Assembly: GCF_001672295.1 (NCBI RefSeq)
Contig: NZ_JXMS01000021.1
Coordinates: 1-61,216, forward strand
Direction of reading: 5' to 3'
DNA from: Halodesulfovibrio spirochaetisodalis
GTDB taxonomy: Bacteria; Desulfobacterota; Desulfovibrionia; Desulfovibrionales; Desulfovibrionaceae
DNA length: 61,216 nucleotides
Position 1 is the first letter of the stretch. The number at the start of each line of letters is the position of its first letter. Position numbers and translations under genes: made by a program. Positions 1 through 61,216 of this stretch are shown here, piece by piece. The notes beneath the pieces are model-generated. The model was not told the DNA's origin. It did no database searches and worked only from the letters and a program-made list of their open reading frames with translations.

Positions 1-6
1 TTAGAT

Positions 7-22
7 AGTGATAAAAATCACA
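7..22. promoter_or_regulatory. CRP/FNR-type operator candidate 1
   Basis: The sequence reads AGTGA, six bases (all A or T), TCACA. This is one base away from the TGTGA-N6-TCACA palindrome bound by CRP/FNR-family regulators. It lies at the extreme left edge, so the controlled gene is probably outside the window. Positions 23-200 contain no convincing gene. Confidence 0.4.
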
Positions 23-202
23 ATCTTGACTTTATAATATTTGTTTTAATTAATTTAGATGATTAGGGTTTTTGATATAGTGATTTCAAAAGAAAACAGA
101 GATTGTCCGAGGAAAGGGCGGTAGCGTTTCTTCTGATTAGTGCATGCTAGTAAAATAGCAGATGGAAAATTGAGTAAAAAGAGTTGCTAAGTTAAACTGT
201 TA

Positions 203-281
203 TGTGATACTTTTCACATGTAAAACGAAATCTATATTTTCGATAAGAAATGCAAGGCACACTGCAGTATTTTTCACATGT
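203..281. promoter_or_regulatory. CRP/FNR-type operators 2 and 3
   Basis: Positions 203-218 read TGTGA-N6-TCACA, a perfect CRP-type palindrome. Positions 268-281 repeat its right half and flank (TATTTTTCACATGT against TACTTTTCACATGT at 208-221), giving two direct copies 60 bp apart. The downstream target is not evident. The nearest plus-strand element is the hairpin pair at 342-393, so a short untranslated transcript is possible. Confidence 0.4.
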
Positions 282-341
282 TATTCGCCATATTAATGAC
301 ATGATCGAAAATGACGCCAATAGATTTAGATAATGTATGAG

Positions 342-394
342 GCCGGTCCGTGACCGGCAGAAAAGCCTGACCGCGTTCGTGGTCAGGCTTTTTG
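342..394. terminator. tandem hairpins; bidirectional terminator
   Basis: Hairpin 1 has arms GCCGGTC (342-348) and GACCGGC (352-358). Hairpin 2 has arms AAGCCTGACC (363-372) and GGTCAGGCTT (381-390), flanked by A on the left and T on the right, so it can terminate in both directions. On the minus strand it follows the chemoreceptor gene that stops at 459. Confidence 0.7.
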
Positions 395-458
395 TATGTG
401 GCTTGGCGCTTGGCAAAGGGTGAGCTGGCTCAGCGGGATTAGCTGATCGTTGTGAGTA

Positions 459-2867
459 TCAACCGCGTAGTGTCCCAATGAGTTTACTCAGTTCGCTGGA
501 GTTTGATGCAAGTGCTTTCACCACTTCCTCCGATTCTCTCATGCCTGTGCCTGTTTCAGTCGCTACTTCATTTATGGCGGTGACACTTGAGAGAATGGTG
601 GTTTGCTGGTCGGAATGAGTTCGCGAGTATTGCGCAATGCGCTCAATATGCTCACCCATTGAGGTTGAGAGCGATGTGATTTCCTGCAGCGCCTCAGATG
701 AAGCTGAAACCAGTCTCGTGCTTTCTGCAACAGCTTCTACCGCTGCATTGGTGCTTGATATATTCCCCTGAATTTGTGAGCGGATAATATCGATGCTCTT
801 GTTCACTGTTGTTGTTGCATCCATTGTGCGTTCGGCCAGTTTACGAACTTCGTCTGCAACTACGGCAAACCCGCGCCCAGAATCGCCAGCTCGGGCGGCT
901 TCGATTGCGGCGTTGAGTGCAAGAAGGTTTGTCTGGTCGGCGATTTCGCTGATGACTCCGATAAGATTGCCGATACCCGCAGTCTGTTCACCGAACTCAT
1001 GCATGCTGTCTTTCAACTCATTGGACAACTTTTGTACCCGCTGCATGGCCAGTGCTGTCTGTTCCATAACATTGGCACCGTTTTCTGCCTTTGATCTGGC
1101 CGTTTGCGCATTCTTGACTGCGTCCTCTGCAAATGAAGCGGAGTGTTCAAGTACCGTATTCATATCGTCTACAATATTGGTAGCTTCCTTGAGTTTGCTG
1201 ATCTGTATGCGTGCTCCAACACCTATCTGTTCCACCTGTCCAGACAGGGTGATTGCCTCTGCAGAGACGTTTGACGCAATGGTTTCTGCCTGTTCTGCCA
1301 CTTCCAGCATTTTGCTGTTCTGTTGCTGAATTCGCTGCTCTTTGGTTCGAATTTCGGTGAGGTCGCTTGCAAGCAGTATTGAACCGATGAGTTGTTTGTC
1401 CATGTCATAGAGCGGTGCGCAGTCGAGTAACACGTTCCGGTGTTCATCACCCGGAGTGATCCATGTTTCTTCTCTATTCAGAATTGCCTGTTGCTTGTGG
1501 AGTACATGCCTTGTTGATTTTTCGTGGTTGGCAATGAGAGAGGCGGCAGGTTTGCCTACATAGAATGAAGGCTCTTTTCCTTGCCCCACAAGGACAATGA
1601 ACTGTTTGTTAACAAAAGCGATGCGGTTTTTGTGGTCTGTGATAATGCAGGGGTGCGTCATGCCTGCGAGTATGCTTTCAGAGAACCCAAGCTTTTCTTT
1701 AAGCTGGTTCACCATGTGCAGCATGCCTCCTGCAAGTTCTGCAATTTCTCCACTGAACGTATTATCAAGCTGGGCGGAAAGATTTCCTTCCGAGATTTTT
1801 TTGGCAAAGTTCAGAATTTTCTGGAATGGTTTTACCAATGAGAAGTGAATCATGCCGAACGTAGCGAGCAGGATGAGCAGGGTGCTCGCTACGCCGAGAA
1901 TAAGTGTGGCGTACTGCAGCTCTTCAACCGCGGAAAAGGCGATGGATGTCGGAAGTTCGCTTATGATCGCCCATGTGTGATCGCCGAACTGAACAGGTGC
2001 ATACGCGGTGGCGTATTCTTTGCCATCAAAGCTTGCATCTATAAGAGTGCCTTGTTCACCGGAAAGAGCAAGTTCAACTGCGTGTTGGGCAGCCTGTCCG
2101 GTAGACGGCGAGGAAAAGGAGCTTTTTATGCTGTGGGTGAGCGGGGCTCGAGAGAGGTCTGAGCGCATAAGGTGGTCGGTACCGACCAGATACGAGTCAC
2201 TTTTGCCTGTACCGGCAGCATTGTTGATAAGAGCAGAGAGCTCACTCACTGGTAGTCTGAGTACAGCAACTCCCAAAATTTCTTGTGTATAGCTGTATAC
2301 AGGTGCTGCAATGAATGCAGCCGGTGTATTGCTGTCCGGTTCAAACGGAGCAATATCTGTAAACGCTATTTCGCCTTTCATGGCTTTTTCCCATGCCGCA
2401 GAAAGAGCCGAGTTGTTGTATGTTCCGTGTTTGAAGTCCCGTCCCAGTTCCTGTCCGCGCTTTACAGAAAAAATGATACGTCCGTAATCATCCATGAGCA
2501 GAGCGTCTTCAAAGCCCAGTTCTTCAACAAAGGGGAGAAAAGAAGGGGCGACATACTGGTAGATATTTTCATACTCTTCATCCAGTTCCAGCGGTTTGCC
2601 TTGAACTGCTGTGTAGGTCGCGTCGCGTAGCATGCCTATGGCATTGTAGACTTCTTTTACTTTGGAAAAGATTACAGCTTCATGCTTCCATGTCGTGACG
2701 AGCGTTTCTATATGTTGCCTCTGCGCTTCCTGCGTAGAACGAAGCTGGGCAAAAGAATTGTTTTTCAGACTGACTGCTGCGGTGTGCACGCTGTATGTGC
2801 CCATAGCAAGCAGGGGGAGTAGGCCGATGCAAATACTAAACAGGGTCAACTTTGTGCGTAGCCGCAT
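459..2867 (-). CDS. methyl-accepting chemotaxis protein (Cache-HAMP-PAS-MCP)
   Basis: An 802-residue transmembrane chemoreceptor. It has an N-terminal membrane segment (about 8-28), a large extracytoplasmic Cache-type sensor region (about 35-300), a second membrane segment (about 320-342), a HAMP linker (about 345-395), a PAS domain (about 400-515) and a C-terminal MCP signalling domain. The signalling tip carries the hallmark sequence [20 protein letters not shown]. Such proteins relay ligand binding to CheA/CheW. Start ATG is preceded by AAAGGA on the minus strand. The gene is monocistronic, ending at the hairpins at 342-394. The PAS domain adds a possible cytoplasmic redox or cofactor input. 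The ligand cannot be inferred. Confidence 0.95.
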
Positions 2868-2995
2868 TTCCAGTCCTTTCGTTAGTGTTATCAGGATGAT
2901 GAGAGTGATAGGTCACTAATGTTACAGACAGGTGAAGGCGGGGTGAAGAACGTGAGGTGCGTATTAGATTTGAGACGAGCCCTTGGATTTCGGGC

Positions 2996-3030
2996 AAAAA
3001 AAAAGATCATACTTTCGTATGATCTTTTTT
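2996..3030 (-). terminator. intrinsic terminator of tRNA-Leu copy 1
   Basis: Arms AAGATCATAC and GTATGATCTT around a 4-nt loop are followed on the minus strand by a long T run. The same hairpin follows all three tRNA-Leu copies. Confidence 0.85.
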
Positions 3031-3037
3031 AAGTGCA

Positions 3038-3123
3038 TGGTGCCCAGGGGGAGACTCGAACTCCCACGGGCGTGGCCCACTACCCCCTCAAGATAGCGTG
3101 TCTACCAATTCCACCACCTGGGC
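3038..3123 (-). tRNA. tRNA-Leu (GAG), copy 1
   Basis: An 86-nt class II tRNA with 3' CCA encoded. The acceptor stem is GCCCAGG/CCTGGGC with discriminator A. The anticodon stem is CTATC/GGTAG and the 7-nt loop holds GAG at positions 34-36. A long variable arm and the T-arm GTTCGAG are visible. It reads CUC/CUU leucine codons. Identical copies lie at 12822-12907 and 15721-15806, all in the same orientation. Confidence 0.97.
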
Positions 3124-3192
3124 ACTTATATGAGCTTCGCTAATGTGTTGCTCTGAGGCTGCGTTAAGCTGTTGTTCCTCAACGCGGAAATG

Positions 3193-3221
3193 TGTTTATG
3201 TGGATTGGGGGTATTTGGCAA
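3193..3221 (-). promoter_or_regulatory. promoter of tRNA-Leu copy 1
   Basis: On the minus strand a -35 box TTGCCA (3221-3216) and a -10 box TAAACA (3198-3193) are separated by exactly 17 nt. The other two tRNA-Leu copies keep both boxes and the 17-nt spacing although the spacer sequences differ, which supports the call. The predicted leader of about 65 nt contains a hairpin (arms near 3161-3168 and 3179-3186) before the tRNA 5' end. Confidence 0.7.
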
Positions 3222-3371
3222 GCCTTTTTTGCATTTTTTTTCAGAAAGTTTCCCTGCAAAGAAAATATCATGGCTCGAACTACCTGTAGGTGAGTTAGTA
3301 TGTACCGTGTTTTTTCGCCCCCCGGAAAGAGCACCAGTGAAATATCACCACACCAAGTAGGAGAAATCGTT

Positions 3372-3872
3372 ATGAAACTGGTACGCATTTTTGCAATCAC
3401 AGCCGTAATCATGAGTCTTGCAGCATCAGCTTTTGCTATGAAACAGGACATGATGGCGGATAAGCCTATGATGAAGAACGGTATGATTATGATGATGATG
3501 GCACCGGATGGCTCCATTATGCCTATGATGATGAAAGACGGAACAATGGTTCCTATGATGATGAAAGACGGCATGGCAAAGAAAAATATGAAGATGCCGA
3601 TGATGCGGTCAAAATGCAGCATGATGATGATGCCTATGATGATGAAAGACGGCATGATGATGCCTGCTATGAAAGATATGAAAGACGACAAGATGATGAT
3701 GAAGGACATGGACATGGAATGCATGATGGTGCCGGTTATGATGAATAATGGCATGGTCATGATGATGCCTGTGATGATGAAAGATGGCATGATGATGCCG
3801 ATGACCATGAAAGACGGCAAGATGACACCGATGAGCATGCCTATGATGATGAACGGTGGCAAAGTTAAATAG
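3372..3872 (+). CDS. secreted methionine-rich repeat protein
   Basis: A 166-residue protein. The start chosen is ATG 3372, because TAGGAG (3358-3363) lies 8 nt upstream and the product then begins with a clean Sec signal peptide (about 22 residues, ending AFA). The mature part of about 144 residues contains about 61 methionines, arranged in irregular repeats of the form PMMMKDGM. Two cysteines are present (SKCSM and MECMM). It resembles in style the pentapeptide MXKDX repeat proteins of other Proteobacteria, but I cannot assign a family firmly. Met clusters can bind Cu(I) or Ag(I) or scavenge oxidants, so a periplasmic metal-binding or oxidation-buffering role is possible; this is inference. 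The gene stands alone with its own terminator. Confidence 0.85.
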   Translation: MKLVRIFAITAVIMSLAASAFAMKQDMMADKPMMKNGMIMMMMAPDGSIMPMMMKDGTMVPMMMKDGMAKKNMKMPMMRSKCSMMMMPMMMKDGMMMPAMKDMKDDKMMMKDMDMECMMVPVMMNNGMVMMMPVMMKDGMMMPMTMKDGKMTPMSMPMMMNGGKVK

Positions 3873-3897
3873 AGCAACACTGCTTAAACTGTTGGTA

Positions 3898-3926
3898 GGC
3901 ACCCTGCGCTGCAGGGTGCCTTTTTT
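3898..3926 (+). terminator. intrinsic terminator after Met-rich gene
   Basis: Arms GGCACCCTGC (3898-3907) and GCAGGGTGCC (3911-3920) with a 3-nt loop are followed by six T. Confidence 0.92.
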
Positions 3927-4306
3927 ATGGCTGCGAATATAGGAAGAAGGTGAAAAGGCTGATCAGCAGAGGAAAAGAAAGTGTATTTATTAGGATTGAT
4001 AGCTAATATCTTTACAACGCGACAAGAAATACTTACTTGGAAGCTACGGCAGCTGAGTAAGTGCAAGAAGCCCATTCTTCACATGCTTCGATGTCGTTGA
4101 AATATTTTTTTAATAAAGACGGTACAGCATGCCTGATGTATCAACTGGTTGGCTAGAAAATAACGTATGCCGCGCATCAGGAACTGTAGTATGAAAGTAA
4201 CTTCTTTGTATTCCAGCAGGCTTTAGAAACAAAATACTGCTTCAATACAACGTAACGGGGTGTTCCTGCCGCTGCCCATTCAGGCTGGAACAAAACTACG
4301 CAGGAG
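3927..4306. other. intergenic region before glpD
   Basis: About 380 bp with no convincing gene. A minus-strand 63-codon ORF at 3884-4075 has no recognisable features and overlaps the terminator of the preceding gene. The segment probably holds the glpD promoter, but I see no clear -35/-10 pair. Confidence 0.4.
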
Positions 4307-4312
4307 ATGAGT

Positions 4313-5896
4313 GTGCAACGTTCTGAATCTATCCAAAGAATTGAAAGTCAGGATATCTGGGATGTACTGATCATCGGAGGCGGTGCCACTGGTCTAGGTG
4401 CCGGTGTGGACGCAGCCGCCAGAGGATATTCGACTTTAGTACTGGAGGCAGCAGATTTTTGTCAGGCCACATCCAGCCGAAGCACAAAGTTAGTGCACGG
4501 TGGAGTGCGGTATCTGCAGCAAATGAACTTTTCGCTGGTATATGATGCCCTGCATGAACGGGGACATATGCGCCGTAATGCACCACACCTTGTGGATGAC
4601 CAGTCTTTTATTGTGCCTACCTATAGCTGGTGGGAAACATTCTATTACGGCATCGGTCTGGTTATGTACGACCTTCTGTCCGGACCGTTCAGTTTCGGAC
4701 GCTCGTATCCCATGGTTCGTAGCAGAGCTTACCGCCATGTACCAGGATTAAATCCTGTGGGTGTTAAGGCTGGAGTACGCTATCATGACGGGCAGTTTGA
4801 TGATTCCAGATATGCTATGACGCTTGCGAGAACTATGCACGATCTTGGTGGGGCTCCTGTAAACCACATGCAGGTGCGCTCTCTCATTAAAGAGCATGGT
4901 ACTGTATTGGGTGTTGTCGCTGTGGATACACTGACAGGTAAGGAATATACAATTCACGCCCGTTCTGTAATCAATGCAACGGGTATCTTTACTGACTCTA
5001 TCCGTCAGATGGATGACCCGTCAGCCCAGCCAATTTTGCAGCCGAGTCAGGGCATTCATATTATGCTCGACAGGTCTTTCTGCCCGGGAGAGGCTGGAAT
5101 TCTTATTCCGAAAACAGATGACGGTCGTGTAGTCTTTATTTTGCCGTGGCATGACAAACTTATTGTCGGCACGACTGATACAGAAGTTGAAGGGCCGGAA
5201 ATGGAGCCGAAGGCAACCAATGAGGAAGTGGATTTCCTCCTTGAGCATGTGGGCCGTTTCCTTGCCCGCAAGCCGCAGCGAAAAGACGTGCGTAGTGTAT
5301 TCAACGGAATCCGTCCGCTGATTAAGGCTAAAGGTGCGGAAGGTACATCTGCATTATCACGTGATCATTATCTGACCGTCTCTCCCTCCGGTATGGTTAC
5401 CATTGCTGGTGGTAAATGGACTACATACAGGAAAATGGCGGAAGATGTTGTGAATGTCAGCGCGGAGTCAGCAGGGCTTCCTAAAGTGGCAAGTCGTACA
5501 GCAAATATGCCGTTGCATGGCTGGACTCGTGACTTTGATAAGGACGATCCATTACGGGTATACGGAAGCGATGTTTACGAACTGTATGACTTGATGGAAC
5601 AGGATGAGCTTCTTGCTGAGTTGATTCATCCTCGTCTTCCGTACCGTAAGGCTGAGGTTGTCTGGGCAGTGCAAAAAGAGATGGCGCAGACCCTGTATGG
5701 CGTGCTTGCATTACGCACCCGCGCACTATTGCTGGATGCTGCTGCAACAGTGGAAGCTGCTCCTGAAGTTGCCCGCATTATGGCCGCGGAGCTTGGGCTT
5801 TCCGGTGATGCTGCGAAAAACTGGATAGACACACAGTTGACTGATTTTACAGAAGTCGCATCACAATATATTGCAGACAATTGCTGCGAGCTTTAG
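4313..5896 (+). CDS. glpD: glycerol-3-phosphate dehydrogenase (FAD), GlpD/GlpA type
   Basis: A protein of about 527 residues that oxidises sn-glycerol 3-phosphate to dihydroxyacetone phosphate and passes electrons to membrane quinone. The N-terminal Rossmann FAD motif reads DVLIIGGGATGLGAGVDAAARG. It is followed by the GlpD signature region with SSRSTKLVHGGVRYL. The C-terminal DAO_C-like domain lies from about residue 385. Length is typical. Start choice: an ATG at 4307 directly abuts the ribosome site AGGAG (4302-4306), whereas GTG 4313 sits 6 nt from it, so GTG 4313 is favoured; the two proteins differ by two residues. It is single-gene, ended by the terminator at 5919-5957, and converges with a phosphoglycerol-transferase gene. 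Confidence 0.93.
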   Translation: MQRSESIQRIESQDIWDVLIIGGGATGLGAGVDAAARGYSTLVLEAADFCQATSSRSTKLVHGGVRYLQQMNFSLVYDALHERGHMRRNAPHLVDDQSFIVPTYSWWETFYYGIGLVMYDLLSGPFSFGRSYPMVRSRAYRHVPGLNPVGVKAGVRYHDGQFDDSRYAMTLARTMHDLGGAPVNHMQVRSLIKEHGTVLGVVAVDTLTGKEYTIHARSVINATGIFTDSIRQMDDPSAQPILQPSQGIHIMLDRSFCPGEAGILIPKTDDGRVVFILPWHDKLIVGTTDTEVEGPEMEPKATNEEVDFLLEHVGRFLARKPQRKDVRSVFNGIRPLIKAKGAEGTSALSRDHYLTVSPSGMVTIAGGKWTTYRKMAEDVVNVSAESAGLPKVASRTANMPLHGWTRDFDKDDPLRVYGSDVYELYDLMEQDELLAELIHPRLPYRKAEVVWAVQKEMAQTLYGVLALRTRALLLDAAATVEAAPEVARIMAAELGLSGDAAKNWIDTQLTDFTEVASQYIADNCCEL

Positions 5897-5918
5897 CAGA
5901 TAGATACCTAGATTGAAA

Positions 5919-5957
5919 AACTCCCCGTTTCCTACCGGAAGCGGGGAGTTTTATTTT
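5919..5957 (+). terminator. intrinsic terminator after glpD
   Basis: Arms AACTCCCCG (5919-5927) and CGGGGAGTT (5942-5950), extended inward by TTTCC/GGAAG, are followed by TTATTTT. Confidence 0.88.
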
Positions 5958-6012
5958 AGGTCACGGAACCGTATGCGTAATAAGGTGGCGATTGTGCACC
6001 TGTATCAGTTTT

Positions 6013-6060
6013 TACTGAACTACTGAACTACTGAACTACTGAACTACTGAACTACTGGGC
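6013..6060. repeat. octamer tandem repeat over a stop codon
   Basis: Five perfect tandem copies of TACTGAAC (6013-6052) are followed by a diverged sixth (TACTGGGC, 6053-6060). The minus-strand phosphoglycerol transferase stops at the TAG in the sixth unit (6054-6052). Because the unit is 8 nt, it places TAG codons successively in all three minus-strand frames downstream of the gene. Confidence 0.9.
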
Positions 6061-8007
6061 TGCTTCTTGCTTCTCCAGCAGTTTGTCGCTGTTCAGCTTG
6101 TTTTTATATACCCATGCAGCATTCTGGTAGTACGAGATTGCCTTTCGCACGAGTTCATCGTCTGTAGAACCACGAACGGTGTTAGTGGTGGTGTCGTTTT
6201 TGATTGTCTGGATCTCGATGGACTTTTTAGGACCAAGCACTGCCAGTCGCTTTCCGTCGAATAAACCGAGGTACTGGTAATTACCGATCAGAGCACGACC
6301 TTCTTCCGGTTTCATCTGTGCAATATCTTTTCCATAGAAGAAAGAAGAGTATGACCAGTTAAGTAATCCGAGAATTGTCGGCGCTACGTCGATCTGGCTG
6401 GACAGGGTTTCTACAAGCTTTGGCTGTACGATTTTTGGTGCATAAATCCACATAGGGATTCTGTAGCGGCGTACAGGCAGATTTACACGCCCAGCACTGC
6501 TGGCCTGATGGTCTGCAATAAAAACAAAGATGGTATTATCGAACCACGGCTTTGTCTTGGCATGTTTCAGGAAATCACCAATAGCCCAGTCTGTGTATTG
6601 AACAGCACCAGTTCTGCCGTCACCGGATGGAATGGATACACGGTTGTCAGGGTATGTGTATGGGCGATGGTTTGATGTGGTCATGACATGGAAAAAGAAA
6701 GGTTTCTTTGACTTATATGCCACGTCCGCAGTTTTGATTGCCTGATTGTAGAGGTATTCGTCAGCCATACCCCATGCATTTTCAAAACCGATATCTTCAT
6801 TTGGTACAGAAGCCTGATCGATAATCTTGTAGCCGTTTCCAGAGAAGAATTCGTTCATATTATCGAAGTAGCCGCGTCCACCGTAGATGTAGTAACTGTC
6901 GTACCCTTTGGAGTTAAAAATCTGCCCAAGAGAGATATAGCCTTTCTCATTACCGGAACGTTTTACAATGGAACGTCCCGGAGTAGGCGGAATAGATAAC
7001 GCAAGGGCTTCCAGTCCACGGGTTGTACGTGTGCCTGTTGCGAACATGTTTGTAAAGAACTGGGATTCTTTTTCAAGCGCATTCAGGTTCGGTGTCACTT
7101 CTGCTCTTGCTCCATAACGACCGAGGTATTTGGGGGTGAGGCTTTCAATGGTCACAAGGATTACATTGTACTTGTGCTCCTCACCTGTACGCTGAACAGT
7201 TCTGAAGATACTGTGCTGGTTGTCAGAAAGAAATGTTTCTGCTGTGTCAGCAAGCTCTGTTCTGATGATTGTATTTACGCTGTCTTCCGGCAGAGAACGG
7301 TAAAACAGGTAGTAGTCCAGTTCATTATTTTTAAATGCAGAAACAAACTGGTACGGACCGTTTGCTGCAAGTTCTTTCTGGTAAGTGTTGTCTGAAAAGT
7401 CCCGTAAGTCGCTGGTGAGGAATAAGCCACCTGTGGTTGCAACAAGGAGAATGCAGATAAACGGAAGCAGGCTGGAGATAAGCGAGTTTTTTGCTGCAAG
7501 TGCTCCGTTGATAACGGAACGGAATTGATATGTGAGCAAGCCTGCGATAGCAGCAATAGTCGGGATGATGACGAAAACAGGGTAGGATTCAATAATATTG
7601 TTAACTACTTCTCGTCTGTAGATAAGGTAATCTACTGAAATAAAGTTGAAGCGGACATTGAATTCTTCCCAGAAGATTACTTCTGAAGTTGCCCCGAAAA
7701 TGAGAATGAAAATGGTAATAAAGAAGGCGCTGAAGATAAAAAATTTATTCGCTTTAGAGCGCCAGATGATATTGGGAGCAAATGTAATGTAGAGGCAGGG
7801 GAGGATTGTCGCAAAGGAAAAAAATACAAGGTCATAAATAAATCCTACAGAAAAAATCTGAAGGAGCTGGATGAAGTCCGGAGATGCATCATTCCATGAA
7901 AATACGAGCAATCCAAGGCGGACAAGTGTCCACAGGGATATTGCTACAGTAAAGGCTAACAGAACAGTACGGTATCTGTGTGTGCCTGGCGTGACGAGTT
8001 TGTCCAT
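6052..8007 (-). CDS. LTA-synthase-family sulfatase / phosphoglycerol transferase
   Basis: A 651-residue membrane enzyme with five N-terminal transmembrane helices (about 12-185) and an extracytoplasmic alkaline-phosphatase-fold sulfatase domain (about 275-580). The domain opens with NVILVTIESLTPKYLGRYG (metal-binding Glu region) and carries TGTRTTRGLEAL, which contains the predicted Thr nucleophile, and later the metal ligands in FVFIADHQA. In Gram-negative bacteria this family (OpgB/MdoB, LtaS-like) transfers phosphoglycerol or related head groups from phospholipid to periplasmic glucans or envelope polymers. The exact acceptor here is unknown. The C terminus reads KQEAAQ and ends in the octamer repeat. 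Convergent with glpD, whose substrate is glycerol 3-phosphate; any link is inference. Confidence 0.88.
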   Translation of the reverse strand: MDKLVTPGTHRYRTVLLAFTVAISLWTLVRLGLLVFSWNDASPDFIQLLQIFSVGFIYDLVFFSFATILPCLYITFAPNIIWRSKANKFFIFSAFFITIFILIFGATSEVIFWEEFNVRFNFISVDYLIYRREVVNNIIESYPVFVIIPTIAAIAGLLTYQFRSVINGALAAKNSLISSLLPFICILLVATTGGLFLTSDLRDFSDNTYQKELAANGPYQFVSAFKNNELDYYLFYRSLPEDSVNTIIRTELADTAETFLSDNQHSIFRTVQRTGEEHKYNVILVTIESLTPKYLGRYGARAEVTPNLNALEKESQFFTNMFATGTRTTRGLEALALSIPPTPGRSIVKRSGNEKGYISLGQIFNSKGYDSYYIYGGRGYFDNMNEFFSGNGYKIIDQASVPNEDIGFENAWGMADEYLYNQAIKTADVAYKSKKPFFFHVMTTSNHRPYTYPDNRVSIPSGDGRTGAVQYTDWAIGDFLKHAKTKPWFDNTIFVFIADHQASSAGRVNLPVRRYRIPMWIYAPKIVQPKLVETLSSQIDVAPTILGLLNWSYSSFFYGKDIAQMKPEEGRALIGNYQYLGLFDGKRLAVLGPKKSIEIQTIKNDTTTNTVRGSTDDELVRKAISYYQNAAWVYKNKLNSDKLLEKQEAAQ

Positions 8008-8211
8008 CTAGTTTTCCCTCGTTAAACTATTGGTAACCGGTTGCATGTTTAGAGAATATTCCCCTATATTGAGATTGTATTAGTAAGTAAAGGGTTAAGA
8101 GGAAGTTAACTGGATTGTAATGATGTTGTTAGAGATTGATTGAACGGGGAAACGCATTGAAAATGCTGGATGTGGATGGATAACAGAGAAGTTTTAAATG
8201 TATAAAAGAAA

Positions 8212-8245
8212 GAGCCGGTACCTTTGTAGTACCGGCTCATTTTTA
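8212..8245 (-). terminator. terminator of SulP permease 1
   Basis: Arms GAGCCGGTAC (8212-8221) and GTACCGGCTC (8229-8238) with a T-rich tail on the minus strand (TTTCTTTTA). It lies 27 nt after the stop codon at 8265 and also has T's on the plus side. Confidence 0.82.
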
Positions 8246-8264
8246 TCATGTGGGTTATGCAGTG

Positions 8265-9869
8265 TTATATACTTGGTGCTGTAATGGATTTTTGATGCTC
8301 ATGGTATTTATCAATTGCAACAAAGTAGTCTGGATCTTCAAGTACATTAACAACACAAATTTCTTCTGCTTTTTCAATGAGCCGGACACAGTCTTTACTC
8401 AGGTGCCAGAAGTATACTGTTTTGCCGGAACGGCGGTAGCGGTCTGCCAGTTTATTAATAATTTCAATGGCTGACTGGTCCATAATTCGGGATTCTTCAA
8501 AGTCGATGACGACAGTGTCAGGATCATTTTTGATATCGAACTTGCTCATGAATAGTGAGGTGGAGCCGAAGAAGAGGGGGCCGTAGATCTGGTAGTGTTT
8601 GAAACCGCGCTCATCCACAAACTTACGTGCACGAATACGCAGAGCATTTTCCCACGCAAAAATAAGCGCAGAGATAACAACACCGCAAAGTACAGCTATA
8701 GCAAGGTCATATTTCACAGTGAGGAATGTCACCGTAAGAATCACAACAACATCCCACTTGGGAACTTTGTTCATGATTTTAAAGGTGCTCCAGGCAAATG
8801 TTTTTATGACTACAATAAACATAACGCCTACGAGGGCTGCGATAGGCACCATCTCAATATATTGGGATGTGCAGAGAATAAAGAACAGCAGGGCAAGCGC
8901 AGCTGTAATGCCGGAAAGGCGTCCGCGTCCGCCGGAAGTGATATTGATGATGCTCTGACCGATCATGGCACAGCCGCCCATACCCCCGAATAATCCGTTC
9001 ACAATATTTGCCACACCTTGTGCAACGCACTCTTTGTTGCCACGGCCGTGAGTGTCTGTGAGTTCATCAATAAGGTTGAGCGTCATAAGCGACTCAATAA
9101 GGCCGATTGCAGCAAGAATACACGCATACGGGGCGATAAAAAGCAGAGTTTCCAGTGTGAAGGGAACTTGCGGAATAGCAAAGGTCGGCAGTCCGGCTTT
9201 GATTCCGTTGCCCCCGTTTGACTGGATAAAGGAAAGTACTGTCTGTGTGTCTATTCCTGTGCAGATAACGAGCAGTGATACCGCAATAATGGCGATGAGT
9301 GCGCCCGGGGCTTTGCTGCAGATGCGTGGAACAATAAGCAGAATGCCCATGGTCAGCGCCACAAGACCGCACATGATAAGCATGGCATCGCCTTGAAGTA
9401 GTGAGCCGCCTACTTTGAACATTTTAAGCTGGGATAAGAAAATAACAATCGCAAGGCCGTTTACAAAGCCCATCATAACGGAGCGCGGCACCATGCGGAT
9501 AAGCTTACCCAGTCTGAAGGCTCCAGCAAGTCCTTGAAGAACGCCTACGAGCAGCAAGGTAACGAAAAGGTATTGTAACCCTGCGTTTGCTCCCGGTGCG
9601 CCCAATGCATTTCCTTCTGCCACAAGGTGAACCATTACGACTGCCATAGCGCCTGTCGCACCGGAGATCATACCCGGTCTGCCACCTAGAATGGATGTTA
9701 TCAGACACATCATGAATGCTCCGTACAGGCCGACAATCGGTGATACTCCTGCCACAAATGAAAATGCGACGGCTTCAGGAACAAGTGCTAATGCAACGGT
9801 GAGACCGGAGAAAATGTCTGCCTGAATGCTCCCTTGAGAGCTTGGTACCATGGTATGGTTCGATTCCAT
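8265..9869 (-). CDS. SulP family inorganic anion transporter with STAS domain
   Basis: A 534-residue permease of the SulP/SLC26 family (sulfate, bicarbonate or related anion). About 10-12 hydrophobic segments begin with the family N terminus (SGLTVALALVPEAVAFSFVAG). A central GGCAMIGQS segment and a C-terminal cytoplasmic STAS domain (about 425-520, containing TVVIDFEESRIMDQSAIEII) follow. The reading frame is open upstream to 10142, but ATG 9869 is preferred: the ribosome site AAGGA lies 8 nt upstream, and the extra residues are not membrane-protein-like. In a sulfate reducer, sulfate import is an obvious possibility, but this subclade is often bicarbonate-like, so substrate is unassigned. 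Confidence 0.9.
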   Translation of the reverse strand: MESNHTMVPSSQGSIQADIFSGLTVALALVPEAVAFSFVAGVSPIVGLYGAFMMCLITSILGGRPGMISGATGAMAVVMVHLVAEGNALGAPGANAGLQYLFVTLLLVGVLQGLAGAFRLGKLIRMVPRSVMMGFVNGLAIVIFLSQLKMFKVGGSLLQGDAMLIMCGLVALTMGILLIVPRICSKAPGALIAIIAVSLLVICTGIDTQTVLSFIQSNGGNGIKAGLPTFAIPQVPFTLETLLFIAPYACILAAIGLIESLMTLNLIDELTDTHGRGNKECVAQGVANIVNGLFGGMGGCAMIGQSIINITSGGRGRLSGITAALALLFFILCTSQYIEMVPIAALVGVMFIVVIKTFAWSTFKIMNKVPKWDVVVILTVTFLTVKYDLAIAVLCGVVISALIFAWENALRIRARKFVDERGFKHYQIYGPLFFGSTSLFMSKFDIKNDPDTVVIDFEESRIMDQSAIEIINKLADRYRRSGKTVYFWHLSKDCVRLIEKAEEICVVNVLEDPDYFVAIDKYHEHQKSITAPSI

Positions 9870-10180
9870 TAAAAACTTCCTTATGGGAGAGGCGTCCCGA
9901 ATGTATATTGTGCATACGCATAGAGCCATGTGGCTGTATGGCAGGCCGCAGATTGAGCAGGATGTCCAATGCACAATAAAAAAGACAAGACCTGACATCT
10001 TGTCTGCATGTGATGGACGTTTGATTTTTGAGCAAAAAAAGAACCGCGTTGAATTTGAGCGCTTGCTCAATATTGTAGCGGGAATGGTGAAGTAGGGAAG
10101 TTTTAAAAAGAAGTCAATTGATTGCGAACAAATGGCGCTCAATAATATTGAAGGACTATGTAGGTAATTTTGATCGCGTG
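9870..10180. other. intergenic region between the two SulP genes
   Basis: About 310 bp with no supported gene, though both strands are open by chance over much of it. It holds AT-rich palindromic elements CAATATTG (near 10068) and TCAATAATATTGA (near 10138-10150), which may be operator-like. The promoter of SulP permease 1 must lie here. Confidence 0.35.
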
Positions 10181-10237
10181 AACAGGCTCAACTGTCTGAA
10201 CGTAAAAAGCGCGTGAGTTCAGCCAGTTGAGCCTGTT
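10181..10237 (-). terminator. long hairpin after SulP permease 2, no T tract
   Basis: Perfect 14-bp arms AACAGGCTCAACTG (10181-10194) and CAGTTGAGCCTGTT (10224-10237) extend inward with CTGAAC/GTTCAG. It begins 12 nt after the stop at 10249. No T run follows on either strand, so it may protect an mRNA 3' end or act with Rho rather than as an intrinsic terminator. Confidence 0.6.
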
Positions 10238-10248
10238 TACGAAAACGC

Positions 10249-12378
10249 CTAGCTGACGTGGAGGTACGCCTCCTGCAGATGCTTGTCTGGTTCATCTTCA
10301 GGAGAATGTATTGCTCTATGTTCATTGTATAAAGCGTCCTCAGCTGAGGCGTAGATGTGTTCTGTACCGATCTTTTCTAATAGATGAGCTTTTTGCAGCA
10401 CAGTGATAACCGTGTTGTTCGCTGCGCATAATGAAAAAGTAATATTGTTTGCGTGTACTTTTTCAATAATAAGCTCCAATGCTTCCGCGCCTGAACAATC
10501 AACATCGTTGATACCGCCAGCCGAGAGGATGATGTGCTTAAGCGACTCATTCTCTGTAATCTTTTCCGTAACGATATCCTCTAAGAAACTTGCGTTGGCG
10601 AAAAAGAGTGGGCCTTCAAACTGGATTACGGAGGTGTTTTTACAGTGTTCCAGCCCCGTGATGGAGGTATCCCGTTGTGTCTTGTTCAACGTGCGGGAGA
10701 GAAAAGAAACATTCGGGCGCATGCTCTTGTACAGGAACATAGCCAGTGACAGCGCAACGCCTATCATAATGCCTTTATCCAGATGTGGAGCATAGGCAAG
10801 CGTTGTAATGAAGGAAATGACAGAGATAGCTCCGTCGTACCACTTTATTTTCCATGCATGCACAAAGCTGGAGACGTTAAGCAGCCCGAATACTGCCATC
10901 ATAATGATTGCCGCTAAAACTGCCTGCGGCAAATGATAGAGCAGTGGCGTACAGAACTGCAGTGTGAGAACAACCATAATGGAGGTAAACACACTGGACA
11001 TGCCGGTTACGGCACCTGCTTGAAGATTGACTGCGGAACGGGAAAACGAACCGGACACAGGGTAACTACTGCCAAAGGCACCGGCCATGTTGGCAAGTCC
11101 CTGACCGATAAGTTCCTGATCGGGATTGATTCGTTGCCCTGTTTTAGCTGCCATGGCTTTGGCAATGGAGATTGCTTCCATAAAGCCAAGCAGGGAAATA
11201 ATTATGGCAAACGGCACCAGATGCAGCACAACTGTCATATCAACAGCAGGTACAGCAAGTGCCGGAAGTCCTGATGGTATTGAACCGACAACAGCCCCTC
11301 CGCCCATCATCGTGATGGCGGAGTCTCTGAGGGGGGTGTTAGAAACACGAATCCGCCAGGTCCTGCCGTCGGTTTGTATATTCGGTGGCACGTTCTGCTG
11401 AAGGTAAAACGCGAGGGTTCCGTCAGAGAGTTCAACACCGTTGAACAACATTGTGCGGAGCTCTTTACGAAGCACATGCGTCTGTTGTTTTACGGTATCA
11501 AGTTTAAGTGCCAGTGTGTTGAGTTCATGTTGGATGTTCAGAGCATGAAGCGGCTCACCGAGGGCTTTGGCCTCTGTGAGTTTTTTATTTATCAGCGTAC
11601 GTTCTGAAGCAAGTCCCTCTGCCGCAGCAAGGCTGCTGTTGAAGGCTGCGATAGTGTTCTGGGCTTGGGGAGAGACAATAGATTCTGCAGAAACGGTTGC
11701 ATCATGATTGAATCCGGTAGCCCACGAAAGGCACGTGGTCAGTATGACTGCTGCCAGCACACTGGGGATTCGAGGAAGATAGCGCTTACATCCGATCATA
11801 ATGGCAAAAGCAAGAAGTCCCATCCCTAACGTAGGAAGATGTGTATAGTCGAATGCGCTTTGTGCCACGCGAATAAGTGTTTCGTAGTGGTGAGAAGCTT
11901 TATCTACATAGACTCCGGCAAGCTTGGCTACCTGTGACGTTGCAATGATGATTGCTGCCGCGTTTGTGAATCCGTTGATGACAGGGTGGGAGAGAAAATT
12001 CACCACAAGCCCGAGTCTGAGTATGCCCAGCAGGAATTGAAATACCCCGACCATGAGTGCCAGCAGAATTGCGTAGACGATGTAGCCTTCGCTCCCCATT
12101 GTGGCGAGCGGCTCAAGAGAAGCGGCGGTCATGAGTGAGACAACAGCAACAGGGCCGGTTGCCAGCTGGCGGCTGGAGCCGAAAAGTGCTGCGATCAGCG
12201 GAGTGAGAAAGGATGCATACAGTCCGTAGTACGCAGGAAGGCCGGCAAGTTGTGCATAGGCCATCGACTGGGGGATAAGAACCAGAGCTACAGTCATCCC
12301 TGCAATGGTGTCTGAACGTAGAGATGAACTGTCGTATTCCTTAATCCAACGGAGAAAAGGGAAAATATTGGCTAGCAT
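10249..12378 (-). CDS. SulP family transporter with central coiled-coil insertion
   Basis: A 709-residue SulP permease, about 130-170 residues longer than usual. The N-terminal transport region starts with the family motif (DTIAGMTVALVLIPQSMAYAQLAGLPAYYGLYAS). After about residue 220 a hydrophilic stretch of about 155 residues interrupts the membrane core. It contains an alanine/leucine-rich heptad-like helix (NSSLAAAEGLASERTLINKKL and onward) and a small beta-like part. Membrane segments resume near residue 378 and a C-terminal STAS domain occupies about 575-680. The second SulP gene lies just downstream on the same strand. The insertion should face one side of the membrane as a large loop. 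Substrate is unassigned. Confidence 0.88.
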   Translation of the reverse strand: MLANIFPFLRWIKEYDSSSLRSDTIAGMTVALVLIPQSMAYAQLAGLPAYYGLYASFLTPLIAALFGSSRQLATGPVAVVSLMTAASLEPLATMGSEGYIVYAILLALMVGVFQFLLGILRLGLVVNFLSHPVINGFTNAAAIIIATSQVAKLAGVYVDKASHHYETLIRVAQSAFDYTHLPTLGMGLLAFAIMIGCKRYLPRIPSVLAAVILTTCLSWATGFNHDATVSAESIVSPQAQNTIAAFNSSLAAAEGLASERTLINKKLTEAKALGEPLHALNIQHELNTLALKLDTVKQQTHVLRKELRTMLFNGVELSDGTLAFYLQQNVPPNIQTDGRTWRIRVSNTPLRDSAITMMGGGAVVGSIPSGLPALAVPAVDMTVVLHLVPFAIIISLLGFMEAISIAKAMAAKTGQRINPDQELIGQGLANMAGAFGSSYPVSGSFSRSAVNLQAGAVTGMSSVFTSIMVVLTLQFCTPLLYHLPQAVLAAIIMMAVFGLLNVSSFVHAWKIKWYDGAISVISFITTLAYAPHLDKGIMIGVALSLAMFLYKSMRPNVSFLSRTLNKTQRDTSITGLEHCKNTSVIQFEGPLFFANASFLEDIVTEKITENESLKHIILSAGGINDVDCSGAEALELIIEKVHANNITFSLCAANNTVITVLQKAHLLEKIGTEHIYASAEDALYNEHRAIHSPEDEPDKHLQEAYLHVS

Positions 12379-12779
12379 TCCAAAAACTTTCCTTTACCGG
12401 CTTGCAACACTTGGTAAGTGACGACTGGGGAACGCGCAACGGGTCGCAATCGTCAGTTAGCAAATGGCACAACAGGCAATCAAGGGTCGAGCATAAACTA
12501 TGTACGACACGACCGATTGTGAATAATTACTCAAGCGCGTAGATCTGGGATAGCACCATAAAAACAAGATGAAAAGCATTAAGTTTGTGGGTATTGACTT
12601 GCTGTTCAAAGATTTTTTGTGATTTTTTCTGTAAATACATAGAGTTGTGCTTGAAGGAGGAAGGGTGGGTGCACATGTATTTGTGAATAAAATAACATTC
12701 GTGAGTATTGATTGAGAACTCAGTAGGTTGGATGAAATATCGTAGAAGGGAGAGCTGATCTAGAAGGTTGCAGCAGGGC
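12379..12779. other. intergenic region upstream of SulP permease 2
   Basis: About 400 bp. The minus-strand 84-codon ORF at 12527-12781 lacks a ribosome site and domain-like composition and is not supported. The promoter for the 709-residue SulP gene should lie between 12379 and 12520. Confidence 0.4.
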
Positions 12780-12813
12780 AAAAAAAAAGATCATACTTTC
12801 GTATGATCTTTTG
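12780..12813 (-). terminator. intrinsic terminator of tRNA-Leu copy 2
   Basis: Same hairpin as copy 1 (arms AAGATCATAC and GTATGATCTT), followed on the minus strand by nine T. Confidence 0.85.
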
Positions 12814-12821
12814 TAAGTGCA

Positions 12822-12907
12822 TGGTGCCCAGGGGGAGACTCGAACTCCCACGGGCGTGGCCCACTACCCCCTCAAGATAGCGTGTCTACCAATTCCACCA
12901 CCTGGGC
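12822..12907 (-). tRNA. tRNA-Leu (GAG), copy 2
   Basis: Identical over all 86 nt to the copies at 3038-3123 and 15721-15806. GAG anticodon, encoded CCA, long variable arm. Confidence 0.97.
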
Positions 12908-12976
12908 ACTTATATGAGCTTCGCTAATGCGTTGCTCTGAGGATGCGGTGAGTTTTTTCCCTCAACGCGGAAGAAG

Positions 12977-13005
12977 TATTTATGTGTATTACACGTGTTT
13001 GGCAA
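12977..13005 (-). promoter_or_regulatory. promoter of tRNA-Leu copy 2
   Basis: Minus-strand -35 TTGCCA (13005-13000) and -10 TAAATA (12982-12977) with a 17-nt spacer. A leader hairpin (GCGTTGAGG-type arms) separates it from the tRNA, as in the other copies. Confidence 0.7.
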
Positions 13006-13207
13006 GTCTTTTTTTAGAAAAAATGAGAAAAAGTGCTTGAGCACAATTAAAAGGGCAGCTGATTTTGTTCAATGGAAGATAGCCATTATATTTTATGTAA
13101 TATTTGTGTATGGTTGCTCAAGTTTTAGAGGCGCATCCTTGTGATGCTTTTGGCAGAGTACTTGAATAAGTCAGGCTTGGGCGTAGAAGGCGTAGTATAG
13201 GAATATA

Positions 13208-14065
13208 ATGAACAAACTCGGTGAACACACGTTGGCATATGAAACGGTAGGGCCTTTTGTAACGCATGTGCATTTGCATCATAAGGATGGAACTAATAGG
13301 TATTCAGCTCGATCTGTGCGTAAGGGGGCACGGTGGATTCGTCCAATGATGCTGGGTGCTGATGCACAGGCAAAGTATGTTGTCTGCACAAAGCGGATTA
13401 ATTACTGGGTAGCAGTAGCATTTATGATCGGCTCTTTTTTGTTTGCACTCCCGGGATTTTTTCCCGAAGCACTGGCTGCGTATAGTAATATGGTCTTTTT
13501 TTGTGGTTCGGTCTTTTTCACCTCTGCCGGATACTTGCAGCTGGTAGAATCAATAAATAAAGACATTACCAACCCAGAGTTATTCCGTACTGAGCAATGT
13601 TACTGGATACGGTTTGCATGGCGACCAAAAAATTTAGGGTATCTTTCATCGCTTGTGCAGTTTGCAGGAACGTTAATGTTTAATGTTAACTGTGGCTCTG
13701 CTTTTTTTCCGCTTACGATTTTGCAGCAGAATATGCTGATATGGGGTTCAGGTATGCTGGGGAGTATTTGCTTTTTGGTCTCATGCCTGTTTGCGTGGTT
13801 GGAGATATGCCGTGACCCGTCTATTACTGCTGGCCAATCTCCTGAATGGTGGATTGTGTGGAGTAATATTGTAGGTTCCATTGCATTTCAAATTTCCAGT
13901 ATTGTATCGTTTTATCTCCCTCAGACTGGTGCTGAATTTGCTCCGACAGTATCCAGCTTTTATCTGACCTTGGGGGCAATCTGCTTTTTTATTGCAGCTG
14001 CTTTGTTGCGAATTGAAGATATTGTCGATTCGAGGAAATTGATCAGTGGAGAGTATAGCGCGTAG
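13208..14065 (+). CDS. YrhK-like integral membrane protein
   Basis: A 285-residue protein with a hydrophilic N terminus of about 60 residues and about seven hydrophobic segments. Repeated segments of the type NYWVAVAFMIGSFLFALPG, SSLVQFAGTLMFNVN, WSNIVGSIAFQISSIVSFYLP and FYLTLGAICFFIAAALLRIE resemble the YrhK domain (PF14145 in my recollection). The biochemical function of that family is unknown. Start ATG 13208 has TAGGAA a few bases upstream. It stands alone between a tRNA and a convergent RidA gene. Family placement is moderate confidence; function is not assigned. Confidence 0.7.
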   Translation: MNKLGEHTLAYETVGPFVTHVHLHHKDGTNRYSARSVRKGARWIRPMMLGADAQAKYVVCTKRINYWVAVAFMIGSFLFALPGFFPEALAAYSNMVFFCGSVFFTSAGYLQLVESINKDITNPELFRTEQCYWIRFAWRPKNLGYLSSLVQFAGTLMFNVNCGSAFFPLTILQQNMLIWGSGMLGSICFLVSCLFAWLEICRDPSITAGQSPEWWIVWSNIVGSIAFQISSIVSFYLPQTGAEFAPTVSSFYLTLGAICFFIAAALLRIEDIVDSRKLISGEYSA

Positions 14066-14156
14066 CAGGGGGAAGTGTTGATTGAGAGCGTTGCTTGTCG
14101 GGAGTCGTGGCTTGCGTCAGCAAAACGTGTGAAGATGCTATGAGGCAATAAAAGAG

Positions 14157-14194
14157 AAACGGCATCTGAATCCAGAAGGAGTCAGATGCCGTTT
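14157..14194 (-). terminator. terminator of ridA-like gene
   Basis: Arms AAACGGCATCTGA (14157-14169) and TCAGATGCCGTTT (14182-14194), 13 bp, with a T-rich minus-strand tail. It lies 6 nt after the stop at 14201 and can serve the convergent YrhK-like gene. Confidence 0.82.
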
Positions 14195-14200
14195 GCGGTA

Positions 14201-14554
14201 TTATTTCTGCGCAGCTACAACGGAGACTTCGATGAGAAGTTCCGGGCGTGCAAGCCGCGCTTCAACACAGGCACGAGCAGGTGCGTGGCCTTCAGGTACC
14301 CATGCATCCCATACTTCGTTCATCTGTGCAAAATCTTTCATATCACGGATGTATAAGGTTGCAGAAAGCATGTGCTCTTTGTCACTGCCTGCTTCTGCGA
14401 GCAGTGCTTCAACTTTTGCGAGCATAGTGCGTGTCTGCTCTTTGATGTCTTTGGTTGCATCTTCTGCTACCTGACCAGCAAGGTATACTACACCGTTGTT
14501 GATAACGATTTTACTCATGCGGGTGCCGATTTCCATGCGTTTGATATCGCTCAT
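14201..14554 (-). CDS. RidA/YjgF/YER057c family protein
   Basis: A 117-residue Rid-family protein. RidA enzymes are trimers that hydrolyse reactive enamine/imine intermediates (such as 2-aminoacrylate) and protect PLP enzymes. The segment [21 protein letters not shown] carries the conserved arginine of the active site (ARACVEA, equivalent to E. coli Arg105), and [11 protein letters not shown] matches the N-terminal strand pair. The frame is open to 14593, but ATG 14554 has AAAGGAC upstream and gives the standard length. The downstream terminator is at 14157-14194; the gene appears monocistronic. Confidence 0.9.
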
Positions 14555-14933
14555 GTTCTGTCCTTTTTCTACGCTGCTGCCAGCGCATAGCATATGTTCA
14601 GAAAATAGCAGCTCATGACCCCTCTTGAATTGAGAAAGAGAGAAGGCTGTTGTTTCAACAGTGCTTCAGGCGGCTGTTTGCCCACGATCGGCCCAAGCAG
14701 AGATGTTTTTTTCTGCAAGCGTGGAAAAGGCCGGAAATCTTGACAGTATGTACTGATGCCTGAAGTTGTCTTCCCTTATGCAACATTCAGTTGCAGTCGG
14801 TAGACGTTGCTTGATTCCTTCATGACGCGGAAGATGTCAACAACTGTTTTATTGTAGTTTCAAAGATTGCTGGCTTACTGGAAGAAGTAAACGTGGATAC
14901 AGGTAAGGAAGCAAGCGTATGGCAGTCATAAAA
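14555..14933. other. intergenic region between ridA-like and RRM genes
   Basis: About 380 bp with no convincing gene on either strand. It should contain the promoter of the ridA-like gene. Nothing else structured stood out. Confidence 0.4.
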
Positions 14934-14958
14934 AAAGCCCGCCATAAGGCGGGCTTTT
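14934..14958 (-). terminator. terminator of RRM gene (bidirectional)
   Basis: Arms AAGCCCGCC (14935-14943) and GGCGGGCTT (14948-14956) with an ATAA loop. A run of A on the left serves as a T tract for the minus-strand gene. Confidence 0.88.
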
Positions 14959-14978
14959 GATGCCGAAGCTAAGTTCGC

Positions 14979-15242
14979 TTAGTAGCGAGGGCGACGCTCA
15001 CGAGGCTGTGCTTCGTTTACACGAAGGTCACGACCCTGGAAGCTAGTGCCGTTGAGTGCTTCAATAGCCTGAGTTGCACCGTCAGCATCCATTTCCACGA
15101 AGCCAAAACCACGGGAACGACCAGTTTCACGGTCTTCGATTACACGAGCAGATGCAACTTCGCCGAAATCAGCAAAAAGGTTGCGAAGGTCTTGGTCAGT
15201 ACAGCCCCAGGAAAGGTTGCCAACATAAATATTCTTATTCAA
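14979..15242 (-). CDS. RNA-binding protein with one RRM domain
   Basis: An 87-residue protein made almost entirely of one RRM. RNP2 reads IYVGNL near the N terminus and RNP1 reads RGFGFVEM near residue 45, followed by an arginine-rich tail ERRPRY. Such small RRM proteins bind single-stranded RNA and in many bacteria respond to cold. The start must be TTG 15242: no ATG or GTG exists at the expected N terminus, and GGAG lies 9 nt upstream. A TTG start and a long upstream region (15243-15678) suggest translational control. Monocistronic with its own terminator. Confidence 0.9.
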   Translation of the reverse strand: MNKNIYVGNLSWGCTDQDLRNLFADFGEVASARVIEDRETGRSRGFGFVEMDADGATQAIEALNGTSFQGRDLRVNEAQPRERRPRY

Positions 15243-15678
15243 AACAAAAAACTCCAAAGAAAGGATTGTCCCCCGCCACAAAGCAAGCTTTGTTCGGGGC
15301 GTGTGTGCTACAAACCCAAGGGAAACTGAAGCACGATGTAAATACGATTATTGACCGTATCTGTGTTCATGACATTGGTCAATCGTTTCCTGTATTTTTT
15401 GTGCTTTTATTTCGCAAAAAAAAATCTAATACGTTTGTATATGGTTGTATGAATAACGTGCTGGTTTTGATGTGGAAAAGAAATGTGGAGGAATTTGCCG
15501 CAGCGAATTTGAAATGATTTTGTATCCGGTTACATGAAATGAAAAGTGATGAAATATGCAGGCGATCTGTGCAGAGGGTTGAATTTCGCTGGTTACGGGG
15601 CATCGTTGTTTGGGAAAACGATTGAAGAAAAGAGATAATTGTTGCGCTCGGAATGTGCATCAAGATTGCGTCAGGGCC
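15243..15678. other. long region upstream of RRM gene
   Basis: About 435 bp with no supported gene; ORFs here are short and featureless. Part is probably an extended 5' untranslated leader of the RRM gene, as is common for cold-responsive RRM or Csp genes. I see no clear promoter. Confidence 0.35.
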
Positions 15679-15713
15679 AAAAAAAAAGATCATACTTTCG
15701 TATGATCTTTTAT
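15679..15713 (-). terminator. intrinsic terminator of tRNA-Leu copy 3
   Basis: Same hairpin as copies 1 and 2, with nine T on the minus strand. Confidence 0.85.
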
Positions 15714-15720
15714 AAGTGCA

Positions 15721-15806
15721 TGGTGCCCAGGGGGAGACTCGAACTCCCACGGGCGTGGCCCACTACCCCCTCAAGATAGCGTGTCTACCAATTCCACCAC
15801 CTGGGC
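15721..15806 (-). tRNA. tRNA-Leu (GAG), copy 3
   Basis: Identical to the copies at 3038-3123 and 12822-12907 over 86 nt, including CCA. The 5' leader matches copy 1 more closely than copy 2 does. Confidence 0.97.
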
Positions 15807-15875
15807 ACTTATATGAGCTTCGCTAGTGCGTCACTCTGAGGCTGCGTTGAGCTGTTGTTCCTCAACGCGGAAATG

Positions 15876-15904
15876 TGTTTATGTGGAACGGCGTTGCTTT
15901 GCAA
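15876..15904 (-). promoter_or_regulatory. promoter of tRNA-Leu copy 3
   Basis: Minus-strand -35 TTGCAA (15904-15899) and -10 TAAACA (15881-15876), spacer 17 nt. Leader hairpin arms GCGTTGAG (15843-15850) and CTCAACGC (15861-15868). Confidence 0.7.
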
Positions 15905-16188
15905 GTGTTTTTTTGAGTTTTTTGTAATTTTTCTGAGCAAACATATTGTTTGAGAATCATGATGTTGGTCTATCTGGTTGATTCTATTATATGTAGAATG
16001 TTTTTACTGGAATAAAATTTTTGATGGTAATTATCTGCTGAATTGTGATTTGACGGCCTGCAAGTAAGTCTGGCTTTTTATCGTGCTTGAAATTACTCAT
16101 GCATATGAATCTGTCAGCCTATTGGCATAGATTGTTGCTGATGCAGGGCAGTATATCCAAGATACACAACTCCCACTGGAGCATTTAT

Positions 16189-17214
16189 ATGAAATCGACC
16201 CTCTTTCTTGATATTGGCAGCGGTACGCAGGATGTTTTGTATTACCGTGACGACATGGAACTGGAAAATTGCAGCAAGTTTGTTCTGCCTTCTCCTGCAA
16301 AGATGATTGCAAAGCGTATTTCGGAACTGACGGAAGCCGGACGCGATATCTATATGTATGGAACCAATATGGGCGGCGGTTTTTTTGGTGCAATGAAAAA
16401 GCATCTTGAAGCTGGTCTGCATGTGGCGATTCATCCTGAAGCTGCATACGCACTGAATGACGATCCGAAGCGGGTGGCTTCTCTTGGCATTACTCTTTGT
16501 GATACATGCCCGTCCGGATATGTTCCTGTTGAATTGTGTGATTACAATGCAGGCTGGTGGAATGCGTATCTTGGCATGGCTGGTTTACCTTACCCTGATG
16601 AGGTTGTTGTGGCAGCGCAGGATCACGGCGTGCATGAAGAGGAGAGCAATCGTATAGGTCGGTTCCGCATGTGGCAGGAATTGTTAACCCGTCATCAGGG
16701 CAATCCCTATTCATTATTGTACAAGAAGCCTGCTGAAAGTCTGACCAGATTAGCGACGGTTCAGAAAGCGACAGGCGGTGGGTGTGTTGCAGATAGCGCT
16801 GCAGCAGCCGTGCTGGGTGCATTGTTTGTACCTGAGGTAACACAGCGTTGCTGGCGTACCGGTATTACTGTTGTGAATGTCGGTAACAGCCACATTTCAG
16901 CGTTTCTCGTATATCAGGAAAAAATTTATGGTGTGTACGAACACCATACCGGGATGTTGACACAGGAACAGCTCCAGCATGACTTAAAAGAGTTTCGTCG
17001 CGGCTGGCTGACAGATGATATGGTGCGCGATGCCGGAGGGCATGGATGTATGTATATTGATGTGCCGGATGAGGGCGAAGGCTTTTTCCCGACCTATCTG
17101 CTTGGCCCGAAACGTTCTATCCTTGAAGGTAGCGGAGTTATGATTGCTCCGGGGGGGGATATGATGCTCGCCGGTTGTTTCGGGTTGCTAAAGGCACTGG
17201 AGAATCTTGAATAA
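16189..17214 (+). CDS. DUF1786 family protein (ASKHA-like)
   Basis: A 341-residue protein. The N terminus (TLFLDIGSGTQDVLYY) and the late GITVVNVGNSHISAFLVY resemble the phosphate-1 and phosphate-2 loops of the actin/Hsp70/sugar-kinase fold. I recognise it as a DUF1786 protein, a family labelled without proof as a putative pyruvate formate-lyase activating enzyme; no radical-SAM CxxxCxxC motif is present. The frame is open from 16087, but ATG 16189 has TGGAG 7 nt upstream and starts exactly at the conserved N terminus. First gene of a three-gene plus-strand run with a phenylacetate-CoA-ligase-like enzyme and a DUF456 protein. Confidence 0.78.
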   Translation: MKSTLFLDIGSGTQDVLYYRDDMELENCSKFVLPSPAKMIAKRISELTEAGRDIYMYGTNMGGGFFGAMKKHLEAGLHVAIHPEAAYALNDDPKRVASLGITLCDTCPSGYVPVELCDYNAGWWNAYLGMAGLPYPDEVVVAAQDHGVHEEESNRIGRFRMWQELLTRHQGNPYSLLYKKPAESLTRLATVQKATGGGCVADSAAAAVLGALFVPEVTQRCWRTGITVVNVGNSHISAFLVYQEKIYGVYEHHTGMLTQEQLQHDLKEFRRGWLTDDMVRDAGGHGCMYIDVPDEGEGFFPTYLLGPKRSILEGSGVMIAPGGDMMLAGCFGLLKALENLE

Positions 17215-17299
17215 AATTATTTTTTCGACAATGCCGAAATTGACATCGCCTGTCAGCTACGTATAATCCCAACTCATTTTGAGAATAAGGGGTTGTAGA

Positions 17300-18592
17300 A
17301 TGGCATACTTTGATCCGGCAGAAGGTTGGTCTCGGGAAGAAATTGAACAGGCACAGGTTGCCCGTTTGCGTACAACCATAGCACAGGCTGGTAAGGCTCC
17401 GTTGTATCGGAAACAATTTGATGAGTTGGGCATTACTCCTGACTCTATTCAGTCTGTGGATGATGTGCGCAAACTGCCTGTGACAACAAAAGACGATCTC
17501 CGCGCCCAGTATCCGGATAAAATGAATACAGTACCGCGTAAAGATATCGTGCGTATGCATGCATCCAGCGGTACCACTGGTTCTCCTACCGTTATTCACT
17601 ATACTCAGAGTGACCTTGATAACTGGTCAGATCTTGTTGCGCGCTGCCTGCACATGGTGGGGGTGCGCCCTGAGCATGTGTTCCAGAATATGACAGGCTA
17701 TGGCTTGTTCACAGGCGGGCTTGGTCTGCACTATGGTGCAGAGCGTCTGGGCTGTTTGACCATGCCGTCAGGCCCTGGGAATACAAAGCGCCAGTTCAAG
17801 TTGATGAAAGACTTCAATACCTATGCTGCGCATATTATTCCTTCATATGCCCTGTACATTGGTGCTGCATTGCGCGACATGGGAATGTCTCCAGACGATT
17901 TGCCTCTCGGTATTGTCATTACCGGTGCTGAGCCGCATACAGAAGAGGCTCGCCAGCGTATTGAGGAGTTGCTTGGAGCGAAGGCGTACAACTCGTACGG
18001 ATTATCCGAAATGAACGGCCCTGGTGTTGCGTTTGAATGTACAGAACAGTACGGCATGCATATCTGGGAAGATGCATTCCTTCCGGAAATTGTTGATCCT
18101 GCAACTCTGGAGCCGGTAGCAGACGGTGAGGTGGGCGAACTTATTATGACCACTTTGTGCCGTACCGGTATGCCGATTATCCGATACCGTACCAGAGACC
18201 TCACTCGTTTTATTACAGAAGAATGCCCATGCGGCAGATTACATAGACGCATTGACCGTATTTTAGGGCGTGCTGACGATATGCTTATTATTAAGGGTGT
18301 TAACATTTACCCTATGCAGATTGAGCGCGTGCTTATGGAGTTTAATGAGGTTGGCGAAAACTATGTAATTGAACTTGAGCGTGAGAATTTTATAGACCAG
18401 CTGCGTGTAAAAGTGGAAATTAAGGACGAACACTTTGTAGAAGATATGCGCGTCCTTCAGGGACTGCAGCGCAAAATAGCCTCACGGCTGTGTAGTGAAA
18501 TTCTTATCACGCCGCGTGTTGAGATTGTTCAGCATAACAGCCTGCCGAAATCAGACGGCAAGGCGCAGCGAGTGGTAGACAAACGAGAATAA
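17300..18592 (+). CDS. phenylacetate-CoA ligase family protein (PaaK-like)
   Basis: A 430-residue adenylate-forming enzyme of the PaaK class, which activates an aryl or acyl acid with ATP and couples it to CoA. The P-loop-like motif HASSGTTGSPTV lies near residue 93. The adenylation core has NSYGLSEMNGPG, and the hinge-region motif GRADDMLIIKGVNIYPMQIE leads into the C-terminal domain (about 335-430). Length matches the family. Start ATG 17300 has AAGGGG 7 nt upstream. Desulfovibrio and other anaerobes carry several such paralogues without known substrates; indoleacetate or phenylacetate activation cannot be assumed. Likely co-transcribed with the genes on both sides. Confidence 0.88.
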   Translation: MAYFDPAEGWSREEIEQAQVARLRTTIAQAGKAPLYRKQFDELGITPDSIQSVDDVRKLPVTTKDDLRAQYPDKMNTVPRKDIVRMHASSGTTGSPTVIHYTQSDLDNWSDLVARCLHMVGVRPEHVFQNMTGYGLFTGGLGLHYGAERLGCLTMPSGPGNTKRQFKLMKDFNTYAAHIIPSYALYIGAALRDMGMSPDDLPLGIVITGAEPHTEEARQRIEELLGAKAYNSYGLSEMNGPGVAFECTEQYGMHIWEDAFLPEIVDPATLEPVADGEVGELIMTTLCRTGMPIIRYRTRDLTRFITEECPCGRLHRRIDRILGRADDMLIIKGVNIYPMQIERVLMEFNEVGENYVIELERENFIDQLRVKVEIKDEHFVEDMRVLQGLQRKIASRLCSEILITPRVEIVQHNSLPKSDGKAQRVVDKRE

Positions 18593-18602
18593 GGAATATT
18601 GA

Positions 18603-19112
18603 GTGGAAACAGTTCTCGCAGTTGTTTTTACAGCACTTATGGTCGCTTTTCTCGGCCTTCATTTTTTGAGCATGCCTGCTAACTTTTTAATTATGGGCAT
18701 GCTGGTATTATGGAAGTTCATGTATCCGGCACAATCAGCGGATATGAATACAATGTTTTTTGTGATTACAGGTGGTCTTGTGTTGCTTGGTGAAGCGCTG
18801 GAATTTGGTTCCCAGTTGATGGGGGCAAAAAAATACGGTGGCTCTAAAAAAGGAAACCTTGGCGGGATCATCGGTGCCATTTGCGGTGCCATAATTGGTG
18901 CACCATTCTTTCTTGGATTGGGAGCACTGGTCGGTGCTCTTGGCGGGGCGTACGCTGGCTGCCTCATTTTTGAGATAGCGCATGGCCGTAATATGAGCGA
19001 ATCAATGACTGCCGCAAAAGGAGCCTTTTACGGCAAATTCCTAGGCATGAGTATCAAGTTCGGTATCGGTGTTTTTGTCGTTGTGTACGGCGCATCGCAT
19101 ATATGGAACTAA
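18603..19112 (+). CDS. DUF456 family membrane protein
   Basis: A 169-residue integral membrane protein starting at GTG 18603, with AGGA 7 nt upstream and only 10 nt after the preceding stop. Hydrophobic segments lie at about 1-30 and 50-68, followed by a glycine-rich double-spanning block (KKGNLGGIIGAICGAIIGAPFFLGLG) and a C-terminal helix (KFGIGVFVVVYGASHIW). This glycine-rich arrangement is typical of DUF456 proteins, whose function is unknown. Last gene of the 16189-19112 operon. An imperfect hairpin with a T run near 19129-19160 may end the transcript. Confidence 0.78.
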   Translation: METVLAVVFTALMVAFLGLHFLSMPANFLIMGMLVLWKFMYPAQSADMNTMFFVITGGLVLLGEALEFGSQLMGAKKYGGSKKGNLGGIIGAICGAIIGAPFFLGLGALVGALGGAYAGCLIFEIAHGRNMSESMTAAKGAFYGKFLGMSIKFGIGVFVVVYGASHIWN

Positions 19113-19204
19113 CAGTAATTAAGTAACCAAGAGGCTGTGGAGAAATCTGCGGCCTTTTTTTATGTGCTGTTTATCAGAATTGAGAGATGAAGATGTAGAA
19201 GAAA

Positions 19205-19234
19205 AGAAAAAGCCCCCGGCGGGAAAGGGGGCTT
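19205..19234 (-). terminator. terminator of flavodoxin / small-ORF transcript
   Basis: Arms AAGCCCCC (19210-19217) and GGGGGCTT (19227-19234), followed on the minus strand by TTTTCTTTTC. It ends the minus-strand transcript that carries the structured segment at 19238-19338. Confidence 0.85.
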
Positions 19235-19237
19235 ATA

Positions 19238-19338
19238 GTGCTGTGCTCCAGTGGTCGAAGAACAGGTGCGTACCAGTGAAGAGACCGAGTATTATGCACC
19301 TTGAAAGATCCCGACCGGGGTAAAAAAGAGCACAGCAC
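19238..19338 (-). ncRNA. nested-hairpin RNA segment (3' UTR or small RNA)
   Basis: Eleven-base perfect arms GTGCTGTGCTC (19237-19248 region) and GAGCACAGCAC (19328-19338) enclose about 80 nt. Inside are a second pairing GGTCG/CGACC and a third AGGTGC/GCACCT, giving one long interrupted hairpin. It is immediately followed on the minus strand by the intrinsic terminator at 19205-19234. It lies downstream of the 28-codon ORF. It could be a stable 3' untranslated structure or a processed small RNA. It lacks the conserved apical sequence of SRP RNA. The family is not recognised. Confidence 0.45.
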
Positions 19339-19359
19339 GGGAAATTTAATGATGTGCGC

Positions 19360-19446
19360 CTAGAGCATAAGGTTGGCAGCAACAATTTGAAGTGTGACAA
19401 CCAGAGAAGCAAAGACGATAGTTTCAATAATATTTCGTTTACTCAT
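19360..19446 (-). CDS. 28-residue single-span membrane peptide
   Basis: A short ORF: basic start MSKRN, then a hydrophobic helix (IIETIVFASLVVTLQIVAAN) and LML at the end. The ATG at 19446 is preceded by GAGAGG 5 nt upstream, a strong ribosome site. It lies downstream of the flavodoxin and 48-codon ORFs on the same strand. Size and topology resemble small accessory membrane subunits or regulators such as the CydX type, but I recognise no family. Function unknown. Confidence 0.55.
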   Translation of the reverse strand: MSKRNIIETIVFASLVVTLQIVAANLML

Positions 19447-19472
19447 ATCAACCTCTCAGGGTTTCAAAATAG

Positions 19473-19502
19473 GGGGAACAGGTACTGCACTACCTGTTCC
19501 CC
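19473..19502. promoter_or_regulatory. perfect 12-bp hairpin before the 28-codon ORF
   Basis: Arms GGGGAACAGGTA (19473-19484) and TACCTGTTCCCC (19491-19502) with a 6-nt loop. On the minus strand it falls between the 48-codon ORF (stop 19507) and the ribosome site of the 28-codon ORF. It could be a partial terminator, a processing or stability element, or a translational control hairpin. Only weak T runs follow on either strand. Confidence 0.6.
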
Positions 19503-19506
19503 TTTG

Positions 19507-19653
19507 TTACGGGTGCCTTTCGCTATCAGTATGCTGTAGATTTTTGTCCGTGTAAGGGGCGGGACGGGTAGATTTAAGAATCCGCGTTTTTTTGAAGAAT
19601 TTGCGGATTGCTTCAGCATGATGACAAGAGCTGATGCTTAACGATTTTTTCAT
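19507..19653 (-). CDS. 48-residue basic hypothetical protein
   Basis: ORF with ATG at 19653 and AAAGGGG 6 nt upstream, starting 18 nt after the flavodoxin stop. The product is MKKSLSISSCHHAEAIRKFF followed by a lysine/arginine-rich, proline-containing tail ending in HP. It has one CHH motif (Cys10-His11-His12) and no membrane segment. Tight spacing and the good ribosome site argue that it is translated with flavodoxin. No family recognised; a metal-binding role for CHH is only a guess. Confidence 0.5.
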   Translation of the reverse strand: MKKSLSISSCHHAEAIRKFFKKTRILKSTRPAPYTDKNLQHTDSERHP

Positions 19654-19671
19654 GGGCAACCCCTTTACGTG

Positions 19672-20124
19672 CTATGCGTTCAGTTTAGCGACAAGGTCAT
19701 TTGCCCAGGCATCAATGTCAGCCTGTTCAGCTTTAGGATCGCCGTCAATTTTAAGCGAGTCAGCAAACACGGTAGCACCTGCATTTTTACATGCTTCCTC
19801 AATGGCATCTACTGCACCGCAGTAATATTCGTAGCTGCTGTCACCGCAGCCAAAGCATACGATTTGCTTGCCGGTAAGATCTACATTTTCAATTTCTTCA
19901 TATACTGGAATGAAATCATCCTGCAGTTCGATTTCATCCTCACCCCAAGTGGAACAACCAAGGCAGCAGAGGTCGTATTCTTTTGCGAGGTCGGCAACAT
20001 TAATGTCGGAAACATCTTCAATAGTAACTTCATGGCCGTTCTGTTCCAGAGTGCGCTGAACGCTTTCTGCAACATATGCGGTATTGCCTGTAGTAGAACC
20101 GTAGGTAATGAATACTGATGCCAT
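19672..20124 (-). CDS. fld: flavodoxin
   Basis: A 150-residue FMN-binding electron carrier. The phosphate loop is TYGSTTGNT. The 60s loop is CSTWGEDEIELQDDF with the Trp that stacks on flavin, and the 90s loop is CFGCGDSSYEYYCGAVDAIEE with the Tyr partner. Length and motifs match the classical Desulfovibrio short-chain flavodoxin very closely. It replaces ferredoxin as low-potential carrier, typically when iron is scarce. Start ATG 20124 has CAGGAG 8 nt upstream. Two strong palindromes at 20148-20188 precede it, one with a Fur-like 7-1-7 layout. Two small ORFs follow in the same transcript. Confidence 0.98.
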   Translation of the reverse strand: MASVFITYGSTTGNTAYVAESVQRTLEQNGHEVTIEDVSDINVADLAKEYDLCCLGCSTWGEDEIELQDDFIPVYEEIENVDLTGKQIVCFGCGDSSYEYYCGAVDAIEEACKNAGATVFADSLKIDGDPKAEQADIDAWANDLVAKLNA

Positions 20125-20147
20125 AATTTTGTCTCCTGTTTGATTAT

Positions 20148-20188
20148 GCTGCTGTATTAGTAATACAGCAGCTGTCTACAGTAGACAG
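20148..20188. promoter_or_regulatory. twin palindromic operators upstream of flavodoxin
   Basis: Palindrome A: GCTGCTGTATTA, central G at 20160, TAATACAGCAGC (20148-20172). Palindrome B overlaps its end: CTGTCTAC, central A at 20180, GTAGACAG (20172-20188). The core of A, TGTATTA-G-TAATACA, has the 7-1-7 inverted-repeat layout of Fur-family boxes. Position 24-64 nt before the flavodoxin ATG fits an operator. Iron control of flavodoxin is known in bacteria; binding here is inferred. Confidence 0.6.
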
Positions 20189-20218
20189 AATAGCGGCGGT
20201 GCGTTTTGTGCACGGACA

Positions 20219-20250
20219 TGCCGGACCGTCGTTGGGGAGACGGTCCGGCA
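20219..20250. terminator. perfect 12-bp hairpin between RluA-type and flavodoxin genes
   Basis: Arms TGCCGGACCGTC (20219-20230) and GACGGTCCGGCA (20239-20250), loop 8 nt. No T run on either side. It may end transcripts of the pseudouridine-synthase gene (stop 20398) or lie upstream of the flavodoxin promoter. Confidence 0.5.
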
Positions 20251-20397
20251 GACTGCGAAGGAGTAATACTGATGTGTGATTTCATATTCATGTTTTTATT
20301 CAGCCAACTATGTTCGGGTTGAATTCTTTATATTGAAATTGAAATTCTTTTTCAATTAAAAAATGCAAAAAAAGTATATTGTTTTGTAAGTTGTTGA

Positions 20398-21390
20398 TTA
20401 TTTAGCGGGAATTGAGCCTTTCCAATGCTCCCACATGCTCCACTCCGGCGGGCACATGGCAGAAAAGGAACCAAGTTCAATTTGATAGTGATGGAGGTAC
20501 ATTGTTTGTTCGTGAGGGGAAGCAACGTCTTCTTCTGCTGAACCGTAGAGCGGGTCACCGACAATAGGAAATCCTTGAGAAGCAATGTGGGCACGAATCT
20601 GATGTCTGGCACCTTTACTGATTGCTGCCATAAGGAGTGTTGCCGAACCGGACGGATCGTTCGGTAACGTGGTTTCCAGTAGCGGTAAAAACGTTGTGTG
20701 GCGGAGCGGGTCGGAGTCAGGTTCCGGTAGTATTTTGGTAATTTTGCGTTTGGCAGTGTCGAGTTTGTTTGTCACGACAAGCGGTGCGGTTACGGAACCA
20801 TGAACCAGCAGCAGGTAGAGCTTTTCCACTGCTCCTGCATTTTCCAGTTCCTTGAACATCGCAGCGGCAGCTTTTGATTTGGCTGCCATAACCATACCGG
20901 AGGTGAGGCAGTCGAGTCTGTTCAGCAGAACTGGAAGCACTTCATCTGCGGCAATGTCTTTAGCAAACAACGAGCGCAGTTCAGCTTCAAGGCTTGGAGT
21001 GTTTTTACCGGCTATCGCTGCAGTGTGGAGTCCGCCGGGTTTGTAAATAGCAGCAAAGTGAGCATCTTCATGCACTATATAAAGCTTTTTTGTCAGCTCT
21101 GTATTGAGTGTAGCGGAGTCTTGAGTGTTGTCGGAAGGCTGCTCAGACTCTGTTTTTTCTACGAGCAAAATTTGGTCTCCGGTGGAGACCGTGTGCCCTT
21201 TTGATCGAGGCACTCCGTTTACAAGGATAGTGTGGGTTTCAAAAAGGCGTTTGCGGATGCGCATGCCCGCTTCAGGAAGAAACAGGGATAGAGCGCCGTC
21301 GAGTCGACTACCGTCCAGTTCTGGAGGGACAGTTGCTGTAGAAAGATTGGATACCATGTGAAGCCATTGGATAAAGTTATTCAGGTGCAT
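20398..21390 (-). CDS. RluA-family pseudouridine synthase
   Basis: A protein of up to 330 residues that isomerises uridine to pseudouridine in rRNA or tRNA. An S4-like N-terminal region (RLDGALSLFLPEAGMRIRKRLF, ILVNGV) precedes the catalytic domain. The active-site motif is LLNRLDCLTSGMVM, where the Asp of RLD is catalytic; the usual His before Arg is Asn here. KGARHQIRAHIASQGFPIVGDPLYG is the conserved C-terminal motif. ATG 21390 overlaps the upstream kinase stop by 14 nt; the alternative ATG 21357 removes 11 residues. Neither has a good ribosome site, so translational coupling is likely. The target RNA is unknown. Confidence 0.9.
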   Translation of the reverse strand: MHLNNFIQWLHMVSNLSTATVPPELDGSRLDGALSLFLPEAGMRIRKRLFETHTILVNGVPRSKGHTVSTGDQILLVEKTESEQPSDNTQDSATLNTELTKKLYIVHEDAHFAAIYKPGGLHTAAIAGKNTPSLEAELRSLFAKDIAADEVLPVLLNRLDCLTSGMVMAAKSKAAAAMFKELENAGAVEKLYLLLVHGSVTAPLVVTNKLDTAKRKITKILPEPDSDPLRHTTFLPLLETTLPNDPSGSATLLMAAISKGARHQIRAHIASQGFPIVGDPLYGSAEEDVASPHEQTMYLHHYQIELGSFSAMCPPEWSMWEHWKGSIPAK

Positions 21391-22843
21391 CTTCCATAGG
21401 GAAGTTGATTGTAAATTCGGTGCCGCTGCCTAATGTGCTGGCTACATCTACACTACAATTATGGGCGGTAGCAATACGCTTTACTATGTGTAATCCGAGA
21501 CCGTGGCTTGATTCACTTCCGGTAGGCACAGCACTTCCTTTTGAAAACGGCGTAAAAAGTTCGTGTTGCTCTTCCTCTGCTATGCCTGGGCCTTCGTCCC
21601 GTACTATGAGCTGGATGCAGGTGTCAGTCCGTTTGGTACAGATATGGATGGTTGTGTTGTGGTCAGAGAATTTAACTGCATTGGAAAGCAGGTTGTCCAG
21701 CAACTGTGCAATGCGGTTCGGATCAGCAGTAACGTGCAGATCAGGTTCCAGATTTTGATGGATCGCAATGGACTTGCGGGAGGCAGACAGCCCTGTCAGG
21801 GCAATGCGCTGAGTAACAACGTCACTGAGCTTGAACGTTTTTTTTGTAATGGAAAGCAGGCCGCTTTCTATTGTTGAAACGTCCAGAAGGTCTGTAACCA
21901 GTGTAAGCATGTCGTCACTGGCGTTGTGGATAGCATCGGCAATTTCTTTTTGCTGAGCTGTTAATTCACCTGCATGACCTTCTTTGAATAGAGATGATAG
22001 GCCTTGAATACCAGTAATGGGCGTAACGAGGTCATGAGCAGCAACGCCGAGCATTTTATTTTTCACCATATTCAGTTGTTCAAGGTGACTAAGCAACTCG
22101 GTCATTTTGAGGTTTTGCATTATCCGGCAATACAGCTCCTCACGCTTGAACGGTTTATTAAGAAAGTCGTTAGCGCCGTTTTTAAGAAACATGGCCGAGA
22201 TATGCAGGTCAGTATTGCCTGAAATTCCAATGATGGATGTGCGTTCCGGTGGATGGTTTTCGCGTAGGATACGGGTCAGTTCAAATCCTGCCATGTCCGA
22301 AATGTTTGCATCAATGAGTACCAGTGAGAAGTTGTACTGCTCCATGAGATGCATGGCTTCGCAGCCGGTCTGTGCCGGGACAGGATTGAGCATGTAGTTG
22401 GAAAGCAGGTGCGACATGTAATGGCGGATGGAGGCAGAGCTGTCCACAATAAGCACATATGTTTCCCGATTCTTCTGCAAGCGTTGTACAGCTTCAACCA
22501 CGTTGTTGAGGACATCTCTCGTTTTAAGGATTGAATCTATGATGGTCGGGGAGAGCACACAGGCTGAGCAGGCTTCATTATTGCTATCTGTAATAAGAAG
22601 CGTAGGTATACTTTGTTCAGCTGTGACGTAGAACAGACTTTCATTAATATCGGCTAAGGAAGTATCCAGCACGGCAAGCTGTAATTGATCGCTGTAGCGG
22701 GAGGCAAGAGTAAAGGCTTCGGATGAAGAAACGGCAACAAGGCATGGGACGCTGCTTGTTGCTTCGATTCCTTGCTTCATCTTTTGCGCCATCTCTTCAT
22801 TTTCTTCTGCAATGAGGATGTATTGAGTTTTCTCCGTGTTCAT
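21377..22843 (-). CDS. hybrid sensor: two receiver domains plus histidine kinase
   Basis: A 488-residue cytoplasmic protein with no membrane segment. An N-terminal degenerate receiver-like domain (about 8-125) is followed by a receiver with VLIVDSSASIRHY and the acceptor region LVLIDANISDMAGF (about 128-250). Next come a HisKA domain with the phospho-acceptor in VAAHDLVTPITGIQ (His near 268) and a HATPase_c domain with DNLLSNAVKFS, DEGPGIAEEE and HGLGLHIVKRIA (about 370-485). With receivers placed before the kinase it looks like a signal integrator fed by other kinases. It lies 10 nt downstream of the HD-GYP gene and overlaps the pseudouridine synthase start. Confidence 0.9.
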   Translation of the reverse strand: MNTEKTQYILIAEENEEMAQKMKQGIEATSSVPCLVAVSSSEAFTLASRYSDQLQLAVLDTSLADINESLFYVTAEQSIPTLLITDSNNEACSACVLSPTIIDSILKTRDVLNNVVEAVQRLQKNRETYVLIVDSSASIRHYMSHLLSNYMLNPVPAQTGCEAMHLMEQYNFSLVLIDANISDMAGFELTRILRENHPPERTSIIGISGNTDLHISAMFLKNGANDFLNKPFKREELYCRIMQNLKMTELLSHLEQLNMVKNKMLGVAAHDLVTPITGIQGLSSLFKEGHAGELTAQQKEIADAIHNASDDMLTLVTDLLDVSTIESGLLSITKKTFKLSDVVTQRIALTGLSASRKSIAIHQNLEPDLHVTADPNRIAQLLDNLLSNAVKFSDHNTTIHICTKRTDTCIQLIVRDEGPGIAEEEQHELFTPFSKGSAVPTGSESSHGLGLHIVKRIATAHNCSVDVASTLGSGTEFTINFPMEDAPE

Positions 22844-22853
22844 TCCAATACCG

Positions 22854-23651
22854 TTAGAGGATGGAGGTTACAGATGTGCAGGCGGATACATCACAAATGG
22901 GCAGAACTTCTCCGAGAAGGGCGTTGATGTCCTGTTTTCCCTTGCTGCGAAGTATTGAGTCCACATGCTGAATTTTATCGGCATTGGCAAAAAAGAGTTC
23001 TACAAGGTGAGGGTCAAAGTGATGTCCGGCTTCTTCAGTAAGGATTGCTGCGGTGTTTTTCCATGAAAAAGCTGGCTTATATGACCGTTCTGAGCGCAGG
23101 GCATCATACACATCTGCTAGGGCAACAGTGCGGCCCTCTATGGGGATGTTAGTACCGGCAAGATTTTTGGGATACCCTGTTCCGTTCCATTTTTCATGGT
23201 GCGTCAGGGCAATGATGCGTCCGGTTTCCAGCAGGTCTGATTTAGAGTTTGCCAATAGCTTAGCGCCAACTGTTGTGTGGCTTTTCATTGTTTCGAATTC
23301 AGCGGCAGTCAGTGGGCCCGGTTTAAGAAGGATTGCATCCGGTATGCTTATTTTTCCTACATCATGCATGGCTGCTGAATTGTAGATTCTCATGACATGT
23401 TCGCAGGGCAGGCCGGCAGCATCAGCAAGAATAGCGCTGAAAAAACAAATACGGGAGACATGGTTTCCTGTTGCCTCATCTTTATATTCAACAGCTTGTG
23501 CAAGTCTGTTGACGGAATCAAGATATGCCATCTCCAGATCAAAATGAGATTCTTTCAGCAGATTGATCGTTGTATGTAAATCTTCAGCGTAGACTATGAG
23601 CTGCTTGTATGCTTCTTGAATTTCTGTCTCACAGGTATCACTTTTGGACAT
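22854..23651 (-). CDS. HD-GYP domain c-di-GMP phosphodiesterase-like protein
   Basis: A 265-residue protein. A short N-terminal helical segment (about 1-40) is followed by an HD-GYP domain. The metal-binding motif is MHDVGK and the GYP region reads LTHHEKWNGTGYPKNLAG. Both halves of the signature are intact, so hydrolysis of cyclic di-GMP is predicted. It lacks its own receiver, which suggests partnership with the adjacent hybrid kinase (10 nt downstream) or the CheY-like protein upstream (stop 23826). Probably one operon 23651-20398. Confidence 0.92.
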   Translation of the reverse strand: MSKSDTCETEIQEAYKQLIVYAEDLHTTINLLKESHFDLEMAYLDSVNRLAQAVEYKDEATGNHVSRICFFSAILADAAGLPCEHVMRIYNSAAMHDVGKISIPDAILLKPGPLTAAEFETMKSHTTVGAKLLANSKSDLLETGRIIALTHHEKWNGTGYPKNLAGTNIPIEGRTVALADVYDALRSERSYKPAFSWKNTAAILTEEAGHHFDPHLVELFFANADKIQHVDSILRSKGKQDINALLGEVLPICDVSACTSVTSIL

Positions 23652-23825
23652 ACGATATTCCTTTTATGCATGGTTGCCGTACTGCGCCATAAACATGGAG
23701 CTAAGCTAAGGGTAGGCGCTGTTGTTAATCATATGCGGCACCATTGTCCGTGTACTATGAGAATGGATGTATAACAGGTATTTAGTGGCGTAATGTTGGC
23801 AGGCTGTTAGTAGAAGACAACAGGA

Positions 23826-24191
23826 CTATGAGCGTTGTGCAGCTTGCTGAATATTTTTTAACAGATCGATAGGGCTGAATGGCTTGGTAAGATAGGCTAC
23901 TGCGCCGGCCTGCAGGCTTTTGTCCTGCAATTTCTTTGAACCGGTGAGCATAATAACAGGAATATCAGCAGTTGCGGGATCTGCGTGAAGCTTTTGAATG
24001 GCGGTCAGTCCGTCGTATTCACCCGGCATGTCTATATCCATGATGATACAGCTGAGCGGAGTTTGTCTGGCAAGGGCAACAGCTTCAGGAGCGCTTTGAC
24101 ATTCTGTAACCTGATAGCCGTCACTGGAGAGCGTAATACGCACAAGGGTTCGTATTTCAGGGCGATCATCAGCAATCAGTATATTTTTCAT
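23826..24191 (-). CDS. single-domain response regulator (CheY-like)
   Basis: A 121-residue receiver domain and nothing else. Acidic pair ADD near residue 8, phospho-acceptor Asp in CIIMDIDMPGEYDG, conserved Thr/Ser in IVMLTGSKK-type strand (PVIMLTGSKK), and Lys in YLTKPFS. It would be phosphorylated by a kinase such as the hybrid kinase encoded downstream and may regulate the HD-GYP protein. 174 nt separate it from the HD-GYP gene, so it may have its own promoter. Confidence 0.93.
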   Translation of the reverse strand: MKNILIADDRPEIRTLVRITLSSDGYQVTECQSAPEAVALARQTPLSCIIMDIDMPGEYDGLTAIQKLHADPATADIPVIMLTGSKKLQDKSLQAGAVAYLTKPFSPIDLLKNIQQAAQRS

Positions 24192-24218
24192 GTCTTTCTC
24201 CGTGAGCTTGTCCGTAGA

Positions 24219-24262
24219 AAAGAAAAAAGCTGTCAGACGATCATATCAGACCGTCTGACAGC
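24219..24262 (-). terminator. terminator of CII-like gene
   Basis: Arms GCTGTCAGACG (24229-24239) and CGTCTGACAGC (24252-24262), followed on the minus strand by TTTTTTCTTTTC. Confidence 0.9.
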
Positions 24263-24283
24263 ATAACATGAAAAATGTTTTTA

Positions 24284-24553
24284 TTACTCGTCAGTAAAGG
24301 GGTGATCTGCTTCGAGGGCAACAGGGCTAAGCTCATAGCCAAGCTCTTTAGCCATAAATTCGAGAGCAGTAATGTCTTTAGTGGCACGCATGATGTCGAG
24401 CAGAGTATCCGCACCAAGCTTAGCACTCTGGTCGTACGGATTTAATTCACGCATCATTGTCGGATATGGTTTACCGATTTGCTCTGCTACCCATTTTGAC
24501 TGCCGTGCGCCTAGAACCATGTTTTGTGTCACGCGAGTTACAGTTTCTCTCAT
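24284..24553 (-). CDS. phage CII-family-like regulatory protein
   Basis: An 89-residue protein resembling the phage regulatory protein CII family (Phage_CP76 type). It has a predicted HTH (SKWVAEQIGKPYPTMMREL) followed by NPYDQSAKLGADTLLDIMRATKDITALEFMAKELGYEL, a very typical family segment. These proteins bind DNA. No other phage genes are nearby, so this looks like a domesticated regulator or a stand-alone chromosomal family member. It is divergent from the LuxR-type response regulator across a 290-bp region that holds a 91-bp nested palindrome; one arm sequence of that palindrome recurs inside this gene at 24402-24411. Confidence 0.8.
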   Translation of the reverse strand: MRETVTRVTQNMVLGARQSKWVAEQIGKPYPTMMRELNPYDQSAKLGADTLLDIMRATKDITALEFMAKELGYELSPVALEADHPFTDE

Positions 24554-24617
24554 AAGGCCATCCTTACTATCAAAGTTAGACGAATTACCATATATCCGCG
24601 ATCGTTGTGAGGTCCCG

Positions 24618-24708
24618 CGGATACTCTCCTACTCTGATACAAAATAGACCACATAGTTCGTGATGCGTGAATTAGGCGCATGCTGTATTTTTGTATTGAG
24701 AGTATCCG
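24618..24708. promoter_or_regulatory. 91-bp nested palindrome in divergent promoter region
   Basis: Outer arms CGGATACTCTC (24618-24628) and GAGAGTATCCG (24698-24708); middle arms ATACAAAATA (24637-24646) and TATTTTTGTAT (24686-24696); inner arms ATGCG (24663-24667) and CGCAT (24677-24681). It lies between the divergent CII-like gene (start 24553) and the LuxR-type regulator (start 24845). It could be two operator half-sites bridged by DNA looping, or an RNA structure in the leader of the plus-strand gene. Confidence 0.6.
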
Positions 24709-24844
24709 TATTTTTATGGTAGGGTATAGCCTGATTACTACTCCTATAATGATAGGAAGTAAGGCGGTTTAGCGTCTTATTTGCAGTGGTGTGTTAACTT
24801 TTTGTGTCTGAGTATTGGGGGTAAACCTAAAGGCAGGCGTTTTA

Positions 24845-25519
24845 ATGGAAGAGTTGTATCATGTTGTTTTAGCTGAAGATCATGTGTTATTGCGTGAAGG
24901 GCTGAAATCATTATTACTAACGTTTGAAGGCTTTGAGGTAGTCGGGGAGGCAAGCGACGGGTATCAGGCAGTAGAGTTGTGCGAAACTCTGAAGGTCGAT
25001 CTGGTGTTGATGGACTTGTCAATGCCTAAACTGGACGGTTTAAAAGCAACAAAAATCATTAAACGTACTCTTCCTGAAATTAAGATTCTTGTTATCACAC
25101 AGTATGATGCCAACGATTATGTTCATTCTGCGCTATCAGCCGGAGCCGACGGCTACATTCTCAAAGATGCCACCAGTGAAGAATTTCTGCTTGCAGTCAC
25201 CAGCATTATGGATGGAAAGACCTATATCTCTCCCGGAGTGGCCAGTAATGTTATCAGAGGATACTTGAATGGCAGTGGAAATGCCGAGGCAGGTTCACCG
25301 TTGGCAGACCTGACACCTCGTGAAGAGGAAATTTTCCAGCTTGTAGCAGAAGGCTACACAAGTAGGGAAATAGCTGAGATGCTGGTTGTAAGCATTAAGA
25401 CAGTCGAAAAACATCGCTCTAACCTTATGCAGAAGCTTTGTGTGCACTCTGCGGCAGAGCTTCGGGAATTTGCTGCACAGCAAGGGGTAATTTTTAAAAA
25501 GCCTGAGCTAAGTGCGTAG
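24845..25519 (+). CDS. NarL/LuxR-type response regulator
   Basis: A 224-residue two-domain regulator. The receiver domain (about 5-120) has AEDHVLLREG, phospho-acceptor Asp in LVLMDLSMPKLDG and Lys in YILKDAT. The C-terminal LuxR helix-turn-helix (about 155-215) reads LTPREEEIFQLVAEGYTSREIAEMLVVSIKTVEKHRSNLMQKL. It activates or represses transcription when phosphorylated. A TTG at 24815 also opens the frame, but ATG 24845 with AGGCAGG 8 nt upstream is better. No cognate kinase is adjacent on the same strand. Ends at a bidirectional terminator. Confidence 0.94.
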   Translation: MEELYHVVLAEDHVLLREGLKSLLLTFEGFEVVGEASDGYQAVELCETLKVDLVLMDLSMPKLDGLKATKIIKRTLPEIKILVITQYDANDYVHSALSAGADGYILKDATSEEFLLAVTSIMDGKTYISPGVASNVIRGYLNGSGNAEAGSPLADLTPREEEIFQLVAEGYTSREIAEMLVVSIKTVEKHRSNLMQKLCVHSAAELREFAAQQGVIFKKPELSA

Positions 25520-25620
25520 AGCAAAGCCATTGAAAAGCAAAAGATAGATTGATGATGACTCAGCACGTTGGTGCTTGCTTAGACTTGTTTCAGTCTGTCT
25601 ACCGAAGTTTGTTAACACAA

Positions 25621-25656
25621 AAGGGGAAGTACCGTTACCGGTACTTCCCCTTTTCT
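25621..25656. terminator. bidirectional terminator
   Basis: Arms AGGGGAAGTACCG (25622-25634) and CGGTACTTCCCCT (25639-25651) with T runs on both strands. Shared by the convergent response regulator and Tim44-like genes. Confidence 0.9.
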
Positions 25657-25678
25657 CGTATTGTGTTGTGGAGTGTGA

Positions 25679-26617
25679 CTAGTTTTCCAACTGCTGGATA
25701 CCGTCGAGCAACCACATGGAGTCATCTTTGTTGCTTTTAAGGAAATGCCATACTTCGCGCACCTGCTCCGGTTGCTGTGCTGATGCATCTTCACGCATGA
25801 GCACATCGAAGTATACAGTGGCGAGAATGCCTTCTGCGTCTTCTTTTACTTCGAGAAGACGGGCATTGGACATAAGGATTTCGGTACGGGACGGAGTAGG
25901 GTCTTCTTTTGCCTGCTGTTTGATGGACTCAAAGACTTCCTGCGTCGTGAACTGCTTGATGTCATCAAGGTCACGGCTGTCCCAGCTTTGCTGCAAGCGG
26001 TTGAATACCACCTTGGCACCTTCAAGGAAGTCTTCAGTGTCGAAACCGGCCGGTGTAACAACCTCAGGCTGAACATCTTGAGCATGGCTTCCGCCTGCCG
26101 GTGTGCTGCGCAGGTTTGACCACGCATCCTGTGCCTGACGCTTCATGGTCGAGAAATCGTCCTGCTGCGGTGCATAGGATTGTTGCTGGCTGTAGTTTGC
26201 TTGTCCTCCGGCCTGATATGCAGATTGCTGCGATTCCATTCGTCGTGACCGGAACATTTTGCGGAGAAAGAAAAATGCTAAGACTAGCAGGATAATGTCG
26301 AAAAAACCGATGCCACCAAAGCCGCCGCCAAAGAGGAGGGAGCCAAGTAAGCTACCGGCAAGAAGACCGCCAAGCATGCCGCCCATGCCTCCAAAGAGAC
26401 CTCGGCGCGGTTGCTTTGTGTTGTTAAAAGCGGATTTGTTTTGGTTCAGCGGAGCCTTAGGTACGGGCTTTGAGAAGCTCTTGCTGAACATTGGCTTACT
26501 CCCGAAGGACCTCCCCCCGCCGAAGCGTTTGGCGTCGGCAAATTCTGACATGCCGATAACAAACACAGCAGCCAGAATCGGGATAAGGAGTAAGGCAACA
26601 GGACGGATCATTTTCAT
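25679..26617 (-). CDS. Tim44-like domain protein, membrane-anchored
   Basis: A 312-residue protein. It has an N-terminal signal or anchor (about 5-28), a basic Gly/Ser/Lys-rich linker, and a glycine-rich membrane hairpin (GLFGGMGGMLGGLLAGSLLGSLLFGGGFGG and a following helix, about 72-118). A Gln-rich linker leads to a C-terminal Tim44/MRPL45-like domain (about 190-312) with FLEGAKVVFNRLQQSWDSRDLDDIKQFTT. Bacterial Tim44-like proteins of this layout are widespread and of unknown function; links to envelope or lipid-related import are speculative. Separated from the upstream DUF4198 gene by a hairpin at 26661-26692. Confidence 0.87.
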   Translation of the reverse strand: MKMIRPVALLLIPILAAVFVIGMSEFADAKRFGGGRSFGSKPMFSKSFSKPVPKAPLNQNKSAFNNTKQPRRGLFGGMGGMLGGLLAGSLLGSLLFGGGFGGIGFFDIILLVLAFFFLRKMFRSRRMESQQSAYQAGGQANYSQQQSYAPQQDDFSTMKRQAQDAWSNLRSTPAGGSHAQDVQPEVVTPAGFDTEDFLEGAKVVFNRLQQSWDSRDLDDIKQFTTQEVFESIKQQAKEDPTPSRTEILMSNARLLEVKEDAEGILATVYFDVLMREDASAQQPEQVREVWHFLKSNKDDSMWLLDGIQQLEN

Positions 26618-26660
26618 AGGGTTCTCCCTGTAAAGAATATACCCGTACCATGTAACTATA

Positions 26661-26692
26661 TTGAGGCATCCGTCAAGGGGACAGATGCCTCA
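26661..26692 (-). terminator. 14-bp hairpin between DUF4198 and Tim44 genes
   Basis: Arms TTGAGGCATCCGTC (26661-26674) and GACAGATGCCTCAA (26679-26692) with one wobble pair and a short loop. No T tract on the minus strand. It may attenuate or stabilise rather than terminate. Confidence 0.55.
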
Positions 26693-26699
26693 AACATTG

Positions 26700-27461
26700 T
26701 TACTTTTTAAAGTCGTCTACTTTAATCCATGTAACAGCGCCTAACTCAACAGGCTTTTCGCCGGCATCCGGCACAACCATTGTGTAGTCAGCTGTGGTGA
26801 GTGCAGCAAAGCCCCACCAGCCTGCTTTAGGGCATGTAACAGTAAACACACCGTTCTTGTCTGTTTTGACAACCATGGTAACGTGGTATTCTGTAGGTCT
26901 TTTGTAGCCGTCTTTATTGTAGAATTCATATTCAACAATGGTGCTTGGAACCGGCTTTCCGTCTTTCAGAACCTGACCTGTGAAGCTGCTGCCGACGTAC
27001 AGGCCGTACGGGCGGCTAAGCGGAACAATTTCCATAGGCAGCCTTGCTGGCGTGTCCCATCCGTCTTCAGAACCGAAAGCAGCTACATATGCTTTTGTGT
27101 AGTGAACAATGAAGCAGTCTTCTTCAGGTTCCCAGTAAGGTTTTGGTTCCATGATGAACTGGTACACACCTGGACGCTTGAAGCGGTAATTTGTTTTCCA
27201 TGCAGGTGCATCCATAATGGTGGTTTCAGTAAGCTCAGGAAGCAGATCAATCTTCTCGTCGTTAACCAAAGCATAAAACTGCTTTGGCTTTTCAAGCGGC
27301 ATGCCGATGCCGTCAAACGGGTGAGAGAATGAAAGCGCAAGGTTGGTGCTGCGACTTTCCTGTGTGGCAACATTGTTGTCTGGAATAACCATTCCGAAAT
27401 GGGCAAATGCCGGACTGGCAACAAGCATAAAGGCAATAAATGTGAGAATAATTGTGCGCAT
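26700..27461 (-). CDS. periplasmic DUF4198 family protein
   Basis: A 253-residue exported protein with a clear signal peptide ending ASPAFA, so the mature chain starts HFGMVIP. The beta-rich body matches DUF4198, a family often encoded beside cobalt/nickel transport systems and annotated as nickel-uptake-associated. The N-terminal His of the mature protein (AFA-H) and the later HPFDGIG segment could be metal ligands. This is inference. No CbiMNQO-type transporter is in this window. Single gene upstream of a Tim44-like gene. Confidence 0.82.
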
Positions 27462-27655
27462 AGCTGCTCCTGTTAGGTCAAAAAAGATCTGTCGAATTGG
27501 ACACCTAGGAGTTGGTTACACGAATTGAATAATCGTGTCACCAAGAAAGTAACAGAGGTGAAATGGTGCTACTGGTATGGATATGTTCGAGTGCGGGCAG
27601 TTGAACATGCTGGCACAGAATCAACAACTGCTTATCGACCTGAACGGCAACTTGC

Positions 27656-28498
27656 TTATGATAAGGGAGTGGAATGTTCCGGTTCTGGAGTTTTAGCAAT
27701 GATGGCAACCTCAACTGAACCGGCTCCTGCCTGCAGCAGCGGGTGTACTGCTTGATGCAAGGTAGCACCTGTGGTGGCGATATCGTCAACAAGAAGAAGA
27801 TGTGCGCCGTGTAATGATCGGGGCAGGCGCGCGGTGAAGGCACCGGAGATGTTCTGCGCACGGTCTTTTTTACGTAAGGTTGCTTGCGGGGTCGTTTCTC
27901 TGGATCTGTACAAAAGTTCCGGCATGAGCGGAGTTTGTATTTTTTGTGCAATAAGTTTTGCGCTGAGCATACTTTGGTTATGCCCGCGCTGGAGCAGGCG
28001 CTTTTCGTGCAATGGAACCGGAACAACTGCGGCTGGAGGATGTGCCGCAGGCTGGTAGATGCTTGTCAGGAGGCGGGCAAGAGTCAGCCCTGCATCCAGC
28101 CTGCCGTGGAATTTGTGCTTAAGAAGCAGTTCGCGCAGTAATCCTTCATAGCCTCCATAAAGCGTGATGCGCGTCCAAGGGGGTGGAGCAATCATGCATG
28201 AGGAGCAGCGAGAAGGGCTGCCAATTGCTTTCGCATAGAGCATGCCGCAGTCAGGACAGTATCCTTGTGTCCGTGGTGCTAGTTGCTTTAAACATGCGGA
28301 GCACAGTTGCGGCGGGCTGCTATGGAAACGTGATGTGCGAGCGGTAGAAAGTTCAGGAGCTGACTCTCCGCTCTCATACAGGGAGCGGAATGAAATTTCG
28401 GTTGCTGGCGAATAAGGCGTAAAGCATGAAACACAGCGGACTTCGTCTATTCCTAGAAAGGTTGCAGTACTGGCCAGCAGTGTCAGGATGCTATGCAT
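27656..28498 (-). CDS. ComF family phosphoribosyltransferase-like protein
   Basis: A 280-residue protein of the ComF family, related to DNA uptake proteins (ComFC/GntX) in other bacteria. The N-terminal part has a double zinc-knuckle-like cysteine set (CVSC, CSACLKQL, YCPDCG, CSSCM). The C-terminal domain is a type I phosphoribosyltransferase with PVPLHEKRLLQRGHNQS and the PRPP motif LLLVDDIATTGATL. It starts 17 nt after the FMN-reductase stop, so it is likely last in the 30658-27656 operon. Natural transformation is not implied by this gene alone. Confidence 0.9.
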   Translation of the reverse strand: MHSILTLLASTATFLGIDEVRCVSCFTPYSPATEISFRSLYESGESAPELSTARTSRFHSSPPQLCSACLKQLAPRTQGYCPDCGMLYAKAIGSPSRCSSCMIAPPPWTRITLYGGYEGLLRELLLKHKFHGRLDAGLTLARLLTSIYQPAAHPPAAVVPVPLHEKRLLQRGHNQSMLSAKLIAQKIQTPLMPELLYRSRETTPQATLRKKDRAQNISGAFTARLPRSLHGAHLLLVDDIATTGATLHQAVHPLLQAGAGSVEVAIIAKTPEPEHSTPLS

Positions 28499-28515
28499 GT
28501 TGCGTTGTCCAGAGA

Positions 28516-29151
28516 CTATTTATATTTAGTAAGAGGCGGAATGCTGCCGGCATACGCCGCTCTGCCGTACTCCAGAATACGCTCAACCGTTGCAGAGTCG
28601 TTTTCCAGTTCCGTAGGCCCGTCTTTGCCATAGATAAGAAGCGGTTCTGCAAGTGAAATATTGAGCGGAGTCAAAAAGTATTTGAGTGTCAGCAGGGAAC
28701 AGTGGAAAAGCTGATCTCCAACAGGGCGTGCCGCCACAAGACAGACGTATGCTTTTCGTGGTGGAAGCGAAAGAATGTACGGATCGCGGTTATGGTGTCT
28801 GAACCAGAAACATTGGCAGCGGTCGATGAATGTTTTGAAGATGGACGGTAAGTGGTAGAAATAAATAGGGGACGTAATGCACAATGCAGGCGCTTCCATG
28901 AGCATGGAATAGAGCACAGAACTGTCATCTTTGCCTTCCTGAACGCACCCCTTGCTGCCCTTTGCAGCGCATGCTTCACAGGCGGTACAGTGGCGGACTG
29001 TATAGTCACGCATGTACTGAGTCTGTGTTTTGCCACCGGCTGCTTCGTACCCTTGGGCAAACAGTTTTGCCGCGTAATCAGAGTTGCCGTTTTTGCGGGC
29101 ACTGCAACCCAGAATTTGAAGAGCGTTTGCAAATGATTGCGGTGCAGGCAT
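28516..29151 (-). CDS. NADPH-dependent FMN reductase / iron-sulfur flavoprotein-like
   Basis: A 211-residue flavodoxin-fold oxidoreductase. The N-terminal flavin phosphate loop is GCSARKNGNSDYAAKLF, and CTACEACAAKGSKGC (about 55-69) is the compact cysteine motif seen in iron-sulfur flavoproteins of anaerobes, which may ligate a 4Fe-4S cluster. SPIYFYHLPSIFKTFIDRCQ is the typical second loop. Ribosome site AAGGAG lies 5 nt before the ATG. The stop of the selenoprotein candidate is only 14 nt upstream, so the two are almost certainly co-transcribed. Confidence 0.9.
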   Translation of the reverse strand: MPAPQSFANALQILGCSARKNGNSDYAAKLFAQGYEAAGGKTQTQYMRDYTVRHCTACEACAAKGSKGCVQEGKDDSSVLYSMLMEAPALCITSPIYFYHLPSIFKTFIDRCQCFWFRHHNRDPYILSLPPRKAYVCLVAARPVGDQLFHCSLLTLKYFLTPLNISLAEPLLIYGKDGPTELENDSATVERILEYGRAAYAGSIPPLTKYK

Positions 29152-29165
29152 GAGAACTCCTTAAG

Positions 29166-29423
29166 CTAATCGGTACGTTTTGAGGCGGTGCGTGTGCACA
29201 CTGCAGAAAGTTCAGTATGGTCGTCTGTCTGAATTTCGCAGTGCCATTCAGGATATCTTTCTACGGCATATTCAAGTGCAACATGGCTTCGCGCAGGAAG
29301 TAAAAAAAGTACCCTGTCTTTCTTCTGAACTCCGAGATAGAAACTTATCTCGACGCCAAGTCCTCAGCATATCTTGCGTAAATCAGCGACAGTGGTGTCG
29401 GTGCTTGCTGTATGTGTAGGCAT
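29166..29423 (-). CDS. candidate selenoprotein, 85 residues with Cys-Sec motif
   Basis: An ORF from ATG 29423 to TAG 29166 of 86 codons, interrupted only by a TGA at 29366-29364. The TGA follows a TGC codon, giving Arg-Lys-Ile-Cys-Sec-Gly-Leu-Gly if decoded as selenocysteine. Eleven nt after the TGA is a hairpin with 7-bp arms CGAGATA/TATCTCG and loop AGTTTC, so the loop starts 18 nt after TGA and has G as second base. These match known bacterial SECIS rules. No ATG, GTG or TTG follows the TGA until near the end, so the later 65 codons are reached only by readthrough. AGGGGG precedes the ATG, and the next gene starts 14 nt after the TAG. After the TGA the product includes VLFLLPARSHVALEYAVERY. 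Family not recognised. A pseudogene is the alternative. Confidence 0.62.
29333..29352 (-). promoter_or_regulatory. SECIS-like hairpin
   Basis: Minus-strand arms 29352-29346 and 29339-29333 pair perfectly (7 bp, plus a U-G pair below). The 6-nt loop is AGTTTC. It starts 11 nt downstream of the in-frame TGA (29366-29364). Bacterial SECIS elements are short stem-loops inside the coding region with a G in the first two loop positions. Confidence 0.5.
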
Positions 29424-29481
29424 GTTACCCCCTGTGTTTCCTAAAGACTGTGTGTAACCGGCAGGTTGCCGCATTACTTTT

Positions 29482-29515
29482 TTTGTTCAGGCACAGCAGG
29501 CTGTGCCTGAACAAG
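29482..29515 (-). terminator. 14-bp hairpin after MBL-fold gene, no T tract
   Basis: Arms GTTCAGGCACAG (29485-29496) and CTGTGCCTGAAC (29501-29512), extended by TT/AA. It starts 8 nt after the stop codon at 29520. A run of A rather than T follows on the minus strand, so it is unlikely to be a classical intrinsic terminator; the downstream selenoprotein gene may be read through. Confidence 0.55.
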
Positions 29516-29519
29516 GACA

Positions 29520-30146
29520 CTATCGTTTGAAATCAGAAAAGTACGGGTTGTTCAACTCTTCATCTTTGACTGATGAGTGAGGGCCGTGTCCTGAATATAC
29601 TACGGTTTCAGGTGGGAGTGCGAAGATTTTTTCTGTGACAGAGCGTTTCAGCACATCAAAATCACCGCCAGGAAGATCGGTACGACCGATTGCGCGGTAG
29701 AATAACAGGTCGCCCACAAAGACAACAGCTGCATCTGCAAAGTAGAAAGAGAGGCTTCCGGCAGAGTGCCCCGGGGTCGCCAGTACCTTACAGTTCAGAT
29801 CCATGAATGTATGTTCCCCTTCGTTGATAGGGGTGAAGCTGAATGCAGGAACTTTCGGGAATCCCCACATACCGCCTTGACCTACCTCGGAATCGAGAAG
29901 AGCTGCATCGCCACTGCTGCCGATAACGACTGCATCAGTTGCTTCTTGCAATGCTTTTACACCGTATAAGTGGTCAAAGTGGAAATGCGTAATGAGGATG
30001 TGCGTGAGCGTGAGTCCTTCTTTTTTGAGAAACTCAACTACGGAATCAGGTTCTCCGCCAGGATCAACTGCAATAGCTTTTCCTTCGTGAAACAGAACAT
30101 AGCAGTTGGTTTCAAGTGGTCCTAATGGAAATGTTTTTACTTGCAT
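29520..30146 (-). CDS. MBL-fold metallo-hydrolase (glyoxalase II-like)
   Basis: A 208-residue metallo-beta-lactamase-fold hydrolase. The metal-binding motif is ITHFHFDHLYG, followed by LATPGHSAGSLSFY (third His), VFVGDLLFYRAIGR (bridging Asp) and YSGHGPHS (last His). Members of this branch hydrolyse thioesters such as S-D-lactoylglutathione, or persulfides; the substrate is unknown here. Its start overlaps the nitroreductase stop as TAATG, so the two are translationally coupled. Confidence 0.92.
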   Translation of the reverse strand: MQVKTFPLGPLETNCYVLFHEGKAIAVDPGGEPDSVVEFLKKEGLTLTHILITHFHFDHLYGVKALQEATDAVVIGSSGDAALLDSEVGQGGMWGFPKVPAFSFTPINEGEHTFMDLNCKVLATPGHSAGSLSFYFADAAVVFVGDLLFYRAIGRTDLPGGDFDVLKRSVTEKIFALPPETVVYSGHGPHSSVKDEELNNPYFSDFKR

Positions 30147-30658
30147 TAAAATGGCTCCAGCATAATATCTGCCAGCGGTTTGCGTGAGGAAGAGCCTTCC
30201 TGCGCAGGTTCGCCGATGGCAATAAATGTAATGAATTCATAATTGGCAGCATCAAGGGAAAGAACATCAAGTACCTGTTCTGCATTATTCATCATTTGTC
30301 CCAGCCAGACAGAACCAAGGCCGAGAGCATGTGCTGCAAGCATAATGTTCTGAATGCAGGCACCGGCAGACTGATGATCTTTAAGCTCATGATACAGGCT
30401 ATTTTTATCGAGAAAAACACCGATCATAAGCGGTGCATTGTTTACGATATGTGAGTAGATCGTGCAATCGGCTAATCCTGCCATACGCGGGTCATCTGTA
30501 TTGATGACAATAAAGCGGAACGGCTGGTTGTTTTTTCCGCTGGGAGCCCAGCGACCCGCTTCCAGCATGGCAGTGATTTCATCACGTGTGATAGTTCGGT
30601 CAGTAAATTTTCGTATGCTGCGACGCTCTTGCAGTGCAGCAAGGACAGGGTTGGACAT
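30146..30658 (-). CDS. nitroreductase family protein
   Basis: A 170-residue FMN-dependent nitroreductase-fold oxidoreductase. The N-terminal RRSIRKFTDRTI binds FMN phosphate, WAPSGKNNQPFRFIVI is the second conserved block, and GLGSVWLGQM the C-terminal FMN contact. Such enzymes reduce nitro groups, quinones or flavins with NAD(P)H. First gene of a probable operon running through MBL hydrolase, selenoprotein candidate, FMN reductase and ComF. Confidence 0.92.
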   Translation of the reverse strand: MSNPVLAALQERRSIRKFTDRTITRDEITAMLEAGRWAPSGKNNQPFRFIVINTDDPRMAGLADCTIYSHIVNNAPLMIGVFLDKNSLYHELKDHQSAGACIQNIMLAAHALGLGSVWLGQMMNNAEQVLDVLSLDAANYEFITFIAIGEPAQEGSSSRKPLADIMLEPF

Positions 30659-30964
30659 GCTGTCTCCTTATCAAAAAAATATGCTCAACGTCATTGATGG
30701 ATATGTCTGGACATAACAACGTATCATAAGAGCAATGGCAAATCAGAGTCTGTGCTTTGACAATACAATACACAGTTGCCTGTGACAGCCGTAACGTGCT
30801 TGGTTTGCATTGAATTGCCGTACCCTGAGTGTACCGTCTGTTGTTTCCAGTTTCTCATTTTCTTTCCACAAACCGGACTGTGCAGAATACAGAGTGTAGT
30901 CTTCTGTAAATCAACGCAAAATGCAACCGGTGCTTTTCTTTGTGGTGTAACCCATGTATAAAAA
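30659..30964. other. divergent intergenic region
   Basis: About 305 bp between the divergent nitroreductase and TPR/GGDEF genes. No gene is supported. It must contain promoters for both; I did not find a convincing consensus. Confidence 0.4.
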
Positions 30965-33370
30965 ATGGTTATGAAAGCGCAAATAGATATTCTGAATTCG
31001 GAGCGGACACAGTTAAGTAGATATGATCTTATCACGTATGAGCATCTGCTTGCTGACTCGGTCAAATCTATTATCAATTTTTCATCGTACAGTCTGTATT
31101 TCCCAAGAAAGATTCAAAGCCTTGAGGCTGTATGGGATGCAAAAGAAAAAAAACTTTTGCTGCCTCTTGTCATGAATAACAAATTTTACGGGCAGTTTGT
31201 TGCCCGTGGTGTGTCGCTTCGCGCTCCGAAGACGCTCCTTGAGATGCTTCCTGCTGTGGCAACGCTGGCTCTTGAAAAAATACAAGGGGTGAAATCCAGT
31301 ATCACGAATGCGCAAAACGGACTTTTTACCCGTGACTATCTGTATCACGCGACAAACCGTGAACTGCGCATGATCCGTGAAGGCTTTCATCCTTCCGGAG
31401 AACCGCGTACTGCGGGGAGTGAAGAATATCGTGCTTCTGTTGGCGTAGTGCTTCTTGATCTTTCCGGCTTGCGTTCCGTAGCAACAGAGTTCGGACATCT
31501 TTTTGCCGAAGAGTTGGCTGTGCAGTTTGCAGATGCCTTGTCTTCAATAGCACCGGAGCAGGCTCTTGTGTGCAATAGCGCAGAGTATGAATACGCCATT
31601 CTTGTACCTGCCGGAACCTCGAGCGTGTGCAGAAAAATCGCCGGAGAAGCAGTGCGTACCCTGCGCTCCATTCAGAAAGTCCACGACATAACTGAACACA
31701 GAGTCGGTGTTGATATTGCCGCAGGCTATGCAGCGTTTCCACAGGATTTTGAAGGCGCTCAGTTTGAACTGAATAGTAACGAGCAGAGCCGTATTCTGTT
31801 GGGAAAAGCCCGCATAAGTGCTGAAGTTGCCAAGCGCCTCGGAGAACTCCTCACCATCCCGCATGTCCTTGGGTTTACCCGTCTACTGCATGAAGGGGGA
31901 ACTGTTCGCGAAGTTCTGCCAGTCAGCCGTGTGGTTGTTGATGTGGGCATGTCCATGGGTGCTCGTGAAGGCCAGCGTTTTTCCGTGTGGTCATGTAATT
32001 ATGACTCCAAATATGCAGACGGCGTTTCTCCCGATTCCTTGATAAAACGCCACCCTTTGTACAAAGGGGAGCTTGTGTTGATGGAGGTGCGTGAAACAGA
32101 ATCAGTGGCAGAGATAATGCATCTTGGTGATCCTACATGGGCTGTTGCTCCGACAGATACCATCAAACTGCTGCCAGAAGAAAAAGGAATAGGCGTTGCT
32201 GTGTCGCAAAGCTCTGAAGAGGAGCAGACAGACGCCTTAACCGGATTGTATAAGCATAGAGATTTTATTGCCCGCTTTACCAAGGAACGGGAACAGACTG
32301 ACTCTTTTGCTCTTGCCCTAATACGTCTTTCCCGCATGCCGCATGATACCGGTGGGGCAGGGGAGCAGATTTTAGCGGAAGCAACTCAGCTGTGCCGCGA
32401 TATTCTGGGCAGCGATATGATTGGCGGCAGGTACGGTCTTAATTCTCTTATTTGCTTTTATCCGGAAGGCAAGCCGGAGTTTGTACAGGTGCTCTTTAAT
32501 GAATTATGCGTGCGCCTGTTAGCAAATCTTGGAATAGAAGCAGCTGTGGGTGTCTTCTGTTATCCGTATCTGGATTACCGTAAAGGCGATGCATTGGAGT
32601 GCTGCCTTAAAGCACTTGAATACGCCATGCTGCTCCCGGAACCACGGGTGGGAATTCTTGATTCGCTTGCGTTGAACATCAGTGCAGACAAGCTCTATTC
32701 CAAAAACGATTCCTTCGGGGCAATTGAGGAGTACAAGCGTGCCTTGCTTGCTGACGAAGATAACACCATGGCATGGAACTCCTTAGGGGTTTGTTATGCG
32801 GGATTAGGGCGTAAAGAAGAGGCGCGAAAACATTTTGAAGGTGCATTGGTTCGTGATGCACATGACACAATGGCCTTGTACAACCTTGGGCACATCTCGC
32901 AAACGCTGGGAAATTTCAATGCAGCACGGCAATATTATGATGACTGCCTTGCACATGATGCAGAACACTTCTTTTCCCTCATCCGTCTTGGACAGGTGAA
33001 TGAAATGGAGAATGACTTTGCAACCGCACGTATGTTTTTTGAAAAAGCCCGTGCGCTTGAAGAAAATAAACCTCTCGTGGAACGTAACTTTGCCCGCCTC
33101 TGTATGAAAGAAGAACAACCGGATAAAGCCCGTGAACATCTTCATCAGGCATTGTTGTACAATCCGCAGGATGCAGTAGCACTTGAGCTTATGGCGCGTC
33201 TGTATCTCGATGGGGGTGAAGACCCTGAGATTGCAGAAGTACTGGCACGACAGGCCGCAGCACTGCGACCGGATTTTAAAGGAGCTTGGCTCCAGCTTGC
33301 CCGTGCGCTTGAAGCATGTGGTAAGAAACAGGAAGCGCATCAGGCGCTTGTGAAAGCAGGGGAATTATAG
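30965..33370 (+). CDS. tandem degenerate GGDEF protein with C-terminal TPR repeats
   Basis: An 801-residue soluble protein. A GAF-like N-terminal part (about 1-110) precedes a diverged GGDEF-fold domain (about 112-290, starting NGLFTRDYL). A middle beta region follows (about 295-410). A second GGDEF-fold starts with the standard TDALTGLYKHRDF (about 418-580), but its catalytic GGDEF is replaced by GGRYGLNSL. At least five TPR units occupy about 585-800. With both active sites lost, c-di-GMP synthesis is unlikely; nucleotide sensing or scaffolding is more plausible. Two in-frame ATGs (30965 and 30971) lack a clear ribosome site. The stop overlaps the EamA start as TAGTG. Confidence 0.85.
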   Translation: MVMKAQIDILNSERTQLSRYDLITYEHLLADSVKSIINFSSYSLYFPRKIQSLEAVWDAKEKKLLLPLVMNNKFYGQFVARGVSLRAPKTLLEMLPAVATLALEKIQGVKSSITNAQNGLFTRDYLYHATNRELRMIREGFHPSGEPRTAGSEEYRASVGVVLLDLSGLRSVATEFGHLFAEELAVQFADALSSIAPEQALVCNSAEYEYAILVPAGTSSVCRKIAGEAVRTLRSIQKVHDITEHRVGVDIAAGYAAFPQDFEGAQFELNSNEQSRILLGKARISAEVAKRLGELLTIPHVLGFTRLLHEGGTVREVLPVSRVVVDVGMSMGAREGQRFSVWSCNYDSKYADGVSPDSLIKRHPLYKGELVLMEVRETESVAEIMHLGDPTWAVAPTDTIKLLPEEKGIGVAVSQSSEEEQTDALTGLYKHRDFIARFTKEREQTDSFALALIRLSRMPHDTGGAGEQILAEATQLCRDILGSDMIGGRYGLNSLICFYPEGKPEFVQVLFNELCVRLLANLGIEAAVGVFCYPYLDYRKGDALECCLKALEYAMLLPEPRVGILDSLALNISADKLYSKNDSFGAIEEYKRALLADEDNTMAWNSLGVCYAGLGRKEEARKHFEGALVRDAHDTMALYNLGHISQTLGNFNAARQYYDDCLAHDAEHFFSLIRLGQVNEMENDFATARMFFEKARALEENKPLVERNFARLCMKEEQPDKAREHLHQALLYNPQDAVALELMARLYLDGGEDPEIAEVLARQAAALRPDFKGAWLQLARALEACGKKQEAHQALVKAGEL

Positions 33371-34278
33371 TGCTTCAACAATTGAAGTCGTTTTTTGCAT
33401 CGCCATACATTGCGGTACCCATCGGCGCGCTTATCATCAGTTTTTCTCCGGTGCTCGTAAGACTGACCACCGTATCGCCGGACAGTTCGGCATTTTATCG
33501 CGTCCTCTTTGGCGGGATCACCCTGATGATTATCTCAATTGCCAGACGGGAAAAAATATCTGTCCCGTTAAAAATATGGGGGCTCGTGGCGTTAACCGGA
33601 GTCTTTTTTGCCATTGACCTGCAATGCTGGCATCGTTCGATTGGCTATGTAGGCCCCGGACTGGCAACAATCCTTGGTAACCTGCAAGTATTCGCCACAG
33701 CAGCATTCGGTGCCATACTGTTTAAAGAAATTATCTCAAAACGTTTAATCGTAGCATTGCCATTAGCTGTCATCGGGCTGTTCCTTTTGATCGGCCTTGA
33801 TATAAACCAAATGTATTCCCATATCCTCTGGGGGCTCTTCTTCGGTATCCTGACAGCACTTTCGTATTCTTGCTATTTAATCTGCCTTCGCCAGTCCCAG
33901 TCGACAGAAAAAAAGTTACCGCTTTTTGCCAACATGGGGATCATCTCCTTACTCACAGCGTTGAGTGTGGGCATTTCCATGTACAGCACTGGTGATTCCT
34001 TTGCCATCACCACCCCGCATGACTGGCTGTATCTCATTATGTACGGTGTGTTCTGCCAAGGCATCGGATGGGCGTTTATTTCAAAAGGCCTCCCAAACTT
34101 ACCAGCTGCCATTGCAGGTTTACTCATGCTGTTGCAACCAGCACTCGCATTCGTTTGGGATGTTGTGTTATTTAACAGGCCAACCGGAACCTACGGGCTT
34201 TTCGGCGTAGCACTCGTTCTCTTTGCCATAGGCATGGGGATTTACGGGCAGCAGGCTGTGACTAAAGAGACTGCATAG
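33370..34278 (+). CDS. EamA/DMT family transporter
   Basis: A 302-residue permease with ten hydrophobic segments in two EamA repeats (about 10-140 and 150-290), typical of drug/metabolite exporters such as RhaT/YdcZ relatives. It starts at GTG 33370, which overlaps the previous TAG stop, with AGGGGA 7 nt upstream, so translation is coupled to the TPR/GGDEF gene. Substrate unknown. Confidence 0.9.
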   Translation: MLQQLKSFFASPYIAVPIGALIISFSPVLVRLTTVSPDSSAFYRVLFGGITLMIISIARREKISVPLKIWGLVALTGVFFAIDLQCWHRSIGYVGPGLATILGNLQVFATAAFGAILFKEIISKRLIVALPLAVIGLFLLIGLDINQMYSHILWGLFFGILTALSYSCYLICLRQSQSTEKKLPLFANMGIISLLTALSVGISMYSTGDSFAITTPHDWLYLIMYGVFCQGIGWAFISKGLPNLPAAIAGLLMLLQPALAFVWDVVLFNRPTGTYGLFGVALVLFAIGMGIYGQQAVTKETA

Positions 34279-34631
34279 CGTTGGTGTGTCTCCGACGGGC
34301 AGGCGGGCTCTGCCCCCTGCACCCCCGCAAGGGGACGCGTCCCCTTGACCCCGAGTATACGCGAACCAGTCCGTTCTTTATGATGTTGGAAGCCGCGTAG
34401 CAGCTAACTTTCTGTAATAAAAAAGGCTGTCCTTTATTTAAAGGACAGCCTTATACCTTTGAAAGGTAGTGGGGACAAAGCCGCGAGGCTACTGTAAAAA
34501 CGGGCTAGCATCGCGAGTAAAAGTTTTTGGAGAGTCCAGAGAACCTTTTTTAAAAGGTTCTGCTGGTCGCCGAAGGCATCCCGCTGATAAGCGCCGCCGG
34601 AGGCAATAGCTGCGAAGAGCTTTTTAGGAAA
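34279..34631. repeat. interspersed repeat-like intergenic block
   Basis: A 350-bp gene-free block with several dyads: GGGC/GCCC near 34306-34315; the perfect palindrome AAGGGGACGCGTCCCCTT (34329-34346); and AGAACCTTTT/AAAAGGTTCT (about 34540-34561), followed by a GCCGCCGGAGGC segment. From memory, blocks of this composition recur between genes in Desulfovibrio genomes; that recall cannot be checked here. It separates the convergent EamA and mqnD genes. Confidence 0.5.
34421..34453 (-). terminator. terminator of mqnD
   Basis: Arms AAGGCTGTCCTTT (34423-34435) and AAAGGACAGCCTT (34440-34452) with a 4-nt loop; on the minus strand it is followed by TTTTATTA. Confidence 0.8.
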
Positions 34632-35468
34632 TTACTCTGTCACAAAAATTGGCAGATCAGGCATTGGCTTGCCTGCTATTTCGAATGCTTTTTCCAGCAG
34701 GAGTTGAATTGCGTATTCGCCGTCTGCACCGAGTTCCATGGAAAAGTCGTTTACGAAGGTGGCGATGTGCTCTTTGATGACTTTGTCATCCATTTCTTGT
34801 GCGTGCTCTTTGATGTATGCGGTGGCTTCATCTGGGTGTTCGCGCACGTAGGCAAGGCTTGCGCGGATAGCTTTTTCAAGCTGGCGGGCGGTTTCCATTC
34901 CTAGGTCTCGGCGGATAGCGATGGCACCGAGCGGCAGCGGCAGGTTTGTTGTATTTTCCCACCATTGTCCGAGATCGAGAACTTTTTTGAGTCCGAAATT
35001 CTCGTAGGTAAAGCGCCCTTCATGGATGACGACACCGGCATCAACCGCGCCTGATTGCACGGCTGGCATTACTTCGTCAAAAAGCATTTCCACTCGCTCC
35101 CCTTTTAGGGAGTTATTAAGGGAGAGGAGCATGTTGGCTGTAGTAAGTTTGCCGGGGATGGCAACTTTTTTGTCTGCTTCACGTGCGGACTGGAAGCATG
35201 TGTCCTGTTTGGTTACGACGATAGGCCCGCAACCTCTGCCGAGTGCCCCGCCTGTTCGCAGAAGAATGTAATTATCAAGGCAGTCTGTCATGGCGGCGAC
35301 CGAAAGCTTGGTTGCTGCAATATCGCCTTTGCGTGCGCGGAGGTTTAAATCCTCGACATCTGCCATGTACATGCTGATGTCGAAAGGCATTGCAATTTTC
35401 TTGTTCGCAAGGGCGAAAAAAATCCATGTATCGTTCGGGCAGGGAGAAATGCCTAGTTCTAACTGCAT
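34632..35468 (-). CDS. mqnD: 1,4-dihydroxy-6-naphthoate synthase (MqnD)
   Basis: A 278-residue enzyme of the futalosine menaquinone pathway, which turns cyclic dehypoxanthinyl futalosine into 1,4-dihydroxy-6-naphthoate. The N terminus GISPCPNDTWIFFAL is the MqnD hallmark. The periplasmic-binding-protein-like fold continues with GPIVVTK, IPGKLTTANMLL and the active-site His in VVIHEGRFTY. The frame is open to 35564, but ATG 35468 has a strong GGAGG 8 nt upstream. It is divergent from mqnE-mqnC-mqnA. Confidence 0.95.
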   Translation of the reverse strand: MQLELGISPCPNDTWIFFALANKKIAMPFDISMYMADVEDLNLRARKGDIAATKLSVAAMTDCLDNYILLRTGGALGRGCGPIVVTKQDTCFQSAREADKKVAIPGKLTTANMLLSLNNSLKGERVEMLFDEVMPAVQSGAVDAGVVIHEGRFTYENFGLKKVLDLGQWWENTTNLPLPLGAIAIRRDLGMETARQLEKAIRASLAYVREHPDEATAYIKEHAQEMDDKVIKEHIATFVNDFSMELGADGEYAIQLLLEKAFEIAGKPMPDLPIFVTE

Positions 35469-35763
35469 AATGATAACCTCCGGTGTACGGGAGCATAGTG
35501 TTCGATAAAAACGCACGCTGTGCGGCTTGTGTGTAGTTATTCTTACGGTTGACATAGCTCGCATGCAAGCAGATACTCAGCCCGCCGAAGACCACATGCA
35601 CATGTTGCCGTATGTATTATATACTCTGCATTGATTTACGGTAAATTGGAACGTTCGATTTGCCTCGTATACAGCGGCAGCAGCAGTACATCAAGATACT
35701 GATACTGTCTTTTGATAACGCAGAGAGCGTGGTTCTTTTAGTAGACATCTGGAGACCGTGATT

Positions 35764-36888
35764 ATGTTAGATGCTGGTTACTATGCCCGTCTCGGACTGG
35801 GCAGTGTATTTGAAAAGGTTATGAACGGTGAACGTCTGTCCATTGAAGACGGTAGAAAGCTGTTCGCCTGTGAAGACATAAACGCCCTTGGCGCACTGGC
35901 GCATCATGCACGCACCTGCATGCATGGGGATTCTGCGTATTATGTATTGAACCGCCATGTTAACTACACAAATGTATGTGTAAATGCCTGCCTTTTTTGT
36001 GCGTATCAGAAGGAGCAGGACGAGCAGGAAGGCGCGTTTCGTCTCAGCATAGACGATATTGTTGCCAAGCTTGATCCACAGGACGGTCTTCCATATGACG
36101 AAGTGCATATTGTAGGCGGTTGTCATCCTAAATTGCCGCTGAGCTTTTTTGAAGAAGCTATCTCCCGCATAAAAGAAACCTATCCCGGTATTGTTGTAAA
36201 AGCATTTACTGCTGTTGAGATTGCGCATTTTGCTGAGCTGGAAAACTGTACAACTCAGGAAGTGCTTGAACGTCTGAAAGCAGCAGGTCTGGAAGCTATG
36301 CCGGGTGGTGGTGCTGAAATTTTTGCACCTGAAGTCCGCGAAAAAATTTGTCCGCGTAAAGCAACTGGTGAGGAATGGCTCAATGTTGCACGTGAGGCGC
36401 ATAAGTTGGGTATTACCTCCAACTGTACAATGCTGTTCGGACATCTTGAGTCCATTGATGATCGTCTCGATCATCTGGACAAGCTGCGCAGACTTCAGGA
36501 TGAAACCAACGGGTTCTCCTGCTTTATTCCACTTCCGTTTTTGACGGAAAACAGCATGCTTGAGCTGCCGGAAGAGCGTAAAGGCAAGCATACCGGTCTT
36601 GATAAGCTGCGTACTATCGCGGTTTCCCGTCTTATGCTTGATAATATTCCGCATATTAAAGCGTACTGGGTCATGCTTGGCGTTAAGCTTGCGCAGGCAG
36701 CACTTCACTATGGTGCTGATGACCTTGACGGTACTATTGTTGAAGAAAAGATCGGCCATGATGCTGGTGCACAGTCTGATCAGGCTATGACGATTCCGCA
36801 GTTGGAAGAGATGATTTCCCGTTCCGGATTTAATCCGGTACGCCGTAACAGCTTCTTTAAGCCTGTTACTGATAAGCAGGAGGCGTAG
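35764..36888 (+). CDS. mqnE: aminofutalosine synthase, radical SAM (MqnE)
   Basis: A protein of about 374 residues. Radical-SAM cysteines in NACLFCAYQKE with the first Cys in VCVNAC (CxxxCxxC). MqnE converts 3-[(1-carboxyvinyl)oxy]benzoate and SAM to aminofutalosine. The motif EAMPGGGAEIFAPEVREKI is shared with MqnC-type enzymes. Assignment as MqnE rests on sequence style and on being paired with a distinct MqnC next door. GTG 35758 is only 3 nt from GGAG (35751-35754), whereas ATG 35764 is 9 nt away and is preferred. Three-nt spacing to mqnC indicates one operon. Confidence 0.92.
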   Translation: MLDAGYYARLGLGSVFEKVMNGERLSIEDGRKLFACEDINALGALAHHARTCMHGDSAYYVLNRHVNYTNVCVNACLFCAYQKEQDEQEGAFRLSIDDIVAKLDPQDGLPYDEVHIVGGCHPKLPLSFFEEAISRIKETYPGIVVKAFTAVEIAHFAELENCTTQEVLERLKAAGLEAMPGGGAEIFAPEVREKICPRKATGEEWLNVAREAHKLGITSNCTMLFGHLESIDDRLDHLDKLRRLQDETNGFSCFIPLPFLTENSMLELPEERKGKHTGLDKLRTIAVSRLMLDNIPHIKAYWVMLGVKLAQAALHYGADDLDGTIVEEKIGHDAGAQSDQAMTIPQLEEMISRSGFNPVRRNSFFKPVTDKQEA

Positions 36889-36890
36889 GT

Positions 36891-38003
36891 ATGTTTGTCC
36901 ACAGCCCGTTTCATGAAAACGACGCCGTATTGGAAGTTGCTAAAAAAGTACTTCGTGGTGAGCGGATAGACCGTGGTGAAGCAAGCGTTCTATATAATGA
37001 AGCCAGCCTGCACACCCTTGCGCATCTTGCCAACGAAGTTCGTTTTGCAAAACATCCTGAGCGGATTGTGACATATGTTGCAGACCGCAATATCAACTAC
37101 TCCAATGTTTGTAGCTGCGCATGTCGCTTCTGTGCATTTTTTGTTGCACCGGATAAAGCTGAGACTGATGGCGGCTATGTTATTTCCCGTGAAGAACTTG
37201 GCCAGAAGATTGAAGAGACCATTGCACTTGGTGGTACTCAAATTCTCATGCAGGGAGGACATCATCCTGACCTGACCATGGAATTCTATGAGGATATGAT
37301 CCGCTGGATTAAAAAAACATATCCTTCTATCCACGTGCATGCATTTTCTCCGCCGGAGATTGTGTTCTTTGCAGAGAATGAAAAGCTGCTGGTAAAAGAT
37401 GTTATTGCCCGTCTTCGCGCAGCAGGACTTGATTCCATTCCGGGTGGTGGCGCAGAAATTCTTGTGGACGAAGTCCGCAAACGTGTTTCCCCGAATAAGT
37501 GCAGCGCAACACGCTGGCTTGCTGTGATGGAAGAGGCGCATTATCAGGGACTGAATACGACGGCGACCATGATGTTCGGTCATGAAGAAAAGCTTGAAGA
37601 TCGTTTGGAACATCTGTTTGCTGTACGTGAGGTGCAGGACAGAACAAACGGATTTACAGCATTCATCCCGTGGACATTCCAGCCGGGTAACACCAATATT
37701 ACATGCAGACCTGAGCCAAGCTCCGGATACCTGCGCGTGCTTGCTATGTCCCGCATTGTTCTGGATAACATTCCGAATATTCAGGCATCATGGGTTACTA
37801 TGGGGCCAGAAATCGCACAGTTATCTCTTTCATACGGTGCCAACGACTTTGGCTCACTGATGATTGAAGAAAATGTTGTTGCGGCGGCAGGTACCTCTTT
37901 CCGTCTCACCCGTGAAGAAATTCATTCCATTGTTGAAGCTGCCGGATTTACGCCAAAGCAGCGGACAATGAACTACACTCTTGTAGAAGACAAGGAAGCC
38001 TAA
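36891..38003 (+). CDS. mqnC: cyclic dehypoxanthinyl futalosine synthase (MqnC)
   Basis: A 370-residue radical-SAM enzyme that cyclises dehypoxanthinyl futalosine. The cluster motif is CSCACRFCAF. QILMQGGHHPDLTMEFYEDM and DSIPGGGAEILVDEVRKRVSPNK are characteristic of MqnC. AGGAGG lies upstream of the ATG. Middle gene of mqnECA. MqnB (futalosine hydrolase) is not in this window. Confidence 0.94.
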   Translation: MFVHSPFHENDAVLEVAKKVLRGERIDRGEASVLYNEASLHTLAHLANEVRFAKHPERIVTYVADRNINYSNVCSCACRFCAFFVAPDKAETDGGYVISREELGQKIEETIALGGTQILMQGGHHPDLTMEFYEDMIRWIKKTYPSIHVHAFSPPEIVFFAENEKLLVKDVIARLRAAGLDSIPGGGAEILVDEVRKRVSPNKCSATRWLAVMEEAHYQGLNTTATMMFGHEEKLEDRLEHLFAVREVQDRTNGFTAFIPWTFQPGNTNITCRPEPSSGYLRVLAMSRIVLDNIPNIQASWVTMGPEIAQLSLSYGANDFGSLMIEENVVAAAGTSFRLTREEIHSIVEAAGFTPKQRTMNYTLVEDKEA

Positions 38004-38006
38004 GTA

Positions 38007-38852
38007 GTGCAGCAATCGAAAAAGAAAGTACGGGTCGGTCGTATCCGCTACCTTAATGTGCTGCCTATTTATCATCCGCTGGAATCTGGGGAGCTTGGAG
38101 AAAATTTTGAGCTTGTTTACGGTACTCCTGCGGAGTTGAATGAACAGATGGAAGCCGGAACTCTTGATGTGTCTTCCTGTTCTTCATTTGAATATGCACG
38201 GCATCCTGAAAAATATTACTTGCTTCCGGATATTGCCATCGGAAGCGCTGGCCCTGTTATGAGCGTGCTGCTTATAAGCCAGAAGCCGATTTCAGAGCTG
38301 GAAGGGGAAGAAATTCTGACCACAGCCCAGTCGCATACCTCTGCTGCATTGCTGCGCATGTTGTTTCGTGATTGTCTTAAACAGGATGTGTCGTACAAAA
38401 CAGGTTCTGTTTCTGATTACATCGACCGTGGTGAACTGCCAGTTGCGGCGTTATGCATCGGTGACGAGGCACTGCGTCTTGCTAATGATGAGCGCTATCC
38501 GTACCGCCTTGATCTTGGTGAAGCATGGCGCGAATGGACAGGACTTCCGTTTATTTTCGGGGTGTGGATTGTTTCCCGTAAATCTGTAGAGTCCGGTTGT
38601 TTCTCACAAGACCCTGCGGAGCTGTTCAGAAAAGCAAAGCAGTGGGGCGACGACAATATACAGCACGTTATCAGCCTTGCAGAAAAAGCAGGGTACATGG
38701 ATACAGAAGGACTTACTCAGTACTTCAAAAGTCTTGTGTATGATCTTGGTGAAGAAGAGCAAAAGGGACTGCGTCTGTTCTTGAAGCGTCTTGCTGATGC
38801 AAAGGAGATTCCTTTTGCACCTGAGCTTGAATTTTATGAGCACACATGCTGA
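38007..38852 (+). CDS. mqnA: chorismate dehydratase (MqnA)
   Basis: A 281-residue enzyme for the first futalosine step, chorismate to 3-[(1-carboxyvinyl)oxy]benzoate. The start region VRVGRIRYLNVLPIYHPLE and the later DVSSCSSFEYARHPEKYYLLPDIAIGS match MqnA. It begins at GTG 38007, with AAGGA about 9 nt upstream and overlapping the end region of mqnC. Followed by a bidirectional terminator. Confidence 0.94.
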   Translation: MQQSKKKVRVGRIRYLNVLPIYHPLESGELGENFELVYGTPAELNEQMEAGTLDVSSCSSFEYARHPEKYYLLPDIAIGSAGPVMSVLLISQKPISELEGEEILTTAQSHTSAALLRMLFRDCLKQDVSYKTGSVSDYIDRGELPVAALCIGDEALRLANDERYPYRLDLGEAWREWTGLPFIFGVWIVSRKSVESGCFSQDPAELFRKAKQWGDDNIQHVISLAEKAGYMDTEGLTQYFKSLVYDLGEEEQKGLRLFLKRLADAKEIPFAPELEFYEHTC

Positions 38853-38870
38853 TCTTGTATATAAATTATG

Positions 38871-38906
38871 AAAAAGGGCTGTCCCACGTTTGGGACAGCC
38901 CTTTTT
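38871..38906. terminator. bidirectional terminator after mqnA
   Basis: Arms AAAAAGGGCTGTCCCA (38871-38886) and TGGGACAGCCCTTTTT (38891-38906) with a CGTT loop. It serves mqnA on the plus strand and the AraC gene on the minus strand. Confidence 0.93.
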
Positions 38907-38935
38907 TTATGCGTGATTTGCTTGCGGGGAAGAGG

Positions 38936-39796
38936 TTACGCAAGGGGAATACGTAACTCTGTGAGAAGGTCTTCTTCTGCGGTGATTGATGGACAGTTAA
39001 GATACACTTCAAGTGGCGGGTTTATTGTTAATTCTTCGCCTGAATCTGGAAACCAGCTGCTGAGCATGGCGACAAATGTTTTGGGTATATCGCGATAGGA
39101 GCCTTTATGAACACAGCAGGCATATCTTCCGCCTTGAATAATCATCTTTTTAGCTTCACCGGTAACGTGGAAATCTTCCGGTATTTCCATGCAGCCATCA
39201 TAGCGTAGTTTTTCTGCGGGAGTTGTTCGTGGATCATCGTGGCTTGTACCGATTACTTGTCGATATGTACCATAAAGCCCGTTTTCCCGCGCCCAGTTGC
39301 ATAAGACTGGATATACCTTCCCACACTCTGCATATGGCCCGATGTGGCGTATTGCGGCTACGTTAATAGGATTACAGTGTTTTATTGTGACAGGTGGTGA
39401 AGAAATGGTCTGCGCAGTGGAATGCATCAGTCTGCCTCCAATCAGGGAACTGTAGTCAGGCTGCAGCTTCCTGAATTTGTATGGTGAGAGGGTGAACCGC
39501 TTTTTGAATGCGCGAGAGAAGCCTTCCTGCGATTCGTACCCTGCGTCCAGAGCAATATCCATAATCGATGTTTCGGAAAAAAGTAGTTGGTTTGCTGCAC
39601 GTTGCAGGCAGAGTCTGCGTTGATATTCTTTAACACCTTCTCCTACTATCCCAGTAAAAAGAGAGTGGAAGTAGAGCGCGGAATACCCGCATTGTTCTGC
39701 CAGCAAGTCTAAAGAGACAAAGCTGTCCAGATGCTCTTCAATGTAGCGTTGTGACTGTGCTATCCGTTCGCGGATAGGTACTTTTTTCGTGTTCAT
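38936..39796 (-). CDS. AraC-family regulator with GyrI-like effector domain
   Basis: A 286-residue transcription factor. Two AraC helix-turn-helix motifs (about 10-112) contain DLLAEQCGYSALYFHSLF and DIALDAGYESQEGFSRAFKKRFTLSPYKFRK. A C-terminal GyrI-like/Bacterial_effector-binding domain (about 125-286) follows, as in Rob and SoxS relatives that sense small amphipathic compounds. The target genes are unknown; it is transcribed alone between mqnA and the cbi genes. Confidence 0.93.
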   Translation of the reverse strand: MNTKKVPIRERIAQSQRYIEEHLDSFVSLDLLAEQCGYSALYFHSLFTGIVGEGVKEYQRRLCLQRAANQLLFSETSIMDIALDAGYESQEGFSRAFKKRFTLSPYKFRKLQPDYSSLIGGRLMHSTAQTISSPPVTIKHCNPINVAAIRHIGPYAECGKVYPVLCNWARENGLYGTYRQVIGTSHDDPRTTPAEKLRYDGCMEIPEDFHVTGEAKKMIIQGGRYACCVHKGSYRDIPKTFVAMLSSWFPDSGEELTINPPLEVYLNCPSITAEEDLLTELRIPLA

Positions 39797-39844
39797 GCGG
39801 GTATAATTACCACCTGACGTGATGCATTTCTTGACCGTTTTTTA

Positions 39845-39880
39845 GAAAAAGAACGGGCAGGGGGTGAACCCTGCCCGTCT
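39845..39880 (-). terminator. terminator of cbi operon
   Basis: Arms ACGGGCAGGG (39853-39862) and CCCTGCCCGT (39869-39878), with T-rich tail on the minus strand (TTCTTTTTC). It follows the cbiF stop at 39889. Confidence 0.88.
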
Positions 39881-39888
39881 GGTGTACG

Positions 39889-40668
39889 TTAGCTTCTGAA
39901 TCCATGCAGGAATCCTGCATCGTAGAGTTTGGAAAAATGTTCTTCATTATCCTCACCCGGCAAGATCAGAAAGACAGTCTGACGGTTGAGGTTATGTTCT
40001 GCTACTGATGCGCACAGGTTGCCTATGGTCGTGCGGATAATTTTTTGATCCGGCCAGCCCACGCGATAGGCAATGACAACAACAATCTCATCCTCAAGCC
40101 CGCCTGCGCGTAACTCTTCAACAAGACGTTCAGGGTGCGCAGCTGAAAGGTAGACAGCCATTGCGCAACGGTGTTTTGCCATGTCCCGCAGTTTTTCGGT
40201 TTCCGGCACAGGGGTACGACCTTCCAGTCGGGTGATGATGACGGACTGGGACTCTTCAGGAACAGTCAGGGATGTCGCCGATGCTGCTGCGGCTGCAAAA
40301 CTAGCTGTAACTCCCGGAATAGTGCCGTAGCCGACTCCTTCTTTATCCAGTAAGCGCATTTGTTCCCGTATGGCGCCATACAGGCTGGGATCGCCTGTGT
40401 GGACTCGGGCAACGGTACCGCCTTTGCGGACTGTCTCCATAACAGCTGTATGTGTTTCTTCCAGATTCATCGGGGCAGAATCCATGATGGTAGCGGATTC
40501 TTTTGCACCTTCGACGATGATCGGTGGAACAAGAGAACCGGCATACAAAACAAGGTCAGCTTCCGCGATCATGCGCGCGCCTTTAAGCGTGATGAGTTCA
40601 GGGTCACCCGGGCCTGCGCCGATAAACCATACCGGTGCAGTTTTCCATTCAGAACGTGTGGTCGTCAT
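39889..40668 (-). CDS. cbiF: cobalt-precorrin-4 C11-methyltransferase (CbiF/CobM)
   Basis: A 259-residue SAM-dependent methyltransferase of cobalamin synthesis. The tetrapyrrole-methylase start is VWFIGAGPGDPELITLKGARMIAEADLVLYAGSLV. Next come RVHTGDPSLYGAIREQM and GYGTIPGVTASFAAAAA, where the order and sequence are typical of CbiF. Adjacent to cbiE/T and cbiD on the same strand, consistent with the anaerobic (early cobalt insertion) pathway expected in Desulfovibrio. Confidence 0.94.
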   Translation of the reverse strand: MTTTRSEWKTAPVWFIGAGPGDPELITLKGARMIAEADLVLYAGSLVPPIIVEGAKESATIMDSAPMNLEETHTAVMETVRKGGTVARVHTGDPSLYGAIREQMRLLDKEGVGYGTIPGVTASFAAAAASATSLTVPEESQSVIITRLEGRTPVPETEKLRDMAKHRCAMAVYLSAAHPERLVEELRAGGLEDEIVVVIAYRVGWPDQKIIRTTIGNLCASVAEHNLNRQTVFLILPGEDNEEHFSKLYDAGFLHGFRS

Positions 40669-40692
40669 ATGTAGTCCGTGTAGTGTGTCTAT

Positions 40693-41922
40693 CTAATCTG
40701 GTTGTTTTTCAGGCACAGGCTTGTGCGCACTGATGATAAAAATCGGGTTCATGCTATCCAGCCGGATATCTCCGGCAAGTGGACGGGAATCGGCAGACTG
40801 AATAAGCGTGACGTCATATTCCCAATCAAGCGTTTTGAAATACTCTTTTGCTGTTTCAAGGCTTGAGAGCAGGGTGCAGTTTACAACAATACGCCCACCG
40901 TCGCGCAGGCGCTCGCACAAGGGGGCAAGTAGAGTGCTGTCTGAGCCTAACCCGCCACCCATAAAAATTCTGTCCGGTGTGGGAAAGTCTTCAATACATT
41001 GTTGTGCATCACCGTGCTGGATATCGACATTTATTGCGCCGAACCTTGAACGATTCTCGCGAATAATATCTACCCGTTCGCTTTTACGCTCAACGGAAAA
41101 CACACCACCTTTAGTGAGGAGGTGGCCTGCTTCAATGCTGACAGAGCCGCTTCCGGCACCGATGTCCCACATGATGTGGTGTGGCTCCAGTTCAAGGATG
41201 CCGAGGGATGCCGTGCGAACTGGGCGTTTTGTGATTAATTGATTCTCTGTTGCATAGTGTGAGTCGGGAATGCCCAAACGGAGCGGTTTGTCCGGTGAAC
41301 CGGTGCGTTCCAGCAGTACCGCGTTAAGACTGGCAAAGGTACGGGTACTTGCTTCTTCCAAAGTGCAGACTGTGATGCACTCATCAGCAGTGCCCATTTT
41401 TTCAAAAATATGCATGCGGAACCAGCTGACACCTCTGTCTACGAGCTTCTGGGCAATAACAGCAGGAATGTTTGTGTCATCTGTGAGAGCCGTGACGTGG
41501 TCACACTGCATAAGCGCTGTGTACAGCGGAGTGTAGTCGCGGCGTCCGTGTAAGGAAACCATGCGCATATTCTGCCACGAGACTTTTGCTTTGCTGGCAA
41601 TGGCCTGCACTGTAGCAGTATTCGGATGAACGATGACATTATCTGAACCGAACTCTTTAATGATACGGTCGCCGATTCCAAAGAAGAGCGGGTCACCGTC
41701 CGCAATAACAACTACTTCTTTACGGGCGTTGTATCTGGACGCCATTGCTTCAAAAACATCAGACAACGGTGCCGTAACCGGAATCCTCTCTGCATTGAGG
41801 TTGGAGTATGATTCCAATTGTCGATTACCGCCTACAAGCACGTCAGCAGTCGTAATAATTTGTTCATGAATCTCAGGAAGTGTATCAGGGTCTATTCCAA
41901 GACCGACAACATGAATAGGCAT
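40693..41922 (-). CDS. cbiET: bifunctional cobalt-precorrin-7 C5- and C15-methyltransferase (CbiE/CbiT)
   Basis: A 409-residue fusion equivalent to CobL. The N-terminal CbiE tetrapyrrole methylase (about 1-200) starts IHVVGLGIDPDTLPEIHEQI and has VVIADGDPLFFGIG. The C-terminal CbiT (about 210-400) is a Rossmann methyltransferase with WDIGAGSGSVSIEAGHL as SAM loop I and a decarboxylase role. It sits between cbiF (24 nt away) and cbiD (44 nt away). Confidence 0.95.
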   Translation of the reverse strand: MPIHVVGLGIDPDTLPEIHEQIITTADVLVGGNRQLESYSNLNAERIPVTAPLSDVFEAMASRYNARKEVVVIADGDPLFFGIGDRIIKEFGSDNVIVHPNTATVQAIASKAKVSWQNMRMVSLHGRRDYTPLYTALMQCDHVTALTDDTNIPAVIAQKLVDRGVSWFRMHIFEKMGTADECITVCTLEEASTRTFASLNAVLLERTGSPDKPLRLGIPDSHYATENQLITKRPVRTASLGILELEPHHIMWDIGAGSGSVSIEAGHLLTKGGVFSVERKSERVDIIRENRSRFGAINVDIQHGDAQQCIEDFPTPDRIFMGGGLGSDSTLLAPLCERLRDGGRIVVNCTLLSSLETAKEYFKTLDWEYDVTLIQSADSRPLAGDIRLDSMNPIFIISAHKPVPEKQPD

Positions 41923-41966
41923 AATCCCTCCCGGCAGGTTTCCAGTAGCAAAGCTTCGGTTACACG

Positions 41967-43085
41967 TTACACAACAGTAAGCAGCGTACCATCAAAATCA
42001 AACAAATAAACAGTGATTTTAATGTTATTTTTTGCCCACATTTGCGCTGTGTCACGTGCAATGGTTGCAATATGTTTCAGAGCAGTATCTTTATGGGGAT
42101 CTGTGCTTATTATTTCAAGAACCTGTCGTGCGGTATTTGCTCCTTCAATTTCAGGAAGAAGGTGTTCTGCAATACCTGCTTCGCGGCACCATTCAGCAAG
42201 TTTGATAAAATCGACCGGAGCAGTTTTAGCATGGGTGTAGGCGTGCCCTTGCGCCAGTTTGACCAGTTTTCCGAAAAAGCATGACCATGCTGCGCAGGTG
42301 ATACCCTTTTTAGCTGCGGCATCCAGTGAAAATTGTACAAAGTCTGCCGCCTGTATGAAGGCCAGTTCTTTCCAGTCCGGCAGAGCTTCCATCAGCAGGC
42401 GTTCGCTGCGACGTCCTGTTGAAAAGCCTATGCATTCAGCACCTGCTGCAAGGGAAACATCCATACCTTGCAGGATGGTCGCCTTCCACGAGCTGTGACT
42501 GTATGGCTTAACTGTCCCTCTGGTGCCGAGGATAGATATACCTCCGAGAATACCGAGTCTGGCATTCATCGTATTTTTGGCACGTTCTGCACCTCGGGGC
42601 ACCTCGATGCGTACGAGCACACCGCCATTGTAGCCAGCTTTGGAGCATACCTCGCGTATTGCCGCCTTAATCTGTTCCTGCGGTTCAGGATTAATTGCGG
42701 GATTGCCCGGAGGCACAGGAAGCCCGGGAAGCGTCACTTTGCCTATCCCTTTACCGCCTTCAAGTATGATCTTGTCTGCGTCCGGCAAGAGGGAGACGTG
42801 TGCTTCAATGTGCAAGCCATTGGTGGCATCCGGATCGTCTCCTCCGTCTTTAATGACGCTGCCCATAGCACCGTCATTGGTGAGGCGAACAGTGTGAACG
42901 GGAATATTCAGCCGTGCATTAGGCGCATCAGTCGCACCGTTTTCCTGTAGAAACGGAGGGAGCGGTATCTCAAGCGATTCAAGACGTTCCTGCATAAGGA
43001 GAAGCCTGAGTGCAGCTCCTGCTGCAGCCGCTGCTGATGAACCTGTTGTATAACCTTCGCGTAGTCTCTTTTCTGCCATTTCCAT
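41967..43085 (-). CDS. cbiD: cobalt-precorrin-5B C1-methyltransferase (CbiD)
   Basis: A 372-residue CbiD. The family start LREGYTTGSSAAAAAGAALRLLL is intact, followed by IKDGGDDPDATNG and GGISILGTRGTVKPYSHSSWKATI. CbiD methylates C1 in the anaerobic corrin pathway. The C terminus reads VYLFDFDGTLLTVV, which by chance resembles a HAD motif I; CbiD proteins often end in similar hydrophobic-acidic strands. First gene of the cbi run. The ATG at 43085 has only a weak ribosome site, and a second ATG lies two codons later. Confidence 0.95.
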   Translation of the reverse strand: MEMAEKRLREGYTTGSSAAAAAGAALRLLLMQERLESLEIPLPPFLQENGATDAPNARLNIPVHTVRLTNDGAMGSVIKDGGDDPDATNGLHIEAHVSLLPDADKIILEGGKGIGKVTLPGLPVPPGNPAINPEPQEQIKAAIREVCSKAGYNGGVLVRIEVPRGAERAKNTMNARLGILGGISILGTRGTVKPYSHSSWKATILQGMDVSLAAGAECIGFSTGRRSERLLMEALPDWKELAFIQAADFVQFSLDAAAKKGITCAAWSCFFGKLVKLAQGHAYTHAKTAPVDFIKLAEWCREAGIAEHLLPEIEGANTARQVLEIISTDPHKDTALKHIATIARDTAQMWAKNNIKITVYLFDFDGTLLTVV

Positions 43086-43238
43086 GGTATACTGTTGAGT
43101 GCGGTAAATTGCAAAAACATTAGCTTGTAAAAACGTCTACTCTTCGTGATTGTTATCATAGATAAACGTGATACATATCCTTGTTTACAATGCATATTAT
43201 CGATTTGATTAAAAAGTTCAGCGTGATACCGTAATAGT

Positions 43239-43721
43239 ATGAGTGTGTCCAACAATACTGTGCTGCGCGTTTTTCAACGTCCTGTTTTTGTTCTGGCTGT
43301 GCGCATCTTTCTTGGAGGAGTGTTCATTTATGCAGGAGCATCCAAATTCTGGGATTTACGAGGGTTTGCGCTCATCATTGAAGAGTTTGATCTTGTTCCG
43401 CTTTGGTTGCTTCCATATGTGGCTGTAGGGTTGCCGTCTTTGGAAGTCTTAGCGGGGGCAGGACTTGTTCTGAATGTACGCGGAAGTCTTGCAGCAGTAA
43501 CAGGCATGACGGTGCTGTTTATGGGAGTGCTTGGCTATGCCATGTATGAAGGGCTGGTGATAGCGGACTGCGGGTGTTTTTCGCCTGGAGAGCTTCCAGC
43601 AGGGTATGATGACGGTAGCGCGTTGAAGGATGCGTTTATTCGGGATGCGGGCTTATTGCTTGCCTGTTGCTTTCTGTTTGTATCGTCCATCCAGAAGCGG
43701 TCGGCAGAAAAAATTTTGTAA
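43239..43721 (+). CDS. MauE/DoxX-family redox-associated membrane protein
   Basis: A 160-residue membrane protein with four helices. The opening ALAVRIFLGGVFIYAGASKFWD-like segment (AVRIFLGGVFIYAGASKFWDL) is typical of DoxX/MauE. The third-loop motif ADCGCFSPGE carries a CGC pair, as in MauE/VKOR-like electron-transfer proteins that supply or remove disulfides or sulfur-linked electrons. First gene of a three-gene plus-strand operon with a rhodanese and a C_GCAxxG_C_C protein. Confidence 0.87.
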   Translation: MSVSNNTVLRVFQRPVFVLAVRIFLGGVFIYAGASKFWDLRGFALIIEEFDLVPLWLLPYVAVGLPSLEVLAGAGLVLNVRGSLAAVTGMTVLFMGVLGYAMYEGLVIADCGCFSPGELPAGYDDGSALKDAFIRDAGLLLACCFLFVSSIQKRSAEKIL

Positions 43722-43759
43722 TGTTTACTACTAAGCTGTACTGAGAATTGGAGTGTGTT

Positions 43760-44269
43760 GTGCGTAAATTGCTTATTATGAGTGTTGTGTTGGCAGGTGT
43801 GGTACTATTGAGCGGTTTTCTGGGAATAGGCGAGTCAGAAGTCGAGCTGGAAGGTAAGGCCATAAAATTGGCAAAGGAAGTACAGCGAGGCGACTATAAG
43901 GTCATATCCACTCAGGAGCTCTCTGATGCACTCAAAAAAGGCGATCTGCTTGTGATCGATACAATGCCGTATGAGGCATCATACAAAAAGAATCACATTC
44001 CAGGAGCAGAGCAGTTCTTATTCCCTATTCCGGATATGGTAGAATGGGATACCAAAGAAACTGCCGGCAAGACACAGGAAGATTTTGAAGCTCTGCTGGG
44101 TGCAGACAAAGATCGTATGCTCGTGTTTTATTGCGGGTTCGTAAAATGTACTCGTTCTCATAATGGTGCCGCATGGGCACGTAAGCTTGGCTACACCAAT
44201 GTATATCGTCACCCGGGCGGTATTAAAGCATGGAAAGAAGCCGGATACCCAGTAGATGAAGTTAAATAG
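43760..44269 (+). CDS. membrane-anchored rhodanese-like protein
   Basis: A 169-residue protein starting at GTG 43760, with TTGGAG 6 nt upstream. An N-terminal hydrophobic signal-anchor (about 3-23) exports the rhodanese domain (about 50-165) to the periplasm. The active-site loop is YCGFVKCTRSHNGAAWARKLG, with a catalytic Cys in CGFVKC and a second Cys, giving a possible disulfide or persulfide relay. HIPGAEQFLFP and HPGGIKAWKEAGYPV are family motifs. Located between MauE/DoxX and C_GCAxxG_C_C genes. Confidence 0.9.
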   Translation: MRKLLIMSVVLAGVVLLSGFLGIGESEVELEGKAIKLAKEVQRGDYKVISTQELSDALKKGDLLVIDTMPYEASYKKNHIPGAEQFLFPIPDMVEWDTKETAGKTQEDFEALLGADKDRMLVFYCGFVKCTRSHNGAAWARKLGYTNVYRHPGGIKAWKEAGYPVDEVK

Positions 44270-44870
44270 ATACGCCACAGCATCAGTTATTGATGCTGAA
44301 TTATCGCCTGAAGCGGAAGTTGTTGTTGAACGACTGAAGCTTCAGGCGGAAAATTTATTTGAAACCCGTGCGTTGCTATGCGCTGAGGCAGTCATGGTAA
44401 CGTTGAACGAAGCATTTGACGGTTCTCTTTCAGAAGAAGAGGCCATTAATATTGGTTCTACCTTTTGCGTGGGCGTAGGGAATTCCGGTTGCATGTGCGG
44501 TGCTCTTGCCGGTGGACTTGCTTCCGTAGGGATGTTTACGGGAAAAGGGCAGGTTGCCACAAGCAATGCCCATGCACGCGATTGCGGAAAAAAGTTGCAT
44601 GATGCCTTTGTACAGCGCCACAAATCAAGTTGCTGCCGCAGTCTGACACGTAAAGTGAAGCATGATTCTGCAAAGCATTTTGCTCAGTGCACAATGCTCA
44701 CAGGAGAGGCTGCTGAGTTGGCGGCACGTATTATTATTGCAGAGCGCGGTGGCATAGTATCAGACACAGTATCGCGTCCTGCGCTGACAAAAGCACAGGT
44801 GCTGGGGCTGAGGGTCGGGAATATGCTGCGTAGTGTTTTTCAAAAGTGTTTGGGTGATGCAGGTAGGTAA
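44256..44870 (+). CDS. C_GCAxxG_C_C family redox protein
   Basis: A 204-residue protein. The family pattern of Cys is visible: FCVGVGNSGCMCGALAGG, then DCGKKLHD, then SSCCRSL and AQCTMLTG. This family (PF09719 in my recollection) is found near redox and split-Soret cytochrome proteins and probably binds a metal cluster or forms a relay of thiols; function is undefined. Its ATG lies 14 nt inside the rhodanese end, so translation is coupled. Predicted soluble. Last gene of the operon. Confidence 0.85.
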   Translation: MKLNRYATASVIDAELSPEAEVVVERLKLQAENLFETRALLCAEAVMVTLNEAFDGSLSEEEAINIGSTFCVGVGNSGCMCGALAGGLASVGMFTGKGQVATSNAHARDCGKKLHDAFVQRHKSSCCRSLTRKVKHDSAKHFAQCTMLTGEAAELAARIIIAERGGIVSDTVSRPALTKAQVLGLRVGNMLRSVFQKCLGDAGR

Positions 44871-44991
44871 GATGTAGTTTTTTAGCTGGATTGTTCAGGT
44901 TGTATATCTGAGTAAATTTTGAGCCTGAATTTATTACTGCTTGCAATACGCTGGGGGGCACACGCTGGATAGGCGTTGTGCTTTAGGGAGC

Positions 44992-45026
44992 AAAAAAGCC
45001 GTATGTGATGCATACGGCTTTTTTGT
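44992..45026. terminator. bidirectional terminator
   Basis: Arms AAAAAAGCCGTATG and CATACGGCTTTTTT (about 44993-45025). It ends the MauE-rhodanese-C_GCAxxG operon and can back up the minus-strand RNA terminator at 45052. Confidence 0.9.
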
Positions 45027-45051
45027 GTCATCAAATAGTGATGTCGGGGAA

Positions 45052-45275
45052 CAATAAAAAGGGTTGGCGAACCGACATGGTGTGGGCAAGTCGGTTCGCC
45101 GACCGAGAGATCCTTATATATGTTGCAGGCATATATTAAATACAGAGGAGAAGACCGCTGTTCTCTCGGTAAGCAGTCTGTCAAACGCGGGCTAGTCGAT
45201 GACAGACTGGAGTGGCAATGAGCGCACCCGAAGGTGCTGCAGAGAGAAATTTGTCGCTACGTTGGATAGCGTAGT
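45052..45275 (-). ncRNA. structured small RNA candidate, about 220 nt
   Basis: No ORF fits this 570-bp gap, but the minus strand is highly structured. In transcript order: CTACG/CGTAG hairpin; GCACC-TTCG-GGTGC with a UUCG tetraloop; CAGTCTGTCA/TGACAGACTG (45173-45182 and partner near 45204-45213); ATATATG/CATATAT; and a final 15-bp hairpin (45104-45090 with 45076-45062) followed by TTTTT at 45060-45056, an intrinsic terminator. A -10 box TATACA lies at 45286-45281. ACCGAGAGA (near 45157) can pair either with upstream TTCTCTC or with downstream TCTCTCGGT, suggesting two alternative folds. It matches no RNA family I know (not 6S, tmRNA, RNase P or SRP). Confidence 0.55.
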
Positions 45276-45453
45276 TAGGTTGTATACTCAACCAACACTA
45301 AGATCAAGTTAAAATCAGGTGCTTATTGGTGAATATTGAATGGGATTATGGTGCAAACGCAATTTTATCCGCTGGTTATCAGTCTTTCAGCGAAAGAGGT
45401 GCGCAAATAATTTTTTGCTGTCGACTCCAGTAATATAATCGTATTACCTTTTT

Positions 45454-45963
45454 TTAGATCAAACTCACTCCATATTTGCATGGGCAGCTATCTATGGTGG
45501 CTGCTTCTACCAGACATGTTTTTTCCCAGCGACTCAAACGTTCTGTAATTATCTTTATGAATATTTTTGCTGAATCTGGATCCTTATCCGGCTCAGTTAA
45601 GGCTTTGGGGCGGGGAAGAATGAGGCACATTGCAGGTTCAATGGCTTCCACAGAAAACAAGCGTTCCGTATCTGCCAGAAGTGCTAAGGTACCAAACACC
45701 TGCCCTTGGGAAATAGTGCCGTGTGTATGGGACTTATCAATATATGTATGTGTGATGGATAAAGAGCCTTGTACAAGAAGATAGGCTTTATTGTCGTAGT
45801 CTCCCTGATGAAAAACAAATTCACCTGCCTGATAATTCATGCGCTTAACGAGTAGCGCATAGGTGCGGAGACGTTCAATAGGAATCTTGGTGAAGAGATC
45901 CGCTTTAAGCAGTAAGTCTAGGTTTTCATCATATTCACAACAAGGTGGTGCATGTTTGTCCAT
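45454..45963 (-). CDS. cyclic nucleotide-binding domain protein
   Basis: A 169-residue single cNMP-binding (CRP-core) domain without a DNA-binding domain. GEFVFHQGDYDNKAYLLVQGSLSI and GQVFGTLALLADTERLFSVEAIEP are the conserved beta-roll blocks. The phosphate-binding cassette lacks the usual Arg, so nucleotide binding is doubtful. A CC pair near the N terminus (HAPPCCEYD) and a CPC near the C terminus could be redox or metal sites. It starts 42 nt after the ABC exporter stop and probably regulates that exporter or responds with it. Confidence 0.85.
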   Translation of the reverse strand: MDKHAPPCCEYDENLDLLLKADLFTKIPIERLRTYALLVKRMNYQAGEFVFHQGDYDNKAYLLVQGSLSITHTYIDKSHTHGTISQGQVFGTLALLADTERLFSVEAIEPAMCLILPRPKALTEPDKDPDSAKIFIKIITERLSRWEKTCLVEAATIDSCPCKYGVSLI

Positions 45964-46005
45964 GGTATCTCCTGATATAGTAATATGTACTGCTCAGTTG
46001 AGCTG

Positions 46006-48531
46006 TTATGCGCCGTGGATGAGTTCGTAAAGGGCACCTTTTTTCTCCATAAGTTCTTCATAGGTGCCTTGTTCCACAAGTTTGCCACTCCGTAGAACAG
46101 CCACTTTATCATATCCCGGAAGAGTATCCAGACGGTGCACAACAGAGAGAATAGTCGCTTTGCCTTTGAGCATGCGTTCCATAACATTCTGGATGCGTGT
46201 TTGTGAGGCGTTGTCCAGAGCAGAAGTTGCCTCGTCGAAAATATAGATAGGTGGTCTTTTGAGGAAAGCACGCGCCAGTGCAACCTTCTGACGTTGTCCG
46301 CCTGAAAGGTCCTCACCCATATTCCCCACATTATGTTCAAGGCCGATTTCGAGAATTGTTTCCAAGACCCCCTCAATAATAAGCAGCTGGTTGATGTGCT
46401 GTTGCACTCGTTCTTCTGCACCTGCATTATCGTGCTTGATATGCCCGTACGCAATGTTGTCCATAATTGTGAGCGTGTACACGTAGCTGTCACGGCTGTA
46501 GGCATTGAATTTGCCCGGAAGGTTGTCGTCCATATATTGATGGAAGCTTTTCCGAATGGTGCCGATGGAGGAAAAAAGTTGGTCAGGTATTGATGCAATA
46601 GAGTGCTGGCTTGGCGTGAAGTTGAGGCTCAGATAGAGCAGGGCAAGACGTGCTTCTTCGTCGAGACTGTTCAGACCGCTTTCAGGTGTAGGGGCTTTAC
46701 GCAGTTGCTCGACAATACGTCCGTATGCGGAGAGCTTTTCTGCTGGTACAGGGCTTCTGAGAAGTAGTTCCTGTTCATCCGGTGAGTTTTGAATGAGGTC
46801 GATGGTTCTTGTTGCCAGCGTGATGCCGAGCAGTTCAAGTGGCTTCAGCAAGTCATAGTGAATGAGGAAGTTGATGAAATGCTTTTGCTTATGCAGTTCC
46901 TGCATGGAAATATTTTCATTTTTTGGAGCACCGAACACAATATTTTCTGCAATGGATGCATATTGCAGGTATTTTTCTGGATCAAAAAATTCAATGTCAC
47001 TGTGGAGTTGTGCTCCGTGCCGTTCCTGAAATTGTGACCGCGCACGGATGAGGCTTTCAATAAGTTCGGGCGGTGCTTCTTTATTCAATGTTGTACGGAG
47101 CCCGAACCCAAGCACGTCTACAAACAGGCCGACTTGCTGGGCAACTTCGATAATGCGGTCAAGGTCAGGAAGTACCGGTTCTGTTTCACCTTGTTGCCGC
47201 AAGAGGGCTTCACTGCTGTACACTAAGTTGTTGCGTATTGTTCCATCAAAGATGAATGGATGTTGAGCAACAATTCCTACGTTTTCCGCAATGTCCTGTT
47301 TAGTCATGTTCGCGACTTCGTAGCCGTCAAGTTGCACACTGCCGCCTGTGTATTTCAGCATTTGGCCTACTGCACTGGCAAGGGTGGATTTGCCGCTGCC
47401 AGAAAAACCGACAAGGGCTAGATGCTCACCCGGTTTGATGTGCATGTTGATATTGTCCAGCAAGCGTATGTTTGTGCCGATGGTAAATGACAGGTCATTG
47501 AGGTCAATATCACCTTTGAATCGATACACATCACGACCAAGAGGGGTTGATTGAAACTCTGCAAGTAAATCGAAATAATCCATTACTTGCCGGTAACGCA
47601 CGACACAATCTTGATAGAGTTGGTAAAACTCCATTAATTCTTTCCATGGATCATACAGCTTTTCATAGGCAGAAAGAAACGCCACCAAAGCACCAAGCTG
47701 GAATTTTCCCTGAATAGCGAGATAACCGCCAACGAGGAAAAGAATGAATGGCCCGATTGACTGGAATAGGTTGTTTGTGAATTTGATTCCGAATTTTACT
47801 ATCTGTAGTCGATACGTAATGTCGTACAGCCAGCGTGCTGCTTTTTTAAATTTTGTTTCTTCAAGGGAGTATGCACAGTTGCCTTGTATTTCGTGAATTC
47901 CTGTCATGGATTCACTTATGATGCTGCTGGTTTTTCTCAGGCTTTGTGTTCTCTGGCGGTTAAGCAGATTATATTTACGTTGTAGAATAGGGATGATGAT
48001 CATCTCAATTGGATAAATAGCAACAGAAAGAGCTGCCAGAAGCGGATTCAGGTACAGCATGTATCCCGCAAAAGCAAAAAAAGTAAGGATGTTTACCAGA
48101 GGTGCGGATATAGCCATTCCGGCAAAAGTGGACATGGCCATCAGTTCTGTCATGAGTGTGGAAACGACAAGCCCGGGAGAGGTGCGGCGGAAAAACGGCA
48201 TCGGCAGAGTAAGGATATGTTCATACAGGGCAGTGCGTATGCGATAGAGTGTCATTTCTCCTACTTTAGCCTGAAGAATATTAATCGCATATTTGAGAAT
48301 TCCGGCGGTAAACACGGCAATGATGTATATGATGCAGTAGTAGATGAGTGCATCAACTTTTTTAAGTTGAATTGCATCGGATACAATTCTTTTTTGCATT
48401 TCAATAGGAACAAGGCGCATGCCGACCGTTATAACAATGATAGTAATCATGGTGAGTTGTAACGGTTTGTTTTTATATAGAACCCAGAAATACATGGAGC
48501 GTTTCGTAACCGGAGGAACTTCTTTTACCAT
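46006..48531 (-). CDS. ABC exporter (permease-ATPase fusion) with enlarged ATPase domain
   Basis: An 841-residue half-exporter. Six membrane helices lie at about 15-310. Walker A is GFSGSGKST near residue 377. The signature LSGGQRQKVALARAF and Walker B IYIFDEATSALD come only at about 742-770, with H-loop VVHRLD. The Walker A to signature distance is about 365 residues instead of the usual 100-115. The extra material includes three copies of a Q-loop-following motif: FDGTIRNNLVY (about 425), YASIAENIVFG (about 525) and YTLTIMDNIAYG (about 685). An enlarged helical subdomain built by internal duplication is therefore likely. Downstream lies a cNMP-binding gene. Substrate unknown. Confidence 0.88.
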   Translation of the reverse strand: MVKEVPPVTKRSMYFWVLYKNKPLQLTMITIIVITVGMRLVPIEMQKRIVSDAIQLKKVDALIYYCIIYIIAVFTAGILKYAINILQAKVGEMTLYRIRTALYEHILTLPMPFFRRTSPGLVVSTLMTELMAMSTFAGMAISAPLVNILTFFAFAGYMLYLNPLLAALSVAIYPIEMIIIPILQRKYNLLNRQRTQSLRKTSSIISESMTGIHEIQGNCAYSLEETKFKKAARWLYDITYRLQIVKFGIKFTNNLFQSIGPFILFLVGGYLAIQGKFQLGALVAFLSAYEKLYDPWKELMEFYQLYQDCVVRYRQVMDYFDLLAEFQSTPLGRDVYRFKGDIDLNDLSFTIGTNIRLLDNINMHIKPGEHLALVGFSGSGKSTLASAVGQMLKYTGGSVQLDGYEVANMTKQDIAENVGIVAQHPFIFDGTIRNNLVYSSEALLRQQGETEPVLPDLDRIIEVAQQVGLFVDVLGFGLRTTLNKEAPPELIESLIRARSQFQERHGAQLHSDIEFFDPEKYLQYASIAENIVFGAPKNENISMQELHKQKHFINFLIHYDLLKPLELLGITLATRTIDLIQNSPDEQELLLRSPVPAEKLSAYGRIVEQLRKAPTPESGLNSLDEEARLALLYLSLNFTPSQHSIASIPDQLFSSIGTIRKSFHQYMDDNLPGKFNAYSRDSYVYTLTIMDNIAYGHIKHDNAGAEERVQQHINQLLIIEGVLETILEIGLEHNVGNMGEDLSGGQRQKVALARAFLKRPPIYIFDEATSALDNASQTRIQNVMERMLKGKATILSVVHRLDTLPGYDKVAVLRSGKLVEQGTYEELMEKKGALYELIHGA

Positions 48532-48615
48532 GCTTTGTATCCTTTACTATGTAAAAAGGCACATCATACGGGCATATATAACAATATTAAGAAGAAAGGT
48601 ACGGTACTATAGGTC

Positions 48616-50892
48616 ATGGCTCTGAAAAAGATGACCTTTATTCACAGACTGTCCTTACGGTGGAAACTGTTCATCACACTGTTTTTATTCAGTGTGTTGC
48701 CTATTTGCGGTACGCTGGTGACAGTTGAGCAGCTTGAAGCAGATATAAAAGAGTACCTATATGAGAGTACCCGTAAGGACTTAGTGCAGCAGGCCAGCCG
48801 GTCTATTGAAAATATTGCAATAAATTCTGCGCGGACTTTGGAAAGCAGTGAGCGGATGCGTAGTGCCATTTTGGATGTAGTTGCCTTTTCTGCTCAGTAT
48901 GTGCTTAATCTTCCGCCGCTTCCTGAAAAAGATCTGCTTTTTTCTAGGCAGATTGACCCGACCGCTCCATATCCCAAAGACTTGATTGTCGACCCACAAT
49001 ACATTCCTACTCAAGAACATATACTCAAATATGGCAGTGACATAAGCAAGTATATTTCCTTGGAGAACCTTGCGTTCTTTTTACCGCAAAATGTTTCAGA
49101 CAAGTCGGCAGCCATACAGGAAGCACGAAGGCTGGTGCGATTACTTCCGTTGTTCAGGAAGATCAAAAAATCGTACGGGGCGTTTTTGTATAACTTGTAC
49201 ATAGGGATGAAATCTGGATTATTTATCACTTATCCTGCGCATGCCGGTATCCCCAAAGGGTATGACCCGCGCGAACGTATCTGGTACAAGCTGGCAGTAG
49301 AAAACAAGGGCTTGATATGGCGTGCTCCCTTACGTGGAGCTTCAACAGGAAGACTTATGCTTTCTGTGGCGACGCCACTGGTTGATACTTCTGAGCAAAT
49401 AATTGGTGTAGTAGGTTTGGATGTCCTGATGGAGCAGGGACTGACGCAGGGAACGATAACGGGAGCCTGGTCAAAACATACGCGGTTGATTCTTGCAGAA
49501 GAAGCGGATGATAAAGATACAGGAAGCACAGGCTTACGGATGGTTGCCCACAGGTATTTACGGTTTGCCAGTGAGAAAAAATTTGGTTGGGTTATGGACG
49601 GTGGTGATAAGGGGACTGCTATTACCTTTGAAGATAATGAAGTAAAAGCAAAATTCATGAACGCACTTGCCTCGGGAACCTCTGGCACGTTGCGCATGCG
49701 ATGGGAAGGCAAAGACAGTCTTGTGGCGTGGGCTCCTTTTAAAACAAACAGCTACTTCATTGCTGTGGTGCCCGAAAAAGATGTCATGCACCTTACGAAC
49801 AAGATTTTAGCGTATTTGCATTGGGCAAGTTCCGCACAACAGCGTGTTGTAGAAATAGCAGTGGTTGTTATCATCTTTCTTACATTCCTTTTTGCGATCT
49901 ATGCCAGCCAGACAATTTCCAAGCCAATGAATTTAATGAGCGAAGCCTTTAAAGAACTGGCTAAAGGTAACTTCAGCGTTCAAGTAGACTTTAAGACAGG
50001 TGACGAGCGTGACACACTTGTGGAGGCATTTAACCGCATCGGCCCGCAATTGAAAAATTTGCTTGAAACCCAGCAGGCTCTGGGAGTGGCGCAGGAAATT
50101 CAGGAAAACCTGCTTCCGGCACAGAGTCCTAAACTCCCCGGATGGCAAATATCAGGGGCAATCCGGTATTGTGATCAGACAGGCGGCGATTACTACGATT
50201 ACTATATGACTGTTTGTGACGGTGAGCCGATACTTTCGGTCGTGGTAGGGGATGTTTCCGGACATGGTGTTGCGTCTGCATTGCTGATGACAACAGCGCG
50301 TGCGTTATTGAGAGTGCATTCTGAATGTTCGCGTATGAGCGCTGCGCGAAGAATATCGCAGGTGAATAGTCTGCTATCACAGGATGTCCATGGAACAGGG
50401 CAGTTCATGACGCTGTTCTACCTTGAAGTAATCGGGACTACAAACAAGTTGTGCTGGGTGCGTGCAGGGCATGATCCGGCCATTGTGTATCTGCCGGAAG
50501 ATGATACGTTTATTGAACTTCGGGGAAGCGGGCTTCCGCTGGGCGTAATGTCACGGTTTGCGTATGAAGAAAATGAAATAGAATTAACACAGCAGGGAGC
50601 TATTATCCTGTTGGGTACAGATGGAATATGGGAAGCCAGAAAAGGCGGATATGGTGACTTGTATGGGAAAGAGCGTGTGCGTGAGGTTATTCGCGAACAC
50701 GCTGCGGAAAGTGCGGAATCAATACGTGACCATGTACTCAAGGCCGTTGAGCTGTGGCAGAAAAATGTCCCCAATGCAGATGATGTGACGCTTGTTGTGT
50801 TGAAGAAAGATCGTAAGGCAAACAAGGGCTGCAAAGATGTAACGACCTGCAATATTGATTTCTTTATGAGCAGTGAGAATAGCAATGAGTAA
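48616..50892 (+). CDS. membrane sensor PP2C phosphatase (RsbU/SpoIIE type)
   Basis: A 758-residue protein: membrane helix (about 15-35), a large extracytoplasmic Cache-like sensor region (about 40-400), a second helix (about 415-437), HAMP (about 438-490) and a C-terminal SpoIIE-type PP2C phosphatase (about 520-735). Phosphatase motifs are GGDYYDYYMT, VVGDVSGHGVASALLM and LLGTDGIWEA. Such proteins dephosphorylate an anti-anti-sigma factor. The next two genes, overlapping or closely spaced, encode exactly such partners. Start ATG 48616 is weakly supported by AGG upstream. Divergent from the ABC exporter. Confidence 0.92.
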   Translation: MALKKMTFIHRLSLRWKLFITLFLFSVLPICGTLVTVEQLEADIKEYLYESTRKDLVQQASRSIENIAINSARTLESSERMRSAILDVVAFSAQYVLNLPPLPEKDLLFSRQIDPTAPYPKDLIVDPQYIPTQEHILKYGSDISKYISLENLAFFLPQNVSDKSAAIQEARRLVRLLPLFRKIKKSYGAFLYNLYIGMKSGLFITYPAHAGIPKGYDPRERIWYKLAVENKGLIWRAPLRGASTGRLMLSVATPLVDTSEQIIGVVGLDVLMEQGLTQGTITGAWSKHTRLILAEEADDKDTGSTGLRMVAHRYLRFASEKKFGWVMDGGDKGTAITFEDNEVKAKFMNALASGTSGTLRMRWEGKDSLVAWAPFKTNSYFIAVVPEKDVMHLTNKILAYLHWASSAQQRVVEIAVVVIIFLTFLFAIYASQTISKPMNLMSEAFKELAKGNFSVQVDFKTGDERDTLVEAFNRIGPQLKNLLETQQALGVAQEIQENLLPAQSPKLPGWQISGAIRYCDQTGGDYYDYYMTVCDGEPILSVVVGDVSGHGVASALLMTTARALLRVHSECSRMSAARRISQVNSLLSQDVHGTGQFMTLFYLEVIGTTNKLCWVRAGHDPAIVYLPEDDTFIELRGSGLPLGVMSRFAYEENEIELTQQGAIILLGTDGIWEARKGGYGDLYGKERVREVIREHAAESAESIRDHVLKAVELWQKNVPNADDVTLVVLKKDRKANKGCKDVTTCNIDFFMSSENSNE

Positions 50893-51358
50893 TGAGCGCT
50901 TGTGCTATAGAATGATACTTCACTCACGAGATGAATTTTCGAATCTTGTCTCGGCAATTGATAGTATTGCTGAGCAGCGGGATGTTGCGCCTTCTGTTGT
51001 CTTTAAAATCACCCTCGCTCTTGATGAACTGGTCAGCAATATTTTTGATTATGCGTTTCCTGGAATTCCTGAACCCCAAATAGATGTTGTCGTGTGTGTT
51101 GATAACGGAGTGTTTTTCGCTAAAATTATTGATAACGGTATTCCTTTCGATATGTCCAAGCTTCAGGAGCCGGAAGTGGACAAGCCGCTTGAAGAAAGAA
51201 AAAGAGCTGTCGGGGGGCTTGGTGTGTTTTTAGTTCGCAGGTTGATGGATTCCTTCACGTACTATCGATACGCCGGAAGAAATTACGCCATGATTTGTAC
51301 AAAACTTGATTCAGAAAATTCAGAAAAAGGAGCCGGAGATGGCAATGACTACCATTGA
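50885..51358 (+). CDS. anti-sigma-type serine kinase (RsbW-like HATPase)
   Basis: A 157-residue GHKL ATPase. N-box LALDELVSNIFDYAFP, G1 IIDNGIPFD, and G2 GGLGVFLVRRLMD mark the ATP site. RsbW/SpoIIAB-type proteins phosphorylate an STAS partner and sequester a sigma factor or other target. ATG 50885 overlaps the phosphatase stop (50890-50892). The next gene, an STAS protein, overlaps its end. No sigma factor gene is present, so output may be a different protein. Confidence 0.92.
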   Translation: MSNERLCYRMILHSRDEFSNLVSAIDSIAEQRDVAPSVVFKITLALDELVSNIFDYAFPGIPEPQIDVVVCVDNGVFFAKIIDNGIPFDMSKLQEPEVDKPLEERKRAVGGLGVFLVRRLMDSFTYYRYAGRNYAMICTKLDSENSEKGAGDGNDYH

Positions 51359-51671
51359 ATTACCCAACTGCACGGTTCTCGCAATGAGTAACCGGCTGGA
51401 TGGCTCGCATACGCAGGAGCTCGAAGCAAAGGTCGAGGAGTTGATAAGCGGGGGATATTCACGTCTGTTGTTTGACTTTCAGGAACTGGATTATATCAAC
51501 AGTGCAGGATTGCGAATTCTTGTAATGGCCTATCAGCAATTACATCCGAACGGAGGTAAGGTGGCTGTGTGTTGTGCCCGGGACTATATTCAGGAAGTAT
51601 TTGAAATATCGGGGTATGATCAGTTGTTTGGCATGTACACCAGCCGCGATGATGCTGTGAGCGATTTTTAA
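51339..51671 (+). CDS. anti-anti-sigma factor (STAS, RsbV/SpoIIAA-like)
   Basis: A 110-residue STAS domain. The phosphorylatable Ser lies in LDYINSAGLRILVMA. Ribosome site AAGGAG is 5 nt before ATG 51339. It overlaps the kinase gene by 20 nt. With the phosphatase and kinase it completes a partner-switch module. A terminator follows at 51776-51818. Confidence 0.93.
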   Translation: MAMTTIELPNCTVLAMSNRLDGSHTQELEAKVEELISGGYSRLLFDFQELDYINSAGLRILVMAYQQLHPNGGKVAVCCARDYIQEVFEISGYDQLFGMYTSRDDAVSDF

Positions 51672-51775
51672 GAAAATACCGTAGGGAGATTGCTTCACAG
51701 AAAAGGTCATGCTTTCGTAGGAAAATGTGATGACGTTTTTTCGGATATCTCTGAGCATAGTTTTGTGCAAAAAAT

Positions 51776-51818
51776 AAGTGCCTGTAGATACACATTATCT
51801 GCAGACACTTGTTTTTTT
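51776..51818 (+). terminator. terminator after Rsb-like operon
   Basis: Imperfect 14-bp arms starting AAGTG (51776-51780) and ending CACTT (51806-51810), followed by GTTTTTTT. Confidence 0.8.
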
Positions 51819-51897
51819 GATGTGTATTGGCTGACCTGCCTTGAAGGCAGGGCGGCGCTTACTATGGAGGGTTCCGGAACTTTACTGAGTTCCAAAA

Positions 51898-52611
51898 TTA
51901 CTTAGAAATTGTAATTTTGACTTCACTTCCCGGGGCATAGCCTTTTAAAGATGTAAGCATACCTTCGATTGAGCCGCGAATAATTTTTTCGACAAACGGG
52001 TTAACTCCTACGGGAGAGCCGTTTACAGAGATACTCAATCCAGAAGCATTGATGGATTTACACGCTTTCATAGTTGCTTTTCCTGCAACAATTTTTTGCG
52101 CAATGACTTCGCAGGTCGGTTCGCCACATGCGCCACAGTCCAGAGCTGGCAACGTGAAAGATTTTTCTTCGATCAGATCAACAAGTTCTTTAAGATTTGC
52201 ATCACTGAAATGGGGCATGTCGGAAGCCGGTACATCACCGAATGAACCGATGGCTAGTTTTCTATCAAGAGCCTCTTGCTCTTGCTGGTCACGAAGGAGA
52301 AGAATGCGGGGGAGCCAGCTGAGTGATTTTCCGCCCTCTACGAGCAGGTAGTCTGCCTGTGCAAGCGGAAGCAGATCTGGGAGCATTTTCTGTTCGCCCC
52401 AGTGGATAGTGCATTCATCTTGACCTAAGCCAATGACAGTTCTGTTTTTTTGAATAAAAGAGCCTGTGTCAGTGTCTGGCTTGGTCAAACCAGTGTGGGT
52501 GAATTTTGCAATGGAAACAGTTTTACCACGCGCCTCAAGGGCATCGGCCAGCTTACGGGTAAGAGTTGTTTTGCCGGATTTTTTGTATCCAATAATACTG
52601 ACAGCTTTCAT
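51898..52611 (-). CDS. MobB-like GTPase fused to a 4Fe-4S cysteine motif
   Basis: A 237-residue protein. The N-terminal MobB domain (about 1-140) has Walker A IIGYKKSGKTTLTRKLADAL and LLVEGGKS; MobB helps make molybdopterin guanine dinucleotide for formate dehydrogenases and nitrate reductases. Its C-terminal half has LDCGACGEPTCEVIAQKIVAG...MKAC, the four-cysteine pattern of the Fe-S domain of PF04060 type. The frame is open to 52674, but ATG 52611 has GAGG 8 nt upstream and starts the MobB fold. The Fe-S extension is unlike E. coli MobB and may suit anaerobic cofactor insertion. Confidence 0.83.
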   Translation of the reverse strand: MKAVSIIGYKKSGKTTLTRKLADALEARGKTVSIAKFTHTGLTKPDTDTGSFIQKNRTVIGLGQDECTIHWGEQKMLPDLLPLAQADYLLVEGGKSLSWLPRILLLRDQQEQEALDRKLAIGSFGDVPASDMPHFSDANLKELVDLIEEKSFTLPALDCGACGEPTCEVIAQKIVAGKATMKACKSINASGLSISVNGSPVGVNPFVEKIIRGSIEGMLTSLKGYAPGSEVKITISK

Positions 52612-52896
52612 GGCAGGAACCTCGGTAGGATGTGTGTAAAAGGCCAGTTTCACCTTCAGGAATGAAAAATGCAAGGGCTAAAGACGTCAGTCGGTTTGCG
52701 TATTGAAAGTGACAATGCCATACTTTTCCATTTTGGTTACAATAATTTTAATTTACTGCTGTATTATGTAGAAAAAAATAAAATTATCGTGTAATGCACT
52801 GAATGTTATGTGAAAAAGTTTTTAATCTATAACATCCCGAGATGTTAACTTATTGTAAACCTATCCACGTAGTATGCTGGCTTTTAGGTGAAAAAA

Positions 52897-53301
52897 ATGA
52901 AAATAATCGCAGATATTGAAAAGCTCACAAGCGTTTTTTCATATATTGAAAAAATGCTAGATGACGAAAATGTTGTTTTAGTCCCTAAAGTAAAGCTTGT
53001 TGCTGAAGAGTTGCTTGTGAACGTCGCAATGCACGTTAAAGATGCAGAAGATAAAACTATCGAGATAGTAATTTCTGCAGTGGAGGGGGAAGAGGATACA
53101 TGGAAGTTAACCTTTGTCGACAATGGCCCTGCATACAATCCATTAGAAGAGGCAAAAGACCCAGATCTTGATGCAGGGGTTGAAGAGCGAGAAATTGGGG
53201 GACTTGGTATTCACCTTATCAAAAATATTACAGACAGATTGCTCTACGAGAGAACATCTAACGAAAAAAATCTCTTAGAAGCTTTTTTCAAGAAAGATTA
53301 A
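52897..53301 (+). CDS. second HATPase (RsbW-like) anti-sigma-type kinase
   Basis: A 134-residue GHKL ATPase. N-box LVAEELLVNVAMHV, G1 FVDNGPAYNP and G2 IGGLGIHLIKNITDRLLYERT. ATG 52897 with AGGTG (52886-52890) 6 nt upstream is preferred to GTG 52888. It converges with the sigma-54-type activator gene, whose stop is 7 nt away, and there is no terminator between them. A PP2C phosphatase lies in the opposing operon, so partner switching could connect them, although no STAS gene is beside it. Confidence 0.88.
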   Translation: MKIIADIEKLTSVFSYIEKMLDDENVVLVPKVKLVAEELLVNVAMHVKDAEDKTIEIVISAVEGEEDTWKLTFVDNGPAYNPLEEAKDPDLDAGVEEREIGGLGIHLIKNITDRLLYERTSNEKNLLEAFFKKD

Positions 53302-53308
53302 ACGATGA

Positions 53309-54658
53309 TCAAGAGGCGGGCTGTAATCTCTGTAATTTTTTACGAAGCCCCTCTCTTGTGATTCCAAGTAATTTAGCTGCCTTACTTTTATTATTCTGTG
53401 TGTACTCCAGTGCACGCAGAATTGTTTTTTCTTCAAGCGCAACCAATGAAAACTCTTCATTTTCAATAATCATTTTCTTTTCTTCGTGTTCTGCGGAGAG
53501 CTTCACATCCTGCGGTATGACATTGACTGGAACCTGAATTTTGTTCGACTGTCGCAGTCTTGGTGAAAAATTCTCAGGTACAATTTCTTTTTCTGAAAAG
53601 AGTGCAGCTGCGCGTTCCATTTCGTTATTGAGCTCTCGAACATTCCCCCGCCAGGAGTAGTTGAGCAACAGTTTCTTGGCCTTTGCTGAAAAACGTGGAG
53701 TAGTTCTGTTGAATCGTCTGCAATGTTTAGCGAGCAGAATATTCGCCAGTTCAATAATGTCTTCGCCACGTTGGGCAAGATCCGGCAGTTCTATCTCGGC
53801 GACATTGAGTCTGTAATACAGGTCTTCACGGAATCTTTTTTCAGCAACTGCTTTTTCAAGATTACAGTTAGTCGCGGAAATCACACGAATATCAATAGGG
53901 ATAGGGCGCGAGTTACCAACAGGGGTAATCTCTCGTGATTCAAGTGCCCGCAACAGTTTTGACTGGTTTGCAAGGCTCATATCCCCGATTTCATCCAAGA
54001 ACAGCGTTCCTTCATTTGCACTCACAAAGAAGCCCGCTCGTTTTGTTACACCGGTAGCAACCCCTTTATCGATCCCGAACATTTCGCTTTCAAATAAACT
54101 GTCTGGAATAGCTGTGCAGTTAACTGCAATGAATGGTTTGTCTTTTCGAGGCGAAGCGTTGTGAATGAGCTTTGCAAAGACTTCTTTACCGGTTCCTGAG
54201 TTACCCAGTAGCATGACATTGATAGGGTGCAATGCAAGTTCATATGCCATGTTTGTTACCTGCTGCATGACAGGGCTGGTGGCAACAAAGAAATCTTGAG
54301 CTGCACCTTCACGTATGGAGCTGAGTGACTCAGTGCAGGTTGAAAGATTTTCGAGGGCAGTTTCCAGTTCAAGGTTCTGCTGCTTAAGTGCTGCAAGCAA
54401 TTCAGCATGACGCATTTCACTGATTTCCAGACTTACATACAGAAGACCGATAGCATCAGCCAGCCTTTGGATATGCTCTGGAAATTCATACTGCTGTGTC
54501 AGCATGAACAGCTTATTAAGTGCCTCTTCTCTTTTTTGTGCATTTTCCGGAGTGTTGCCGGCAGAAAACTGCTGTTTTTTCTGCCAGGCAACTTCTTCAC
54601 ATAATTTAGTGAGCAGGCCGAAAAGTGCCTGCTCGTCTTGGGTAGTATTCTTTTTCAT
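53309..54658 (-). CDS. sigma-54-type AAA+ activator with altered GAFTGA loop
   Basis: A 449-residue regulator. An N-terminal helical/coiled-coil region (about 1-120) has no receiver or PAS. The AAA+ domain (about 125-355) has Walker A LLGNSGTGKEVFAK and Walker B GTLFLDEIGDM. The loop that contacts sigma-54, normally GAFTGA, reads GVATGV. A C-terminal Fis-type HTH (about 405-445) has ALEYTQNNKSKAAKLLGITREGLRKKLQRL. Without the Phe of GAFTGA, sigma-54 remodelling may be changed; related proteins of this variant exist in databases, as I recall. Last gene of the operon 60919-53309, 11 nt after the PP2C gene. Confidence 0.9.
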   Translation of the reverse strand: MKKNTTQDEQALFGLLTKLCEEVAWQKKQQFSAGNTPENAQKREEALNKLFMLTQQYEFPEHIQRLADAIGLLYVSLEISEMRHAELLAALKQQNLELETALENLSTCTESLSSIREGAAQDFFVATSPVMQQVTNMAYELALHPINVMLLGNSGTGKEVFAKLIHNASPRKDKPFIAVNCTAIPDSLFESEMFGIDKGVATGVTKRAGFFVSANEGTLFLDEIGDMSLANQSKLLRALESREITPVGNSRPIPIDIRVISATNCNLEKAVAEKRFREDLYYRLNVAEIELPDLAQRGEDIIELANILLAKHCRRFNRTTPRFSAKAKKLLLNYSWRGNVRELNNEMERAAALFSEKEIVPENFSPRLRQSNKIQVPVNVIPQDVKLSAEHEEKKMIIENEEFSLVALEEKTILRALEYTQNNKSKAAKLLGITREGLRKKLQRLQPAS

Positions 54659-54669
54659 AGGGCGTTGGG

Positions 54670-56682
54670 CTAGGAATTTTGTTTATCTTTTGGGTCGTAG
54701 TGCAGGCACAGCATAGTAATATCGTCAGATTGCGGAGCTTCGCCGGCATGTGCAGCAACAGCGTCTTTAACGGTATCAATGATGGATGACGGTGATGCAT
54801 CAGGCCTGTTGGTGCTTTGGATGAATGTTTCTTTGAGTGTTTCTTCACTAAAGAGCTCTTTATCCGAATTCATCGCTTCAGTAACACCATCTGTGTAGGC
54901 AAAGAGAATATCGCCCTTTTCGAGTGTGATCGAGTGCGGCATATAATCAATGCCCGGCATTGCCCCTACAACAGGTCCGCTCAGGTTTTCCAGCCATATT
55001 GGCTCAGTGTTACCTTCATGAAGAACGAGAAGCGGGTTGTGGCCGCCGTTAGCAAATTTCAGTTCGCCGATTTTGATGTCAAGAATACCGATGAACAGAG
55101 TAACAAACATGCATTTAGGATTATCCATCCCCAGTGTATTGTTCACAATTTCCATGAGGTCTGCAGGGTGACTGTGCTGTCGGGCGCCGGAGCGGATAAG
55201 GGTCATAGTCATACTCATGAACAGCGCAGCGGGAACGCCCTTGTCAGAAACATCACCGATAACGATGCACAGGCGGTCATCATCAAGCATGAAGAAGTCG
55301 TACAAGTCACCGCCAATTTCTTTTGCTGGCGTCAAGTACGCGCTGATTTCTCCGCAGTTAATCATGTGTTCCGGTGAAAGAGGAGAGGGCAGTAATCCCA
55401 TCTGAATATCATGGGCTGCATTTAGCTCACCTGTCAGACGCTCTTTTTGCGCGTTTGTCGCCATCAGTTCCTTCACTCGCTGACGCAACGCACTGTCCAT
55501 AAAGAGGAACGATGCAGCCAGACGGCGAATTTCATCTGCTGATTCAGCAGACGCCATCTGCTTCAGGAGAGGGTCTTGTTTTTCATCCTGCATAAAGTCT
55601 TTTTCAGGAATGGTATGCGCATACTGTGTAAGCAGCTGAAGTGGAGTTGTTAATTTTCTGGAAAGGAAAATTGCACCAGCTGTTACCAGCAGTGTACCGC
55701 CGAGCATTGCAAAGAACAGGCGCAGAGACAGGCTCTTGCCCGGCCCTTGAATTTCATCAAGGTACGCAACACCGACAATATGCCACTGCAGGGCTTTTAT
55801 TGTATCTACATATGCCATCCAACGTCGACCGCTGTTTACGCTTAACGCTTTTATTGGAAGGCTGCAGGTTATAGGAGTCGATGGTGTTAGCGCAGCTTGC
55901 TGTAAATCTGTGAGCAATGGCTGATTTGTTTCTGCGTTTGTGAGGGGTGAAATATCGCTCGGTAAATCCGGTGCTGGAACGATGAGTTTTCCTTTAGAAT
56001 CAACAATAAATACATATCCGGAACTGCCATGATTGATAGTCTGCAGTGTACTTGAAAGATTTGTTTTTAATGCTTCGAAAAGTACTTTTTCTTTGTTCTG
56101 GATTTTACCGATGTCTGTCCATGCAGCGATGACAACGCCCCGCTCCGGTACCCATTTATGCGTACCGTAGTATTTTTGCGGTGAGCCATTCTGTGCTCTT
56201 ATAAGACATGTTGCAGTTTTGCCTTGCTTTGCACGGGAATACATTCTGTTGGCTACAAAGTGTCCCTTGATGTCTTTCAGCGTGGAAAAATATTTCAGAG
56301 CAGGAATCTTTTCACCATGTGCAGCTAAGATGGTGGAGTTTCTGTTGTATGCAAATAGTGTCATTCCGGCTGGCAGCGGGAATGTTTTAAGTATCTCTTT
56401 AAGCGGAGTCTTAGGAGCTTGCTTAATGAGACTCGCAATCATTGTTTGAATGCTGTGCATATTTTTTTTGGTGTGAGACGCCTCTTGAATTCTCCAGTCA
56501 AAGAGAGTTCTGTGCAGACTCTGCGCATTGAGTGTACCCAATGCAACACTGTTTTTGACACCTTGAAGCTGCGCTTCGCTCATGCTTTTTTCAACGCTGT
56601 GCGAACTGAAAAAGCCGATACCTAAGGCAAGAAAAGCAAGAGCAGTTATGATAAGAAGACTAAATTTTTTGCTGATCGACAT
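54670..56682 (-). CDS. membrane sensor PP2C phosphatase 2
   Basis: A protein of about 670 residues. N-terminal helix (about 5-25), extracytoplasmic double-Cache-like sensor (about 35-330), second helix (about 335-355), HAMP (about 358-410), and SpoIIE/PP2C domain (about 440-660) with IGGDLYDFFMLDD, IGDVSDKGVPAALFMS and FAYTDGVTEA. GTG 56703 also opens the frame, but ATG 56682 has GCGGAA upstream and starts just before the membrane helix. A perfect 17-bp palindrome (56698-56714) lies just upstream. It shares the operon with a binding protein, a sensor-MFS carrier, a formyltransferase and a sigma-54-type activator. Confidence 0.91.
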   Translation of the reverse strand: MSISKKFSLLIITALAFLALGIGFFSSHSVEKSMSEAQLQGVKNSVALGTLNAQSLHRTLFDWRIQEASHTKKNMHSIQTMIASLIKQAPKTPLKEILKTFPLPAGMTLFAYNRNSTILAAHGEKIPALKYFSTLKDIKGHFVANRMYSRAKQGKTATCLIRAQNGSPQKYYGTHKWVPERGVVIAAWTDIGKIQNKEKVLFEALKTNLSSTLQTINHGSSGYVFIVDSKGKLIVPAPDLPSDISPLTNAETNQPLLTDLQQAALTPSTPITCSLPIKALSVNSGRRWMAYVDTIKALQWHIVGVAYLDEIQGPGKSLSLRLFFAMLGGTLLVTAGAIFLSRKLTTPLQLLTQYAHTIPEKDFMQDEKQDPLLKQMASAESADEIRRLAASFLFMDSALRQRVKELMATNAQKERLTGELNAAHDIQMGLLPSPLSPEHMINCGEISAYLTPAKEIGGDLYDFFMLDDDRLCIVIGDVSDKGVPAALFMSMTMTLIRSGARQHSHPADLMEIVNNTLGMDNPKCMFVTLFIGILDIKIGELKFANGGHNPLLVLHEGNTEPIWLENLSGPVVGAMPGIDYMPHSITLEKGDILFAYTDGVTEAMNSDKELFSEETLKETFIQSTNRPDASPSSIIDTVKDAVAAHAGEAPQSDDITMLCLHYDPKDKQNS

Positions 56683-56697
56683 GTAGGGTTCCGCAGT

Positions 56698-56714
56698 AAT
56701 CACAAATTGTGATT
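56698..56714. promoter_or_regulatory. 17-bp perfect palindrome inside the sensory operon
   Basis: AATCACAA, central A at 56706, TTGTGATT. It lies between the formyltransferase stop (56716) and the start of PP2C phosphatase 2. It could be an operator for an internal promoter or a small RNA hairpin near the ribosome site. Confidence 0.5.
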
Positions 56715-56715
56715 G

Positions 56716-57567
56716 CTATACTGCTGCTTTTTGTAGAGCAGGTATGGGTGGTGAAAATCGGTTGTAAAATGGTTGAACTATCTTCTGGTATTCTTCTTCA
56801 CTAATGACAATGTGTCCGGCTTCAGAAAAGTTTGTAAACTCTTTCTCTGATGGTGCTCCGAAGTATCGGGCATCATCTTCGCGGTAGCTGGTGCCGGGGA
56901 TCGCTGCGAAGTTTTGTGGGTTGTTACACAGGATAGATGCCATTTCGCTAATACCTTTCTGGTATATCTGAATGGTGTTCCAAAGCAGGGAGCGGGAATA
57001 GTCCAGCCTCCATGGAGTCAGTGCCAGAATTTTTCCGCAATCTACCTTTGTAGTCATGAGATGCACTGAGCAATATGCGTATTCATTGTGCTCCAGCATT
57101 GCCCAGAAAGGAGTACAAAGTCCTCGAAACTGGGGAAGCTTTCCAGGGTGAGTGTTCACACAACCAAACTTTGCGCTCTCCAGCACATCATCAGGGAGTA
57201 TGAAGTCGTGTCGTGTTGATATAATGATATCCGGTGCGAATTCTTTTATTGCTTCTTTGCATGAAGAAGTAATTGATTCTCCCATGTGTACAATGTTTGC
57301 GTTGTACACCGCACTGAGCTCATTGAACGTAAGCAGTGCAGAGTTTCTGTTACTCTGATGCTCAAGGTACGGAAATAATTGTGTGAGCGGGTAGTCCCGC
57401 TCGCAATACGTGAGAGTATCAACTGGTTGAAACCCTCTTTCATTTGGAAAAACTTTATCTGAGAGGAAAATTGTGATCTCAGATGCCAGTTCCTGAATTT
57501 CAGGCAGTAAGGTGTTCAGATTGTACGCACCTATTATGTCGGCCTTAGAAAAAATAGCTAATCTCAT
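56716..57567 (-). CDS. formyltransferase-family protein
   Basis: A 283-residue member of the formyl_trans_N fold (MTF, GART, ArnA relatives), which moves a formyl group from N10-formyltetrahydrofolate. The catalytic Asn and His are in CVNTHPGKLPQFRGLCTPFWAM and the catalytic Asp in TKVDCGKILA, so the triad appears intact. The substrate is not evident: sugar-nucleotide amines or amino acids are possible. Start ATG 57567 overlaps the MFS stop (TGA) by 4 nt, with AAGGGGG upstream. No dTDP-sugar genes are nearby, which makes its place in a sensory operon unusual. Confidence 0.87.
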   Translation of the reverse strand: MRLAIFSKADIIGAYNLNTLLPEIQELASEITIFLSDKVFPNERGFQPVDTLTYCERDYPLTQLFPYLEHQSNRNSALLTFNELSAVYNANIVHMGESITSSCKEAIKEFAPDIIISTRHDFILPDDVLESAKFGCVNTHPGKLPQFRGLCTPFWAMLEHNEYAYCSVHLMTTKVDCGKILALTPWRLDYSRSLLWNTIQIYQKGISEMASILCNNPQNFAAIPGTSYREDDARYFGAPSEKEFTNFSEAGHIVISEEEYQKIVQPFYNRFSPPIPALQKAAV

Positions 57568-59879
57568 AGTTCCCCCTTGGAAAGTGTTTGGGATATACCT
57601 TTTGAGTTTGCAATAAGGAAAAAGCATAATCCGGCAATGATGAAAGCTATGCCGGTAGAGCTGACTTCCTGTAATGAATTCTTCATTGTAGCTATGACGC
57701 CAAAAAGTAACGGTCCGGCGATTTGTCCGGAACGTTCAAGGAGTCTGAACAGCGATGCCATTTTTTCTTTATTCTTTTTTTGCAGTGCAGGGAGTGCAAG
57801 GACGTACAGCAGCACGCTTGACCCCGCAATACACTGCGCAATTCCTGTTATCACAATACTAACAGAAAAGCCGGTTAAGGTTGGGTAAGCAGTTGCAACA
57901 AGAAGAGCAGCACCTGAAAGAATTACAGCTATCGCGGTATAGAAAAAGGCTTTGTTGCTTTTGTCTATTTTTGTGCCGAGTTTTGGGCCGAGATAGATAA
58001 TACACAGACTATAGAGCATGAACAGCCTGCCTATATCGGCTTGATTTGTTCCCTGATTGTTTAAAAACATGGGGACATAATAGTAGAGGAAGCCTGAAAG
58101 CGAGATTGCGATTGGCAATCCTGCCAGTATGAGGGTCGACCACATTTGTGGTGTACGTATCAGGCTGAGCATTGCATCCAGAGAAGAATCATTGGATGCA
58201 CGTTGTGTTGTATGAGCTGTGCTTGTTGCAGCAGGTTTTACCAGTAACAGCGCAAGTGCACAGAAAGCTGCGGCTGTATAGAAGACTATCTGATAGCTGA
58301 AAAGATCGCTGAGCATTGCTCCGGCAGCAGATCCGCAAAGACTCCCTGCCAAAATTCCTGCAAACATATTGCCCATACTTTGCGCTTTGTTCTCAAGGCT
58401 TACAAGGCTGAGCTGTGCAGCCATGATTGCAATGCCGAAACCTAGTCCGGCGAGGGCACGGGCAACAATAAACTGGAATAAGTCTGTTGATGCACCACCA
58501 AAAAAGCAACCTGCAGCAGCACAAACTACACCGGCCGTAAAGAGTGTAGACCAGCGGTACTTGTCGCTGAAAAAGCCCACAAGGAATATGCCAATGCCTG
58601 CTGCTGCCATTTCGCAAGAGATCGGCAAGCTACCGGCAAGGCTGTTTGAAATCCCTGTGGCTGCTGTATTTAAGTCTCGTGCTGCCAGTGGGGCAAAGGT
58701 GAGCACCATGTCGAACCCAAAAAAGAAGATAAAGCACAGTCCCCTGATCAAGGTACTGATGTGTCCTTGTGAGGGAATTGAAGAGAGTTCGGTTGCTTCT
58801 TTAGGTGTAAAGACCAGCGCAAGTTCTCCCAGAAGCAACAGGCCGATAATTAATGTCGTCCCGAGGTTGAGGGCGATATCAACTAACAGGGCGTGCTGTG
58901 CTGCAGTATTGACAAATAGCTCCAGTGTACCACGGCGCTCTCTGTCGGCCGCTGAGTTGAACTTGCCGGATGAGATAGGAATTGAAGTGGATTGGCCTGT
59001 TACTGTGCCGTATGATTTTGCATTTGCACCAGTAAAGCTAAGCTTGGCACCAATCAATTCCGGTGTTTTTGCTACGATTTCTCTAAGTTCTTTTGTTGTG
59101 CCGTGAAGCCCTGCAACATTAATGCGTTTATCAAGCAGGTATTCAAGGCTGTAGGCAAACGCATCACTCGCTTGCAAGATCTTTTGGTTAGTTGAAATTT
59201 CTAGTTTTTGTTTAAAGAGATAGCATGTGCTGATGCCGTAGGCGATTTGGCTCAACGAAAACACAACAAACAAAACAGTACGAAATTTTTTGCTGGCAAT
59301 TGAGCTGCTTTGAAACTGTGAGCCTCGAAAAAGAAGCCAAGAAAAAAGGGTAGCCGCCGTGAGCAGGGATAGCGCGATAGATATCAGGCCGGTGTCATAC
59401 AGGAAATCTCGCACTGTTTGGCTAATGCCGCTTGTACCAACCTTAACAACCAAAAAACCTTCCATCATGTTCTTGTAGCCGTGCAAAGGCCGCACTGTCA
59501 GGCGTGAATCCCCTTTTTTCAACCAGTCATCAGAATTCATTTCTGCGGTTGTTAACTGAACTTCAGGGGTGTCAGGAGATGTTGTATATAAGGTTTTTCC
59601 TGTTGTATCCGTGACGAGCACTGTTTCAATGTCGTCGGACATGGATTTGGCTTTATGCAAATGAGACTGCATAGCAGCAAAGCCATTTAATGGGCGGCCA
59701 AATCGAAGTCCTCTTTCAATAGTGGCTTCAAGTTGGGTTGTAATACCTTTGTAGCCGGAAAGGGACATGCGGGTTAACTCTGTTCGTAGAGTTGAAGAAG
59801 ACAGCATCAGTGTAAACAGTTGAACACAAACAATAAGTGTCAACGAAGCTGTGAACAGTTTTTTAAGCGTGCGTGACAT
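57564..59879 (-). CDS. sensor-domain MFS transporter fusion
   Basis: A 771-residue membrane protein of two parts. The N-terminal part (about 1-370) has a first helix (about 7-27), an extracytoplasmic Cache-like domain (about 30-165), two helices near 170-228, a second extracytoplasmic domain (about 230-340) and another helix. The C-terminal part (about 375-765) is a full 12-helix MFS carrier, with RALAGLGFGIAIMAAQLSLVSL near helix 4 and GPKLGTKIDKSNKAFF in the second half. Fusing chemoreceptor-like sensors to a carrier suggests a transporter-sensor. It lies 2 nt downstream of a periplasmic binding protein and overlaps the formyltransferase start. Confidence 0.88.
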   Translation of the reverse strand: MSRTLKKLFTASLTLIVCVQLFTLMLSSSTLRTELTRMSLSGYKGITTQLEATIERGLRFGRPLNGFAAMQSHLHKAKSMSDDIETVLVTDTTGKTLYTTSPDTPEVQLTTAEMNSDDWLKKGDSRLTVRPLHGYKNMMEGFLVVKVGTSGISQTVRDFLYDTGLISIALSLLTAATLFSWLLFRGSQFQSSSIASKKFRTVLFVVFSLSQIAYGISTCYLFKQKLEISTNQKILQASDAFAYSLEYLLDKRINVAGLHGTTKELREIVAKTPELIGAKLSFTGANAKSYGTVTGQSTSIPISSGKFNSAADRERRGTLELFVNTAAQHALLVDIALNLGTTLIIGLLLLGELALVFTPKEATELSSIPSQGHISTLIRGLCFIFFFGFDMVLTFAPLAARDLNTAATGISNSLAGSLPISCEMAAAGIGIFLVGFFSDKYRWSTLFTAGVVCAAAGCFFGGASTDLFQFIVARALAGLGFGIAIMAAQLSLVSLENKAQSMGNMFAGILAGSLCGSAAGAMLSDLFSYQIVFYTAAAFCALALLLVKPAATSTAHTTQRASNDSSLDAMLSLIRTPQMWSTLILAGLPIAISLSGFLYYYVPMFLNNQGTNQADIGRLFMLYSLCIIYLGPKLGTKIDKSNKAFFYTAIAVILSGAALLVATAYPTLTGFSVSIVITGIAQCIAGSSVLLYVLALPALQKKNKEKMASLFRLLERSGQIAGPLLFGVIATMKNSLQEVSSTGIAFIIAGLCFFLIANSKGISQTLSKGEL

Positions 59880-59881
59880 AA

Positions 59882-60919
59882 TTAATCAAATGATGGGCGT
59901 GAAGTGTTCTCGTAGATTTCATCTGCAACAATGAGCAGGTCAAGGGGCAGGTCAACATTAACTTTAAGGGCAGTGTTCAAGTTAACTGCAATGGTTGGCT
60001 CAGTGGTGTCACGCATTGCAATTCTATTGAGTGGCTTGCCCTTGTAAATTTGGTGCGCCATGCTTGCGAGACGACGTCCTGTCGGCGCAATGTTCCATGA
60101 AGCAAACCCCATGAGTGCACCGCCCTGTACAAAAGCAGAGCCGTCACGCGCAAACGTAGGTAGTTTTAGTTCATTGTTAATGTAGTCCATTGTTGGAGTA
60201 ATATCTTCAAGCGACCAGTCGAAGCATAACAATGGTCCCATAAAAAACGCATCCGCTCCCTTCTGGGCAAGTTTTTTGAGCCCATCATTACAAGACTTTG
60301 TACTTTCATCATCAATTTCCTGAATAACAAGTGAAAAGCCTAACTCTTTTGCAACTTGCTTTGCTTCAGGTACTGCTGCGTACAGTTTTCCGTATTCGCC
60401 TTTGCTGTACATAAGCCCCAGTTTTTTGAAGCGGACAACTTCGTAAAACACTCTGTACATGTTTTTCCATCTGTCCGGTGTTACGCGGCAAATAAAGTTT
60501 GGGGCACCGGTGTTGTCGTCAAGGCGAACCAGACCTGCGGCAACTGGGTCAGCAATACCGATACCAATCACTGGAATATTCTTATTTGTAGCAGCCTGCA
60601 TTGCTTTGCTTGCTGCAGTGCCAGCTGCAATGACCAAATCAATATCTTTTCGTTCTGAAAGTGCTTGCGCCTTTTTCTTTAAGACTTCATCTGGAGTGGT
60701 CCAACCATTGCTGTAGTATTCAACGTACTTAGGTGTAATGTCCTTGTACGTTGCCAACGCTTTTTTAAACGCTGTGAATGTATTTTCATAAAGCCAGAAA
60801 GGCCCTGCTTCAATGTAAGCAATGCGGAATGTGGATTGATGCTTGGCAGCAAACAAAGGTTGTGCGCTTAACAGGCAAAAGAAAAAAACTGCCAGCAGTT
60901 GGCAAAAAAAACGGTTCAT
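59882..60919 (-). CDS. periplasmic substrate-binding protein (ABC_sub_bind / TrpX-like)
   Basis: A 345-residue exported binding protein with a signal peptide ending AQPLFAAKHQS (cleavage near residue 25). The type I fold has VIAAGTAASKAMQAATNKNIPVIGIGIADPVAAGLV, a pattern of the DUF534/ABC_sub_bind family. This family binds amino acids such as tryptophan or tyrosine, but also other ligands. No ABC permease or ATPase follows; instead the sensor-MFS fusion does, so the protein may feed a ligand to that sensor. First gene of the five-gene operon. Confidence 0.9.
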   Translation of the reverse strand: MNRFFCQLLAVFFFCLLSAQPLFAAKHQSTFRIAYIEAGPFWLYENTFTAFKKALATYKDITPKYVEYYSNGWTTPDEVLKKKAQALSERKDIDLVIAAGTAASKAMQAATNKNIPVIGIGIADPVAAGLVRLDDNTGAPNFICRVTPDRWKNMYRVFYEVVRFKKLGLMYSKGEYGKLYAAVPEAKQVAKELGFSLVIQEIDDESTKSCNDGLKKLAQKGADAFFMGPLLCFDWSLEDITPTMDYINNELKLPTFARDGSAFVQGGALMGFASWNIAPTGRRLASMAHQIYKGKPLNRIAMRDTTEPTIAVNLNTALKVNVDLPLDLLIVADEIYENTSRPSFD

Positions 60920-61216
60920 GGATACTGTGTCCTGTATGTCTGTGTTTGTGTTTAAAAAGAGAATGTTAGAGCTGGTGCGTGGCGGGAGTGTTGCCTTTGT
61001 TTAAAACATGTAGGGGTTATCATCTAGTTATCTTAACCATAAAATAACGATCCTTAGAATATTCTCATAAAGAATGGAGATGAGCGCGTACTGCAAAATG
61101 TGTACAGCGTTGACTAATAAATTTTGTAAATAAATGTTTTTTTAGTACATGGTATACATTGTTAACAGGCAAACATTTTATTTTATCAAAAAAGTATGAA
61201 ATGCTGTGTTTAACCT
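60920..61216. other. AT-rich region upstream of the sensory operon
   Basis: About 300 bp with no gene. It is AT-rich and should hold the operon promoter. I see no clear -24/-12 (GG-N10-GC) sigma-54 element near the gene start. Confidence 0.4.

Follow-up and report, generated by a model that had tools for sequence, protein, structure and literature searches.

The 61,216-nucleotide stretch of contig NZ_JXMS01000021.1 of Halodesulfovibrio spirochaetisodalis analyzed here (the window) carries on its reverse strand a small gene at 29166-29423 that reads from an ATG through 85 codons to a TAG stop and contains a single in-frame TGA as codon 20 (29364-29366), immediately 3' of a TGC as codon 19. Translation and comparison with relatives point to a selenoprotein of 85 residues, with the putative Sec20 embedded in Cys19-Sec20-Gly21. 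A ribosome-binding site, AGGGGG, is recognizable from the sequence at 29428-29433 on the same strand. Eleven nucleotides 3' of the TGA begins a perfect 7-bp stem (CGAGATA/TATCTCG) with the 6-nt loop AGTTTC (29340-29345), and the resulting hairpin (29333-29352, reverse strand; UGA-to-loop distance, 18 nt) is annotated as a SECIS element from its fold, its conservation, and the published bSECIS limits. The TAG stop is followed after 14 nt by the ATG of an FMN reductase gene. An earlier note on this DNA had reported the 86-codon reading frame with one TGA just past a TGC, the hairpin 11 nt beyond it with the same stem length and loop, the good ribosome site, and the short distance to the next gene; all were seen again here, and the composite feature is very probably genuine.

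The surrounding genes share the reverse strand. The FMN reductase gene (28516-29151; PF03358, E = 2.4e-12) encodes a flavodoxin-fold protein with a CX2CX2CX7C motif, a possible redox partner of the iron-sulfur flavoprotein type. Upstream lie two conserved neighbors, an MBL-fold hydrolase (29520-30146; PF00753, E = 1.6e-32) and a nitroreductase (30146-30658; PF00881, E = 3.3e-29), and further downstream is a gene (27656-28498) for what we take to be a ComF-like phosphoribosyltransferase. Between the MBL and selenoprotein genes we observe a perfect inverted repeat, GTTCAGGCACAGC / GCTGTGCCTGAAC (29485-29512), possibly acting as an attenuator or as a processing site; A residues come next on the operon strand, so it is no ordinary terminator. 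Elsewhere in the window, three mutually identical tRNA-Leu(GAG) genes of 86 nt are spread across 13 kb (3038-3123, 12822-12907, and 15721-15806, reverse strand), and a forward-strand open reading frame (ORF) of 190 residues (3300-3872), made up largely of methionine-rich repeats (MMMPMMMKDGMM), perhaps encodes a copper-binding protein.

A first protein search covered 59 genomes, counting that of the window, and returned a match in 25. In 24 of these (23 beyond the window) the equivalent codon is TGA; the remaining match, L026, is an unrelated ORF and was dropped. The profile built from these 24 TGA relatives (threshold, E ≤ 0.01) matched 169 of 348 Desulfovibrionia genomes, spanning 35 of 59 genera, with eight genomes of genus g43 among those holding the TGA gene. 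The best match per genome carries TGA in 165 cases and Cys in three (G074, G235, and G238), and in one (G201, E = 0.0082) it is a fragment that was left out of the TGA genome count. Across the phylum, 7 of 395 genomes were matched, six from the organism's own taxonomic family and one dubious (G502, E = 0.006). In addition, a DNA pattern consisting of a Cys codon, TGA, and the hairpin was run on a collection of 84,980 species and found 51 stretches, every one of which reads as this family; because the pattern demands the Cys codon and the hairpin, these matches support the protein and its range rather than the Cys or the hairpin, and it is blind to Cys forms. By title, 46 of the stretches are of Desulfovibrionia type and five come from loosely named Proteobacteria or Deltaproteobacteria MAGs. 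Against viral contigs the pattern gave no matches. As far as these searches reach, the family is seen only in Desulfovibrio-type bacteria.

Class-wide, 201 loci were examined; the Sec column could be aligned in 199, and 181 are distinct. Two loci whose best matches stop short of that column were dropped, L079 from G502 (E = 0.006) and the Cys-type paralogue L177, and L100 and L119 were left out of alignment A3 because contig ends cut their genes. The 181 distinct loci have TGA in 163 cases, TGC in 16, TGT in 2, and nothing else, a distribution to be read with a mild bias toward TGA and Cys codons in mind, as the profile has C in the Sec column and TGA was read as C. The residue preceding the column is Cys in 162 of the 163 TGA genes (Gly once) versus 8 of the 18 Cys genes, and the residue that follows in the TGA genes is Gly (144), His (13), Arg (4), Ala (1), or Lys (1). 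Apart from these positions, the family alignments contain no invariant or near-invariant Cys or His. Among six Halodesulfovibrio sequences, purifying selection acts on the part of the gene 3' of the hairpin: of 15 pairs, the 8 with computable dS give dN/dS of 0.03-0.24, and in the other seven synonymous change is saturated, with dN of 0.13-0.25. Two TGA-gene copies appear to be decaying, L151 (G290), which carries an in-frame TAA, and L178 (G308), which is strongly diverged; both genomes also hold a Cys paralogue.

Taken alone, the RNA fold that the earlier note had proposed as a check is not significant (67 nt; z = -1.2; equaled by 23 of 200 shuffles), so that one sequence could not prove that the hairpin matters and the case rests on comparison. 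The limits described for bSECIS elements are a stem of 4-16 bp, a loop of 3-9 nt, G in the first two loop positions, a spacing of 16-37 nt, and an energy of ≤ -7.5 kcal/mol (PMC13188914, section 5). We applied these limits by script, accepting perfect stems only. The window hairpin falls within them (stem of 8, counting an outer G-U pair beyond the 7; loop of 6; spacing of 18 nt; -7.8 kcal/mol), as do 138 of 163 TGA genes versus 0 of 18 Cys genes. When the same 163 genes were synonymously recoded in 100 rounds, a mean of 14.7 and a maximum of 28 passed. The 25 TGA genes outside the limits include 11 from genus g37 and several with weak stems; these failing genes, g37 included, may use a looser element. 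In the original stem register, 6 or 7 of the 7 pairs are kept in 145 of 163 TGA genes versus 1 of 18 Cys genes, and some other TGA genes have a shifted register (e.g., GATGCC-AGTT-GGCATC).

The stem also covaries. Across 24 aligned sequences, 97% of the stem pair cells are standard, and 14 cells show compensatory double changes versus a shuffle mean of 4.3, a count reached in 0 of 500 shuffles; two of five covariation measures are ordinary, as 129 of 500 shuffles have as many pairs changed on both sides and 176 have as many further pair types. Within the hairpin, codon choice is likewise skewed. Leu at +10 is encoded by CTC in 144 of 163 genes versus 104 of 774 Leu codons outside the hairpin, Glu at +5 by GAG in all 145 Glu cases versus 481 of 857 outside, and Val at +6 by GTA in 62 of 97 Val cases versus 55 of 776 outside.

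The genome encodes the machinery for selenocysteine insertion: selA (E = 2.7e-188), selB (E = 6.1e-120), selC, as a tRNA-Sec with anticodon TCA, and selD, which itself contains an in-frame TGA. At E ≤ 1e-70, selB is found in 284 of 348 Desulfovibrionia genomes, specifically in 153 of the 165 with the TGA gene versus 131 of the 183 without it (Fisher P = 3e-7, only indicative because the genomes are related). The 12 TGA-gene genomes with no selB match are drafts of 30 to 590 contigs. Thus, the selenoprotein reading advanced in the earlier note is strongly backed by codon identity at the Sec column, where relatives have TGA or a Cys codon and no other; by a SECIS-type hairpin that lies in the bacterial distance range, is kept with compensatory changes, and falls within the SECIS limits in none of the 18 Cys genes; and by the presence of all four sel genes. 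These sequence comparisons make it almost certain that SelB and tRNA-Sec, aided by the downstream hairpin, insert selenocysteine at UGA codon 20.

Seventeen of the 18 Cys genes are paralogues that form one family; 14 of them read C-G-L-[VI]-P at the site, and 15 of the 17 genomes concerned also hold the TGA gene (exceptions, G235 and G238). Compared by hhalign, the Sec and Cys families match at 98.9% probability (E = 1e-17), and U falls on the conserved Cys; 9 of the 17 paralogues keep just one Cys at this site. The eighteenth Cys gene, L171 (G074), is instead a syntenic orthologue of L168 and L169, with 70-72% DNA identity over long stretches; it has Cys-Pro-Cys for Cys-Sec, with one residue inserted and TGT at the aligned site. 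In G074, a genome that is 85% complete, selB was not found at E ≤ 1e-70. At the two paralogue loci examined, L183 and L190, the gene directly 5' of the Cys paralogue is presumably the tRNA-modification GTPase MnmE, which hints at a tie between tRNA modification and sulfur or selenium. With a natural Sec form, a Cys paralogue, and a Cys-bearing orthologue at hand, the role of selenium is directly testable.

The gene neighborhood was scored by tblastn with the window's proteins at loci whose flanks were long enough. The gene immediately downstream at 133 of 162 loci is that of the FMN reductase, which is missing at 29; the MBL gene is upstream at 120 of 160, and the nitroreductase gene is upstream at 90 of 158. 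The presumed ComF-like gene has a tblastn match downstream at 31 of the 51 DNA-pattern loci, those with short flanks included. A CX2CX2CX4-9C motif is present in 99 of the 133 flavoprotein neighbors, and the full four-Cys motif was not detected in the other 34. In five Solidesulfovibrio-titled loci tblastn found none of the FMN reductase, MBL, and nitroreductase genes, and some further loci likewise gave no match to them. The earlier suggestion that the product works together with its redox neighbors is only partly backed, given the frequent company that these genes keep with it and the loci where none of them was found. Just upstream of the selenoprotein gene at another locus (L077, 1961-2344, reverse strand) is an ORF that we take to be DsrE-like.

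The family appears to be uncatalogued. No NCBIfam model (June 2026 release) matched four members at E ≤ 10; Pfam gave nothing credible for 50 members (best E = 0.019, with each weak family in one or two members); and PHROGs gave nothing credible for two members (best E = 0.029). Table 1 of a 2026 review lists 119 selenoprotein families with no TusA/SirA-type entry among them (PMC13188914, section 7); table entries that lack an NCBIfam model were set apart by name and motif only. The part of the deep-Sep work that deals with new selenoproteins describes nine families, three of them hypothetical (DG, DW, and DF), and these three have NCBIfam accessions in Table 1 (PMC13188914). The 2006 list for D. 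vulgaris contains eight selenoproteins, with a TusA-like one absent (PMC1794560); the gene check made here covers eight genomes of genus g43 rather than D. vulgaris itself. Two older screens show no such protein in the passages covered (PMC1914089 and PMC1242214). The literature covered consists of open-licence PMC papers, so subscription journals may contain a report of the family that went unseen. A gene caller that halts at UGA easily overlooks small selenoproteins, and here the TGA gene occurs in 165 of 348 genomes of one class, yet has no recognizable entry in the 2026 table.

AlphaFold2 models, made with Cys in place of Sec, reach a pLDDT of 82.9 and pTM of 0.70 for the window protein and 90.6 and 0.77 for its relative L094. 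Both show a beta-alpha-beta-alpha-beta-beta order with the Sec position just ahead of helix 1. In TusA proteins, the sulfur-carrying Cys is located just before helix 1. The best Foldseek matches of the L094 model are the YeeE-YeeD/TsuB chains 8j4c and 8k1r (TM by query, 0.76-0.78; E = 1.2e-3 to 3.6e-3), 408-residue chains that presumably match through their YeeD part; SirA-like 3hz7 is next (TM, 0.63), and Escherichia coli TusA (3lvj_C) is sixth (TM, 0.71). For the window model, 3hz7 ranks 4th (TM, 0.64) and 8k1r 36th (TM, 0.66) among weak mixed matches. For neither model does a Foldseek match reach E ≤ 0.001, and the top matches include unrelated folds (methyltransferase pieces, SpoVS, Alba, and IF3). 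A viral fold library yielded nothing useful, and a profile search of solved structures gave a best E of only 0.71.

At the sequence level, the TusA family in Pfam (PF01206) has no match at E ≤ 10 for 50 members. By hhalign, the Sec family aligns to TusA at 9% and 12% and the Cys paralogues at 36%; the 9%/36% comparison drew on 25 TusA sequences, since of the 26 loci taken from the 30 in L284-L313 one was out of frame. The weak alignment of the paralogues places their conserved Cys on the Cys of the TusA CP motif. The CPxP motif of TusA is missing at the active residue, where most Sec forms have C-U-G and 14 of the 17 Cys paralogues have C-G-L-[VI]-P. In the ten own-genus genomes, we find one TusA-domain gene each, with a product of about 200 residues and the domain near the N terminus. 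By sequence, then, the family is not a TusA member, and by predicted fold it is like one; from the models, we consider a TusA-like fold very likely.

Taken together, the observations are in all likelihood best explained as a whole by an apparently uncatalogued selenoprotein with a predicted TusA fold and a tentatively proposed Sec-based mechanism acting on sulfur or selenium. Most likely, the protein would serve as a TusA-like carrier or reductase that handles reactive sulfur (or selenium) through its Sec. In such a cycle, the Sec20 selenolate would take zero-valent sulfur, possibly selenium, from a persulfide, polysulfide, or thiosulfate; Cys19 would then resolve the adduct, so that sulfide departs and a Cys-Sec selenenylsulfide remains; and the flavoprotein encoded next door would supply electrons that restore the Cys-Sec pair. 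The near-invariance of Cys19, seen only alongside Sec, speaks for a cycle that includes a Cys-Sec bond. We hold the handling of sulfur or selenium through a redox cycle as a tentative proposal, a little short of an even chance, and the role of the neighboring flavoprotein as electron donor as a possibility somewhat more doubtful still. To the fuller picture, in which this is the first TusA-fold selenoprotein family and serves Desulfovibrionia as a dedicated Sec carrier for sulfur (or selenium), containing its own resolving Cys and usually paired with a flavoprotein reductase of its own, we would give an even chance.

The Cys-Sec pair could also belong to a plain thiol/selenol oxidoreductase that takes electrons from the flavoprotein and passes them on to disulfides, peroxides, or nitro compounds, transferring neither sulfur nor selenium. 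Most uncharacterized selenoproteins are held to be redox-functional in the 2026 review (PMC13188914, section 7), flavin oxidoreductases are frequent neighbors here, and the bias toward a Cys adjoining Sec (162 of 163 TGA genes versus 8 of 18 Cys genes) would fit such an enzyme. However, the predicted fold is of TusA type, the flavoprotein neighbor is missing at 29 of 162 loci, and the lone site Cys of 9 of the 17 Cys paralogues suits a carrier better than a two-thiol oxidoreductase, so that we regard this explanation as rather unlikely. Less probable by a good measure is a small chaperone that binds a metal or metalloid (e.g., mercury, arsenic, copper, or an iron-sulfur cluster) through Sec and Cys. 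The small size and the adjoining Cys-Sec pair are compatible with it, and at L113 and L103, two of the loci with no match to the three usual neighbors, the gene preceding the Sec gene presumably resembles GDT1/UPF0016 cation transporters, but the alignments offer no other invariant or near-invariant Cys or His, and the commonest neighbors, from an unsystematic scan, are other than metal-resistance genes. For some selenoproteins of this kind, including SaoB and SaoC, the review does suggest metal binding (PMC13188914). Finally, under the standard code the frame terminates at TGA, and one relative (L151) holds a second stop, TAA, but it is very improbable that the gene is simply a 19-residue ORF followed by a separate ORF, a pseudogene, or a chance reading frame, since, of 181 distinct relatives, 163 have TGA at this codon and the rest a Cys codon, with TAA and TAG absent there, and since the hairpin is coupled to TGA, codon choice within it included, and selection acts 3' of the TGA; the pseudogene, chance-ORF, and two-gene readings are rejected on these grounds.

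If the proposed Sec-based carrier is right, Sec in a TusA-type fold would tie selenium to the intracellular sulfur transfer of sulfate reducers, and, were the carrier a dedicated one, selenium chemistry would serve their sulfur trafficking directly. Adjacent Cys and Sec residues are found in several selenoproteins of Table 1, namely, SaoL, SaoC, SaoB, MbdU, KCU-star, and HgcA (PMC13188914), which share this feature with the window family but differ from it by name and model. Iron-sulfur flavoproteins (Isf) have a compact CX2CX2CX5-7C motif (PMC3164229), and the neighboring gene resembles them in its FMN reductase family match and its compact CX2CX2CX7C motif; this likeness concerns the neighbor rather than the selenoprotein, and 34 of the 133 copies have no full motif. 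YedF, which combines TusA-like and DsrE-like domains, has been proposed as a selenium-related redox protein (PMC5322559) and likewise has a TusA-type domain tied to selenium users, but its motif is the Cys-based CPxP with no Sec, whereas the window protein is a single domain unseen by the TusA profile. The closest comparison is with the TusA/SirA-like carriers (PF01206), including YeeD/TsuB: the predicted fold and the length are the same, and the chalcogen residue likewise sits right before helix 1, past a D-x-R motif, but in those carriers it is Cys within Cys-Pro-x-Pro, and in the window family it is, by our reading, Sec within Cys-Sec-Gly.
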